From Chitinophagaceae bacterium (GTDB taxonomy: Bacteria; Bacteroidota; Bacteroidia; Chitinophagales; Chitinophagaceae), in assembly GCA_020437365.1 (NCBI GenBank), contig JAGQWM010000022.1, forward strand, positions 1 through 38,065: a stretch of DNA of 38,065 nucleotides, given 5' to 3'. This document shows positions 1 through 38,065 of this stretch, piece by piece. Made by a program: the position numbers and the translations under genes. The notes under the pieces are model-generated. The model was not told the DNA's origin and made no database searches. It was given only the letters and a program-made list of their open reading frames with translations. How positions within the stretch are numbered: position 1 is the stretch's first letter; each line of letters starts with the position of its first letter.

Positions 1-1437
1 CCAACTCATTCTATTTCCCTGGACCTGGCTTCGCCTAAAAATAATGGAAAAGGAATGTATGTAACCAATGTCAGCAACGGCCTTAAAATATTAACTGCTT
101 TGCACGACAATGATATTTATACAATTACACTCGATAAAACTTTGCAGGAAAATGATACGGCCAGCATCGTCATTGACTACCATGGTATTCCTTCCGATGG
201 ATTAATCATTTCCAAAAACAAATATGGCCATCGAACTTTTTTTGCCGACAACTGGCCCAACCGCGGACACAACTGGTTGCCTTGTCATGATGATCCGGCC
301 GATAAAGCTACCGTTGATTTTATCGTTACTGCACCGCAACATTATCAAGTAGTTGCCAACGGCATTCAAGTAGAAGAAACAAACCTGTCCGGTGATATGA
401 AAAAAACACATTGGAAAGAAGACGTTCCCATTTCTACCAAAGTCATGGTGATAGGCGCAGCAGATTTTGCCGTGAACCTTTCGGGTGCAGTCGGCGATTG
501 TATTCCGGTATATAGTTGGGTATATCCCGAAGACCGTGATAATGGTTTTTATGATTATGCACTGGCGGCAAAAATTCTACCTTGGTATATTCAAACTGTC
601 GGGCCGTATGCATATAAAAAACTGGCCAATGTACAATCCAAAACAATTTTCGGCGGATTAGAAAATGCCAATACTATTTTTTACACCGAAAATTCCATCG
701 ATGGAAGAAGAACATCTGAATCATTACTGGCGCATGAAATTGCACACCAGTGGTTTGGCAATTATGCTACCGAAAAATCGTTTGCCCATCTTTGGCTGAG
801 CGAAGGGTTTGCCACTTATATGACCATCCTTTATTTAAAACATCAATACGGAAAAGATACGGCCATTGCCATGCTGAAAAAAGACAGAACACAAGCCATT
901 GCCTTCGGCCATCGTAAACAATTGCCTGTCGTAAACGAAACAAAAAATTATATGCAATTGCTCAATGCCAACAGTTATCAAAAAGGCGGTTGGGTTTTAC
1001 ACATGCTGCAATGCGATTTGGGCGATTCCGTTTTTTTCGAAAGTATTCGTAAATATTATGCAACGTATGGTGGCAAAACAGCCGGCACCCGTGATTTACA
1101 AAAAGTTTTTGAAGATATTTCAGGAAAAAATTTGCAACAGTTTTTCGACCAATGGTTGTACAATCCGGTGAACCCGAAATTATCCATTAACTGGCGTTAT
1201 GACAGCAAATCAAAAAAAATCAACTTCGATATCAAACAACTCCAGGACGGCGATGCATTTTCATTGCCATTGGAAATAGCACTCATTTGCAAAGATGGCA
1301 GTACGGTACTCTCCCATTTCCAATTGTCGAAGAAAGAAGAAACAATCCAAATAACATCTGAACAAAAACCCGATAATATTACACTTGATCCCAACACAAA
1401 ATTGTTATTCGAAGGAAGTATTCGTGAAATAAAATAA
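1..1437 (+). CDS. M1 family metallopeptidase (3' part; 5' end outside window)
   Basis: Zinc aminopeptidase of the gluzincin (M1) family that removes N-terminal residues from peptides. The frame is open from base 1, and 18 codons precede the first Met at 55, so the true start lies upstream of the window. Counting from the first codon, the zinc motif HEIAHQWFGN starts at about residue 245, the third ligand lies in WLSEGFATY about 20 residues later, and the substrate-binding GGLEN motif (the GxMEN equivalent) lies about 28 residues before the HExxH. The N-terminal beta-domain and any signal peptide are mostly missing here. The piece ends soon after the catalytic and helical regions, as in short bacterial M1 enzymes. 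The ComM-like gene follows after 27 bp on the same strand. Family sure; substrate unknown. Confidence 0.93.
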   Translation, partial: PTHSISLDLASPKNNGKGMYVTNVSNGLKILTALHDNDIYTITLDKTLQENDTASIVIDYHGIPSDGLIISKNKYGHRTFFADNWPNRGHNWLPCHDDPADKATVDFIVTAPQHYQVVANGIQVEETNLSGDMKKTHWKEDVPISTKVMVIGAADFAVNLSGAVGDCIPVYSWVYPEDRDNGFYDYALAAKILPWYIQTVGPYAYKKLANVQSKTIFGGLENANTIFYTENSIDGRRTSESLLAHEIAHQWFGNYATEKSFAHLWLSEGFATYMTILYLKHQYGKDTAIAMLKKDRTQAIAFGHRKQLPVVNETKNYMQLLNANSYQKGGWVLHMLQCDLGDSVFFESIRKYYATYGGKTAGTRDLQKVFEDISGKNLQQFFDQWLYNPVNPKLSINWRYDSKSKKINFDIKQLQDGDAFSLPLEIALICKDGSTVLSHFQLSKKEETIQITSEQKPDNITLDPNTKLLFEGSIREIK

Positions 1438-1446
1438 TTCAGTTTT

Positions 1447-1460
1447 TATTTTTACCTTCA
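1447..1460 (+). promoter_or_regulatory. Candidate -7 box before the ComM-like gene
   Basis: TATTTTTA (1447-1454) overlaps TACCTTCA (1453-1460). Both resemble the Bacteroidota -7 consensus TAnnTTTG, and they end 10 and 4 bp before the ATG at 1465. No clear -33 TTG was found. If used, the transcript would have almost no leader. Confidence 0.3.
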
Positions 1461-1464
1461 AGAC

Positions 1465-3012
1465 ATGCTTGTAAAAACTTTCGGCAGTGCAGTCTTCGGC
1501 GTGGAAGCGCTAACCATAACGATTGAAGTCAATTGGTTAACTACAGGCAAAGACCCGATGATTGTAGGCTTGCCCGATAATGCGGTGAAAGAAAGTCTCC
1601 ACCGTATTGAAAGTACATTTAAAAATAACGGGTATAAAATTCCTCGTACTAAAATTGTGGTGAACCTGGCTCCCGCCGATATAAAAAAAAGTGGCACCGC
1701 TTTCGACCTACCGATTGCATTGGGCATTTTAGCCGCGTCGGAACAAATACAAAATCCACAGGCTATCAGCAATTATGTCATTATGGGTGAACTTTCACTC
1801 GATGGCGAAATCCGCCCCATCAAAGGTGCATTGCCTATTGCCATACAAGCCAGGAAAGAAAATTTTAAAGGCCTCATTGTACCAGAAAAAAATGAAAAAG
1901 AAGCTGGCATTGTCAACCAGTTAAATGTTTTTGGTGTTAACCACATCAAACAAGTCATTGCTTTTTTTGAAGACAATGAAACCGGTTTATCACCCATTAA
2001 AATAAATACAAGAGAAGAATTTGCTTATGCGCAAAGTGATTTCGATATAGATTTTCTGGACGTAAAAGGACAGGAAAATATAAAAAGAGCATTGGAAATA
2101 GCTGCTGCCGGCGGACATAATGCCATATTAATAGGACCGCCCGGTGCCGGCAAAACAATGTTGGCAAAAAGACTACCAACCATTTTACCACCGCTTACTT
2201 TGCAGGAAGCTTTAGAGACAACAAAAATTCATTCCGTAGCCGGTAAATTGGCGGATAATGCTACATTGATTTCACAACGGCCATTTCGCTCACCACATCA
2301 TACCATTAGCGATGTGGCATTGGTAGGTGGTGGCGGCCATCCGCAACCTGGTGAAATTTCATTGGCACATAATGGCGTTTTATTTCTTGATGAATTGCCC
2401 GAATTCAAACGAACGGTATTGGAAGTAATGCGCCAACCGATGGAAGAAAGAAGAGTCACCATTTCCCGGGCAAAGATTGCCGTAGATTTTCCGGCTTCTT
2501 TTATGTTGATGGCCAGCATGAATCCATGTCCTTGTGGTTTTTTTAATCATCCCGAAAGAGATTGCACTTGCCCGCCCGGCGCTGTTCAAAAATATTTGAA
2601 TAAAATTTCGGGGCCCTTGTTAGACCGTATTGATTTGCATGTGGAAGTAACGCCGGTTCCTTTCAGCGAATTATCCTCCATCAAACCGCAGGAAAACTCT
2701 GCAGCCATTCGGGAACGAGTGATAGCAGCAAGAGAAAAACAAGCTGAACGGTATAAAAACTATGAAGGCATTTATTGCAATGCACAAATGAGCAGCAAGC
2801 TGCTGAAAGAAATTTGTGTCATCGATAAAGTAGGTGCCAATTTGTTGAAAACAGCCATGGAAAAACTAAACCTCTCTGCCCGGGCTTACGACCGTATTTT
2901 AAAAGTATCGAGAACCATTGCCGATTTGGATAATGCCGATGCTATAAAACCAGAACACCTGGCAGAAGCCATTCAATACAGAAGCCTTGACAGGGAAGGC
3001 TGGACAGGATAA
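1465..3012 (+). CDS. comM: YifB/ComM-family Mg-chelatase-like AAA+ ATPase
   Basis: 515 aa, the normal length for the family. The N-terminal domain is the Lon-protease-like ChlI fold (about 1-170). The AAA+ core follows, with Walker A GPPGAGKT at about 224-231 and Walker B in VLFLDELPEF. A Cys-rich loop (NPCPCGFF, then CTCPPG) is followed by the LLDRIDLHVEV element, and the C-terminal helical Mg_chelatase domain closes the protein. ComM is known in Haemophilus and Vibrio as a hexameric helicase that extends branch migration of incoming DNA in natural transformation; the same job here is inference. The Met start matches the conserved N-terminus (VKTFGSAVFGVEA). It is the second gene of a + strand run and may be served by its own promoter. 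Confidence 0.93.
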   Translation: MLVKTFGSAVFGVEALTITIEVNWLTTGKDPMIVGLPDNAVKESLHRIESTFKNNGYKIPRTKIVVNLAPADIKKSGTAFDLPIALGILAASEQIQNPQAISNYVIMGELSLDGEIRPIKGALPIAIQARKENFKGLIVPEKNEKEAGIVNQLNVFGVNHIKQVIAFFEDNETGLSPIKINTREEFAYAQSDFDIDFLDVKGQENIKRALEIAAAGGHNAILIGPPGAGKTMLAKRLPTILPPLTLQEALETTKIHSVAGKLADNATLISQRPFRSPHHTISDVALVGGGGHPQPGEISLAHNGVLFLDELPEFKRTVLEVMRQPMEERRVTISRAKIAVDFPASFMLMASMNPCPCGFFNHPERDCTCPPGAVQKYLNKISGPLLDRIDLHVEVTPVPFSELSSIKPQENSAAIRERVIAAREKQAERYKNYEGIYCNAQMSSKLLKEICVIDKVGANLLKTAMEKLNLSARAYDRILKVSRTIADLDNADAIKPEHLAEAIQYRSLDREGWTG

Positions 3013-3140
3013 AAACGAACACTATAAACATACCTTGCATAAGATTGAACTGATATATTGTCATTTTTTCCGAAAATTGTATAATGTTTGGTATCTATCC
3101 GGGATTCAATTTTGAAAAACAATACACTAACAAATAATTC

Positions 3141-4916
3141 ATGAAAATACTGCTCAGGTATCTGAAACCGCATAAATGGCTCGTCGTGCTGGTGTTGCTT
3201 TTATCAGCAATGAATATTAGTTTTTCGCTGATCGATCCCATCATCTTCGGCCGCCTGATAGATTTGGGTTATAAATACCATGACAATAGTGCAGCCTATC
3301 AACCTTTCTGGTGGGAGTTTGCCCGGCCTTTATTTACTTTGCTCGGCGCTTCCATCGGTGTGGCTATGGTCAGCCGTATTGCCAAGGCATTCCAGGATTA
3401 TTTTTTAAACGTTGTAACGCAAAAATTCGGCGCCAATATTTTTACCGAAGGATTGCATCATTCCATGGGATTGCCTTACCAGGAATTTGAAGACCAGCGT
3501 AGCGGCGAAACCCTGGGTATTTTGCAAAAAGTAAGATTGGATACCGAAAAATTTATTTCGGCATTTGTCAATTTTCTTTTTCCTGTAATTGTCGGTATTA
3601 TATTCGTGGCCATTTTTGCTTACCGGATTCATCCCATGTTGCCGTTAATTTATTTCGGTGGCATTTTCTTACTTACCATTATTTCCAATTATTTAAGTAA
3701 AAAAATAAAAACGATACAAAAAGTAATTGTATCGGAAACCACATCACTGGCCGGTTCCACTACAGAATCATTGCGCAATATTGAACTGGTAAAAAGCCTC
3801 GGGCTTACCAAGCAGGAAGTGAACCGGTTGAATAAAAACACATTTAAAATTCTGAAACTCGAATTGAAAAAAGTAAAACGTATTCGCAGTATCAGTTTTA
3901 TACAAGGCACATTTGTCAATACATTGCGGCAGGTGATTCTTTTCTTTTTGATGTGGATGATTTTCAGAAATGAAATGCAACCCTGGCAATTGGCCACCAT
4001 GCAAATATTTTCATTTTTTGTTTTTGGCCCTTTACAGGAAATCGGCAATATCATTCTCAGCTACCGCGAAGCACAGGCTTCTTTGGAAAATTTCGACAAC
4101 CTGATGAAGAAGGAACCCGAATCACAATCGGCCCACCCGAAACACCTGGGCAAAATAGAAACACTGGCTTTCGATAAAGTGGGATTCAAACATGCAACCG
4201 CCACACAACATGCCATCAATGAAATAAGTTTTAAAGTGAACACCGGCGAAACCGTAGCTTTTGTAGGACCTTCCGGTTCCGGGAAAACAACTTTGATGAA
4301 ATTGCTCGTGGGTTTGTACCGGCCACAACGAGGTAAAATATTTTATAACGGAATGGATGAAGGCAGTATTGATTTTGAAGACTTGCGCAACCAGATTGGA
4401 TTCGTAACACAGGACACACAATTATTTTCGGGCACTATTCGTGAAAACCTGACTTTTGTAAAACCCGATGCGGATGATGCTGCCGTACAGGAAGTATTGC
4501 AAAAAGCAGCCTGTACCAGCCTACTGGAAAGAGCCGAAAAAGGCCTGGATACTATGATTGGCGAAGGCGGCTTAAAACTTTCCGGCGGCGAAAAGCAACG
4601 GCTTTCTATAGCAAGAGCCCTGATACGCAAGCCGCAGTTATTATTATTTGACGAAGCTACCTCGGCACTCGATTCCATTACCGAAGAAGCCATTACCGAT
4701 ACCATTCGTGAAATATCGGGCAATGGCAAACAAATTACCATTTTGATTGCACACCGGCTTTCTACCATTATGCATGCCGACCGGATTTATGTATTGGAAA
4801 AAGGCGATATAGTAGAAACCGGCAACCACGAAAAACTTTTGGAAGAAAAAGGATTATATTATGCCATGTGGCGGCAGCAAATCGGCGAAAGAAAATCTAA
4901 AATATACGTAGCATAA
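3141..4916 (+). CDS. ABC exporter half-transporter (membrane + ATPase domains fused)
   Basis: 591 aa. The N-terminal half is a six-helix ABC transmembrane domain (about 15-310); the C-terminal half is the nucleotide-binding domain. Walker A GPSGSGKTT lies at 376-384, signature LSGGE at 480-484, Walker B LLLFDEATSALD with D504/E505, and the H-loop His at 538. All catalytic elements are intact. Members of this MsbA/multidrug-exporter type work as dimers in the inner membrane, flipping lipids or exporting drugs or peptides; the substrate cannot be told. No C39 peptidase or HlyD partner is present, which argues against a bacteriocin exporter. The rhodanese gene starts 3 bp after its stop, so the two are very likely co-transcribed. 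Confidence 0.92.
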   Translation: MKILLRYLKPHKWLVVLVLLLSAMNISFSLIDPIIFGRLIDLGYKYHDNSAAYQPFWWEFARPLFTLLGASIGVAMVSRIAKAFQDYFLNVVTQKFGANIFTEGLHHSMGLPYQEFEDQRSGETLGILQKVRLDTEKFISAFVNFLFPVIVGIIFVAIFAYRIHPMLPLIYFGGIFLLTIISNYLSKKIKTIQKVIVSETTSLAGSTTESLRNIELVKSLGLTKQEVNRLNKNTFKILKLELKKVKRIRSISFIQGTFVNTLRQVILFFLMWMIFRNEMQPWQLATMQIFSFFVFGPLQEIGNIILSYREAQASLENFDNLMKKEPESQSAHPKHLGKIETLAFDKVGFKHATATQHAINEISFKVNTGETVAFVGPSGSGKTTLMKLLVGLYRPQRGKIFYNGMDEGSIDFEDLRNQIGFVTQDTQLFSGTIRENLTFVKPDADDAAVQEVLQKAACTSLLERAEKGLDTMIGEGGLKLSGGEKQRLSIARALIRKPQLLLFDEATSALDSITEEAITDTIREISGNGKQITILIAHRLSTIMHADRIYVLEKGDIVETGNHEKLLEEKGLYYAMWRQQIGERKSKIYVA

Positions 4917-4919
4917 ACT

Positions 4920-5234
4920 ATGAGCATCTTATCATTTCTCGGTTTTGGAAAAAACACCGTACAAAAAGCATTGGAAAACGGTGCTGTTATTATTGACGTA
5001 AGAACGGTCAATGAATACGACCGCGGAAGAATCCCGGAATCGCTGAACATACCTGTTAATTTGATTGACACCAATATTGAAAGAATAAAAGGAATGGAGC
5101 GGCCGGTTGTTTGCTGCTGCGAATCCGGTATGCGAAGCGGCAAGGCCGTACGTATCTTAAAAAGCCACGGCATAAAAGACGTACACAATGGCGGCAACTG
5201 GATGAAGGTGTTGAAAATGGTGAATAATTTGTAA
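4920..5234 (+). CDS. Single-domain rhodanese-like protein
   Basis: 104 aa, one rhodanese domain. The IIDVRTVNEYDRGRIP stretch (about 24-39) is the CH2A motif and the active loop is C67-E-S-G-M-R-S. The catalytic cysteine is the last of three in a row (C65-C67), an unusual Cys cluster just before the loop. Family members carry persulfide sulfur from thiosulfate or other donors to acceptors such as cyanide or sulfur-relay proteins; the partner here is not known. It has no signal peptide and is probably cytoplasmic. The ATG lies 3 bp after the stop of the ABC exporter, indicating translational coupling. It is the last gene before the accessory island. Confidence 0.9.
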   Translation: MSILSFLGFGKNTVQKALENGAVIIDVRTVNEYDRGRIPESLNIPVNLIDTNIERIKGMERPVVCCCESGMRSGKAVRILKSHGIKDVHNGGNWMKVLKMVNNL

Positions 5235-5254
5235 GAGGAAAATAAAAAATAAAT

Positions 5255-6073
5255 TTACTCGTCAAAAGGGCTCTTTATATTTTGTAGCATAGGCGAGGTA
5301 ACTTGTGTATAGAGCATTGTTGTTTTAATGGAATTATGTCCTAATAATTTTTGAATGATTCTTATGTCAGTTCCTTTTTCCAATAAATGAGTAGCATAGC
5401 TGTGGCGTAATGAATGTGCTGAAAATTCTTTTTTTATATTGGCTCGTTTTGCTGCTGCTTTCAAAAATTTATTAAAGCTGGAAGTACTGTATTTACCTCT
5501 CTTTTGTCCTTCAAATAAATAAATTTTAGGCGAATATTCCTTATAATAAGCCCTTAACATGAGTAACAATTTTTCAGAAAGAGGAACTATCCGATCTTTC
5601 CTGCCTTTGGCTTGTTTAACATGAATAATCATTCTTTTCGAGTCAATATCTAAAATTTTCATATTTATCATTTCGCCCACTCTAAGACCTGCACTATAGA
5701 CCAAAGCTATCATCGATTTATGTTTACTATTTTTAGCAGCATAGATGAGAGAATTTACATCCTGAAGGGAAAGAATAACGGGCAATGTTTTGCTATTTCT
5801 TTTTGGAACTAATAATTCAAGATGAATATTTTTGTTATAAATTTCTTTATAGTACAATTTTAATCCCAGTGCAATTTGCTTTTGGTAAGCAATAGAAATA
5901 TTCTTCGAATGAATTAATTCGTAAAAATATTGATGTAGTTGATCTTCCGAAACATCATGTAAAGGTTTTTGAAAATAGCTCCGGGCTAGTTTTACTACAG
6001 ATTCATATGCCTTGATTGTATTCAAGCTATACCGTTTGACTTCCAATATTTTCACAAAATCGGTAATACTCAT
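5255..6073 (-). CDS. Tyrosine recombinase (XerC/D-like integrase) next to a cassette array
   Basis: 272 aa site-specific recombinase. An N-terminal SAM-like core-binding domain (about 3-85) precedes the catalytic domain with all expected residues: R131 (GLRVGE), K156, H220 and R223 (HSLRH), H246 (LLGHNS) and nucleophile Y255 (TTMLYTQV). The tail ends IKSPFDE, resembling the SPLD tail of integron integrases. Between the hairpin lysine and the HxxR box there is no extra 20-residue IntI-specific patch, so this is not a classical IntI. The gene is rich in AAA, ATT and AAT codons, unlike the exporter beside it. It reads toward the rhodanese gene and is divergent from the cassette-like units starting at about 6161, the layout of an integron platform. 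A plain XerC/D role is unlikely given this setting. Confidence 0.9.
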   Translation of the reverse strand: MSITDFVKILEVKRYSLNTIKAYESVVKLARSYFQKPLHDVSEDQLHQYFYELIHSKNISIAYQKQIALGLKLYYKEIYNKNIHLELLVPKRNSKTLPVILSLQDVNSLIYAAKNSKHKSMIALVYSAGLRVGEMINMKILDIDSKRMIIHVKQAKGRKDRIVPLSEKLLLMLRAYYKEYSPKIYLFEGQKRGKYSTSSFNKFLKAAAKRANIKKEFSAHSLRHSYATHLLEKGTDIRIIQKLLGHNSIKTTMLYTQVTSPMLQNIKSPFDE

Positions 6074-6149
6074 ATTGCTACGAATTTAAATATTAATCCA
6101 AAAATGTATTACATTTATACCAAATAGTAATAATAAAAGGTAAACTCCT

Positions 6150-6157
6150 TATATTTT
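6150..6157 (+). promoter_or_regulatory. Candidate cassette promoter -7 box
   Basis: TATATTTT matches TAnnTTTG at 7 of 8 positions and lies between the recombinase and the first cassette gene, just upstream of the attI-like core at 6161. It could act like the Pc promoter of integrons and drive the array. No convincing -33 element is visible. Confidence 0.3.
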
Positions 6158-6160
6158 ATA

Positions 6161-6171
6161 GTTAGCTGCAA
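6161..6171 (+). other. attI-like recombination boundary (candidate)
   Basis: GTTAGCTGCAA matches 8 of 11 positions of the right end of the attC-like site at 7218-7228 (GTTGGTAGCAA). It lies 35 bp before the first cassette gene's ATG; the equivalent distance in the second unit is 31 bp. In an integron this is where the G/TT crossover would occur. The function is inferred from position and similarity only. Confidence 0.4.
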
Positions 6172-6195
6172 CCTGAATAAGCAAATACCTATAAA

Positions 6196-7083
6196 ATGGA
6201 TAGAAAAAGGTTCTTAAAATCATTGGCATTATTACCATTAATAGGTTCTACTATGAATTTAAAAGATTTAAATAAAATGACTTCTTCAATGAGTAATACA
6301 GATAAAATGCCTGTATTATTCCTTGGACACGGAAGCCCAATGAATGCTATTGAAGAAAACGAATTTGTTCAAGGCTTTAGAAAAATTGGGAAAGAAATAG
6401 AAAAGCCAAACGCCATACTATGTATTTCTGCGCATTGGGAAACCAGAGGAACATATGTAACAGCAATGCAAAACCCACCAACTATTCACGATTTTGGTGG
6501 TTTTCCGCAAGCATTATTTGATATACAATATCCAGCACCAGGAAGTCCAGAATTAGCAAACCAAACCAAACAGCTAATCACGAAAACAAAGGTAGAATTA
6601 GATGACAAATGGGGACTTGACCACGGAGCGTGGAGTGTTATAAAGCACCTTTATCCAAATGCAGACATTCCCGTAATTCAAATGAGCATAGACTATACAC
6701 AACCTGCCCATTATCATTACGAATTGGCGAAACAAATTAGTGCTCTTCGACAAAAAGGTGTACTTATTATAGGAAGTGGAAATATGGTACATAACCTACG
6801 AATGGTTGCTTGGAACAAACTCAACGAAGAATTTGCTTTTGATTGGGCAACAGAAGCCAACGAAAAAATGAAAAATCATATTTTAAGTGGCGATTTTCAA
6901 CCCTTGATTGATTTCAAATCACAAGGAAGAGCTTTTGATTTGGCTATTCCTACACCCGAACACTATTTGCCACTACTCTACACCTTGGCTTTAAGAGAAG
7001 AAAAGGAAGAAATAACCTTATTTAACGATAAACCCGTTGGAGGTTCTTTGACAATGACATCCTTAAAGATTGAACCAAATTAA
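6196..7083 (+). CDS. ygiD: 4,5-DOPA-type extradiol ring-cleavage dioxygenase (YgiD/DODA family)
   Basis: 295 aa. Class III extradiol dioxygenase-like fold of the LigB/DODA type, which opens catechol rings of DOPA-like substrates using a single metal. The four His expected as zinc ligands in YgiD are present: H45 (LGHGSP), H80 (SAHWE), H199 (GNMVHN) and H256 (PTPEHYLP), plus LDHGAWS at about 141. It is roughly 23 residues longer at the N-terminus than E. coli YgiD. The extra part (basic RKR, then a hydrophobic LALLPLIG run) resembles a weak signal or anchor, so it may be periplasmic. It is the only gene in the first cassette-like unit, and its stop lies 10 bp before the attC-like palindrome. 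The physiological substrate is unknown. Confidence 0.9.
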   Translation: MDRKRFLKSLALLPLIGSTMNLKDLNKMTSSMSNTDKMPVLFLGHGSPMNAIEENEFVQGFRKIGKEIEKPNAILCISAHWETRGTYVTAMQNPPTIHDFGGFPQALFDIQYPAPGSPELANQTKQLITKTKVELDDKWGLDHGAWSVIKHLYPNADIPVIQMSIDYTQPAHYHYELAKQISALRQKGVLIIGSGNMVHNLRMVAWNKLNEEFAFDWATEANEKMKNHILSGDFQPLIDFKSQGRAFDLAIPTPEHYLPLLYTLALREEKEEITLFNDKPVGGSLTMTSLKIEPN

Positions 7084-7093
7084 AAAGGCAGCA

Positions 7094-7226
7094 GCTAACA
7101 ACGTATATAAAAAATAGCGGTTTAAGTGCTAAAATGAAAATGAATTTTATAAATTTAATGCCATTTATAATCTGAAAAGTTAGTGCGTAAAATCCGCTAC
7201 TTTTCATATACAAGACCGTTGGTAGC
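7094..7226 (+). repeat. attC-like imperfect palindrome (133 bp)
   Basis: The ends GCTAACAACG (7094-7103) and CGTTGGTAGC (7217-7226) are inverted copies with one mismatch. Further in, TAGCGG (7115-7120) pairs with CCGCTA (7194-7199), TATAT near 7104 pairs with ATATA near 7206, and AAGTGCTAA (7124-7132) faces TTAGTGCG (7180-7187). The right arm carries about six extra unpaired bases (7211-7216), giving the asymmetry known from integron attC sites. The centre (about 7133-7179) is an unpaired A+T-rich loop. It starts 10 bp after the dioxygenase stop and ends 22 bp before the next gene. No T-tract follows, so it is not a terminator. Confidence 0.6.
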
Positions 7227-7248
7227 AATGTTTACAGACCTCACGTTT

Positions 7249-7824
7249 ATGAAAATAATTTCAGGACTTTTATTGCTTTTAATCATCGGTTGTTCGGACA
7301 ACAAATCCAAAGTAGACAACAAACATAAATCGGACAACCAGACTTTAGACTTTGGTTCATTCACTATTATGACACCAATCAGTTGGACAAAGATTAAGGC
7401 ACAAGGAGCAGACAGTTACGTTGGGCGAATTGCAATTGATAATATCGACACATTAGATTTTGACTTAGGTTGGTACTCAAACACCTTGACAGAACCAGAA
7501 CCACAAATCATTGAACGTTCAATGTTAAAGAATATGGATGTGCTGGACACGACACAATTCATTATCGTTGACAGTCGCAAAGGCATTGACCCCGACAAAT
7601 ACAAAAAGAATAATGTTTCGTGGGACACAATTGATGGACGCAAAGCAAAAATTGTTTTTCCAAGACAATCAGGCGTTGGCACGACAGGAATTTATATTGA
7701 CAGTTTATGGCAAGCGGGTTCTGACATAGACAGATTTAATTTGTATGGAGACAATTTAAAGCCAGCAAACAAAAAGCTATTTCTTGAAGCATTAAGGACG
7801 TTGAAATTTCACAAAACGAAATAA
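7249..7824 (+). CDS. Hypothetical lipoprotein (second cassette gene)
   Basis: The chosen ATG gives 191 aa that begin with a short basic end, a Leu/Ile-rich core and the lipobox LIIGC, so it is a predicted lipoprotein. A GTG at 7183 in the same frame would add 22 residues but would lie inside the palindrome and spoil the signal peptide. The mature part is soluble, polar and Asp-rich, with no motif I recognise; the pattern of strands and the PISWTKIKAQGAD opening recall small lipoproteins of unknown function in Bacteroidota. It is the only gene of the second cassette-like unit. Its stop lies 4 bp before the half-site at 7829. The A+T-rich codons match the recombinase rather than the flanking chromosome. 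Confidence 0.75.
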   Translation: MKIISGLLLLLIIGCSDNKSKVDNKHKSDNQTLDFGSFTIMTPISWTKIKAQGADSYVGRIAIDNIDTLDFDLGWYSNTLTEPEPQIIERSMLKNMDVLDTTQFIIVDSRKGIDPDKYKKNNVSWDTIDGRKAKIVFPRQSGVGTTGIYIDSLWQAGSDIDRFNLYGDNLKPANKKLFLEALRTLKFHKTK

Positions 7825-7828
7825 CACT

Positions 7829-7837
7829 GCTACCAAC
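7829..7837 (+). repeat. Orphan left half of a second attC-like site
   Basis: GCTACCAAC is the exact reverse complement of the GTTGGTAGC end at 7218-7226, and sits 4 bp after the lipoprotein stop, just where the next attC-like site should begin. No matching right half is seen downstream. The following bases (GGGTCAATGTTGCACAACC at 7840-7858) may be the outer end of the IS1182-type element that interrupted it. Confidence 0.4.
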
Positions 7838-7936
7838 ATGGGTCAATGTTGCACAACCCCTCTTAAAATTGATAATAAAACGGAAAACGGCTTCTTTAGA
7901 AACCTTTCCTCAATCCGGTTTTTTACAACCGGGTTT

Positions 7937-8438
7937 TTAGTAGTAAGAAAATGATATGCTGATTTGGGCCCTAATCAGCTTTGATGACCACCGCTGATAA
8001 ATAAAATTTTTGGCAAGAGATTCCTTTCCTGGTTTTGACAAGGCTATAGCTATCGTTTTTACTTTTTTGTTGATATGCTTCATGTATTTTTTCAGGTTAT
8101 AGCATACCGCTGCCATCAACAATGCCTGGTTAGCACATTTTAACCCCCTCGATGTCATTCTTCTTAACCCTAAGAAATTAATCAGCGTACCCCACACCGG
8201 TTCTACCGTGGCACTGCGTTTTCGTTTCATCACTTTACCCTTTATGCTTTGTTGCCTCGCTATGGCTTGCTCTAATTCTTTTTTATAAATACTGTGTTGT
8301 ACTTTCTTAGTCTTCGCCTTTTCACTAATGCAACTCGTTCTTAACGGACATTTATCACAATCGCTTTTTAATGAAAAATACTTCCTTACCGGGTGCCCTC
8401 TTCCATCATCCACTACCCGGCCACTCCCTTTCAGTCGT
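7937..8438 (-). pseudogene. IS1182-type transposase, C-terminal remnant
   Basis: About 165 residues of the C-terminal end of a DDE transposase of the IS1182 family survive. Seen in order: a Cys cluster (DCDKCPLRTSC), a basic stretch with VEPVWGTLINFLGLRRMTSRGL (the E and R/K of the catalytic region), and the ALLMAAVCYNLKKYM helix typical of this family. The N-terminal two thirds, including the first Asp residues, are absent. The reading frame runs on upstream to 8512, but there it only reads the IS3 fragment backwards, so that part is spurious. The right-hand break with the IS3 fragment lies at about 8425-8441. The element cannot move by itself. Confidence 0.8.
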
Positions 8439-8627
8439 TTCAAAGCAGAGTTGTTACAGGATGGCATTTTTGAAAACATTGACGATGCCCGAACAGAAAT
8501 ATTTGAATACATAGAAATGTATTACAACACCCATCGAATACATTCTTCACTCAACTATCAAAGTCCTGATACCTATGAAAAAAAGTATTATTATTGTTTA
8601 ACCCAAGAGAATTTTGTGTCCGTGTAA
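8439..8627 (+). pseudogene. IS3-family transposase (OrfB) C-terminal fragment
   Basis: About 62 codons matching the end of the IS3/IS150-type rve integrase: KAELLQDGIF, then FEYIEMYYNTHRIHSSL and the YQSPDTYE tail that follows the catalytic Glu. The Asp residues and the upstream OrfA are lost. The piece abuts the IS1182 remnant head to head; upstream of about 8439 the frame reads non-coding antisense DNA. The stop at 8625-8627 is probably the natural end of OrfB. IS ends could not be identified with confidence. Confidence 0.75.
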
Positions 8628-9080
8628 TTCGAACCACCTCAGCTTGTCACCTGTCATCACAAGATGAAAATATGAAACCAAAAGTCGAAAGGAAATCTTT
8701 CGCTATGTATAATCATTCAGCATTAGTAGTGATGAATGTAGATGCCCAATGGCGAAAGAACTTTTCAAATGACAGATATTGACGGCAATAATATCCATAT
8801 AATAGAAAGGAAAAAATAAAATAGCATCCAAAAATAGTTATCAAAGATTATAAACCCGCTACGGATAATTGGCAAAATAGTGGCACCATATCATACTTGA
8901 ATAGCTATATTTTAAAAATAATTCGTAATTCTTCGCCTTGAAAGGTATAATAACTTGAATAAATTATACAAATCAACGTTCCGATTCATAGAATTTGACG
9001 GACATCAATTCAATAATGATTTGACAAATGTTACTGAAGACATTATAGCTTTATAAATAAAATTTATTAAATAAAAACAA
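8628..9080. other. Gene-free stretch with decayed coding DNA
   Basis: About 450 bp without an intact gene. Short protein-like runs appear in different + frames: one of about 35 codons ending at a TGA near 8940 (containing KDYKPATDNWQNSGTISYL) and one of about 44 codons ending in TAA near 9055 (containing STFRFIEFDGHQFNNDL). They are interrupted by frame changes and stops, as expected for eroded genes. I cannot name the parents. No tRNA, terminator or attC-like half was found. This marks the right edge of the accessory island. Confidence 0.4.
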
Positions 9081-9572
9081 ATGACCAGCAAATACCTTAT
9101 TGCAGCGTTAGCATTATTTATGCTTGCAGCTTGTAGCCATAAAAAAGAAAATGAAAATGCAAAAAATAAACTGGCGGGCACCTGGCGGTTGATTGAATAC
9201 ACGGATTATGATTTTATCAAAAAAGAATGGACACATCCATACGGCTTGTATCCAAAAGGTTATTTTACCTATACAAAATCGGGAGTGGTAAACTTAAACG
9301 GTTCTGCAGAAAAGCCTATGGAAATTCCCAAAGATTCCCTCTATTCCAAACAAATGACATTAGGAACTTTATTGAATAATGCCTTTGGCAATTTCGGAAC
9401 TTACACAATTGATAGTGTGCATTCAATTGTAATCCATCATGTAGAAGGCGGTTCCGTCATTCCTTATATCGGCACCGATCAACCACGACAATTCATCATC
9501 AAAGGTGATAGGCTGTTTATCGGTGACCCAAGTTTTGAAACCGGTAAAAGAGTTCTGGTAAGAGAAAAATAA
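9081..9572 (+). CDS. Lipocalin-like domain lipoprotein
   Basis: 163 aa. The signal peptide ends in the lipobox LAAC with the lipidated Cys at 18. The mature part shows the pattern of lipocalin-like proteins: KLAGTWRLIEYTD at the start, GYFTYTKSGVV in the middle, then FGTYTID and VIHHVEGG strands, and a final RQFIIKGDRLFIGD. Members are small beta-barrels attached to the cell envelope, of unknown ligand. The gene converges on the TonB receptor with only 2 bp between the stops. The composition returns to that of the core chromosome here, so the island ends before it. Confidence 0.75.
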   Translation: MTSKYLIAALALFMLAACSHKKENENAKNKLAGTWRLIEYTDYDFIKKEWTHPYGLYPKGYFTYTKSGVVNLNGSAEKPMEIPKDSLYSKQMTLGTLLNNAFGNFGTYTIDSVHSIVIHHVEGGSVIPYIGTDQPRQFIIKGDRLFIGDPSFETGKRVLVREK

Positions 9573-9574
9573 AT

Positions 9575-11974
9575 TTATATTTTAAACCGCAACGGGATAT
9601 TCACTTTTACTGAAAAATTTCTACCCGGATTAAATACACCAACTCTTCCGGTCAATTGGTTCATATCCGTATATTTTAACCGGCTTAAATGACTTTGATA
9701 TGCTTTATCAGTAATATTGGTTACACCAAAATAAATGGTGAATAAAGTTTTGTCATGATTTAAAATATCACCACCCATACCCGCATTCAATAGTCCATAC
9801 CCTTTTGTTTCGGTTTCAGTTCCAAAACCTGTGAAAGGATTATGTTGCCTGAAAGTTTTTTCCCAGGAAAGCAATGCATAAAAATTACGAACAAATTTAT
9901 TCAGGTTTTTTACATCGGCTTTTAACTCACTCGTAAAACGAGCTGCCGGCATTAAAGGTAAATTACGGCTTCCACCCACTGCCGTTTTAAATTGTCCGCG
10001 AACAAAAGAAAAACTATTTTCAAAATGAAGCCAATGCAAAGGATGCGGGTGTAAATCAAAAGAAGTTTCAAAGCCGTACAATTTGGCATTTTGTTGGTCA
10101 AACTGATAAGCCGGAATCCAATCACCGGCATCCATAACCAATGAATCTCCACCGGCAGCAGCTTTTAATTTTTGATAAAAAATAAAATGATTGATCTGAT
10201 TATGAAATGCACTAAGACTAAAACTGAAGTGTTTTGTATCAACATCAAGTCCGCCATCCAATTGCCAACTATTTTCCGATTGTAAATTTCGGCTTCCGTA
10301 TTCGTAGCGGTTCGTTCCTTCATGTGCACCGTTGCTGGCCAGCTCAGCCAATGTGGGTGACCGAAAACCCTTGGCCAAATTTATTTTGAGTATAACGGCC
10401 TTGTTTGCTGCGAAACTGATACCTGCACTTCCGGAAAAATTGCCAAAAGACCGTTGAAAATCAGCAAACTTTTCATTGCCGTTTTCATACCATGCTTTTG
10501 AATCAATATGTCGATTGTCGTATCGTAAGCCACCACTGAAAGTTGTCTTTTTGAAGGTTCTTTGTGTAAAAATAAATCCGCCGATATCAAATAAATTATA
10601 TGCCGGTATCAGCATTTCTTCACCTTTGTTTTTGTTGGATTGTTGCATGCCGCTCAATCCAATCGTTGTATGCCAATCTTTCAAACTATGCCACTGCCAT
10701 TGCAAATCGAAATTGAAAGTTTTCAAATCAAAATATAATCCTGCTTCTTTCGGATTTTCATAATGGCCAAATTCTTTACGAATGTTTTGCTGATAACCCA
10801 ATTTGGCTTTCAACCTGTTTTTTCCTACAACAAAATTATTATCGCTTACAATTTTATTATGTAGAATCTGTTGTTGCGGAACAAATAATTTTTGGGAATG
10901 CAAGTCGGCGTTGGTAGCGATTCTTTCGGCAGGTGTACCGGCATATAAAATAAATTTTCCTGTAGCATCATCTCTGTCGCCTTCTATTATGCCCAGCCTT
11001 TGATCGAAACGGCTAAAAATAAGATGACTAAAACCCCAACTTTTATTAATGCCAAAATAACCGCCCATATTTTTTTCATTAAATCCGGAATTCAACACTT
11101 TCCCATCGAATTTGTTTTGATAGTTACCGGCTTTTTTATAAGAACCATACAGGTTCCAGTTGATGCCGTTTTTATTACCGGCCAGTCCGCCATTCAATGC
11201 CAACAAATTATTATTGGATTGAAAATTGGAAAGCAGATGGCCTTTCATCGTTCCTTCTGCCACCGGCACATTCGACATAAAATGAATAACACCGGCCAGC
11301 GCATCGCTGCCATACATTAAGGATGCCGGCCCTTTTACAATTTCTGCTTTTTGTACACTCATTTCATCAACGGCAATACCATGTTCATCGCCCCACTGTT
11401 GTCCTTCCTGTCGCACACCATTATTAATGACGACTACCCTGTTAGCACCCAATCCCCTGATAATCGGTTTACTTATTGCCGGACCGGTGGAAACTTGCGA
11501 AATACCCGGAACATGTGTCAGGGCATCTATAATATTGCTGGAAGGCGTTTGCAATAAAGCCTGCTTTTTTACAGCCACCAACGGCGCAGGCGATTGACGA
11601 ATACTGGTAGCACTTGCCACACCTGTAACCACTACACCACGGTTTTCTACAATCTCCGGTTGCAATGAAAAATCTTTTTGCATGGATTGATTAATATCTA
11701 CATGCACGACAACAGTGGCAAAACCTACATAAGAAACTTCAATAACATGGTGTCCCGGCGAAATATGATCCAGAAAATAATTACCTTCTTGATTAGAAAT
11801 TGTTCCGATTTTGTCATCGGCCAAGAGAAAGGAAGCACCGTGTAATGGTTCCCCGGTTTCTGCATCAGTAATTTTTCCTGCCATAGAAATATGCACGGCA
11901 TTGGAACGTTTTTGCGCCAAGCCTGAATAATTGAAAATGAAAAATAATATAGAGAGTACAATTAGCCTTTTCAT
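9575..11974 (-). CDS. TonB-dependent outer-membrane receptor, probable metal uptake
   Basis: 799 aa. A signal peptide (cleavage after SGLAQ) is followed by a carboxypeptidase-D regulatory-like beta-sandwich (about 30-115), a plug domain (about 130-240, with IRGLGANRVVVINNGVRQEG and GPASLMYGSDALAGVI) and a 22-strand barrel ending in a Lys/Ile-rich strand. The QQWGDEHG stretch in the plug is typical of the ZnuD/heavy-metal branch of TonB receptors, which points to a metal or small metal complex rather than a sugar. No SusD partner is nearby, which also argues against glycan uptake. The small Cys/His membrane protein gene lies 136 bp upstream on the same strand. Energy comes from TonB-ExbBD, encoded elsewhere. 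Confidence 0.88.
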   Translation of the reverse strand: MKRLIVLSILFFIFNYSGLAQKRSNAVHISMAGKITDAETGEPLHGASFLLADDKIGTISNQEGNYFLDHISPGHHVIEVSYVGFATVVVHVDINQSMQKDFSLQPEIVENRGVVVTGVASATSIRQSPAPLVAVKKQALLQTPSSNIIDALTHVPGISQVSTGPAISKPIIRGLGANRVVVINNGVRQEGQQWGDEHGIAVDEMSVQKAEIVKGPASLMYGSDALAGVIHFMSNVPVAEGTMKGHLLSNFQSNNNLLALNGGLAGNKNGINWNLYGSYKKAGNYQNKFDGKVLNSGFNEKNMGGYFGINKSWGFSHLIFSRFDQRLGIIEGDRDDATGKFILYAGTPAERIATNADLHSQKLFVPQQQILHNKIVSDNNFVVGKNRLKAKLGYQQNIRKEFGHYENPKEAGLYFDLKTFNFDLQWQWHSLKDWHTTIGLSGMQQSNKNKGEEMLIPAYNLFDIGGFIFTQRTFKKTTFSGGLRYDNRHIDSKAWYENGNEKFADFQRSFGNFSGSAGISFAANKAVILKINLAKGFRSPTLAELASNGAHEGTNRYEYGSRNLQSENSWQLDGGLDVDTKHFSFSLSAFHNQINHFIFYQKLKAAAGGDSLVMDAGDWIPAYQFDQQNAKLYGFETSFDLHPHPLHWLHFENSFSFVRGQFKTAVGGSRNLPLMPAARFTSELKADVKNLNKFVRNFYALLSWEKTFRQHNPFTGFGTETETKGYGLLNAGMGGDILNHDKTLFTIYFGVTNITDKAYQSHLSRLKYTDMNQLTGRVGVFNPGRNFSVKVNIPLRFKI

Positions 11975-12110
11975 AAATTTTATTTTGCGATGCTGTAATT
12001 TTTGTCCTGTACAGTTTGTTTGAATGACAGCCGTTTATTATTAAATCGAAGCTGTGTTATTTTTTTCTGCGAAAAAGTTGGAAAATAAATTGCCTATGTA
12101 GGCTGTGACA

Positions 12111-12470
12111 TTAACAAACCGGTGGGCCGCGGCTGACAGTAAAAGAAATGACTGTAGGAATATATGCAGTAGGAAAGAAAGTATTTTCTTCCTTGAAATG
12201 CAAAGCACTCATTTGCGGAATGGAATGCGCAGGCACTACTGCATCCCTGGCAAAAACATATTGGCAAATCACACAAACCGCATGCTGCGAAAAATGATGG
12301 ATTCCTTTTTCTGCAATGGAAATGGATTGTTGAGGATGTTGATGAAAAGTTTTCTCGGCCTGGATAAACAACATAATTGCCAACAATAAACCGGCTACTA
12401 TTTGTTTGCTTTTGATATGCTTGAAAAACTTCACGGATGCAAATATAGAGCTTTCTAATAAATGCAACAA
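12111..12470 (-). CDS. Small Cys/His membrane protein, metal-associated?
   Basis: 119 aa of no named family that I can assign surely. One hydrophobic helix (about 23-37) is followed by a His-rich segment (H43, H45, H58, H59, H63), a CxxC pair (C66, C69) and a C-terminal SRGPPVC with Cys as last residue. This layout (single helix, His/Cys cluster, terminal RGPP) resembles DUF2946-like and other small proteins coded beside TonB receptors for copper or other metals. It lies upstream of the receptor gene in the same direction, so joint transcription is likely. A metal-sensing or chaperone role is inference. Confidence 0.6.
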   Translation of the reverse strand: MLHLLESSIFASVKFFKHIKSKQIVAGLLLAIMLFIQAEKTFHQHPQQSISIAEKGIHHFSQHAVCVICQYVFARDAVVPAHSIPQMSALHFKEENTFFPTAYIPTVISFTVSRGPPVC

Positions 12471-12576
12471 TGCTTCATTTTCAAATCACTTTATCACCTT
12501 TCTGAAAGTAAGACAGGGAAAATGTTTGCGTGAATAGTTTTTGGTCATGCTGTGCCATGATGCGCCTTGATGCGCC

Positions 12577-12600
12577 ATGGTGCGTGTCTTCACGCATCAT
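12577..12600 (-). terminator. Hairpin directly after the thiolase stop
   Basis: ATGGTGCGTG (12577-12586) and CACGCATCAT (12591-12600) pair at 9 of 10 positions over a 4-base loop. It touches the thiolase TGA at 12600-12602. No clear T-tract follows on the minus strand, so it may be a 3'-end-stabilising hairpin rather than an intrinsic terminator. Two more copies of GATGCGCC lie at 12559-12576. Confidence 0.45.
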
Positions 12601-13778
12601 CATTGCAAATTTTCAATAATCCCGGCGATGCCTTGTCCGCCGCCAACGCAGGCCGTTACCATACCGTATTTTTTATTCAGCCTTTTTAAATCGGCCAGGT
12701 TTTGAATCGTCAATTTACAACCGGTGCATCCCAAAGGATGGCCAAGGGCAATAGCGCCACCGTTAATATTTACTTTTTGCTTGTCCATATCCAGTTTTCG
12801 TATCACCGCTAAAGATTGCGAAGCGAAAGCTTCATTCAATTCGATTAAATCAATATCAGCCAATTTCTTTCCGGCTTGTTGCAATACTTTGGGCACAGCC
12901 GCTATGGGGCCAATACCCATAATGCGTGGCGGTACTCCTGCTACGGCACAATTCATCAACCGGCCGATAGGCTTCAATCCCAATTCATTCATCATCTTCT
13001 CTCCCATCACAATCACAAAAGCTGCACCATCGGAAGTTTGAGAAGAATTACCGGCCGTAACCACACCACCTGCTGCAAATACTGGTTTCAATTTCGCCAA
13101 TACTTCTAAAGAAGTGTCTTTCCGCGGGCCTTCATCAGTATCCATTGTGTAATTTCTTTTTTGCTGTTTCCCATTTTCATCTACATATATTTCTTCTACA
13201 TCAATCGGAAGGATACCGGATTTAAAATAACCTTTATCAATAGCCGCTAATGCTTTTTGATGCGAATTGAAACTAAAAGCATCCTGGTCTTCCCGGCTTA
13301 CATTGTATTCTTTGGCCACCGCTTCGGCAGTTAATCCCATACTCAGATAATAATCAGGATCATCTTTGGCAATGCGATAAGAAGGCACGGTTTTCCAACC
13401 GGCAGTCGGTACCAAACTCATACTTTCTGTACCGCCGGCAATAATACAATCCGCCATGCCCGTTCTGATTTTGGCCGTAGCCATAGCAATCGTTTCTAAC
13501 CCCGAAGCACAATAACGGTTGACGGTAGCACCGGGCACTTCAATACCCAATGCTCTTGCAGAAATAATTCTTCCGAATTGCAATCCCTGTTCCGCTTCGG
13601 GAACAGCATTACCTACCAACACATCATCTACCCGTTTCGCTTCCAGTTGCGGTACCGATTGCATCAATCCTTTGATGACTTCCACTGCCAAATCATCGGG
13701 GCGATAAAAACGAAATCCTCCTCTTTTGGCTTTTCCTACAGCCGTTCTGTATCCGGCAATGATATATGCTTCTTGCAT
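12600..13778 (-). CDS. Acetyl-CoA C-acyltransferase (3-ketoacyl-CoA thiolase)
   Basis: 392 aa, full thiolase length. It splits 3-ketoacyl-CoA with CoA in the last step of beta-oxidation (or condenses acetyl-CoA in reverse). The nucleophile is C90 in NRYCASGLE; the other catalytic residues are H347 (GHPLG) and C377 (CVGGGQG). NEAFASQ and GGTESMS are also intact. The sequence looks closer to FadA/acyltransferases than to biosynthetic PhaA, but the chain-length preference is not known. No acyl-CoA dehydrogenase or FadB is seen in the window; it stands alone, divergent from pyrD. A 7-bp inverted repeat lies in the shared upstream region. Confidence 0.92.
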   Translation of the reverse strand: MQEAYIIAGYRTAVGKAKRGGFRFYRPDDLAVEVIKGLMQSVPQLEAKRVDDVLVGNAVPEAEQGLQFGRIISARALGIEVPGATVNRYCASGLETIAMATAKIRTGMADCIIAGGTESMSLVPTAGWKTVPSYRIAKDDPDYYLSMGLTAEAVAKEYNVSREDQDAFSFNSHQKALAAIDKGYFKSGILPIDVEEIYVDENGKQQKRNYTMDTDEGPRKDTSLEVLAKLKPVFAAGGVVTAGNSSQTSDGAAFVIVMGEKMMNELGLKPIGRLMNCAVAGVPPRIMGIGPIAAVPKVLQQAGKKLADIDLIELNEAFASQSLAVIRKLDMDKQKVNINGGAIALGHPLGCTGCKLTIQNLADLKRLNKKYGMVTACVGGGQGIAGIIENLQ

Positions 13779-13807
13779 TGTATAATGTATTTAAGGTGTA
13801 AAATATA

Positions 13808-13827
13808 AAAGTTGTTTATGCAACTTT
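13808..13827. promoter_or_regulatory. Inverted repeat between thiolase and pyrD
   Basis: AAAGTTG and CAACTTT are perfect 7-bp arms around a 6-base spacer. The site lies about 30 bp upstream of the thiolase start and about 70 bp upstream of pyrD, a fitting place for an operator. The regulator is unknown. Confidence 0.3.
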
Positions 13828-13883
13828 CCGCATTTCAAATTTACTGAGAGTTTTAATCCCTGCCAAACGGGATAAAGTTCTTT

Positions 13884-13891
13884 TATCTTCG
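13884..13891 (+). promoter_or_regulatory. pyrD promoter -7 box (candidate)
   Basis: TATCTTCG matches the Bacteroidota -7 consensus TAnnTTTG at 7 of 8 positions. It ends 5 bp before the pyrD ATG at 13897, which would place the transcription start at or very near the start codon (leaderless mRNA). Confidence 0.4.
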
Positions 13892-13896
13892 CAACC

Positions 13897-14928
13897 ATGC
13901 TGTATCGTTTCATTCGCCAAATACTTTTTTTGATGCCGCCCGAAAAGGTGCATTATTTCTCCATGAATGGCCTTCATTTTTTATGCAGTATTGGTTTCAA
14001 AAAAATATTAACCCGCAGGTTCACTCCTCGCCAGGCAGAACCATTTGAATTATGGAATTTACAATTCCGAAATCGCATCGGGCTTGGTGCCGGTTTCGAT
14101 AAAAATGCCCGTTATTTACGTGAACTCGAAGTACTTGGTTTTGGTTTTGTAGAAATAGGAACAGTAACGCCGTTGCCGCAAGCTGGCAATGAAAAGCCCC
14201 GTTTATTTCGCCTGCCGAAAGATAAAGCACTCATCAATAGAATGGGATTTAATAACGATGGTGTAGTAAAAATTGCAGAGCGATTAAAAAAATGGAAAGC
14301 AAAAAATCATTCAGTAATGATCGGTGGCAATATTGGTAAAAATAAAATAACTCCCAATGAAGATGCCTGGCAAGATTACGGCAAATGTTTTACGGCCTTA
14401 TTTCCCGTGGTAGATTATTTCGTGGTGAATGTAAGTTCGCCGAATACACCGGGCTTACGAGCCTTGCAGGAAAAGGATGCCTTGCAAAAAATATTGTTGC
14501 ATTTGCAAAACCTGAATCAACAACAACCAAATCAAAAACCCATTTTATTAAAAATTGCTCCTGATTTGTCGCAGGCACAATTAGATGACATCATTGACCT
14601 GGCAACAAATATTCAGTTGGATGGCCTGGTGGCGACCAATACTTCCATCACCCGAGAAGGATTAAAAACTTCGGCGCAACAAATTGAAAAAATCGGGCAT
14701 GGCGGATTGAGCGGTCAACCAATTCGGGAAATGAGTACTGCTGTGTTGCAGTATATTTGTAAACAAACAAACAATAAAATGCCGGTGATAGCAAGTGGCG
14801 GCATTTTTACCGGAGAAGATGCCGATGAGAAATTAAAAACCGGTGCTGCATTATTACAAGTCTGGACAGGATTTATTTATCAAGGGCCGGGCATCATAAA
14901 AAATATTTATAAAAAAATACACGCCTAA
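13897..14928 (+). CDS. pyrD: Quinone-dependent (class 2) dihydroorotate dehydrogenase
   Basis: 343 aa. It oxidises dihydroorotate to orotate in pyrimidine synthesis, passing electrons through FMN to membrane quinone. The N-terminal amphipathic/hydrophobic helix (about 1-32) that docks at the membrane marks class 2. Seen in order: GLGAGFDKN, the EIGTVTPLPQAGNEKPRLFRL block, NRMGFNNDG, the active loop NVSSPNTPGLR with the serine at about 181 (the class 2 base), KIAPDL, and the FMN-phosphate sites GLSGQP and ASGGIF. The ATG fixes the expected N-terminus. The TerC gene follows after 23 bp and is probably co-transcribed. Confidence 0.95.
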   Translation: MLYRFIRQILFLMPPEKVHYFSMNGLHFLCSIGFKKILTRRFTPRQAEPFELWNLQFRNRIGLGAGFDKNARYLRELEVLGFGFVEIGTVTPLPQAGNEKPRLFRLPKDKALINRMGFNNDGVVKIAERLKKWKAKNHSVMIGGNIGKNKITPNEDAWQDYGKCFTALFPVVDYFVVNVSSPNTPGLRALQEKDALQKILLHLQNLNQQQPNQKPILLKIAPDLSQAQLDDIIDLATNIQLDGLVATNTSITREGLKTSAQQIEKIGHGGLSGQPIREMSTAVLQYICKQTNNKMPVIASGGIFTGEDADEKLKTGAALLQVWTGFIYQGPGIIKNIYKKIHA

Positions 14929-14951
14929 AAAGAGCCACATAATCATATACT

Positions 14952-15752
14952 ATGGAACATCTTTTTACCAGTCAAAGCCTGATCAGTTTTTTTATTCTTG
15001 TCATTCTCGAAATTGTTTTGGGTATTGACAATGTCATATTCGTCAGCATTATTCTCAACCGGTTAAAAAAGAAAAAAGAACAGCAACTGGCACGCAGGGT
15101 TTGGATGGTAACGGGTATCATCTCGAGGAGTTTGATGCTTTTGGGATTAGGCTGGCTTTTGAGCCAGAAAGGGAAACCTGTTTTTACCATTGCAGAAAAA
15201 GGATTCGACCTTGCCGGCATCGTAATGATTGTTGGAGGTTTATTCCTCATTTTTAAATCCGTCAAAGAAATTCATAATAAACTGGAAGGTGAAAATCCCA
15301 ATGAAAAACAAACATCTAATGTACATCTTTCATTGGGAGCTGCCATTGGTCAAATTATGTTGATAGATGCTGTGTTTTCTTTCGATAGCATTATTACTGC
15401 CGGCGGTACTGCCAAGTATGTTGAAATTATGATTGCCGCTGTTGTCATTGCCATGATTTTCATGTTTTTATTCAGCGTTGGTATTGCCAAGTTTATACAT
15501 AAACATCCGACTTTGAAAATGTTGGCATTGTCCTTCCTTGTTATGATTGGACTTAGCTTAATTATTGAAGGTTGGGATAGCGAAGCGGCTCACCAATTGC
15601 ATTTGAAAAACTATATTTATTTCGGAATGGCATTTTCGTTCGTTGTTGAAATATTGAATATGACGATGCGCAAAAGGATGAAACAAAACAGGGTGGTTGA
15701 ACTCAATGAACCACGGCTCAAGAAAAAGCAAGAAGACACATCAACAGAGTAA
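14952..15752 (+). CDS. TerC-family integral membrane protein
   Basis: 266 aa with seven or so hydrophobic segments. TerC hallmarks are clear: EIVLGIDNVIF in the first helix and DAVFSFDSI in the middle, two acidic intramembrane motifs that fit a cation path. The family (YjbE/YkoY/Alx/MeeY types) includes manganese exporters that load secreted metalloproteins; older names refer to tellurite resistance. Which ion is moved here is not shown. A charged C-terminal tail follows the last helix. No other ter genes are nearby, so a tellurite system is unlikely. Its 3' end overlaps rsmE, which is convergent, by 12 bp. Confidence 0.88.
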   Translation: MEHLFTSQSLISFFILVILEIVLGIDNVIFVSIILNRLKKKKEQQLARRVWMVTGIISRSLMLLGLGWLLSQKGKPVFTIAEKGFDLAGIVMIVGGLFLIFKSVKEIHNKLEGENPNEKQTSNVHLSLGAAIGQIMLIDAVFSFDSIITAGGTAKYVEIMIAAVVIAMIFMFLFSVGIAKFIHKHPTLKMLALSFLVMIGLSLIIEGWDSEAAHQLHLKNYIYFGMAFSFVVEILNMTMRKRMKQNRVVELNEPRLKKKQEDTSTE

Positions 15753-16448
15753 GGCAGCCGCTTTGATGCCGGCTGTTTCTGTTCTTAATCTTGTATCGCC
15801 AAGGCTTACCGGAATAAAGTCATTTTCATTAGCCCGTTGAATTTCCGTCGGAGAAAAATCACCTTCAGGGCCAATAGCGATTATTGTATTTGATTGTTCC
15901 GTTGTTACTAATCGTAATGGTTGTTTATTTTTATCTTCTAAACAATGGGCGATAAACTTTTCCGTATGCTCCAATTTACTTTTTATAAAATCATCAAACT
16001 GAAGCGGCTCATGCAATTGTGGCAACCAACATTGTTGCGATTGTAACATAGCACTGATGCAAATGCCTTGTATTCTATCTCGGCGAAATGATTTTTTTTC
16101 AGTTCGTTCGCAGCGCAAAGGAATAATATCGGCAACACCCATTTCGGTTGCTTTTTCTACAAACCATTCAAAGCGGTTAGGGTTTTTCAACAAGGACATA
16201 GCGATTGATACCCGTTGTTTTTTGAGGTAGCAATATTGCTGATCTTTGATGAATACCGAACAATCTTTTTTATCGGCCGTAGTAATTTCGCAAGTCAGTA
16301 AATGCCCTTTCCCATCTGTCAGGTGAATAATATCGCCTGTTTTTTTTCTCAGCACTTGCACAATATGTTTGGCGGTGGGTTTGTCCAACGCAATCACCTG
16401 TTGTGTTGTTTGGTAATTTTGAATATAAAAAAAAGGAATGTCCATCAT
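15741..16448 (-). CDS. rsmE: 16S rRNA (uracil(1498)-N3)-methyltransferase
   Basis: 235 aa SPOUT enzyme that methylates N3 of U1498 in helix 44 of 16S rRNA using SAM. An N-terminal PUA-like domain (about 5-70, with AKHIVQVLRKKTGD) precedes the trefoil-knot domain, whose knot sequences IAIGPEGDF and LGDTRLRTETAG bind SAM and are fully conserved. The protein stops soon after AALLC, as family members do. There are two Met codons at the start; the second (16445) is equally possible. The gene lies downstream of dnaB but a terminator separates them, and a TATTTTTA box just before the start suggests its own promoter. Confidence 0.94.
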   Translation of the reverse strand: MMDIPFFYIQNYQTTQQVIALDKPTAKHIVQVLRKKTGDIIHLTDGKGHLLTCEITTADKKDCSVFIKDQQYCYLKKQRVSIAMSLLKNPNRFEWFVEKATEMGVADIIPLRCERTEKKSFRRDRIQGICISAMLQSQQCWLPQLHEPLQFDDFIKSKLEHTEKFIAHCLEDKNKQPLRLVTTEQSNTIIAIGPEGDFSPTEIQRANENDFIPVSLGDTRLRTETAGIKAAALLC

Positions 16449-16451
16449 TGG

Positions 16452-16459
16452 TAAAAATA
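16452..16459 (-). promoter_or_regulatory. rsmE -7 box (candidate)
   Basis: On the minus strand TATTTTTA (7 of 8 to TAnnTTTG) directly follows the T-run of the dnaB terminator and ends 3-6 bp before the rsmE start codons. Terminator tail and promoter are thus merged in about 12 bp. Confidence 0.3.
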
Positions 16460-16463
16460 AAAA

Positions 16464-16485
16464 AAGCTCCGGTATGATGGAGCTT
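16464..16485 (-). terminator. Intrinsic terminator of dnaB
   Basis: AAGCTCC and GGAGCTT form a perfect 7-bp stem with an 8-base loop. On the minus strand it is followed by a run of T residues (A on + at 16459-16465), then ATTTTT. It starts 22 bp after the dnaB stop. Confidence 0.8.
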
Positions 16486-16507
16486 CATTTAATATTATAA
16501 ATACATT

Positions 16508-18082
16508 TTAAAATGGGTTGTCTTCGTTTGTTTCTTCATTTTCATCATCAAAATCGTTAGTATCATTCATTCGGCTACCTTTTTGTAAAAACACTTTGGC
16601 ACCGCTCTCATCGCCTTCTTGTCGCACAGCACTCCAACTGGGACCCAATCCTAAAGTATCTTTCTCAACAAATTTCTGAATATGCAATAATGCAGTTAAG
16701 TGGATAGTATCGAGTGAACCATTTCTATGTTTGGCAATGCGGATTTGAGTTTCTCCTTTATTTGTATCGCCGTGTTCGTCTTGGGTAATGCCATAATATT
16801 CTTGCCGATACATAAACATTACGAGGTCGGCATCCTGCTCGATGGCACCGGATTCACGCAAATCACTCAATTGTGGCATTTTACTTCCTTCTTTATTGGC
16901 GCCCCTGGTTTCTACGGCACGGCTCAACTGTGATAAAGCAATTATCGGCACATTCAATTCTTTGGCCAATCCTTTCAGGTTTCTGGAGATATTACTAATC
17001 ACTTGTTCGCGGTTGCTATTCCGATTGTCGCCGGAGCCATTCATCAATTGTAAATAATCGATAATGATAAGCCCGATATTATGTGCTTTTTTCAGTCGGC
17101 GGCATTTAGCCCTTAATTCAAAAACATTGAGGCCGGGTGAATCATCTATGAAAAACGGAACATCGGACAGCGGTTGCAAACCTTTGGCATATAATTGCTC
17201 CATTTCGTGTTCTTTCATTTTTCCCCGGGCAATATTTTCAAGTGCAATTTCACTTTGTGCGGATAAAATTCTTTGAATTAATTGTCCGGCACTCATCTCC
17301 AATGAAAAGAAAGCCACAGGAGTTTGTTTGCCGGCATGCATCACGGCATTGCGAGCTAAGTTCAGGGCAAAAGCTGTTTTACCGACAGAAGGCCGGGCAG
17401 CGAGAATAATCAAATCGGTATTTTGCCATCCGTAAGTGATTCTGTCGAGCGAAGGAAACCCGCTGGGAACGCCGGTTACGTCTTCATCTTTATTTCTTAA
17501 ATCCTGGATGCGTTCAATAGCTTTTACCAATTCAGTATTGATATTGGTGGCATTTTTATGAACATAGGTATTGGCCACCTGGAATAATTTTGTTTCGGCA
17601 TCGTCTAATAAATCGAATACTTCGGCAGAATCTTCATAGGCATCCCTGATAATTTCACCGCTGATACGAATCAATTCCCGTTGTACATATTTCTGTACCA
17701 ATATTTTCGTGTGTGCTTCAATGTTAGCCGAAGAAACGACTGCATTGGTAAGCCGGGCAATATAATACGAACCACCTACAAGTTCCAGTTCTTCTTTCAG
17801 TTTTAATTCTTCTGCCACCGTCAAAATGTCGATTGGCTGACTTTTATTCGACAAGCTAATCATAGCGGCGAATATGCGCTGGTGGGCTTCTACATAAAAA
17901 CAGTCAGGTTTCAATAACTCCCGGACATTCTCCAATGCCAGGTTTTCCAACATGATGGCACCGAGTACGGCTTCTTCTAATTCTTTCGCTTGTGGTGGCA
18001 ATTTTCCATAGACCATTGAACCCAGGTCTAAGGTTGATTTTTTTCTTTGCTTCCTTTCCTTGTTAACGTTTGTAAACTCCAT
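16508..18082 (-). CDS. dnaB: Replicative DNA helicase DnaB
   Basis: 524 aa. Hexameric 5'-3' helicase of the replication fork. The N-terminal DnaB domain (about 30-130, PPQAKELEEAVLGAIML) is joined by a linker to the RecA-like motor: GWQNTDLIILAARPSVGKTA (Walker A), SLEMSAGQL, IIIDYLQLM (Walker B), LSQLSRAVETR and the DLRESGAIEQDADLVMFM block. The acidic C-terminal tail (DDENEETNEDNPF) is usual for Bacteroidota. No intein is present. The start is the only Met before the conserved domain. It is followed by its own terminator. The 440-bp upstream gap contains a perfect DnaA box. Confidence 0.96.
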   Translation of the reverse strand: MEFTNVNKERKQRKKSTLDLGSMVYGKLPPQAKELEEAVLGAIMLENLALENVRELLKPDCFYVEAHQRIFAAMISLSNKSQPIDILTVAEELKLKEELELVGGSYYIARLTNAVVSSANIEAHTKILVQKYVQRELIRISGEIIRDAYEDSAEVFDLLDDAETKLFQVANTYVHKNATNINTELVKAIERIQDLRNKDEDVTGVPSGFPSLDRITYGWQNTDLIILAARPSVGKTAFALNLARNAVMHAGKQTPVAFFSLEMSAGQLIQRILSAQSEIALENIARGKMKEHEMEQLYAKGLQPLSDVPFFIDDSPGLNVFELRAKCRRLKKAHNIGLIIIDYLQLMNGSGDNRNSNREQVISNISRNLKGLAKELNVPIIALSQLSRAVETRGANKEGSKMPQLSDLRESGAIEQDADLVMFMYRQEYYGITQDEHGDTNKGETQIRIAKHRNGSLDTIHLTALLHIQKFVEKDTLGLGPSWSAVRQEGDESGAKVFLQKGSRMNDTNDFDDENEETNEDNPF

Positions 18083-18524
18083 TTTGTACGGCTCTAAAAA
18101 CTTTTTTTGATAACAATAAATTTTCCTATTCCCTGCTTTTAACAGGAGACTTTTGGTTGATGTTTCCGCCTTGTTTAAAGAAATTCTTTTTCCAATTCCG
18201 GGTAAATTCCGTCAGTCCTCAGGCGAAAATAAAGGACTGAAACCAATAGTTAGCTGATTTAAAAAACTTTTTCTTTACGCACTTTTTCTGCACTCGAAAT
18301 TTCGGGTTATCCACATTTTCAGCTCCCAAAAGCGACTATCAATTTAGGGAAATTATCAGGTATTTGCCCGAAGAAAATAAGCACATCGGTGCGTAAAAAA
18401 TGCGCTGTTGGCAATATTTAACAGTGAGTTGACAATAAGTGATTTATGAATGAGTTAATTTGTGAGAATCAATGCCAACCAGCACAACTGCTCCTTTTTA
18501 TTCATTTTTTTAAATCATAATACT
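18083..18524. other. Non-coding region upstream of dnaB
   Basis: About 440 bp, A+T-rich, between divergent genes, with no open frame worth calling. It holds an 8-bp inverted repeat, TCAGTCCT (18212-18219) with AGGACTGA (18233-18240), a 9-bp inverted repeat, TTTACGCAC (18274-18282) with GTGCGTAAA (18389-18397), and the DnaA box listed separately. It presumably carries the promoters of both neighbours. I do not see clustered DnaA boxes or an RNA gene. Confidence 0.5.
18307..18315 (+). promoter_or_regulatory. Perfect DnaA box
   Basis: TTATCCACA equals the consensus DnaA-binding site. It is single, 225 bp upstream of the dnaB start, between the arms of the 9-bp inverted repeat. It could let DnaA control dnaB; one box is not enough to call an origin. 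Confidence 0.45.
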
Positions 18525-19028
18525 ATGCAAACAGTACCTCAGCACAATCAGCCTGTTATTAGCCAAACTGAAAAGAATACCACTTTATGGATTGGCCATT
18601 TGAAATCGGATCCCAATGATCATATTGCCGGGCAAACGTTCACCTGCCCTTCCGATGGCGTTATCAATAATATACAAGTGTATTCTTCGACGGTACAATA
18701 CCCCGGCGATGTCGCCCTGACCTTACATGAATTTGACACCGCTTCAAAAACCTGGGGACCCGCCATTGGTGATGCGACCATGTTTATTCAAAAAGGAGAA
18801 GACAGCCGTTGGGTAAGATTTTACCTGGCACCTGTCGAATTGAAAAAAGACAGAACCTATGGTTTTCGGCTTCGTACCGAAAACGCATTAATTGGTATTG
18901 GCGAAGCCGCCAGTATGGCCAAACATCCTTTTACTTTTGGCAGTGAGTGGAAAAGCGATGCCTTGGATCACCAGGGACAATACTTTTCTTATTTCAGCCT
19001 GGCTTTTAAAGTGGAATTATGCGCCTGA
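18525..19028 (+). CDS. Hypothetical beta-rich protein
   Basis: From the ATG at 18525 this is 167 aa with no signal peptide and no transmembrane helix. An upstream GTG at 18462 would add 21 odd residues and is less likely. The alternating hydrophobic pattern (IAGQTFTCPSDGVINNIQVYS, VALTLHEFD, WVRFYLAPVELKKDRTYGFRLR) suggests a jelly-roll beta-sandwich like carbohydrate-binding or lectin modules. I do not recognise the family. A strong terminator follows the gene, and the upstream gap is long, so it is probably transcribed by itself. The fold is inference. Confidence 0.65.
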   Translation: MQTVPQHNQPVISQTEKNTTLWIGHLKSDPNDHIAGQTFTCPSDGVINNIQVYSSTVQYPGDVALTLHEFDTASKTWGPAIGDATMFIQKGEDSRWVRFYLAPVELKKDRTYGFRLRTENALIGIGEAASMAKHPFTFGSEWKSDALDHQGQYFSYFSLAFKVELCA

Positions 19029-19053
19029 TTTTATCTCAGTAAAAAAAGTATAC

Positions 19054-19086
19054 TCCTGCTTCTAACAACGAAGCAGGATTTTTTTT
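19054..19086 (+). terminator. Strong intrinsic terminator
   Basis: TCCTGCTTC (19054-19062) and GAAGCAGGA (19070-19078) form a perfect 9-bp stem with a 7-base loop, followed by eight T residues. It ends the gene at 18525. A run of A on its other side means it may also serve the convergent gene at 19099. Confidence 0.92.
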
Positions 19087-19098
19087 GCTGATTGTTTA

Positions 19099-19455
19099 TT
19101 ATACACCAATAAAGACTTTAATTGTTTTTTCATTCATTTGTTTGGAAGACCATAAGCGTAAGATATACACTCCACTTTTTAATTGACTAACATTAATGGT
19201 TGTTTCAGCACCACTCACTGATTTTTTAAATAAGATTGTTCCTGATTTGTCAAGAATAGATATATCATCGAAATCATTTACCTGTAGATTCTGAATGATA
19301 ATGTGTTTGCTGTCTGCATTTTTAAATTGATCGTTTTGTGCATCTATGACTGTCGGTTTTCCGGTGTCGTAATCTTGATGCATTGTCGTTTGGGCCAACA
19401 CAGAAATATGTGCATAGCAAATAAATAAAATGTAAAAGGCAATTAGTTTTTTCAT
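19099..19455 (-). CDS. Secreted mini-protein with T9SS sorting-like C-terminal domain
   Basis: 118 aa. A signal peptide (cleavage after SVLAQ) is followed by about 20 linker residues, and the rest is a single beta-domain matching the C-terminal T9SS sorting signal: LQVNDFDDISILDKSGTIL, then the SGAETTINVSQLKSGVYILRL core, ending in the KTIKVFIGV strand. In normal cargo this domain follows a large passenger; here there is no passenger. It may be exported by T9SS, or work as a small surface beta-domain. It stands between the strong terminator and recN. Confidence 0.75.
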   Translation of the reverse strand: MKKLIAFYILFICYAHISVLAQTTMHQDYDTGKPTVIDAQNDQFKNADSKHIIIQNLQVNDFDDISILDKSGTILFKKSVSGAETTINVSQLKSGVYILRLWSSKQMNEKTIKVFIGV

Positions 19456-19572
19456 ACTGTAGGATTTTAGTCAACAAATAGGTACAAAAACCATACGACT
19501 ATGATTTTTACGCTATAAAATCAATCCTCTTTTTTTGAAAATTAGTGGAACTACTAAGTAGAAATACAAGTT

Positions 19573-21249
19573 TTAATTCATCAACATTTCCCGTGCATTT
19601 TCCATCGCTACGGCTGTTGGTTTTTCACCGCTGAGCATTTTGGCAATCGCCAATACTCTTTCTTCTTTTGACAGGCGACGAATATTTGTTTTGACTTCGT
19701 CCTGTACAATTTCTTTGTACACAAAAAAATGTGCATCGGCTTTGCCTGCAATTTGCGGTTGATGCGTAATGGCAATCACCTGTCGGTTAGCGGCCAGTTG
19801 TTTCATAATAATGCCTACCTGTTTGGCGGCTTCGCCGGAAATGCCGGTATCTATTTCATCGAATATCAAAGAAGGCAAATCCATAGATGCTGCCACCAAT
19901 GATTTGATACTCAACATCAGGCGGTTCAGTTCGCCGCCACTGGCCACTTTGCGTATCGGAACGAAAAGGTTTTCATTCATTTTTTGGGTAGCCGGCAAGT
20001 TGGCATTGAACAAAAATTCTACCCGGTCGGCACCGGAAGCATGTAGCGGCACCGATTCCATCGCAATTTTTAACCTTGCATTGGGCATGCCCACTTGTTT
20101 GATTAATGTGTTGACTTTTTCTTCCAATGGTTTGCAATGTTTTTTTCGCTGCGCTGAAATTTTTTCTGCATTGGATTTTGCAGCGGCAAATAATGTATCG
20201 GTTTCCTTTTTAGCTTGCAAAATATCATCATCAATTTTCAAAACCGCTTGTAATTTCCGGTTTAAATCTTCTTGCAATGCCAGCAATTCAGCGGTAGAAT
20301 GCAGGCCATGTTTTTGTTGCAATTTATATCCCAGCGAAAGCCTTTCATTCATCTCTTCAACTTTTTCTGCATCATATTGAATATGGTCGCCCATTTTTTC
20401 GAGGTCGGCGGCAATGTCCTGCAATTCAATTTGTGTGGCAGCCAATCTTTCTATCAATGGCGGCAAGGAAGGATGTGCATCCGCAAAGGGTGTAAGTTGT
20501 TGCAATAATATTTTCAGTTTTTGCACCATCGGCTCCTCTGATTCGCTCAATGCAAAATTCACTTTCAACAAAGCTTCTTTAATAGCTTCGGCATTGTTCG
20601 AAAGTTTTAGCGCAGCTTCTATCTCTTCCAATTCATTTTCTTTGAAACCGGCTTCCTGTAATTCTTCAAATTGAAATTGATTGTAATCGGCTTCCTTATC
20701 AAATTGATCTTTTTGTTGCTGTAAATTCATCAGCTCCTGCCGGGCTGTTTTCCATTGCTGAAAAATATCACGGTAAGTTTTCAGTAAGTTTTCATGGCCG
20801 GCCATGGCATCCACTACTTGCAATTGAAAATCGGCTTGTACTAATTCCTGTACGTCAAATTGCTGATGCAAATCGACCAACCAGGTACTGAGTTCTTCCA
20901 ATTGTGTCAGCTTTACCGGCGTATCATTGATAAATGCCCTGGATTTTCCATTGGCTGCAATTTCCCTGCGTATAATGATTTCATCTTCCCGGTCCAGTTG
21001 ATTTTCTTGCCAAAAATCTTCGACTGCTTTATTGTCAATTGCTGAAAAAATACCTTCTATAATGCATTTCTTTTTTTTATTGACCAATACGGTCGTATCG
21101 GCCCTGGCACCGAGTATAAGGCTTAAAGCGCCGACAATGATAGATTTTCCCGCACCGGTTTCGCCGGTGATGATATTCAGGTTGTTGGAAAAATCAATTT
21201 CCAATTCATCTATAATAGCATAATTTTTTATGGAAAGCCGGCTCAACAT
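19573..21249 (-). CDS. recN: DNA repair protein RecN
   Basis: 558 aa SMC-like ATPase acting early in double-strand break repair. Walker A GETGAGKS lies at 29-36, two long coiled-coil arms (about 150-370) flank a short central part, and the C-terminal head has the signature VASGGELNRLML, Walker B PSLIFDEIDTGISG and the AITHQPQIA switch. The length is normal. The LSRLSIKNYAIIDELEI start is the family N-terminus. A terminator lies between it and the upstream Zn-ribbon/Nif3 pair, so recN has its own promoter. No LexA-type site was recognised upstream. Confidence 0.95.
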   Translation of the reverse strand: MLSRLSIKNYAIIDELEIDFSNNLNIITGETGAGKSIIVGALSLILGARADTTVLVNKKKKCIIEGIFSAIDNKAVEDFWQENQLDREDEIIIRREIAANGKSRAFINDTPVKLTQLEELSTWLVDLHQQFDVQELVQADFQLQVVDAMAGHENLLKTYRDIFQQWKTARQELMNLQQQKDQFDKEADYNQFQFEELQEAGFKENELEEIEAALKLSNNAEAIKEALLKVNFALSESEEPMVQKLKILLQQLTPFADAHPSLPPLIERLAATQIELQDIAADLEKMGDHIQYDAEKVEEMNERLSLGYKLQQKHGLHSTAELLALQEDLNRKLQAVLKIDDDILQAKKETDTLFAAAKSNAEKISAQRKKHCKPLEEKVNTLIKQVGMPNARLKIAMESVPLHASGADRVEFLFNANLPATQKMNENLFVPIRKVASGGELNRLMLSIKSLVAASMDLPSLIFDEIDTGISGEAAKQVGIIMKQLAANRQVIAITHQPQIAGKADAHFFVYKEIVQDEVKTNIRRLSKEERVLAIAKMLSGEKPTAVAMENAREMLMN

Positions 21250-21318
21250 TGAATCAGCAATTTAATTTTTTTATCGGGAATAAAATAAAATTTTCAGGCT
21301 TGAAGACAGTGGCAAAAA

Positions 21319-21349
21319 AATAGCTGCACCCGGCAGCTATTCAATTTTT
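21319..21349 (-). terminator. Intrinsic terminator of the Nif3/Zn-ribbon operon
   Basis: AATAGCTGC (21319-21327) and GCAGCTATT (21333-21341) make a perfect 9-bp stem with a 5-base loop. A run of A on + before it gives the T-tract for the minus-strand transcript, and T residues on the other side make it look bidirectional. Confidence 0.85.
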
Positions 21350-21362
21350 TTATGTAGCCATT

Positions 21363-22118
21363 TTACTTGGCTTCAACAGATTGATGCAATTCTTCATCAA
21401 CTAAAATACGGCCACAGTTTTCGCAAATCATGATTTTTTTATGCTGTTTAATTTCACTTTGTTTTTGTGGAGGAACGGCATTGAAACATCCGCCGCAAGC
21501 ATCTCTTTCTACTGCTACCACGGCCAGTCCATTTCTGTAATTGCCCCTTATTTTTTCATAACTGGCTTTCAACCGATCATCAACAGCAGCAAATGCATCT
21601 TCTCTCAATTTATTGTATTGCTTTTCTTCTTTTTCGTTGGCTACAATAATTTTTTCCAGCTCTGTTTTTTTGGTTTTTAAAATACCCTCTTTGGCGACAA
21701 CATTTTTTTTGGCTTCTTCCAGTTTTTCCGCTTTTTCTGCAATTTCATCTGTTGCATCTTTGATGTGTTTTTCTGCCAGCTTTACTTCCAACTGTTGCAT
21801 TTCCACTTCTTTGTTGATGGCTTCAAACTCACGGTTGTTTTTTACATTATCGCTTTGCTTCTCGTATTTTTTTATCAAGGCTTCCGCTTCTTTGATGGCT
21901 TCTTTCCGTTGATTGATAAATTCGGTTACACCATTTATTTCCTCTTCGATACGAATCTGGCGTGACCGATAGCCTTCGATTTCATCTTCGAGGTCAGACA
22001 CTTCCATAGGCAATTCGCCTTTGAGGATTTGCAATTCGTCTAATTTACTTTCAATTTTTTGCAGCCTGATTAAGGAAGCTAATTTTTCTTCGACAGAAAA
22101 CTCTTTTACTTGTGCCAT
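21363..22118 (-). CDS. Coiled-coil protein with C-terminal C4 zinc ribbon
   Basis: 251 aa. The N-terminal 190 residues are a long charged coiled-coil (Glu/Lys-rich heptads); the C-terminus is a zinc ribbon with C208-GG-C211 and C232-EN-C235, as in the zf-RING_7/CT398-like family. In structurally studied relatives the two parts form a hook-like shape and contact secretion or flagellar proteins; the cellular role in Bacteroidota is unknown. It starts 54 bp after the Nif3 gene stop and ends at a strong terminator, forming a two-gene operon. That pairing is widely seen in Bacteroidota, which suggests joint function. Confidence 0.85.
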   Translation of the reverse strand: MAQVKEFSVEEKLASLIRLQKIESKLDELQILKGELPMEVSDLEDEIEGYRSRQIRIEEEINGVTEFINQRKEAIKEAEALIKKYEKQSDNVKNNREFEAINKEVEMQQLEVKLAEKHIKDATDEIAEKAEKLEEAKKNVVAKEGILKTKKTELEKIIVANEKEEKQYNKLREDAFAAVDDRLKASYEKIRGNYRNGLAVVAVERDACGGCFNAVPPQKQSEIKQHKKIMICENCGRILVDEELHQSVEAK

Positions 22119-22172
22119 TGTATTGTTTCGGGTTTGAATTTTTTAGTTGTCGTAATCTTTCAATTTCTTAAC

Positions 22173-23267
22173 TCAGTAATAAAAAACGGGATTGGTTCTC
22201 ACCTCCGTTTTAAGGACGGCAAAGTTAGGGAATTTTTGTTCTAAAACCTCTTGCAGGAGGTCAATTGTAAACTGTTCGCTTTCGAAATGCCCTACGTCAA
22301 TAAAGAGGATTTTATCATTGGCATCGAAGAATTCATGGTATTTTACATCGGCTGTAATAAAGGCCTCTGCTCCGGCAGCTAATGCATTGGAAATCAGGAA
22401 ACTTCCGGCACCGCCGCAAATGGCTACCCGCTGTATTTTTCGGCCGGTCAGTTTTGTATGTTTGATAACCGGTGTCCCAAAATTTTCTTTGAGCTTTTGC
22501 AAAAATGCCAGCTCATCCATGGCTTTGGGAATTTGACCCACAATACCCGCACCGATGGCAGGATGATGATTGGCCAGTTCCACAATATCATACGCCACTT
22601 CTTCATAAGGATGCACTTGCCATAAGGCTTTCAATATTTTTTCCTGGAGGAAAGCTGGAAAAATGACTTCAATTTTCATTTCCTGCTCCCGGTGAAGTAC
22701 ACCCGGTTTGCCCACAAAGGGTGCTGTATTTTCGCCGCCTTTGAATGTGCCTGTACCTTCTGTATTGAAACTACATTCGCTGTAGTGGCAGATATGTCCC
22801 GCACCGGCATCGAATAAGGCTTGCCGGATGGCATCGGCTTCTTTAACCGGCGCAAACGTGAAAAGTTTTTTCAATTTTCCGGATTGTGGTGCCAGGATTT
22901 CTGTTTCAGTCAATCCAAGTAGAGTAGCAATTTTTCCGTTCACACCATTGATAATATTATCCAGGTTGGTATGAATAGCATAAATGGCAATATCATTTTT
23001 AATAGCAGCGATAATGGTTTTCTCTACATAATTATGTCCGTTAATTTTTTTCAATCCTTTGAAAATAATCGGATGATGTGCTACAATAAGATTTACTTTT
23101 TTGTGTGTGGCTTCCAAAACTACCTCTTCTGTTACGTCCAATGTGCAAAGTACACCGGTACATTCCCAATCCTGTTGTCCGGTTATCAGCCCGGCATTAT
23201 CGTATGATTCCTGTAAAGAACGATGAGCCATCGATTCTAAATATTGTAGTATAGCATTGATTTTCAT
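22173..23267 (-). CDS. Nif3-like dinuclear metal centre protein (long form)
   Basis: 364 aa from the Met at 23267, whose KINAILQYLESMA sequence is the family N-terminus; an upstream extension would add 27 hydrophobic, unrelated residues. N- and C-terminal halves form the Nif3 fold with metal ligands H64/H65 (AHHPIIF), the HTNLDN motif and DVGHFESE near the end. Between them sits an inserted PII/CutA-like domain (about 135-235, VIFPAFLQEKILKALWQVHPYEEVAYDI), as in YqfO. Proteins form hexameric rings; proposed roles include GTP cyclohydrolase-like or metal-handling activity, none settled. First gene of the pair with the Zn-ribbon protein. Confidence 0.9.
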   Translation of the reverse strand: MKINAILQYLESMAHRSLQESYDNAGLITGQQDWECTGVLCTLDVTEEVVLEATHKKVNLIVAHHPIIFKGLKKINGHNYVEKTIIAAIKNDIAIYAIHTNLDNIINGVNGKIATLLGLTETEILAPQSGKLKKLFTFAPVKEADAIRQALFDAGAGHICHYSECSFNTEGTGTFKGGENTAPFVGKPGVLHREQEMKIEVIFPAFLQEKILKALWQVHPYEEVAYDIVELANHHPAIGAGIVGQIPKAMDELAFLQKLKENFGTPVIKHTKLTGRKIQRVAICGGAGSFLISNALAAGAEAFITADVKYHEFFDANDKILFIDVGHFESEQFTIDLLQEVLEQKFPNFAVLKTEVRTNPVFYY

Positions 23268-23396
23268 AGCTGAAAGATACAGATTTGCCTGTTTGTAAAA
23301 TTCTGCAAATAAGAAAAAAATATTGTGTAACTTGAGTATCCATCTCACACCCTTTGGATGTCCCTTTTCCGATTGATATAATAAAAATTGATTGCC

Positions 23397-24020
23397 ATGC
23401 TTAAAAGAAAAACGGGTATTCTTTTGCTGACATTACTTTTTGTAACGGGACTGGCCGGCACCACCAGCGACAATACAATTACTAAATCTGAAAGAAAAAA
23501 AGCGGTCAAACTGATGAAGGATACTTATAAAGATGCATTACATTCCCTGAAAGGCCTTTCCGAGCAACAGTTGAATTACAGGACTGACCCGAACAGGTGG
23601 TCTGTCAAAGAATGTTTTTTTCATATTTCCAAAACAGAAAATACACTTTGGTCCAATTTTGAAAAAGCAATGAAAGAACCTGCGAATCCGGAGAAAAGAA
23701 AAGAAATAAAATTTACAGATGATCAAATTATCAAGATGGTAGAGGACAGATCGCATAAAGCTAAAGCTCCTACTTCTTTGCAGCCTGAAAATACCGGTTA
23801 TACCAGTTTAGCAGAAGCCATAGAAGATTTTAAGCTCAACAGGACCAACCATATAAAATACATGAAACACACAACGGAAGATTTACGCAATCATGTTATA
23901 CAATTACCTTTTGGTTCGGTAGATTGTTACCAGTTTTATCTTTTTATGGCCGGCCATAGCAACCGACATACACAACAAATGAATGAGGTGAAAGCCGATA
24001 GTGGTTTTCCCGAAGAATAA
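23397..24020 (+). CDS. Secreted DinB-like protein
   Basis: 207 aa from the ATG at 23397; a TTG three codons earlier is possible but less likely. A signal peptide (basic KRK, hydrophobic LLLTLLFVTGLAG) is followed by a four-helix bundle of the DinB/YfiT type, with metal-ligand-like His residues in CFFHISKTE and at the end in AGHSNRHTQQM, plus NRWSVKECFFH as the typical first motif. Such proteins belong to the bacillithiol/mycothiol S-transferase-like superfamily; the reaction here is unknown. The export signal is unusual for a thiol transferase. A terminator follows. Confidence 0.8.
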   Translation: MLKRKTGILLLTLLFVTGLAGTTSDNTITKSERKKAVKLMKDTYKDALHSLKGLSEQQLNYRTDPNRWSVKECFFHISKTENTLWSNFEKAMKEPANPEKRKEIKFTDDQIIKMVEDRSHKAKAPTSLQPENTGYTSLAEAIEDFKLNRTNHIKYMKHTTEDLRNHVIQLPFGSVDCYQFYLFMAGHSNRHTQQMNEVKADSGFPEE

Positions 24021-24040
24021 AGTTTTCACCGGTAAAAACG

Positions 24041-24076
24041 AGCCCCGCAGTTCCCGTAAGAACGAGGGGCTTTTTT
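24041..24076 (+). terminator. Intrinsic terminator after the DinB-like gene
   Basis: AGCCCC (24041-24046) and GGGGCT (24066-24071) form the outer stem; GTTC/GAAC inside extend it. Six T residues follow at 24071-24076. Confidence 0.85.
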
Positions 24077-24148
24077 GTGCTATGGCTAAAAAGTAAACGA
24101 CTATGTCTTCTCGGCTATATTCTGTATTTTGTGCACTTAAACCGTAGT

Positions 24149-24559
24149 ATGAAAAAATATGCATTCTATTTATTGTTACTTTTTTCTCTTTCTTCTTGTA
24201 AAAAGGCGATTCAAAATATACAGGAAGACCTGGTACTCAAAGCCATGACAAACGGCCAATGGCATATCACAAAATTCATCAACAACGGTGCGACTATTAC
24301 AACCGATTTTGCAGCTTACAAATTTCAGTACTACGAAAACAAAACAGTTGATGCCATTAAAAACGGCGTCATAGAACAACAAGGTAATTGGGATGGCAAT
24401 GCCAATACCATGACAACTTCTGCCCATTTTCCCAGCGCCGTGTATCCACTCGATTTAATCAATGGAAATTGGCTGATTACCAATAACAGTTGGACTTTTG
24501 TAGAGGCCACTCAAACCGTTGGTGCCGATGTTAAAAAAATGAGATTAGAAAAATTATAA
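24149..24559 (+). CDS. Small lipoprotein, lipocalin-like
   Basis: 136 aa from the ATG at 24149, which starts a clean signal peptide with lipobox SLSSC. Longer in-frame starts lie upstream but would bury the signal. The mature part has the pattern of small lipocalin-like stress proteins (NGQWHITKFINNGATI at the start, ENKTVDAIKNGVIEQQGNWDGN in the middle, GNWLITNNSWTFVEA near the end). Ligand and role unknown. It stands alone between the terminator at 24041-24076 and the peroxiredoxin. Confidence 0.7.
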   Translation: MKKYAFYLLLLFSLSSCKKAIQNIQEDLVLKAMTNGQWHITKFINNGATITTDFAAYKFQYYENKTVDAIKNGVIEQQGNWDGNANTMTTSAHFPSAVYPLDLINGNWLITNNSWTFVEATQTVGADVKKMRLEKL

Positions 24560-24654
24560 ATCTCATGGAAATATTTTAGTCACATTTTTCCGCTTTCAGC
24601 AAGAATTATTCATTTCTTTTTTATTTTTTTGAATGGAACAAATCAAAATATAAA

Positions 24655-25125
24655 ATGTCTATTCAAATTGGTGATGCAGCCCCGGATTTTACATTATTCA
24701 GTAGCGATAAAAAAGAAGTTTCTCTTGCAGACCAAAAAGGTGAACCGGTTTTATTATTATTTTTTCCCCTGGCTTTCACCAGCACTTGTACCACCGAGTT
24801 ATGTGCAGTCAGCAATCAAATGAGTTGGTACAATAAAATAAATGCAAAAGTATTTGCCATTTCAGTAGATGCATTACATACCTTGGCACAATTTAAAAAA
24901 GACCAACAATTGAATTTTACCTTACTCAGTGATTTTAATAAAGACGTATCCCGGTTGTATGAAACCATATATGAACAATTTGGTTACAATATGAAAGGCG
25001 TCTCCAAAAGATCGGCTTTCGTCATCGATAAAGAAGGAATTATTCGTTATGCAGAAGTGCTGGAAGACGCTTCCAAAATTCCCGATTTTGAAGCCATTCA
25101 GGACTGCTTGTCAAAAATTCATTAA
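24655..25125 (+). CDS. Peroxiredoxin (AhpC/TSA family, AhpE-like)
   Basis: 156 aa thioredoxin-fold peroxidase that reduces H2O2 and organic peroxides. The peroxidatic C45 lies in PLAFTSTC (the PxxxTxxC motif). Other cysteines are C50 and C151, so the resolving Cys, if any, would be C50 (BCP-like spacing of five) or the C-terminal one. No signal peptide, so cytoplasmic. SAFVIDKEGIIRYAEV is the usual closing strand pair. The nearest family match by motif is AhpE/BCP. The electron donor is not encoded nearby. Confidence 0.9.
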   Translation: MSIQIGDAAPDFTLFSSDKKEVSLADQKGEPVLLLFFPLAFTSTCTTELCAVSNQMSWYNKINAKVFAISVDALHTLAQFKKDQQLNFTLLSDFNKDVSRLYETIYEQFGYNMKGVSKRSAFVIDKEGIIRYAEVLEDASKIPDFEAIQDCLSKIH

Positions 25126-25246
25126 GTTTTGTTAAAAACGGTTGAATTATTTTGCCCTAAATGACTGATAATCAACCCTGTAAAAAACCCTCGTATTTTT
25201 ACGTTTTGCTTATAAAAAATTAGGCTTACTTTTCGAATAATAAAAG

Positions 25247-25254
25247 TAAATTTG
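25247..25254 (+). promoter_or_regulatory. -7 box before the T9SS mini-protein gene
   Basis: TAAATTTG is a perfect match to TAnnTTTG and ends 5 bp before the TTG start at 25260, so the transcript may begin at the start codon. Confidence 0.45.
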
Positions 25255-25259
25255 TTTCG

Positions 25260-25607
25260 TTGAAACATGTCTTTACGATATTATCCTTTATGCTGTTGAT
25301 AACCATCACGTCACAGGCACAAACTTACAGGGGCAATCCGTCTACTGAAAGTAAAGATCGAATCGTAAAACTATATCCCAATCCTGCTACTTCTTATATT
25401 ACTTTTGATGTTAAAAAAGATTATACCGGAAATTATATGATTCAGATATATAGTTTCCTCGGTAAAAAAATGTATGAAGTAGCTAATATTCCACAAAAAT
25501 CGACTGTTCAATTAAGCGATTTTAATCGTGGCCTTTACATCTACCACTTGATTGATATGCCGACCGGCAAAATCATTGAGTCCGGCAAATTCCAGGTTTC
25601 TCACTAA
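25260..25607 (+). CDS. Secreted mini-protein with T9SS type A sorting domain; TTG start
   Basis: 115 aa. The start TTG at 25260 is chosen because it alone gives a proper signal peptide (KHVFTILSFMLLITITSQAQ, the Lys supplying the positive end); the next in-frame ATG at 25290 would leave almost none. After a short linker the rest is a T9SS type A domain: VKLYPNPATSYITFDV at the start, IQIYSFLGKKMYE in the middle, STVQLSDFNRGLYIYHL and a GKIIESGKFQV end. No passenger domain. The second such protein in the window. Predicted to be surface-exposed or released if T9SS accepts it. Confidence 0.8.
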   Translation: MKHVFTILSFMLLITITSQAQTYRGNPSTESKDRIVKLYPNPATSYITFDVKKDYTGNYMIQIYSFLGKKMYEVANIPQKSTVQLSDFNRGLYIYHLIDMPTGKIIESGKFQVSH

Positions 25608-25633
25608 GGTTATTCTTTTCGGAAGTACCACTC

Positions 25634-25729
25634 TGTCATGTCAGATAAGACAAGCTGCTGCATTTGACATAGTTGCACGAAAAATTGGTCAATTTGTCCC
25701 AAATTTCCCATTGGCAATATTCTTGACAA
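25634..25729. promoter_or_regulatory. Repeated TGTCA/TGACA half-sites upstream of grpE
   Basis: TGTCA occurs at 25634-25638 and 25639-25643, its complement TGACA at 25665-25669, TTGTC at 25694-25698 and GACAA at 25725-25729. They form two loose inverted pairs before the grpE promoter. A heat-shock operator is possible; the CIRCE sequence (TTAGCACTC) is absent. Confidence 0.3.
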
Positions 25730-25740
25730 GCTTACCTTTG
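25711..25740 (+). promoter_or_regulatory. grpE-dnaJ promoter
   Basis: TTG at 25711-25713 and a perfect TAnnTTTG box (TACCTTTG, 25733-25740) are 19 bp apart, the classical Bacteroidota sigma-A-type layout. The predicted start lies about 45 bp before the grpE ATG. Confidence 0.65.
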
Positions 25741-25789
25741 CACGCCTGTACATCAGGAGATTTTGCAAAAAATATTCAACCCGAAAAAC

Positions 25790-26359
25790 ATGTCTAAAAA
25801 AGAATTTACCGACAAAGAGCAAAATGCGGAAAATGAAATGCCGATAGATATCAATGCGGATGAGAACCAACATGGCACAACGCATTTGAACGAACCTGTT
25901 GCTGAACAATCGTTGGTCGAAAAATTGCAAACTGAACTGGCAGAAGAAAAAGATAAATATTTACGACAAGTAGCCGAGTTCGATAATTTCAAAAGAAGGA
26001 ATGCCAAGGAAAGAATGGAAATGATTCAAACAGCCGGTAGAGATGTGATAACGGATCTGCTCGAAGTTTTGGATGATTGCGACCGGGCGCAGCAACAACT
26101 TGAAAAAAACAACGAATCCGAGGCTATGAAAGAAGGCGTTTTGCTGGTATTCAATAAATTGAGAAATATTCTGCAAAGCAAAGGGGTAAAAGTCATGCAA
26201 ACCATTGGTGAAGAATTCAATGCCGACCTGCATGATGCCATTAGTGAAATTCCGGCACCTACCGAAGAGCTGAAAGGCAAAATAGTAGATGAAGTCCTGA
26301 AAGGATATTACCTGAACGACAAAATTATCCGACACGCAAAAGTCGTTGTTGGCAAATAA
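25790..26359 (+). CDS. grpE: Nucleotide exchange factor GrpE
   Basis: 189 aa from the ATG at 25790 (an in-frame TTG nine codons earlier is not needed). A Glu/Asn-rich N-terminal tail is followed by the long dimerisation helix (about 55-105, AEEKDKYLRQVAEFDNFKRR) and the beta-domain ending in GYYLNDKIIRHAKVVVGK, the typical GrpE C-terminus. It releases ADP from DnaK. dnaJ follows after 6 bp, so they are co-transcribed from the promoter at 25711-25740; dnaK is not in the window. Confidence 0.95.
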   Translation: MSKKEFTDKEQNAENEMPIDINADENQHGTTHLNEPVAEQSLVEKLQTELAEEKDKYLRQVAEFDNFKRRNAKERMEMIQTAGRDVITDLLEVLDDCDRAQQQLEKNNESEAMKEGVLLVFNKLRNILQSKGVKVMQTIGEEFNADLHDAISEIPAPTEELKGKIVDEVLKGYYLNDKIIRHAKVVVGK

Positions 26360-26365
26360 AAGCTT

Positions 26366-27523
26366 ATGACCAAGAGAGATTATTATGAAGTTTTAGGCAT
26401 TGGGAAATCCGCCTCTACGGATGAGGTCAAAAAGGCATATCGGAAAGTGGCGATGCAATACCATCCGGATCGAAACCCGGGCGATAAAACGGCTGAAGAA
26501 AAATTTAAAGAAGCGGCTGAAGCTTATGAAGTCCTGAGTGATGCAGATAAAAAAGCACAATACGACCGCTACGGACATGCCGGCCTGAGTGGAAATGGCC
26601 GTGGTGGATTTGGCGCCGGTGGCATGAATATGGATGACATCTTCAGTCAGTTTGGTGACGTTTTCGGTGATGATTTATTCGGAAGTTTTTTTGGTGGTGG
26701 CAGAAGAAGCAGAAGCCAACAAAGCCGTGGTGTTCGCGGTAGCAATTTGCGTGTCAAAATAAAAATGAACTATGCCGAAATTGCAAAAGGCGTAACCAAA
26801 AAAATAAAAGTCAAGAAATATAATATTTGTTCATCCTGCCACGGTAGCGGTGCCAAAGATAAAGGCAGCGTACAGACCTGTAGCACTTGCCAGGGCAGTG
26901 GCCAGGTGAGAAGAGTACAAAATACTTTTCTTGGACAAATGCAAACGGTAACAACCTGCCCAAGTTGCAATGGCGAAGGCACGACCGTAACTGCGAAATG
27001 TACAACCTGCAAAGGCGAAGGACGTGAGTTTGGTGAAGAAACGGTAAACATAGAAATTCCGGCAGGTGTGCAGGAAGGCATGCAAATGAATGTAGGTGGC
27101 AAAGGAAATGCCGGAGAAAGAGGCGGCCCTCCCGGCGATTTAATTATTCTCATCGAAGAAGAACCGCATACTGAATTGCACCGTGAAGGACAAAACGTAG
27201 CCTATGAGTTACATTTATCTTTTACAGATGCCGTTTTTGGTACACAAATAGAAGTGCCCACCATTGACGGCAGGGCCAAAATAAAAATTCCACCCGGCAC
27301 ACAAGGCGGTAAAATATTCAGATTGAAAGGAAAAGGCTTTCCAACCGTCAACTCGCATCATAAAGGTGATCAATTAATACAAGTCAGTATCTGGACGCCA
27401 AAAGAATTGACGAAAGAAGAAAAAGAACTGTTGGAGAAATTGAGCCAATCACCAAATTTCAAACCACAACCCGGAAAAAACGATAAAAACTTCTTTGATA
27501 AAATCAAAGAGATGTTTTCTTAA
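26366..27523 (+). CDS. dnaJ: Chaperone DnaJ
   Basis: 385 aa, full type I Hsp40. The J domain has the HPD motif at 33-35; a Gly/Phe-rich linker (about 72-112) follows. The zinc domain has four CxxCxGxG repeats starting at C155, C172, C198 and C212. The C-terminal substrate-binding domains follow, with a short Lys-rich end. It hands unfolded proteins to DnaK and stimulates its ATPase. Second gene of the grpE-dnaJ operon. No anomaly. Confidence 0.97.
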
Positions 27524-27603
27524 GTGCCCAACCGACAATTACCTGTAAAACAGAAGATGCAATAATTAATCTTATCTTCCGATATTTATATAAAAGAATA
27601 AAG

Positions 27604-28155
27604 ATGCGTTGTAGCTTTATCATTTTCATTTTATTAATTGGGTTATCAGCCTTCGGTCAAAGAATTGACTTTAGAAACGATTCACTTTTCATCAATCATC
27701 AATACGTAGATAACCACACACCTAAGTCAACCCTCGACCAATTGATGGGCATGGTTGGTAAAGAAAAAACAAGTGCCGGTAAACAGGTAAAAAACAAAAT
27801 CTTTTACACATTTTATATTTATAAAAAATTAGGTGTCAAGTTTTTCAAAAAAAATACAGATTCCTCTCATTTATCTGTTGGTATTAAATTTTATAAAAAC
27901 ACAGATGGCAGTTTCTCCAAGAATCTTCATCTTAAAACTTTCAAAGGTGAAATGTATATTGATGGAAATTATATGAACGACAGAAGAAGTATTGCACAAT
28001 TAGAAAACACTACATCCTGGTTTGTTTTTTATCGAACTTCCCGATTTATGGGTGAAGATTTCATATTATATGCGACATTACATTATGGAAAAAGAGAAAT
28101 CAGAGCTTTATTTGACAGGATAAAAAAATTAATGAATTGTATTTATATCATTTGA
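27604..28155 (+). CDS. Hypothetical secreted protein
   Basis: 183 aa with a signal peptide (CSFIIFILLIGLSAFGQ). The mature part is polar and strand-rich, with a central KIFYTFYIYKKLGVKFFKK block and LKTFKGEMYIDGNYMN. This recalls the DUF7738-like pattern of a clear-domain ('yYdklGi ... F.G.l.idg') in proteins linked to conflict systems, but I hold that weakly. No partner toxin or secretion gene lies beside it. A TATCTTCC box at 27573-27580 may be its -7 element. It converges on the fasciclin gene across a bidirectional hairpin. Confidence 0.6.
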   Translation: MRCSFIIFILLIGLSAFGQRIDFRNDSLFINHQYVDNHTPKSTLDQLMGMVGKEKTSAGKQVKNKIFYTFYIYKKLGVKFFKKNTDSSHLSVGIKFYKNTDGSFSKNLHLKTFKGEMYIDGNYMNDRRSIAQLENTTSWFVFYRTSRFMGEDFILYATLHYGKREIRALFDRIKKLMNCIYII

Positions 28156-28181
28156 TGCAATATGATATTAAAATCAGAAAA

Positions 28182-28197
28182 GGCTCCTTGCGGAGCC
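28182..28197. terminator. Bidirectional terminator hairpin
   Basis: GGCTCC and GGAGCC form a 6-bp G+C-rich stem over a 4-base loop between convergent genes. The T-tract is better for the minus-strand transcript (AAAA and AAAT on + before it), so it mainly ends the fasciclin gene. Confidence 0.7.
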
Positions 28198-28220
28198 ATT
28201 TCCTTTCCAAATACTACTGC

Positions 28221-28781
28221 TTACTTAGGAAGTAAAACAGTGTCTACAACATGGATTACACCATTTGACTGGTACACATCGTACACAGAAATGTTGGCCA
28301 TCCTGCCATTTTCATCTTTCAGCATGATATTATGTGCACCATTCATCATGGCCCATAAATAACCACCACTGACAGTTTTTATTTTGGCAGTACCATTGCC
28401 TTTTTTTATTAATTTTTTCAAAGCATCAAAATCCCATTTTCCGCTTACAACATGGTAGGTCAATACTTTCCGCAATTGTGCCAGGTTTTCCTTTTTCAAT
28501 AAATTTTCTACCGTTCCTTTAGGCAGGTTTTCAAAAGCGTCATTCACAGGTGCAAATACGGTAAACGGGCCTTTGCTTTTTAAAGTTTCTACCAGGCCGG
28601 CAGCTTTTACTGCTGCTACCAATGTGGTGTGATCTTTAGAATGAACAGCGTTATCTACAATATCTTTCATAGGATACATCGCTTCTCCACCCACTTGTAC
28701 TGTCATTTGGGCGTTCAACGTAGTTGTAAGACCGGTGCAAATAAGAAACAATCCGATCAATCGAATACTTAATTTTTTCAT
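28221..28781 (-). CDS. Secreted fasciclin (FAS1) domain protein
   Basis: 186 aa: signal peptide (cleavage after TTLNAQ) and one FAS1 domain. The H1 motif is GPFTVFAPVNDAFENLP and the H2 motif is NGVIHVVDTVLLP at the C-terminus, with the conserved YHVVSG in between. FAS1 domains mediate adhesion. The gene lies 132 bp downstream of the anti-sigma/sigma pair on the same strand. In mycobacteria, SigK-RskA control fasciclin-like antigens (MPT70/MPT83); the same arrangement here suggests that this protein is the target of the ECF sigma factor. That link is inference from gene order. Confidence 0.92.
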   Translation of the reverse strand: MKKLSIRLIGLFLICTGLTTTLNAQMTVQVGGEAMYPMKDIVDNAVHSKDHTTLVAAVKAAGLVETLKSKGPFTVFAPVNDAFENLPKGTVENLLKKENLAQLRKVLTYHVVSGKWDFDALKKLIKKGNGTAKIKTVSGGYLWAMMNGAHNIMLKDENGRMANISVYDVYQSNGVIHVVDTVLLPK

Positions 28782-28913
28782 GATGTTAATTTTTTAAATG
28801 TGATGAATTAACATACATACGTAGAACAGCAATTTTGGATTTACCTATTCAAAATTTTTTTCCAATTGACCTTACCGGCCAAAAAATAATAAAGGAATAA
28901 AGAAAACCGGAAT

Positions 28914-29741
28914 TTAGATTTTTCCCATTACGTACATCGCTGACATAGTAGGTGAAGGGCTGCCTCCTTTTTGCTCCATAGTAATGGCAAACGCATTGGC
29001 ATCTTTTACTTTTACAGGCATTTGCACGACAGCAGCTTGTGCAGGCGCCAAATTGAATACACCCATATCAACAGGTTGGCCACTTACAATTGCCCATAAT
29101 TGATATTGTTTATTGTCCGGCAGTGCCGGTAGGTCATCCACTTTCAATAATACATCTTCTGTCGTCGTATTCCAATAAACCCGAACAGCAGCAGCGGGAC
29201 TTTTTTTGGTGCCTTGTAAATTTATTTCCCGGGTGGCAGAATGAACCAACAGGAAATTTATTTTTTCTTCTTGTTGTATCTGTTGTGCAATGCTGGAACG
29301 TTCTTGCAGCATCGTGTCTTGCTTATTTTTCATTTCAGCCATTTGGCTTTTGTACCTTTCACTGCTATTCTTTGCATTGAACCAAAGAGTGGCAAAGCCA
29401 ATCGTTAGTAAAACCGTAGCTGCCACCGCAATTTTCCAACCCATGGGGATTAACTTCCCTTGCTGCTCATTTTTTTCCATAGGAAGGACTTTATCGGATA
29501 CAGGCTTTTCCTGCTCTACTTGATCAATAGCCGCCATAATTTTTTTCTTCACAGATGCCGGTGGTGCTACAGCATTGGCCATTGCATATTGCTCCATTGT
29601 ATCCTGCAATTGCAATAATTCATTTTTTATTTCAGGATAAATTTTTGCCATGCATTCTACTTCTTGTTGTTCTTGAGCTGATACATTTCCCAAAACATAG
29701 CTTTCTAAAATACCTGATGATATGTATGCATTTATATCCAA
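28914..29741 (-). CDS. Anti-sigma factor, RskA family
   Basis: 275 aa. The N-terminal cytoplasmic part (about 1-105) contains the ISSGILESYVLGNVSAQE start typical of RskA-type proteins (anti-sigma helical domain without the zinc motif). One transmembrane helix (about 107-125, VAATVLLTIGFATLWF) precedes a coiled-coil (130-160) and the periplasmic RskA domain (about 180-275, with VRVYWN, LPALPDNKQYQLWAIV and FAITMEQKGGSPSPT). It holds the ECF sigma factor until a signal releases it. Its start overlaps the sigma gene end by 10 bp, indicating coupled translation. Confidence 0.9.
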   Translation of the reverse strand: MDINAYISSGILESYVLGNVSAQEQQEVECMAKIYPEIKNELLQLQDTMEQYAMANAVAPPASVKKKIMAAIDQVEQEKPVSDKVLPMEKNEQQGKLIPMGWKIAVAATVLLTIGFATLWFNAKNSSERYKSQMAEMKNKQDTMLQERSSIAQQIQQEEKINFLLVHSATREINLQGTKKSPAAAVRVYWNTTTEDVLLKVDDLPALPDNKQYQLWAIVSGQPVDMGVFNLAPAQAAVVQMPVKVKDANAFAITMEQKGGSPSPTMSAMYVMGKI

Positions 29742-30316
29742 AATAAAAATGTATTAAAGGCTTTTCTTAATGTTTTAATGGCACTTCGAACTCTTGATTT
29801 CACCGTGCCTAATGGTATATCCAATTTTTCCGAAACTTCTTTCTGGGTATAACCGCTAAAGTAAATATATTCTAATAATCTCTTTTGTTCTTCCGGTAAT
29901 TTCTGCACCAAAGCAGTTACGCCAATGGTATTCTCATTTTTTCCGGGAGCAGTTGTATTACCCATATCTACGTTGAAATCCAATGTTTGGATGTCCACTT
30001 TGTTTTCTTTCTTCAGTTTGCGTAATTGGTCAATGGCAGTATTGCGGGCAATATTTAACATCCAGGTAAACAAACTTCCTTTGGTTGGATTATAAGTATG
30101 TATGTGTTTCCAGATTTTTACAAAAGCATCTTGCAATACATCCTGGCTCACTTCTTCTGACCGGACAATTTTACAGATGATGCCATACAACGCAGCATTG
30201 TACTGGTCGTACAATTCTTCAAATGCTTCTTTATCGCCATTTTGTAGCCTTTGTGTCAAAGCTGCATTAAGCTGGGACGATGGATTCTTCATCTCACCAA
30301 AAATAACTTTATTCAT
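29732..30316 (-). CDS. ECF RNA polymerase sigma factor (SigK-like)
   Basis: 194 aa. Region 2 (about 25-95: FEELYDQYNAALYGI, VLQDAFVKIW, NIARNTAIDQLRK) and region 4 (about 135-190: EEQKRLLEYIYFSGYTQKEV, LGTVKSRVRSAIKTLRK) are clear; no region 3 is present. With the RskA-type anti-sigma it forms a sigma/anti-sigma pair. A preceding Met run could shift the start; the MNKVIFGEMKN start fits the usual length. The signal is unknown, and the likely target is the fasciclin gene and the operon itself. Confidence 0.93.
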   Translation of the reverse strand: MNKVIFGEMKNPSSQLNAALTQRLQNGDKEAFEELYDQYNAALYGIICKIVRSEEVSQDVLQDAFVKIWKHIHTYNPTKGSLFTWMLNIARNTAIDQLRKLKKENKVDIQTLDFNVDMGNTTAPGKNENTIGVTALVQKLPEEQKRLLEYIYFSGYTQKEVSEKLDIPLGTVKSRVRSAIKTLRKAFNTFLFWI

Positions 30317-30394
30317 ACAAATTCTTCATTTTCTTTTACAATCAATTTGCAACGCAATGAAATTCAATGCTCATTCACAAAAACTATAGTATTG

Positions 30395-30402
30395 TATATT
30401 TG
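30395..30402 (+). promoter_or_regulatory. -7 box before the methyltransferase remnant
   Basis: TATATTTG is a perfect TAnnTTTG match, about 70 bp upstream of the pseudogene start. It may be the surviving promoter of the dead gene. The -33 element is unclear. Confidence 0.35.
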
Positions 30403-30473
30403 TTTGTCACTTTGAAATTTCTGTCCCGATGTTGATTGAAAAAATGTACTCAGTAACATTAAAAAAACACATC

Positions 30474-30651
30474 ATGGAAAAGCAATTAGAAGCCATCCGG
30501 GACCAACAAAAATCTACCTGGAACGAATTTTCACCCATGTTGAAAAAATGGGATGACATATTAATGGATGCCGCAATGCCACTCACAACAATATCCAAAT
30601 GGCGTTGTGAATATAGTAGCAAGCACCCTTGTCATTGCCGGTGAAAAATAG
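30474..30651 (+). pseudogene. Class I SAM methyltransferase remnant with large internal deletion
   Basis: The ATG at 30474 opens MEKQLEAIRDQQKSTWNEF and then SPMLKKWDD, which is the N-terminus of UbiE-type methyltransferases of Bacteroidota (as I remember, REQQKxxWNKFSPGWKKWDxxTMDFLKPMGD). After about 37 residues the frame becomes unrelated, but another + frame then reads QYPNGVVNIVASTLVIAGEK up to the TAG at 30649-30651, matching the family's C-terminal end (KYPDGNVxIDSSALVIYGEK, from memory). So about 200 central codons, with the SAM site, were lost, and the junction (about 30580-30595) is out of frame. The gene is dead. A longer in-frame start at 30429 adds unconvincing residues. Confidence 0.65.
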
Positions 30652-30710
30652 ATATATTTTTTATTACTGATTATTGTATCTTGTCATTTTAATATTTGAA
30701 TAGGATTTTA

Positions 30711-31544
30711 ATGAATCTCTCCAAAATGAACAGGTGCAATAATTTTTTTACATTCAAAAATATTTTCTTATTGGTAATTTGTATCTCTATTTCTGAATTT
30801 AGTGGAGCACAAATAATTCCGCCGGCCATGGGCAAGGCAAAATCAGGAAGTTGGTTTGCACTCAGCTTGAAACAAAATATTGGACAATCCAAAAAATGGA
30901 GCTCTACCAGTTTCATTGGCCAGGGTTGGAAAAGTAATCCTGATGGTGGTTCGCTATTACAAAAACCACAAATTTTTATCCTGAATGAAGAACTCTTTCA
31001 TCAGTTTGCGCCGCAATGGCAATATTCGATGGCGTTGAGTTATCAGCTGAAAGATGAATACAATAGCACACCGCCTTACGAACATAAATGGCCTCGCCAG
31101 CGACAGGAGATCAGAATCTATGGCCGCCTTTCATATAGTTTGAAAAATAATCATTTGATTTTTTCACCATCCTTTCGACCGGAGTTTAGGAAATTCTACA
31201 GGCCCGATTTTCACCGGCCGGAAGAATTATTTCAAATTCGTACCCGTTTTCGGTTAAAGCTAACTGTTAATCTAACGCCAGATAAATTGCATAGAATGGA
31301 AATAACATCGGAACAATTATTTTCGACAAGTAAAAAAAATGGAGTTGACAAGTGGACAAAATTTGCCTATAAAGAAAGCCGGTTTGCCATTTATTATACT
31401 GTTTCGCTCCGCCATGCTCCTATTACTTTTAATCTTGGGTATATGAATAATGGGGTCGGCATTAAAAATACTTACGATGTGCATATTTTAGGATTCGATG
31501 TTGTTTTCACCAATCCCTTTCGAAGCAAAAAGCAGAAAAAATAA
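30711..31544 (+). CDS. DUF2490 domain protein
   Basis: 277 aa from the ATG at 30711; the ATG at 30726 is equally possible, and a TTG at 30696 is less likely. A signal peptide (hydrophobic IFLLVICISISEF, cleavage after SGAQ) is followed by a beta-strand-rich chain typical of DUF2490 (LSLKQNIGQSKKWSSTSFIGQ, FAPQWQYSMALSYQ, WPRQRQEIRIYGRL, FRPEFRKFY, GVGIKNTYDVHILGFDVVFTNPF). The family is predicted to be an outer-membrane beta-barrel of unknown function. The C-terminus ends in a Lys run after the last aromatic strand. The gene follows the methyltransferase remnant and converges with the von Willebrand gene. Confidence 0.8.
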   Translation: MNLSKMNRCNNFFTFKNIFLLVICISISEFSGAQIIPPAMGKAKSGSWFALSLKQNIGQSKKWSSTSFIGQGWKSNPDGGSLLQKPQIFILNEELFHQFAPQWQYSMALSYQLKDEYNSTPPYEHKWPRQRQEIRIYGRLSYSLKNNHLIFSPSFRPEFRKFYRPDFHRPEELFQIRTRFRLKLTVNLTPDKLHRMEITSEQLFSTSKKNGVDKWTKFAYKESRFAIYYTVSLRHAPITFNLGYMNNGVGIKNTYDVHILGFDVVFTNPFRSKKQKK

Positions 31545-31571
31545 AATCTGCCTTTAATGAATGCCGAAAAA

Positions 31572-33335
31572 CTATTTTCTCTTTTTCACTTTTTCATATA
31601 AATTTTTGGCTTCCTGTACCAGTTGTATAAATTCGGTTTGTAAGGAATTTTCGCTGCCGGATGAGTTCTGTGCTAAGGTTAAAATTTGATCCCAATCGAC
31701 ATTCCTGGTAAATGGTGAATTTCTTAATACGGAACCAAACATGGCAACAGCAGCAGAAAATTGACAAGCTTTTGATAGTTTATTGAAAGGTTGGTAATTA
31801 AATTTACAAGCAAAATCATCATTCAAATTTTCGCTTTGTCCCGGCAATTGATATTCTAAACGGATATTTGCCAGTTTACCATTTTCATAATGATCTTTTA
31901 TAGCACCTTTATTGATTTCTGTTGGTACAATTTCAAAAAGTGCCAGCATTGAATGTCCGGAACCGATTTCACCACCTTCAATCACAGAAAGTGAATCACG
32001 CAAGGCACCAACTTTATTATCAAAACCAATTAACCGATATTCTTTCACATATTCAGGGTTGAAATCTACATTCATATACACATTATCGGCTACGGCATAC
32101 AAGGTTTTTGTAAACTCTTCCATTAATACTTTTTCGGCTTCTTTAAAATTATCGAGGTAAGCAAAATTTCCATTTCCTTTTTTGGATAAGGTTTGAATTT
32201 TTGAATCTTTATAATTCCCCATACCTACACCTAGACAGGTGAGATAAATACCGGATTTCTGATGTTTTGAAATCAGTGAATCCAATTCATCTTCCGTGCG
32301 CAGACCGACATTAAAATCTCCATCAGTGGCCAGGATGACCCGATTGTTACCATTTTTTATAAAATGATTTCTGGCCACACTGTAAGCCAACTTGATGCCT
32401 GATTCGCCGGGTGTATTACCGCCGGGTTCCATTTCATCAATGGCTTTCAAGATTTTTTCTTTTTCAGCGCCACTCACGGTATTGAGCATTACACCGGTTA
32501 CGCCGCCATAGGTTACAATGGCAACAGAATCTTTGTCACGCAAATTATTGACCATGAGCCTGAATGCCGATTTTAATAATGGCAAGCGATTAGGCATATC
32601 CATTGAACCTGATACGTCAATTAAAAAAACAAGATTGCTCGGCGGCAATGAATCGAGGTTTAATTTTTTTGAATTGAAATGAATATATAATAATTGGTTC
32701 TCTGCATTCCAGGGGCAATTGCTGATATTTGATGTTATATTAAACAATTTGGAATCGGGCGGTGATTGATAATCGAGGTTAAAATAATTCAGCATTTCTT
32801 CGATACGTACTGCATCGGGTGGCACCAGCGATTTTAGATTGATAAACCTGCGAATATTGCTGTAAGAAGCCCTGTCCACATTCAATGCCATGCCGGTATT
32901 GGGAAATTTTGCGGTTTTAATAAAATGATTTTCGAGCAGGCTGGCATACGTTTCACTGCCATTGTACCATTCTTTTTGATCTTCCCGATCCAAGTTTTTT
33001 GTCAGGGAAGAAAGCTTCACTCTTTTGGAATTGGCTGCCGATGCCGGCAATTGTTTCATTTTTACCCGCACATATTTATCGGCATCTACAAAAACTTTTT
33101 GGGTAAAATATCCTTGCATTGAAAATTGCAATGTATCGGTGCGCTGGTAAGCCACAATACCAAAAGTGCCGGAAAAACCGGTATGATAAATATAACCAGT
33201 TTTTTGTTGGAGGATGGTTACATTTTGCAATACATTGCCGGCTTCATCTTTGACTTCTCCACGCACATAAAATTTTTGAGCGCAGAGTGAAAGATGCAGC
33301 AAAATAAAAAGTGCTGTATGAAAAGCAGCTCTCAA
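31572..33335 (-). CDS. YfbK-like von Willebrand factor A protein
   Basis: 587 aa. A signal peptide (ALFILLHLSLCAQ) is followed by a carboxypeptidase-like beta-domain (about 22-95), a vWF_A N-terminal region (about 125-215, with NTGMALNVDRASYSNIRRF), the VWA domain (about 234-405) and a C-terminal DUF3520-like region (about 410-585). The MIDAS metal site is intact: D240-V-S242-G-S244, then GGNTPG and ATDGDFNVG. Such proteins are periplasmic or secreted metal-dependent binders; YfbK function is unknown. The added N-terminal beta-domain is typical of Bacteroidota versions. It stands alone. Confidence 0.9.
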   Translation of the reverse strand: MRAAFHTALFILLHLSLCAQKFYVRGEVKDEAGNVLQNVTILQQKTGYIYHTGFSGTFGIVAYQRTDTLQFSMQGYFTQKVFVDADKYVRVKMKQLPASAANSKRVKLSSLTKNLDREDQKEWYNGSETYASLLENHFIKTAKFPNTGMALNVDRASYSNIRRFINLKSLVPPDAVRIEEMLNYFNLDYQSPPDSKLFNITSNISNCPWNAENQLLYIHFNSKKLNLDSLPPSNLVFLIDVSGSMDMPNRLPLLKSAFRLMVNNLRDKDSVAIVTYGGVTGVMLNTVSGAEKEKILKAIDEMEPGGNTPGESGIKLAYSVARNHFIKNGNNRVILATDGDFNVGLRTEDELDSLISKHQKSGIYLTCLGVGMGNYKDSKIQTLSKKGNGNFAYLDNFKEAEKVLMEEFTKTLYAVADNVYMNVDFNPEYVKEYRLIGFDNKVGALRDSLSVIEGGEIGSGHSMLALFEIVPTEINKGAIKDHYENGKLANIRLEYQLPGQSENLNDDFACKFNYQPFNKLSKACQFSAAVAMFGSVLRNSPFTRNVDWDQILTLAQNSSGSENSLQTEFIQLVQEAKNLYEKVKKRK

Positions 33336-33389
33336 ATGATGACTTTTATGCTGAAAAATTACAAAAAATCAAGCAGAGCTAATAGGGAA

Positions 33390-33929
33390 TTATACGACCT
33401 GATAAATCTCCTTTAAATTTCGGCCCAGCCCATCATAATCGAGCCCATACCCTACTACAAATTTTTTAGGGATGGAAAAACCGACGTAATCCAGTGTCAG
33501 CTCGTATTCTGTGGCTTCGGGCTTGTGCAGCAACGTTGCGATTGTAAGTGATTTCGGTTGTTGATGTATTAGTTTGGGCAAAAACCTGTGCAAGGTCTTT
33601 CCGGTGTCAACAATATCTTCAACAATGACTACATCACGTCCAAATAAATCATCCTCCAATCCGATAGAAGTCACCACATTGCCGGAAGATTTCATGCCTT
33701 TATATGAAGCCAGTTTGATAAAACACAATTCTGCTTCTATTGTCAATTGCTTAAATAAATCGGAAGCAAACATAAAAGAGCCATTTAAAATAGCAATGAA
33801 TAGCGGTTTCTTATTCTTATAATCTTTGTTGATATCGGCTGCCATTTCTTTTACTCTTTGCTGAATTTTTTCTTCAGACAGATAGATATCAAATGTCTTA
33901 TCATGAACTTGTATCAATGTTTCTTTCAT
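33390..33929 (-). CDS. hpt: Hypoxanthine phosphoribosyltransferase
   Basis: 179 aa purine-salvage enzyme making IMP/GMP from hypoxanthine/guanine and PRPP. The PRPP-binding loop VEDIVDTGKT is at 103-112; KLASYKGMKSSG is the flexible catalytic loop; VGYGLDYDGLGRNL is the conserved C-terminal active site. Complete and of usual length. It starts 13 bp after the glucosaminidase stop, last of four genes on this strand. Confidence 0.94.
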   Translation of the reverse strand: MKETLIQVHDKTFDIYLSEEKIQQRVKEMAADINKDYKNKKPLFIAILNGSFMFASDLFKQLTIEAELCFIKLASYKGMKSSGNVVTSIGLEDDLFGRDVVIVEDIVDTGKTLHRFLPKLIHQQPKSLTIATLLHKPEATEYELTLDYVGFSIPKKFVVGYGLDYDGLGRNLKEIYQVV

Positions 33930-33942
33930 TATAATTTATATT

Positions 33943-34968
33943 TTAATGAATGGAAGTTTGCGTCAGTGTTGTGTCCAATAATTTCAAGGCCAGTTTTGGC
34001 ATCACATCCGCTTTTGTATGTAAAAATAGTTTTTCACCTATTGCGGGCATATCATCTTTTTGTAACCAGTTTAATTCCTGCAAGCTGGATAAACGTATGG
34101 CTTCAGTTTGAGCTATGTCAAATAACGTTTCGCCGGGTTGCACAATATGAAATTCGTGATGGCCGGTTCTTCTTTTACGTTGCAAAAAAATCAATTGATC
34201 TTTTGTAAGTGCTATTGTTGATTGCATATCATTAAAATCAAACAACCTGGCCAATGGGATATCATATTCCCTGGCAATAGACAATAACGGCGTTCCTTTT
34301 TTAGCATAAATAACCGGGGTTTCATTTAGCTTAAATTTCCCTTCGGGGTAAGAAGGTGTGGAAATTTCTATTCCAATGCTTTTTTCATCATTCTTCGATT
34401 CTTTATTTTCCTCATTCAACACCAGTGGGTTGGTTGCCGGTTTTTCCATTTGCAATGCTTGCAATGTGTATGCTTCAAGGTTATAATCTTCTATTAATTG
34501 AATGAGCTTTTTCGCATATAAAGGGTTGGTAGCATATCCGGCTTTTTTCAATCCGTTAGCCCAATCTTTATAATCTGTCGGATCCAATTGAAATAAAAAT
34601 GCATAGCGTTGCCCGTTTTTTAAAAAATCGGAATGGTCTTTATAAGAATCTAAAACGGCATCATATTTTCTAAAACATTCGCCTTTTTCATCATCATCAT
34701 GATAGACTGTAGCACCGGTCCAGTTGGACTTACACTTAATACCAAAATGATTGTTTGAAGAAAGTGCCAGTTGGCTGGTGCCTGCTCCCGATTCATGTAT
34801 TCCTTGTGCCAAAGTAATGGCAGCCGGCACACCGGTTCGTTGCATTTCTTCAATGGCCAAATCTTTGTATTGATTGATATAAGCCAAAACTTTATCCTTG
34901 TTTTGTGCCATTATTTGTTGGCTACAAAATCCCAAAAAACAAAATATGATGATAAAGCGTTTATGCAT
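33943..34968 (-). CDS. Glucosaminidase with two LysM domains
   Basis: 341 aa secreted peptidoglycan hydrolase. The signal peptide (FIIIFCFLGFCSQQIMAQ) is followed by a GH73-type glucosaminidase domain (about 25-165, with the catalytic E59 in QGIHESG and the NNHFGIKC and FRKYD motifs). After a Lys/Glu/Asn-rich linker (165-210), one LysM (about 220-265) and a second (about 272-318, HIVQPGETLFDIAQ) bind the glycan chain. It would cut between GlcNAc and MurNAc during wall remodelling. Its first codons overlap the end of the O-methyltransferase by 8 bp, and hpt follows 13 bp after its stop. Confidence 0.93.
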   Translation of the reverse strand: MHKRFIIIFCFLGFCSQQIMAQNKDKVLAYINQYKDLAIEEMQRTGVPAAITLAQGIHESGAGTSQLALSSNNHFGIKCKSNWTGATVYHDDDEKGECFRKYDAVLDSYKDHSDFLKNGQRYAFLFQLDPTDYKDWANGLKKAGYATNPLYAKKLIQLIEDYNLEAYTLQALQMEKPATNPLVLNEENKESKNDEKSIGIEISTPSYPEGKFKLNETPVIYAKKGTPLLSIAREYDIPLARLFDFNDMQSTIALTKDQLIFLQRKRRTGHHEFHIVQPGETLFDIAQTEAIRLSSLQELNWLQKDDMPAIGEKLFLHTKADVMPKLALKLLDTTLTQTSIH

Positions 34969-35635
34969 GGTTTTCTTTTCCCGGTTTTCGAATTAAATAT
35001 AAGCCGTCTCTGATTGTTAAAACAACTTTTTCAATATCCTTTCTATTCTTGATAAATTCATTGAATGCTTTTATACCCAATGCATTTTTCTTTTTTGCAT
35101 TTTCATCTAATGCCTGTCCATGAAAAAAAATATTATCAGCTAAAATAAAACCGTTTTCCCTTATTTGGGGGAAAACCAAGTTAAAATAATCAATATAACC
35201 CGGTTTGTCGGCATCTATAAAAACCAAATCCCAGGTTTGCAGTAATGACGGTATAATTTCAATGGCGTTGCCAGTATGTGAAATTATTTTATTGGCATAA
35301 ACCGATCTGTCAAAATACCGACGAGCCAATGCAGCATCATCTTCCCTTAATTCAATGGTATGCAATTGGCCGTCTGCTGTTAATCCTTTGGCGAGACACA
35401 AAGCACTGTAACCGGTAAATGTACCAATCTCCAAAATGCGTTTTGGCCGAATCATGCAACTGATCATTTCCAAAACTTTCCCTTGCAAATGACCACTCAA
35501 CATAACCGACTCGGCATGGTGATTGACTGTATAATCATTGATTTCTTTTAGCAGCTTATCTTCTTCAGAAGAATAGTTTTCTGCATAAGATTGTACGTCG
35601 GGCAGTATTAAATCCACAATTAAATATTTTGGCAA
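34961..35635 (-). CDS. O-methyltransferase (caffeoyl-CoA/catechol OMT type)
   Basis: 224 aa SAM-dependent methyltransferase of the Methyltransf_3 family. Motif I RILEIGTFTGYSALCLA binds SAM, HTIELREDDAALARRYF follows, and WDLVFIDADKPGYIDYF holds the metal-binding acidic residues; ILADNIFFHG adds the final metal-site Asp/Asn. All features of a metal-dependent catechol-type OMT are present. The substrate is unknown. It lies 11 bp after the symporter and overlaps the glucosaminidase start by 8 bp. Confidence 0.92.
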   Translation of the reverse strand: MPKYLIVDLILPDVQSYAENYSSEEDKLLKEINDYTVNHHAESVMLSGHLQGKVLEMISCMIRPKRILEIGTFTGYSALCLAKGLTADGQLHTIELREDDAALARRYFDRSVYANKIISHTGNAIEIIPSLLQTWDLVFIDADKPGYIDYFNLVFPQIRENGFILADNIFFHGQALDENAKKKNALGIKAFNEFIKNRKDIEKVVLTIRDGLYLIRKPGKENHA

Positions 35636-35646
35636 AGATAAAAATC

Positions 35647-37176
35647 TTACACCACCTGGATGCTTTCCTTTCGGGATTGTTTTGTGTGAGAAATAGCATA
35701 CAAACCGAGAAACGTAAGCAAGCCGTTAATGATGAGCAGTTCGATACCAATCTGGTAACCCCAGAAAATATCTGCTGAGTAATGTCGTAACAAATAAGTG
35801 ACCACGGGCGCCACTAAGCAAATGATTGTTACCTGGAAACCATCTTTGATTTGCCTCTTCGTCAAAATACCAAAAGCAAATAATCCAAGCAAAGGGCCAT
35901 ACGTATAACCGGCAAGGTCTAAAATGACGTAAATGATGGATTTATTATCAATGGCTTTAAAAACCATGATGCATATAAAAAATATAATAGTAAAACTAAA
36001 GTGAACGATTAATCGAATTTTTTTTCGCTTTTTTTCATCCCAATTTTCTCTTCTTTTCAATCCCAATAAATCGATGCAGAAGGAAGAAGTTAATGCAGTT
36101 AAAGCACCATCAGCACTGGGAAACAATGCCGAAATCAACCCGATGATAAAGATGATACTAATAGCCTGCGGTAAAAACTGCAAAGCGACTGTTGGAAATA
36201 AATCGTCGCCAATAACGTTGGTGCCGTTGAGCATTAATTGATGTCCATCATAAACTGCTCCATTTTGTAAAATATATAAATACAATAAACCACCGAGCAG
36301 CAGAAAAAGAAAGTTGACCAACACAATCACACTACTGAAAGTAATCATATTTTTTTGGGAGTCTTTCAGGTTTTTTACACTGATATTTTTTTGCATCATT
36401 TCCTGGTCCAAACCCGTCATGGCAATAGCAATAAATGCCCCGCCAATAATTTGTTTGATAAAATACCCTTTGCTACTTGGATTCATGTCAAATACATTGG
36501 TATAACCTTTCAGGCTCAGACTATCGAGGGCTGTTCCAATATTCAGGTGCAGATGTGCCAGGATATACGTAACGCAAACAATTAAACCCACTAACATAAA
36601 AGTTGTTTGCAAAGTGTCTGTATAAACAATCGTTTTTACACCGCCTTCAAAAGTATAAAGTAAAATCATCACCAGGATGATGAAAGTAGTTGTAGTAAAA
36701 GAAATGCCCATCCTGTCGAGAATAAAAAGTTGCAATACATTGATGACAAGATAAAGCCTTGCTGTGGCACCTATCGTTCTTGAAATCAAGAAAAATAAGG
36801 AACCGGTTTTGTAAGAAAAAAAACCAAATCGTTGTTTCAAAAAATCATAAATAGAAGTCAGTTGCAAACGATAGTACAAAGGCAACAATACATAGGCAAT
36901 AACAAAATACCCCAGGAAATAACCAATAACAACCTGGAAATAGCCAAAGCCTTTAAATGCCTCTCCGGCAAAATCGCCGGTAGTGCCCGGCACACTTACA
37001 AATGTAACGCCCGATAAAGACGTACCGATCATACCAAAAGCCACCAGCATCCAATTACTTTTTCTATTGCCGATAAAGAATGAATCGTTATTGGAATTGC
37101 GGGAAGTAAACCAGGCTACCGTTAGTAAAAGAGCAAAATATCCAATGACAAAAAACAACAGGGTTTGCGCTGACAT
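35647..37176 (-). CDS. Sodium:solute symporter (SSS family)
   Basis: 509 aa with about 13 transmembrane segments and the LeuT-like fold of the SSS family: FFVIGYFALLLTVAW at the start, FIGNRKSNWMLVAFGMIGTSLSGVTFVSVPG in helices 1-2 (Na+-binding region), GLISALFPSADGALTALTSSF as the SSS signature helix. Imports a solute with Na+; which solute (sugar, nucleoside, amino acid, sialic acid) cannot be told. First gene of a tight four-gene run (symporter, OMT, glucosaminidase, hpt). The start at 37176 gives the normal length. Confidence 0.92.
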   Translation of the reverse strand: MSAQTLLFFVIGYFALLLTVAWFTSRNSNNDSFFIGNRKSNWMLVAFGMIGTSLSGVTFVSVPGTTGDFAGEAFKGFGYFQVVIGYFLGYFVIAYVLLPLYYRLQLTSIYDFLKQRFGFFSYKTGSLFFLISRTIGATARLYLVINVLQLFILDRMGISFTTTTFIILVMILLYTFEGGVKTIVYTDTLQTTFMLVGLIVCVTYILAHLHLNIGTALDSLSLKGYTNVFDMNPSSKGYFIKQIIGGAFIAIAMTGLDQEMMQKNISVKNLKDSQKNMITFSSVIVLVNFLFLLLGGLLYLYILQNGAVYDGHQLMLNGTNVIGDDLFPTVALQFLPQAISIIFIIGLISALFPSADGALTALTSSFCIDLLGLKRRENWDEKKRKKIRLIVHFSFTIIFFICIMVFKAIDNKSIIYVILDLAGYTYGPLLGLFAFGILTKRQIKDGFQVTIICLVAPVVTYLLRHYSADIFWGYQIGIELLIINGLLTFLGLYAISHTKQSRKESIQVV

Positions 37177-37261
37177 AGTAAGTTTTTTCTGTTAGAAATT
37201 GATACGATTATTGTAAATTGATGCGAACTTATGATTTTTGAAGATAAAGAATATTTATTTC

Positions 37262-37273
37262 CTTTACGTAAAG
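37262..37273. promoter_or_regulatory. Perfect 12-bp palindrome upstream of the LOG-family gene
   Basis: CTTTACGTAAAG is its own reverse complement and lies 15 bp before the ATG at 37289. It sits between divergent genes, where an operator could act. No known regulator was matched. Confidence 0.35.
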
Positions 37274-37288
37274 ATTAAATGCAACTGA

Positions 37289-37828
37289 ATGTCCATACAG
37301 TCACTCGCCGTTTTTTGCGGTTCCAAATCCGGTAGCAACCCTACATTTATAAAAGATGCGGCTATATTGGGAAAAATCCTGGCTGAGCAAAACGTCAGGC
37401 TCATTTATGGTGGCGGCAGCTCCGGCCTGATGGGAACCATAGCCGATAGTGTGATGAATAATAACGGAAAAGTAACCGGCATCATTCCCAAAATGCTTTT
37501 GGAATGGGAAAAACAACACCGCGAAATCACAGAACTTCGAATCAGCAATGATATGCATGAACGCAAAAGAATGATTTATAGTTTATGTGATGCTGCCATG
37601 GTTTTGCCTGGCGGCTTCGGCACTTTGGATGAATTATTCGAAATCGTAACCTGGAATCAACTGACCATCCACGATAAAGAAATTTACATTTTGAATTCAG
37701 GCGGATTTTATCAATCATTAATAGCTCATATTGAATTGATGCGTCGCGAAGGTTTTTTATATGAAGAAACGGTAAAGCAAATTACCATTATCAACAAACC
37801 CGAAGATTTCATTCCTTATATTCAATAA
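37289..37828 (+). CDS. LOG-family protein (Rossman-fold nucleotide hydrolase)
   Basis: 179 aa. TIGR00730-type lysine decarboxylase-like/LOG protein. GGGSSGLMG (41-49) forms the nucleotide loop and PGGFGTLDE (107-115) is the defining catalytic motif; the R/K-rich MHERKRMIY lies before it. Members hydrolyse the N-glycosidic bond of cytokinin riboside monophosphate or AMP to base and ribose 5-phosphate; older names of lysine decarboxylase are wrong. The stop abuts that of the convergent partial gene at 37829. Confidence 0.93.
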   Translation: MSIQSLAVFCGSKSGSNPTFIKDAAILGKILAEQNVRLIYGGGSSGLMGTIADSVMNNNGKVTGIIPKMLLEWEKQHREITELRISNDMHERKRMIYSLCDAAMVLPGGFGTLDELFEIVTWNQLTIHDKEIYILNSGGFYQSLIAHIELMRREGFLYEETVKQITIINKPEDFIPYIQ

Positions 37829-38065
37829 CTATCTTCTGCGGTTGCGGCCTTCGAACAACCCGATATTCACACCGGCCCGAATCAGCGGTACAGCCCGAAT
37901 ACTTTTCCTTCCGGAAATATTATCAACAGCTACATTTACATAGGGTGAATTTTCATTTTTGATGACATCAAATAAAACTGATACGTAATAAAATGTATTA
38001 GAACCCGGATTTCTTCCCTGCCAGTAACCTCCGCCAACTAAAACTGAATTGTCATCTAAAGTTTC
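37829..38065 (-). CDS. Putative outer-membrane beta-barrel protein, 3' end (partial)
   Basis: 78 codons open to the right window edge, ending in TAG at 37829-37831; the 5' end is outside. The reading shows alternating strand patterns: DNSVLVGGGYWQGRNP, NTFYYVSVLFDVIKN, then SIRAVPLIRAGVNIGLFE, and a basic tail of RNRRR. Such repeated amphipathic strands with aromatic ends and a hydrophilic tail fit an outer-membrane barrel or a beta-barrel-like hypothetical. The stop codons of this gene and the LOG gene are directly next to each other. Confidence 0.6.
   Translation of the reverse strand, partial: ETLDDNSVLVGGGYWQGRNPGSNTFYYVSVLFDVIKNENSPYVNVAVDNISGRKSIRAVPLIRAGVNIGLFEGRNRRR

What the first reader, a model, noticed from the sequence alone, without database searches (positions are those of the whole stretch)
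5255..7840. Integron-like cassette locus run by a non-IntI tyrosine recombinase
Seen: a complete tyrosine recombinase gene (R131, K156, H220, R223, H246, Y255) reads away from two single-gene units in one direction. Between recombinase and array lies an 11-bp core (6161-6171) similar to the end of the palindrome at 7094-7226. Each cassette gene starts 31-35 bp after a core and stops 4-10 bp before the next site. Known: integrons have exactly this layout. The unusual part is that the enzyme lacks the IntI-specific insertion between the hairpin Lys and the HxxR box and looks like a XerC/D-type protein. Inference: a Bacteroidota cassette-capture system parallel to integrons.
Basis: partly seen in the sequence, partly recalled or inferred. 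Interest (0 to 1): 0.85.

Follow-up and report, generated by a model that had tools for sequence, protein, structure and literature searches.

The report
Integron with a non-IntI recombinase
This locus in a Bacteroidota bacterium has the layout of an integron (recombinase gene, attachment core, hairpin site, one-gene cassettes with matching ends), yet its recombinase lies outside the known integron-integrase family; the same combination recurs in many genomes of the class, so an overlooked second kind of gene-capturing integron likely operates there.

Summary
Window 5255-7838 holds an intact 272-aa tyrosine recombinase, an attI-like core (6161-6169), a dioxygenase cassette, one complete attC-like palindrome (7091-7226) and a lipoprotein cassette whose own site is truncated. 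Both cassettes show the integron signature: their first bases match the reverse complement of their own site (9/9 and 10/10).
A covariance model built without the window finds the palindrome at 91 bits, and 53 sites in 20 related recombinase loci (340 kb) against 2 in 398 kb of control DNA. In the window's class, 151 of 198 sampled genomes carry such sites and 93 of 198 a related recombinase (90 of these 93 have sites), but only 1 of 198 a classical IntI. The enzyme lacks the roughly 42-residue IntI insertion and groups with neither IntI nor XerC/XerD. Sixty-two of 62 sites in the 20 loci read away from the recombinase. Seven same-genus relatives lack the island, and the lipoprotein cassette recurs, cut at its borders, in another genus.
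Catalysis was not tested; the window's array is short and partly broken. Verdict: a new variant of the integron, widespread in Bacteroidota, not found described in the papers searched.

The parts
5255..6073 (-). XerA-like tyrosine recombinase gene (272 aa), divergent from the array
   Evidence: Phage_integrase 146 bits; NCBIfam XerA 210.9 bits, cut-off 220; IntI model 178.8, cut-off 265; catalytic residues invariant; AF2 model pLDDT 86.9
6147..6160 (+). TATA-rich stretch directly before the core, the attI-like element (putative)
   Evidence: Similar TATA-rich stretches precede the core in many of the related loci printed; compared by eye, no model built
6161..6169 (+). attI-like crossover core GTTAGCTGC, start of cassette 1
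   Evidence: Reverse complement of 7091-7099, 9/9; 87 bp from the recombinase start; 20 of 25 loci with a core have it at 56-125 bp
6162..7218 (+). Cassette 1 (borders at G/TT inferred)
   Evidence: Matching ends
6196..7083 (+). 4,5-DOPA-extradiol-dioxygenase-like gene, cassette 1 cargo
   Evidence: NF007914 326.7 bits, cut-off 233; LigB
7091..7226 (+). attC-like site of cassette 1, complete
   Evidence: R2 91 bits, E 3.9e-23, 7092-7225; stem pairs vary together over 51 sites
7219..7838 (+). Cassette 2, its own site truncated after the left core
   Evidence: blastn 83% to G181 over 7218-7836
7249..7824 (+). Lipoprotein gene, cassette 2 cargo (ATG at 7228 also possible)
   Evidence: No Pfam or NCBIfam family; 361 homologues among 474 candidates, several named from Chitinophagaceae genera
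7828..7838 (+). Left core of cassette 2's lost attC-like site (TGCTACCAACA)
   Evidence: Reverse complement of 7218-7227, 10/10; no model hit here
7937..8627 (.). Insertion-sequence remnants that follow the array: IS1182-type transposase piece (7937-8512 -) and rve piece (8328-8627 +)

Best explanation
The locus at 5255-7838 carries a XerA-like tyrosine recombinase gene, an attI-like core, one complete attC-like site and two one-gene cassettes whose ends match, and it likely works as an integron, the recombinase being predicted to insert and remove circular cassettes by exchange at G/TT in these cores. Shown by sequence: the matching cassette ends, the one-way orientation, the association with this recombinase family, the missing IntI insertion, the absence of the island from seven same-genus relatives, and a cassette shared with another genus between matching borders. 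Inferred: that this recombinase catalyses the exchange, that the attC-like sites act as folded single strands, that cassettes are read from a promoter near the recombinase, and that the island came in by horizontal transfer. Since the enzyme lacks the roughly 42 residues that IntI has between hairpin lysine and HxxR box, it would have to recognise the hairpin in another way, perhaps through the conserved stem itself.
For: Cassette ends: within 1 kb, 19 of 21 neighbouring site pairs are identical over the 6 bases after GTT; random pairs from different loci 9 of 1900. Longest ORF in sense in 29 of 29 matched cassettes (2 of the 29 come from the IntI locus L085). Held-out model: 53 sites near, 2 in controls. 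62 of 62 sites point away from the recombinase. Class sample: sites 151/198, recombinase 93/198, IntI 1/198; sites in 90 of 93 recombinase-positive and 61 of 105 other genomes, Fisher p 1.2e-11, not corrected for relatedness. Array layout needs one change on the recombinase tree among 30 labelled rows. Cassette 2 in another genus. Island absent in seven same-genus relatives.
Against: No assay. 61 of 105 class genomes without a close recombinase still carry sites. Of the 15 genomes behind L118-L137 that one search examined, 5 (G058, G063, G291, G318, G349) also have a classical IntI, on another contig or over 1.7 Mb away, so in those IntI could act in trans. Three of 93 recombinase-positive class genomes showed no site; 3 of the 20 loci had none. 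The window's second site is truncated and insertion-sequence debris follows, so this copy may be partly dead. The bottom strand is predicted more stable in 39 of 51 sites but not in the window's own. The window's clade has SH-aLRT 90 only.
Confidence: 0.85

Rival explanations
1. It is an ordinary integron whose IntI has merely diverged and lost its insertion.
For: IntI nests among XerA-like enzymes in the tree; Smyshlyaev et al. (PMC8138268, passages seen) say the insertion is not fully conserved in their integron-like subgroup.
Against: The 10 IntI rows form one clade with support 100 that excludes the window enzyme; hairpin-Lys to HxxR spacing is 106-111 in 16 measured IntI and 64-69 in 51 measured XerA-like enzymes, with no intermediate; TIGR02249 178.8 against cut-off 265.
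Confidence: 0.08
2. The recombinase does chromosome-dimer or plasmid resolution and the cassettes were moved by another enzyme, the neighbourhood being incidental.
For: NCBIfam's best model is XerA; 61 of 105 class genomes without a close match have sites; 5 of 15 genomes of the L118-L137 set have an IntI elsewhere.
Against: The genome has separate genes that score best as XerD and XerC (L003, L004, below the cut-offs of those two models), split off in the tree with support 99; sites are concentrated beside this family and oriented away from it in 62 of 62 cases; IntI was not found in 197 of 198 class genomes.
Confidence: 0.06
3. The palindromes are a dispersed repeat (REP- or MITE-like) or terminators lying between ordinary genes.
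For: Palindromic, mostly between genes, several copies per genome; some lie far from any recombinase found (2 control hits).
Against: Cassette-end identity between neighbours (19 of 21 within 1 kb), one orientation per array, and a shared cassette with borders inside the cores are not expected of such repeats.
Confidence: 0.01

Closest known systems
Classical integrons (IntI, attI, attC, gene cassettes)
   Same: Recombinase beside an attI-like core; tandem one-gene cassettes in one direction; asymmetric palindromic sites with AAC/GTT cores; each cassette's first bases match its own site. Calditrichia sites in a locus with a true IntI (L085, IntI model 479 bits) look alike in outline, by eye.
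   Different: Recombinase lacks the IntI insertion and lies outside the IntI clade; core is GTTRNNNNN rather than GTTRRRY (the latter recalled); inner stem shared across loci, 60 of 84 sites 123-131 bp long; in 12 of 17 loci the array follows the recombinase's 3' end, in the window's clade its 5' end.
XerA-like recombinases (NCBIfam NF040815, 'site-specific tyrosine recombinase/integron integrase')
   Different: XerA is listed among the chromosome-dimer resolution enzymes (PMC8138268, passages seen); here the gene sits at a cassette array.
XerC/XerD with dif or pdif modules (recalled)
   Same: Tyrosine recombinases of similar size moving DNA between short sites.
   Different: Sites here are long hairpins with matching cassette ends; the genome's XerC- and XerD-like genes are separate and outside this clade.
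CALIN (attC clusters without integrase; PMC9024848, passages seen)
   Same: Some Bacteroidota site clusters lie away from a recombinase; the G181 array has none within the 14 kb looked at.
   Different: The window's array has its recombinase beside it.

Membership tests
Integron | Integrase with the IntI-specific additional domain | tested here: not met
   Lys-to-HxxR spacing 64 against 106-111 in 16 measured IntI; TIGR02249 178.8 bits, cut-off 265; outside the IntI clade
Integron | attI site next to the recombinase gene | tested here: met
   Core 6161-6169, 87 bp from the gene; of 27 loci tried 25 have a core, 20 of them at 56-125 bp. By sequence only
Integron | attC sites: imperfect palindromes with conserved structure, variable sequence | tested here: met
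   14 of 14 stem pairs with two-sided changes, though the finder itself required paired arms and AACA/CGTTR-like cores; the window's site was also found by a model built without it
Integron | Canonical core GTTRRRY (recalled) | tested here: not met
   Window cores GTTAGCT and GTTGGTA; columns after GTTR vary over 51 sites
Integron | Cassettes of about one gene in one orientation, ends matching | tested here: met
   for the window; 29 of 29 matched cassettes sense, 19 of 21 close neighbours identical
Integron | Recombination of a folded single (bottom) attC strand | not testable with these tools
   Bottom strand predicted more stable in 39 of 51 sites, not in the window's; no assay
Integron | Cassette promoter Pc at the recombinase end | not tested
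   No promoter evidence gathered
XerC/XerD-dif | Enzyme groups with XerC/XerD | tested here: not met
   The own XerC- and XerD-like genes split off with support 99; NCBIfam XerD 178.9, cut-off 329.6
XerC/XerD-dif | Acts on a dif site | not tested
   dif was not sought
XerA (NF040815) | Score over the family cut-off | tested here: inconclusive
   Window 210.9, just under 220; relatives L118 225.4 and L126 229.1 over it

The most novel reading that the evidence does not exclude
Nearly half of the genomes of this Bacteroidota class carry integrons run by an insertion-free, XerA-like recombinase, and three quarters carry its cassette sites: a second integron lineage that standard searches miss. 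Hairpin-cassette capture would then predate, or not need, the IntI insertion, IntI being one branch of a larger cassette-capturing family that also spreads anti-phage genes.
Probability: 0.68. Interest if true: 0.93.

Novelty: new variant of a known kind. Interest (0 to 1): 0.86.

Why it matters
Integrons are recognised by IntI, whose extra domain is described as necessary for integron recombination (PMC9668308, passages) and as what goes with its folded-strand activity (PMC9024848, passages). IntegronFinder 2.0 adds one complete integron in Bacteroidetes proper, in Salinibacter, besides those of Chlorobi and Ignavibacteriae (same passages). If a relative without that domain does the same work in a class where 93 of 198 sampled genomes have the enzyme and 151 the sites, the definition, the origin of the domain and the census of cassette genes all change, and whether the insertion is needed becomes directly testable. 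Cargo in related arrays includes an AriAB-like (PARIS) fusion and an FRG-domain protein, so the arrays may be unread stores of phage defence.
Full report
What is there. The window (contig C76 of a 2.63-Mb draft genome) carries, at 5255-6073 on the minus strand, an intact 272-aa tyrosine recombinase. Reading away from it lie a dioxygenase gene (6196-7083; NF007914, 326.7 bits, cut-off 233) and a lipoprotein gene (7249-7824, or from 7228; no Pfam or NCBIfam family), separated by a 133-bp palindrome (7094-7226), the best palindrome of the first 20 kb.

The cassette signature. In integrons a cassette in an array begins with bases that belong to its own attC site, so its start matches the reverse complement of its own site's left core (established knowledge, recalled). 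This holds twice here: GTTAGCTGC (6161-6169) against 7091-7099, 9 of 9; GTTGGTAGCA (7218-7227) against 7828-7837, 10 of 10. In related arrays found with a sequence finder, 19 of 21 neighbouring site pairs under 1 kb apart agree at all 6 bases after GTT, 5 of 8 at 1-1.5 kb, 5 of 13 at 1.5-2.5 kb, 0 of 8 beyond; larger gaps probably hide missed sites. Random pairs from different loci agree in 9 of 1900. That set holds all hits of the finder at score 14, also some outside Bacteroidota and the IntI locus L085. In the 29 cassettes with matching ends the longest ORF is in sense in 29 of 29; it starts within 70 bp of the core in 22, and in two cassettes it has only 40 and 50 residues.

The site family. 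Fifty-one sites (the window's plus 50 of the 58 listed, eight left out to thin the set) align over 149 columns. RNAalifold gives 14 stem pairs, each with two-sided changes; 664 of 714 cells are Watson-Crick, 21 A.C, 12 G.T and 17 other; one further opposed pair is A.C in 47 of 51 sites, a mismatch on the top strand that becomes T.G on the bottom strand. The finder asked for paired arms and for AACA and CGTTR-like cores, so pairing and core conservation are in part built in. The bottom strand is predicted more stable in 39 of 51 sites, the top in 11, but in the window's site the top is (-16.3 against -13.5 kcal/mol); rows are related, so the p-value (2e-4) is optimistic. Between stem and GTT the right arm has a few extra bases, giving the site a direction. 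Of 84 sites, 60 are 123-131 bp long from AACA to CGTTR, and 6 are 189-192 bp.

Held-out test. Model R2 was built from 28 sites of other loci, without the window and without L118-L137. Over the window, the 20 recombinase loci L118-L137 (340 kb) and 20 control stretches on the same contigs of eight of those genomes (398 kb), it gave 56 hits at E 0.01: the window's site (91 bits), 53 in the recombinase loci and 2 in controls. With model R1 (window included) there are 65 hits: 62 counted, one antisense shadow in L133 and two control hits dropped. All 62 point away from the recombinase, in 17 of 20 loci. In L118, L119, L123, L133 and L137 they lie on the divergent side, as in the window; in the other 12 they follow the gene. 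On the tree this layout needs one change among 30 rows labelled by hand, and the seven divergent rows (L006 from palindromes and two weak hits) form one branch with SH-aLRT about 90.

How common. In a phylum sample R1 finds sites in 196 of 395 genomes, a close recombinase (E 1e-70) is in 23, and 22 of these 23 have sites (G259 does not). IntI over cut-off is in 105 of 395; of the 107 genomes matched, only G051 lies in the window's class. Some of the phylum's sites may therefore belong to IntI. Of the 15 genomes of the L118-L137 set that this sample held, 5 (G058, G063, G291, G318, G349) have an IntI, on another contig or more than 1.7 Mb from the XerA-like gene. The class sample avoids that confusion: of 198 genomes, sites (R2) in 151, recombinase at E 1e-50 in 93, IntI in 1. 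Sites occur in 90 of 93 recombinase-positive genomes (misses G097, G406, G612) and 61 of 105 others; Fisher p 1.2e-11, not corrected for relatedness. Only 17 candidates per genome were scored, so site counts are lower bounds. The own genome has 3 sites (two were not located) and no IntI.

attI. In 27 loci with a first site, a 9-base match to its left core was sought between recombinase and site: 25 have one, 20 of them at 56-125 bp from the recombinase gene, at its 5' or 3' end according to layout (87 bp in the window); L123 and L133 gave none. A TATA-rich stretch precedes many of these cores; it was seen by eye only.

Mobility. In 7 of 8 stretches fetched from same-genus relatives the rhodanese and TonB-receptor genes lie 62 to 984 bp apart, against 4340 bp here; the eighth ends at the contig edge. 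The recombinase (E 1e-60) is in 1 of 34 other same-genus genomes, at 47% identity. The lipoprotein cassette recurs in G181, another genus: nucleotide match 83% over window 7218-7836, from the first core into the last one, with the same core, in a different array with shorter sites and no recombinase of this family found in the 14 kb looked at. A weaker homologue in G651 starts just after a model hit. The dioxygenase is a common gene in the family (23 of 42 genomes), with no site in the 9 loci tested.

State of this copy. The left core of the second site is present, but no complete site follows it; transposase remnants begin at 7937. The recombinase, attI-like core and first site are intact, so capture at attI could still occur (inference).

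Known or not. Ten paper searches over open PubMed Central papers listed no title or abstract describing this system; passages were read in six papers, none in full. Most subscription papers and preprints are not in that library, so an existing report cannot be excluded. IntegronFinder 2.0 reports earlier Bacteroidetes finds as integrase-only, adds one complete integron in Salinibacter, and says IntI's extra domain sets it apart. The archaeal-integron paper also treats that domain as a defining trait. Smyshlyaev et al. call the insertion essential but not fully conserved in their subgroup.

Verdict. It works like an integron as far as sequence can say, but by the usual definition it is not one, because the IntI domain was tested and is missing. 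I file it as a new variant of a known kind.

Noticed in passing
L189 9906-10749 and 12001-12819: A Flagellimonas marinaquae mobilizable plasmid carries a 66% identical recombinase (annotated xerA) and two sites around a dihydrofolate-reductase-family gene; an erm(F) gene lies between sites and recombinase. A plasmid-borne version of this layout.
   Followed up: partly
L002 1501-2319 (own genome, contig C159): A second XerA-like recombinase of the same genome, in a longer open frame, sits next to recA; similar rows group with it in the tree. Role unknown; no R2 site within the stretch at E 0.01.
   Followed up: partly
L255 (G181) around 4222, 5866 and 7208, minus strand: An array with another, shorter kind of site: spacers ending in TCTATTTTTGA before GTT, with matching cassette ends, and no recombinase of this family found in the 14 kb looked at.
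   Followed up: partly
L127 12496-14388; L028 11733-12560; L129 18320-18940; L020 11945-12988: Cargo of related arrays includes an AriAB-like (PARIS) fusion, an FRG-domain PDC-S15 protein, a SUKH protein and a NERD protein; 6 of the 10 cargo proteins tried (of 29 matched cassettes) have no Pfam family.
   Followed up: partly
L007 17961-18087, L013 13603-13729, L128 16751-16877: Sites alike over most of their length in Flavobacterium, Algoriphagus and G063, by eye, pointing to movement of cassettes between families.
   Followed up: no
phylum sample: Classical IntI is over cut-off in 105 of 395 genomes of the phylum, all but one outside the window's class, some with a stop codon inside.
   Followed up: no
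own genome G000: Two further sites of this family lie elsewhere in the own genome; their places were not listed.
   Followed up: no
window 7937-8627: Overlapping remnants of two insertion sequences (IS1182-type transposase C-terminus and an rve piece) follow the array.
   Followed up: no
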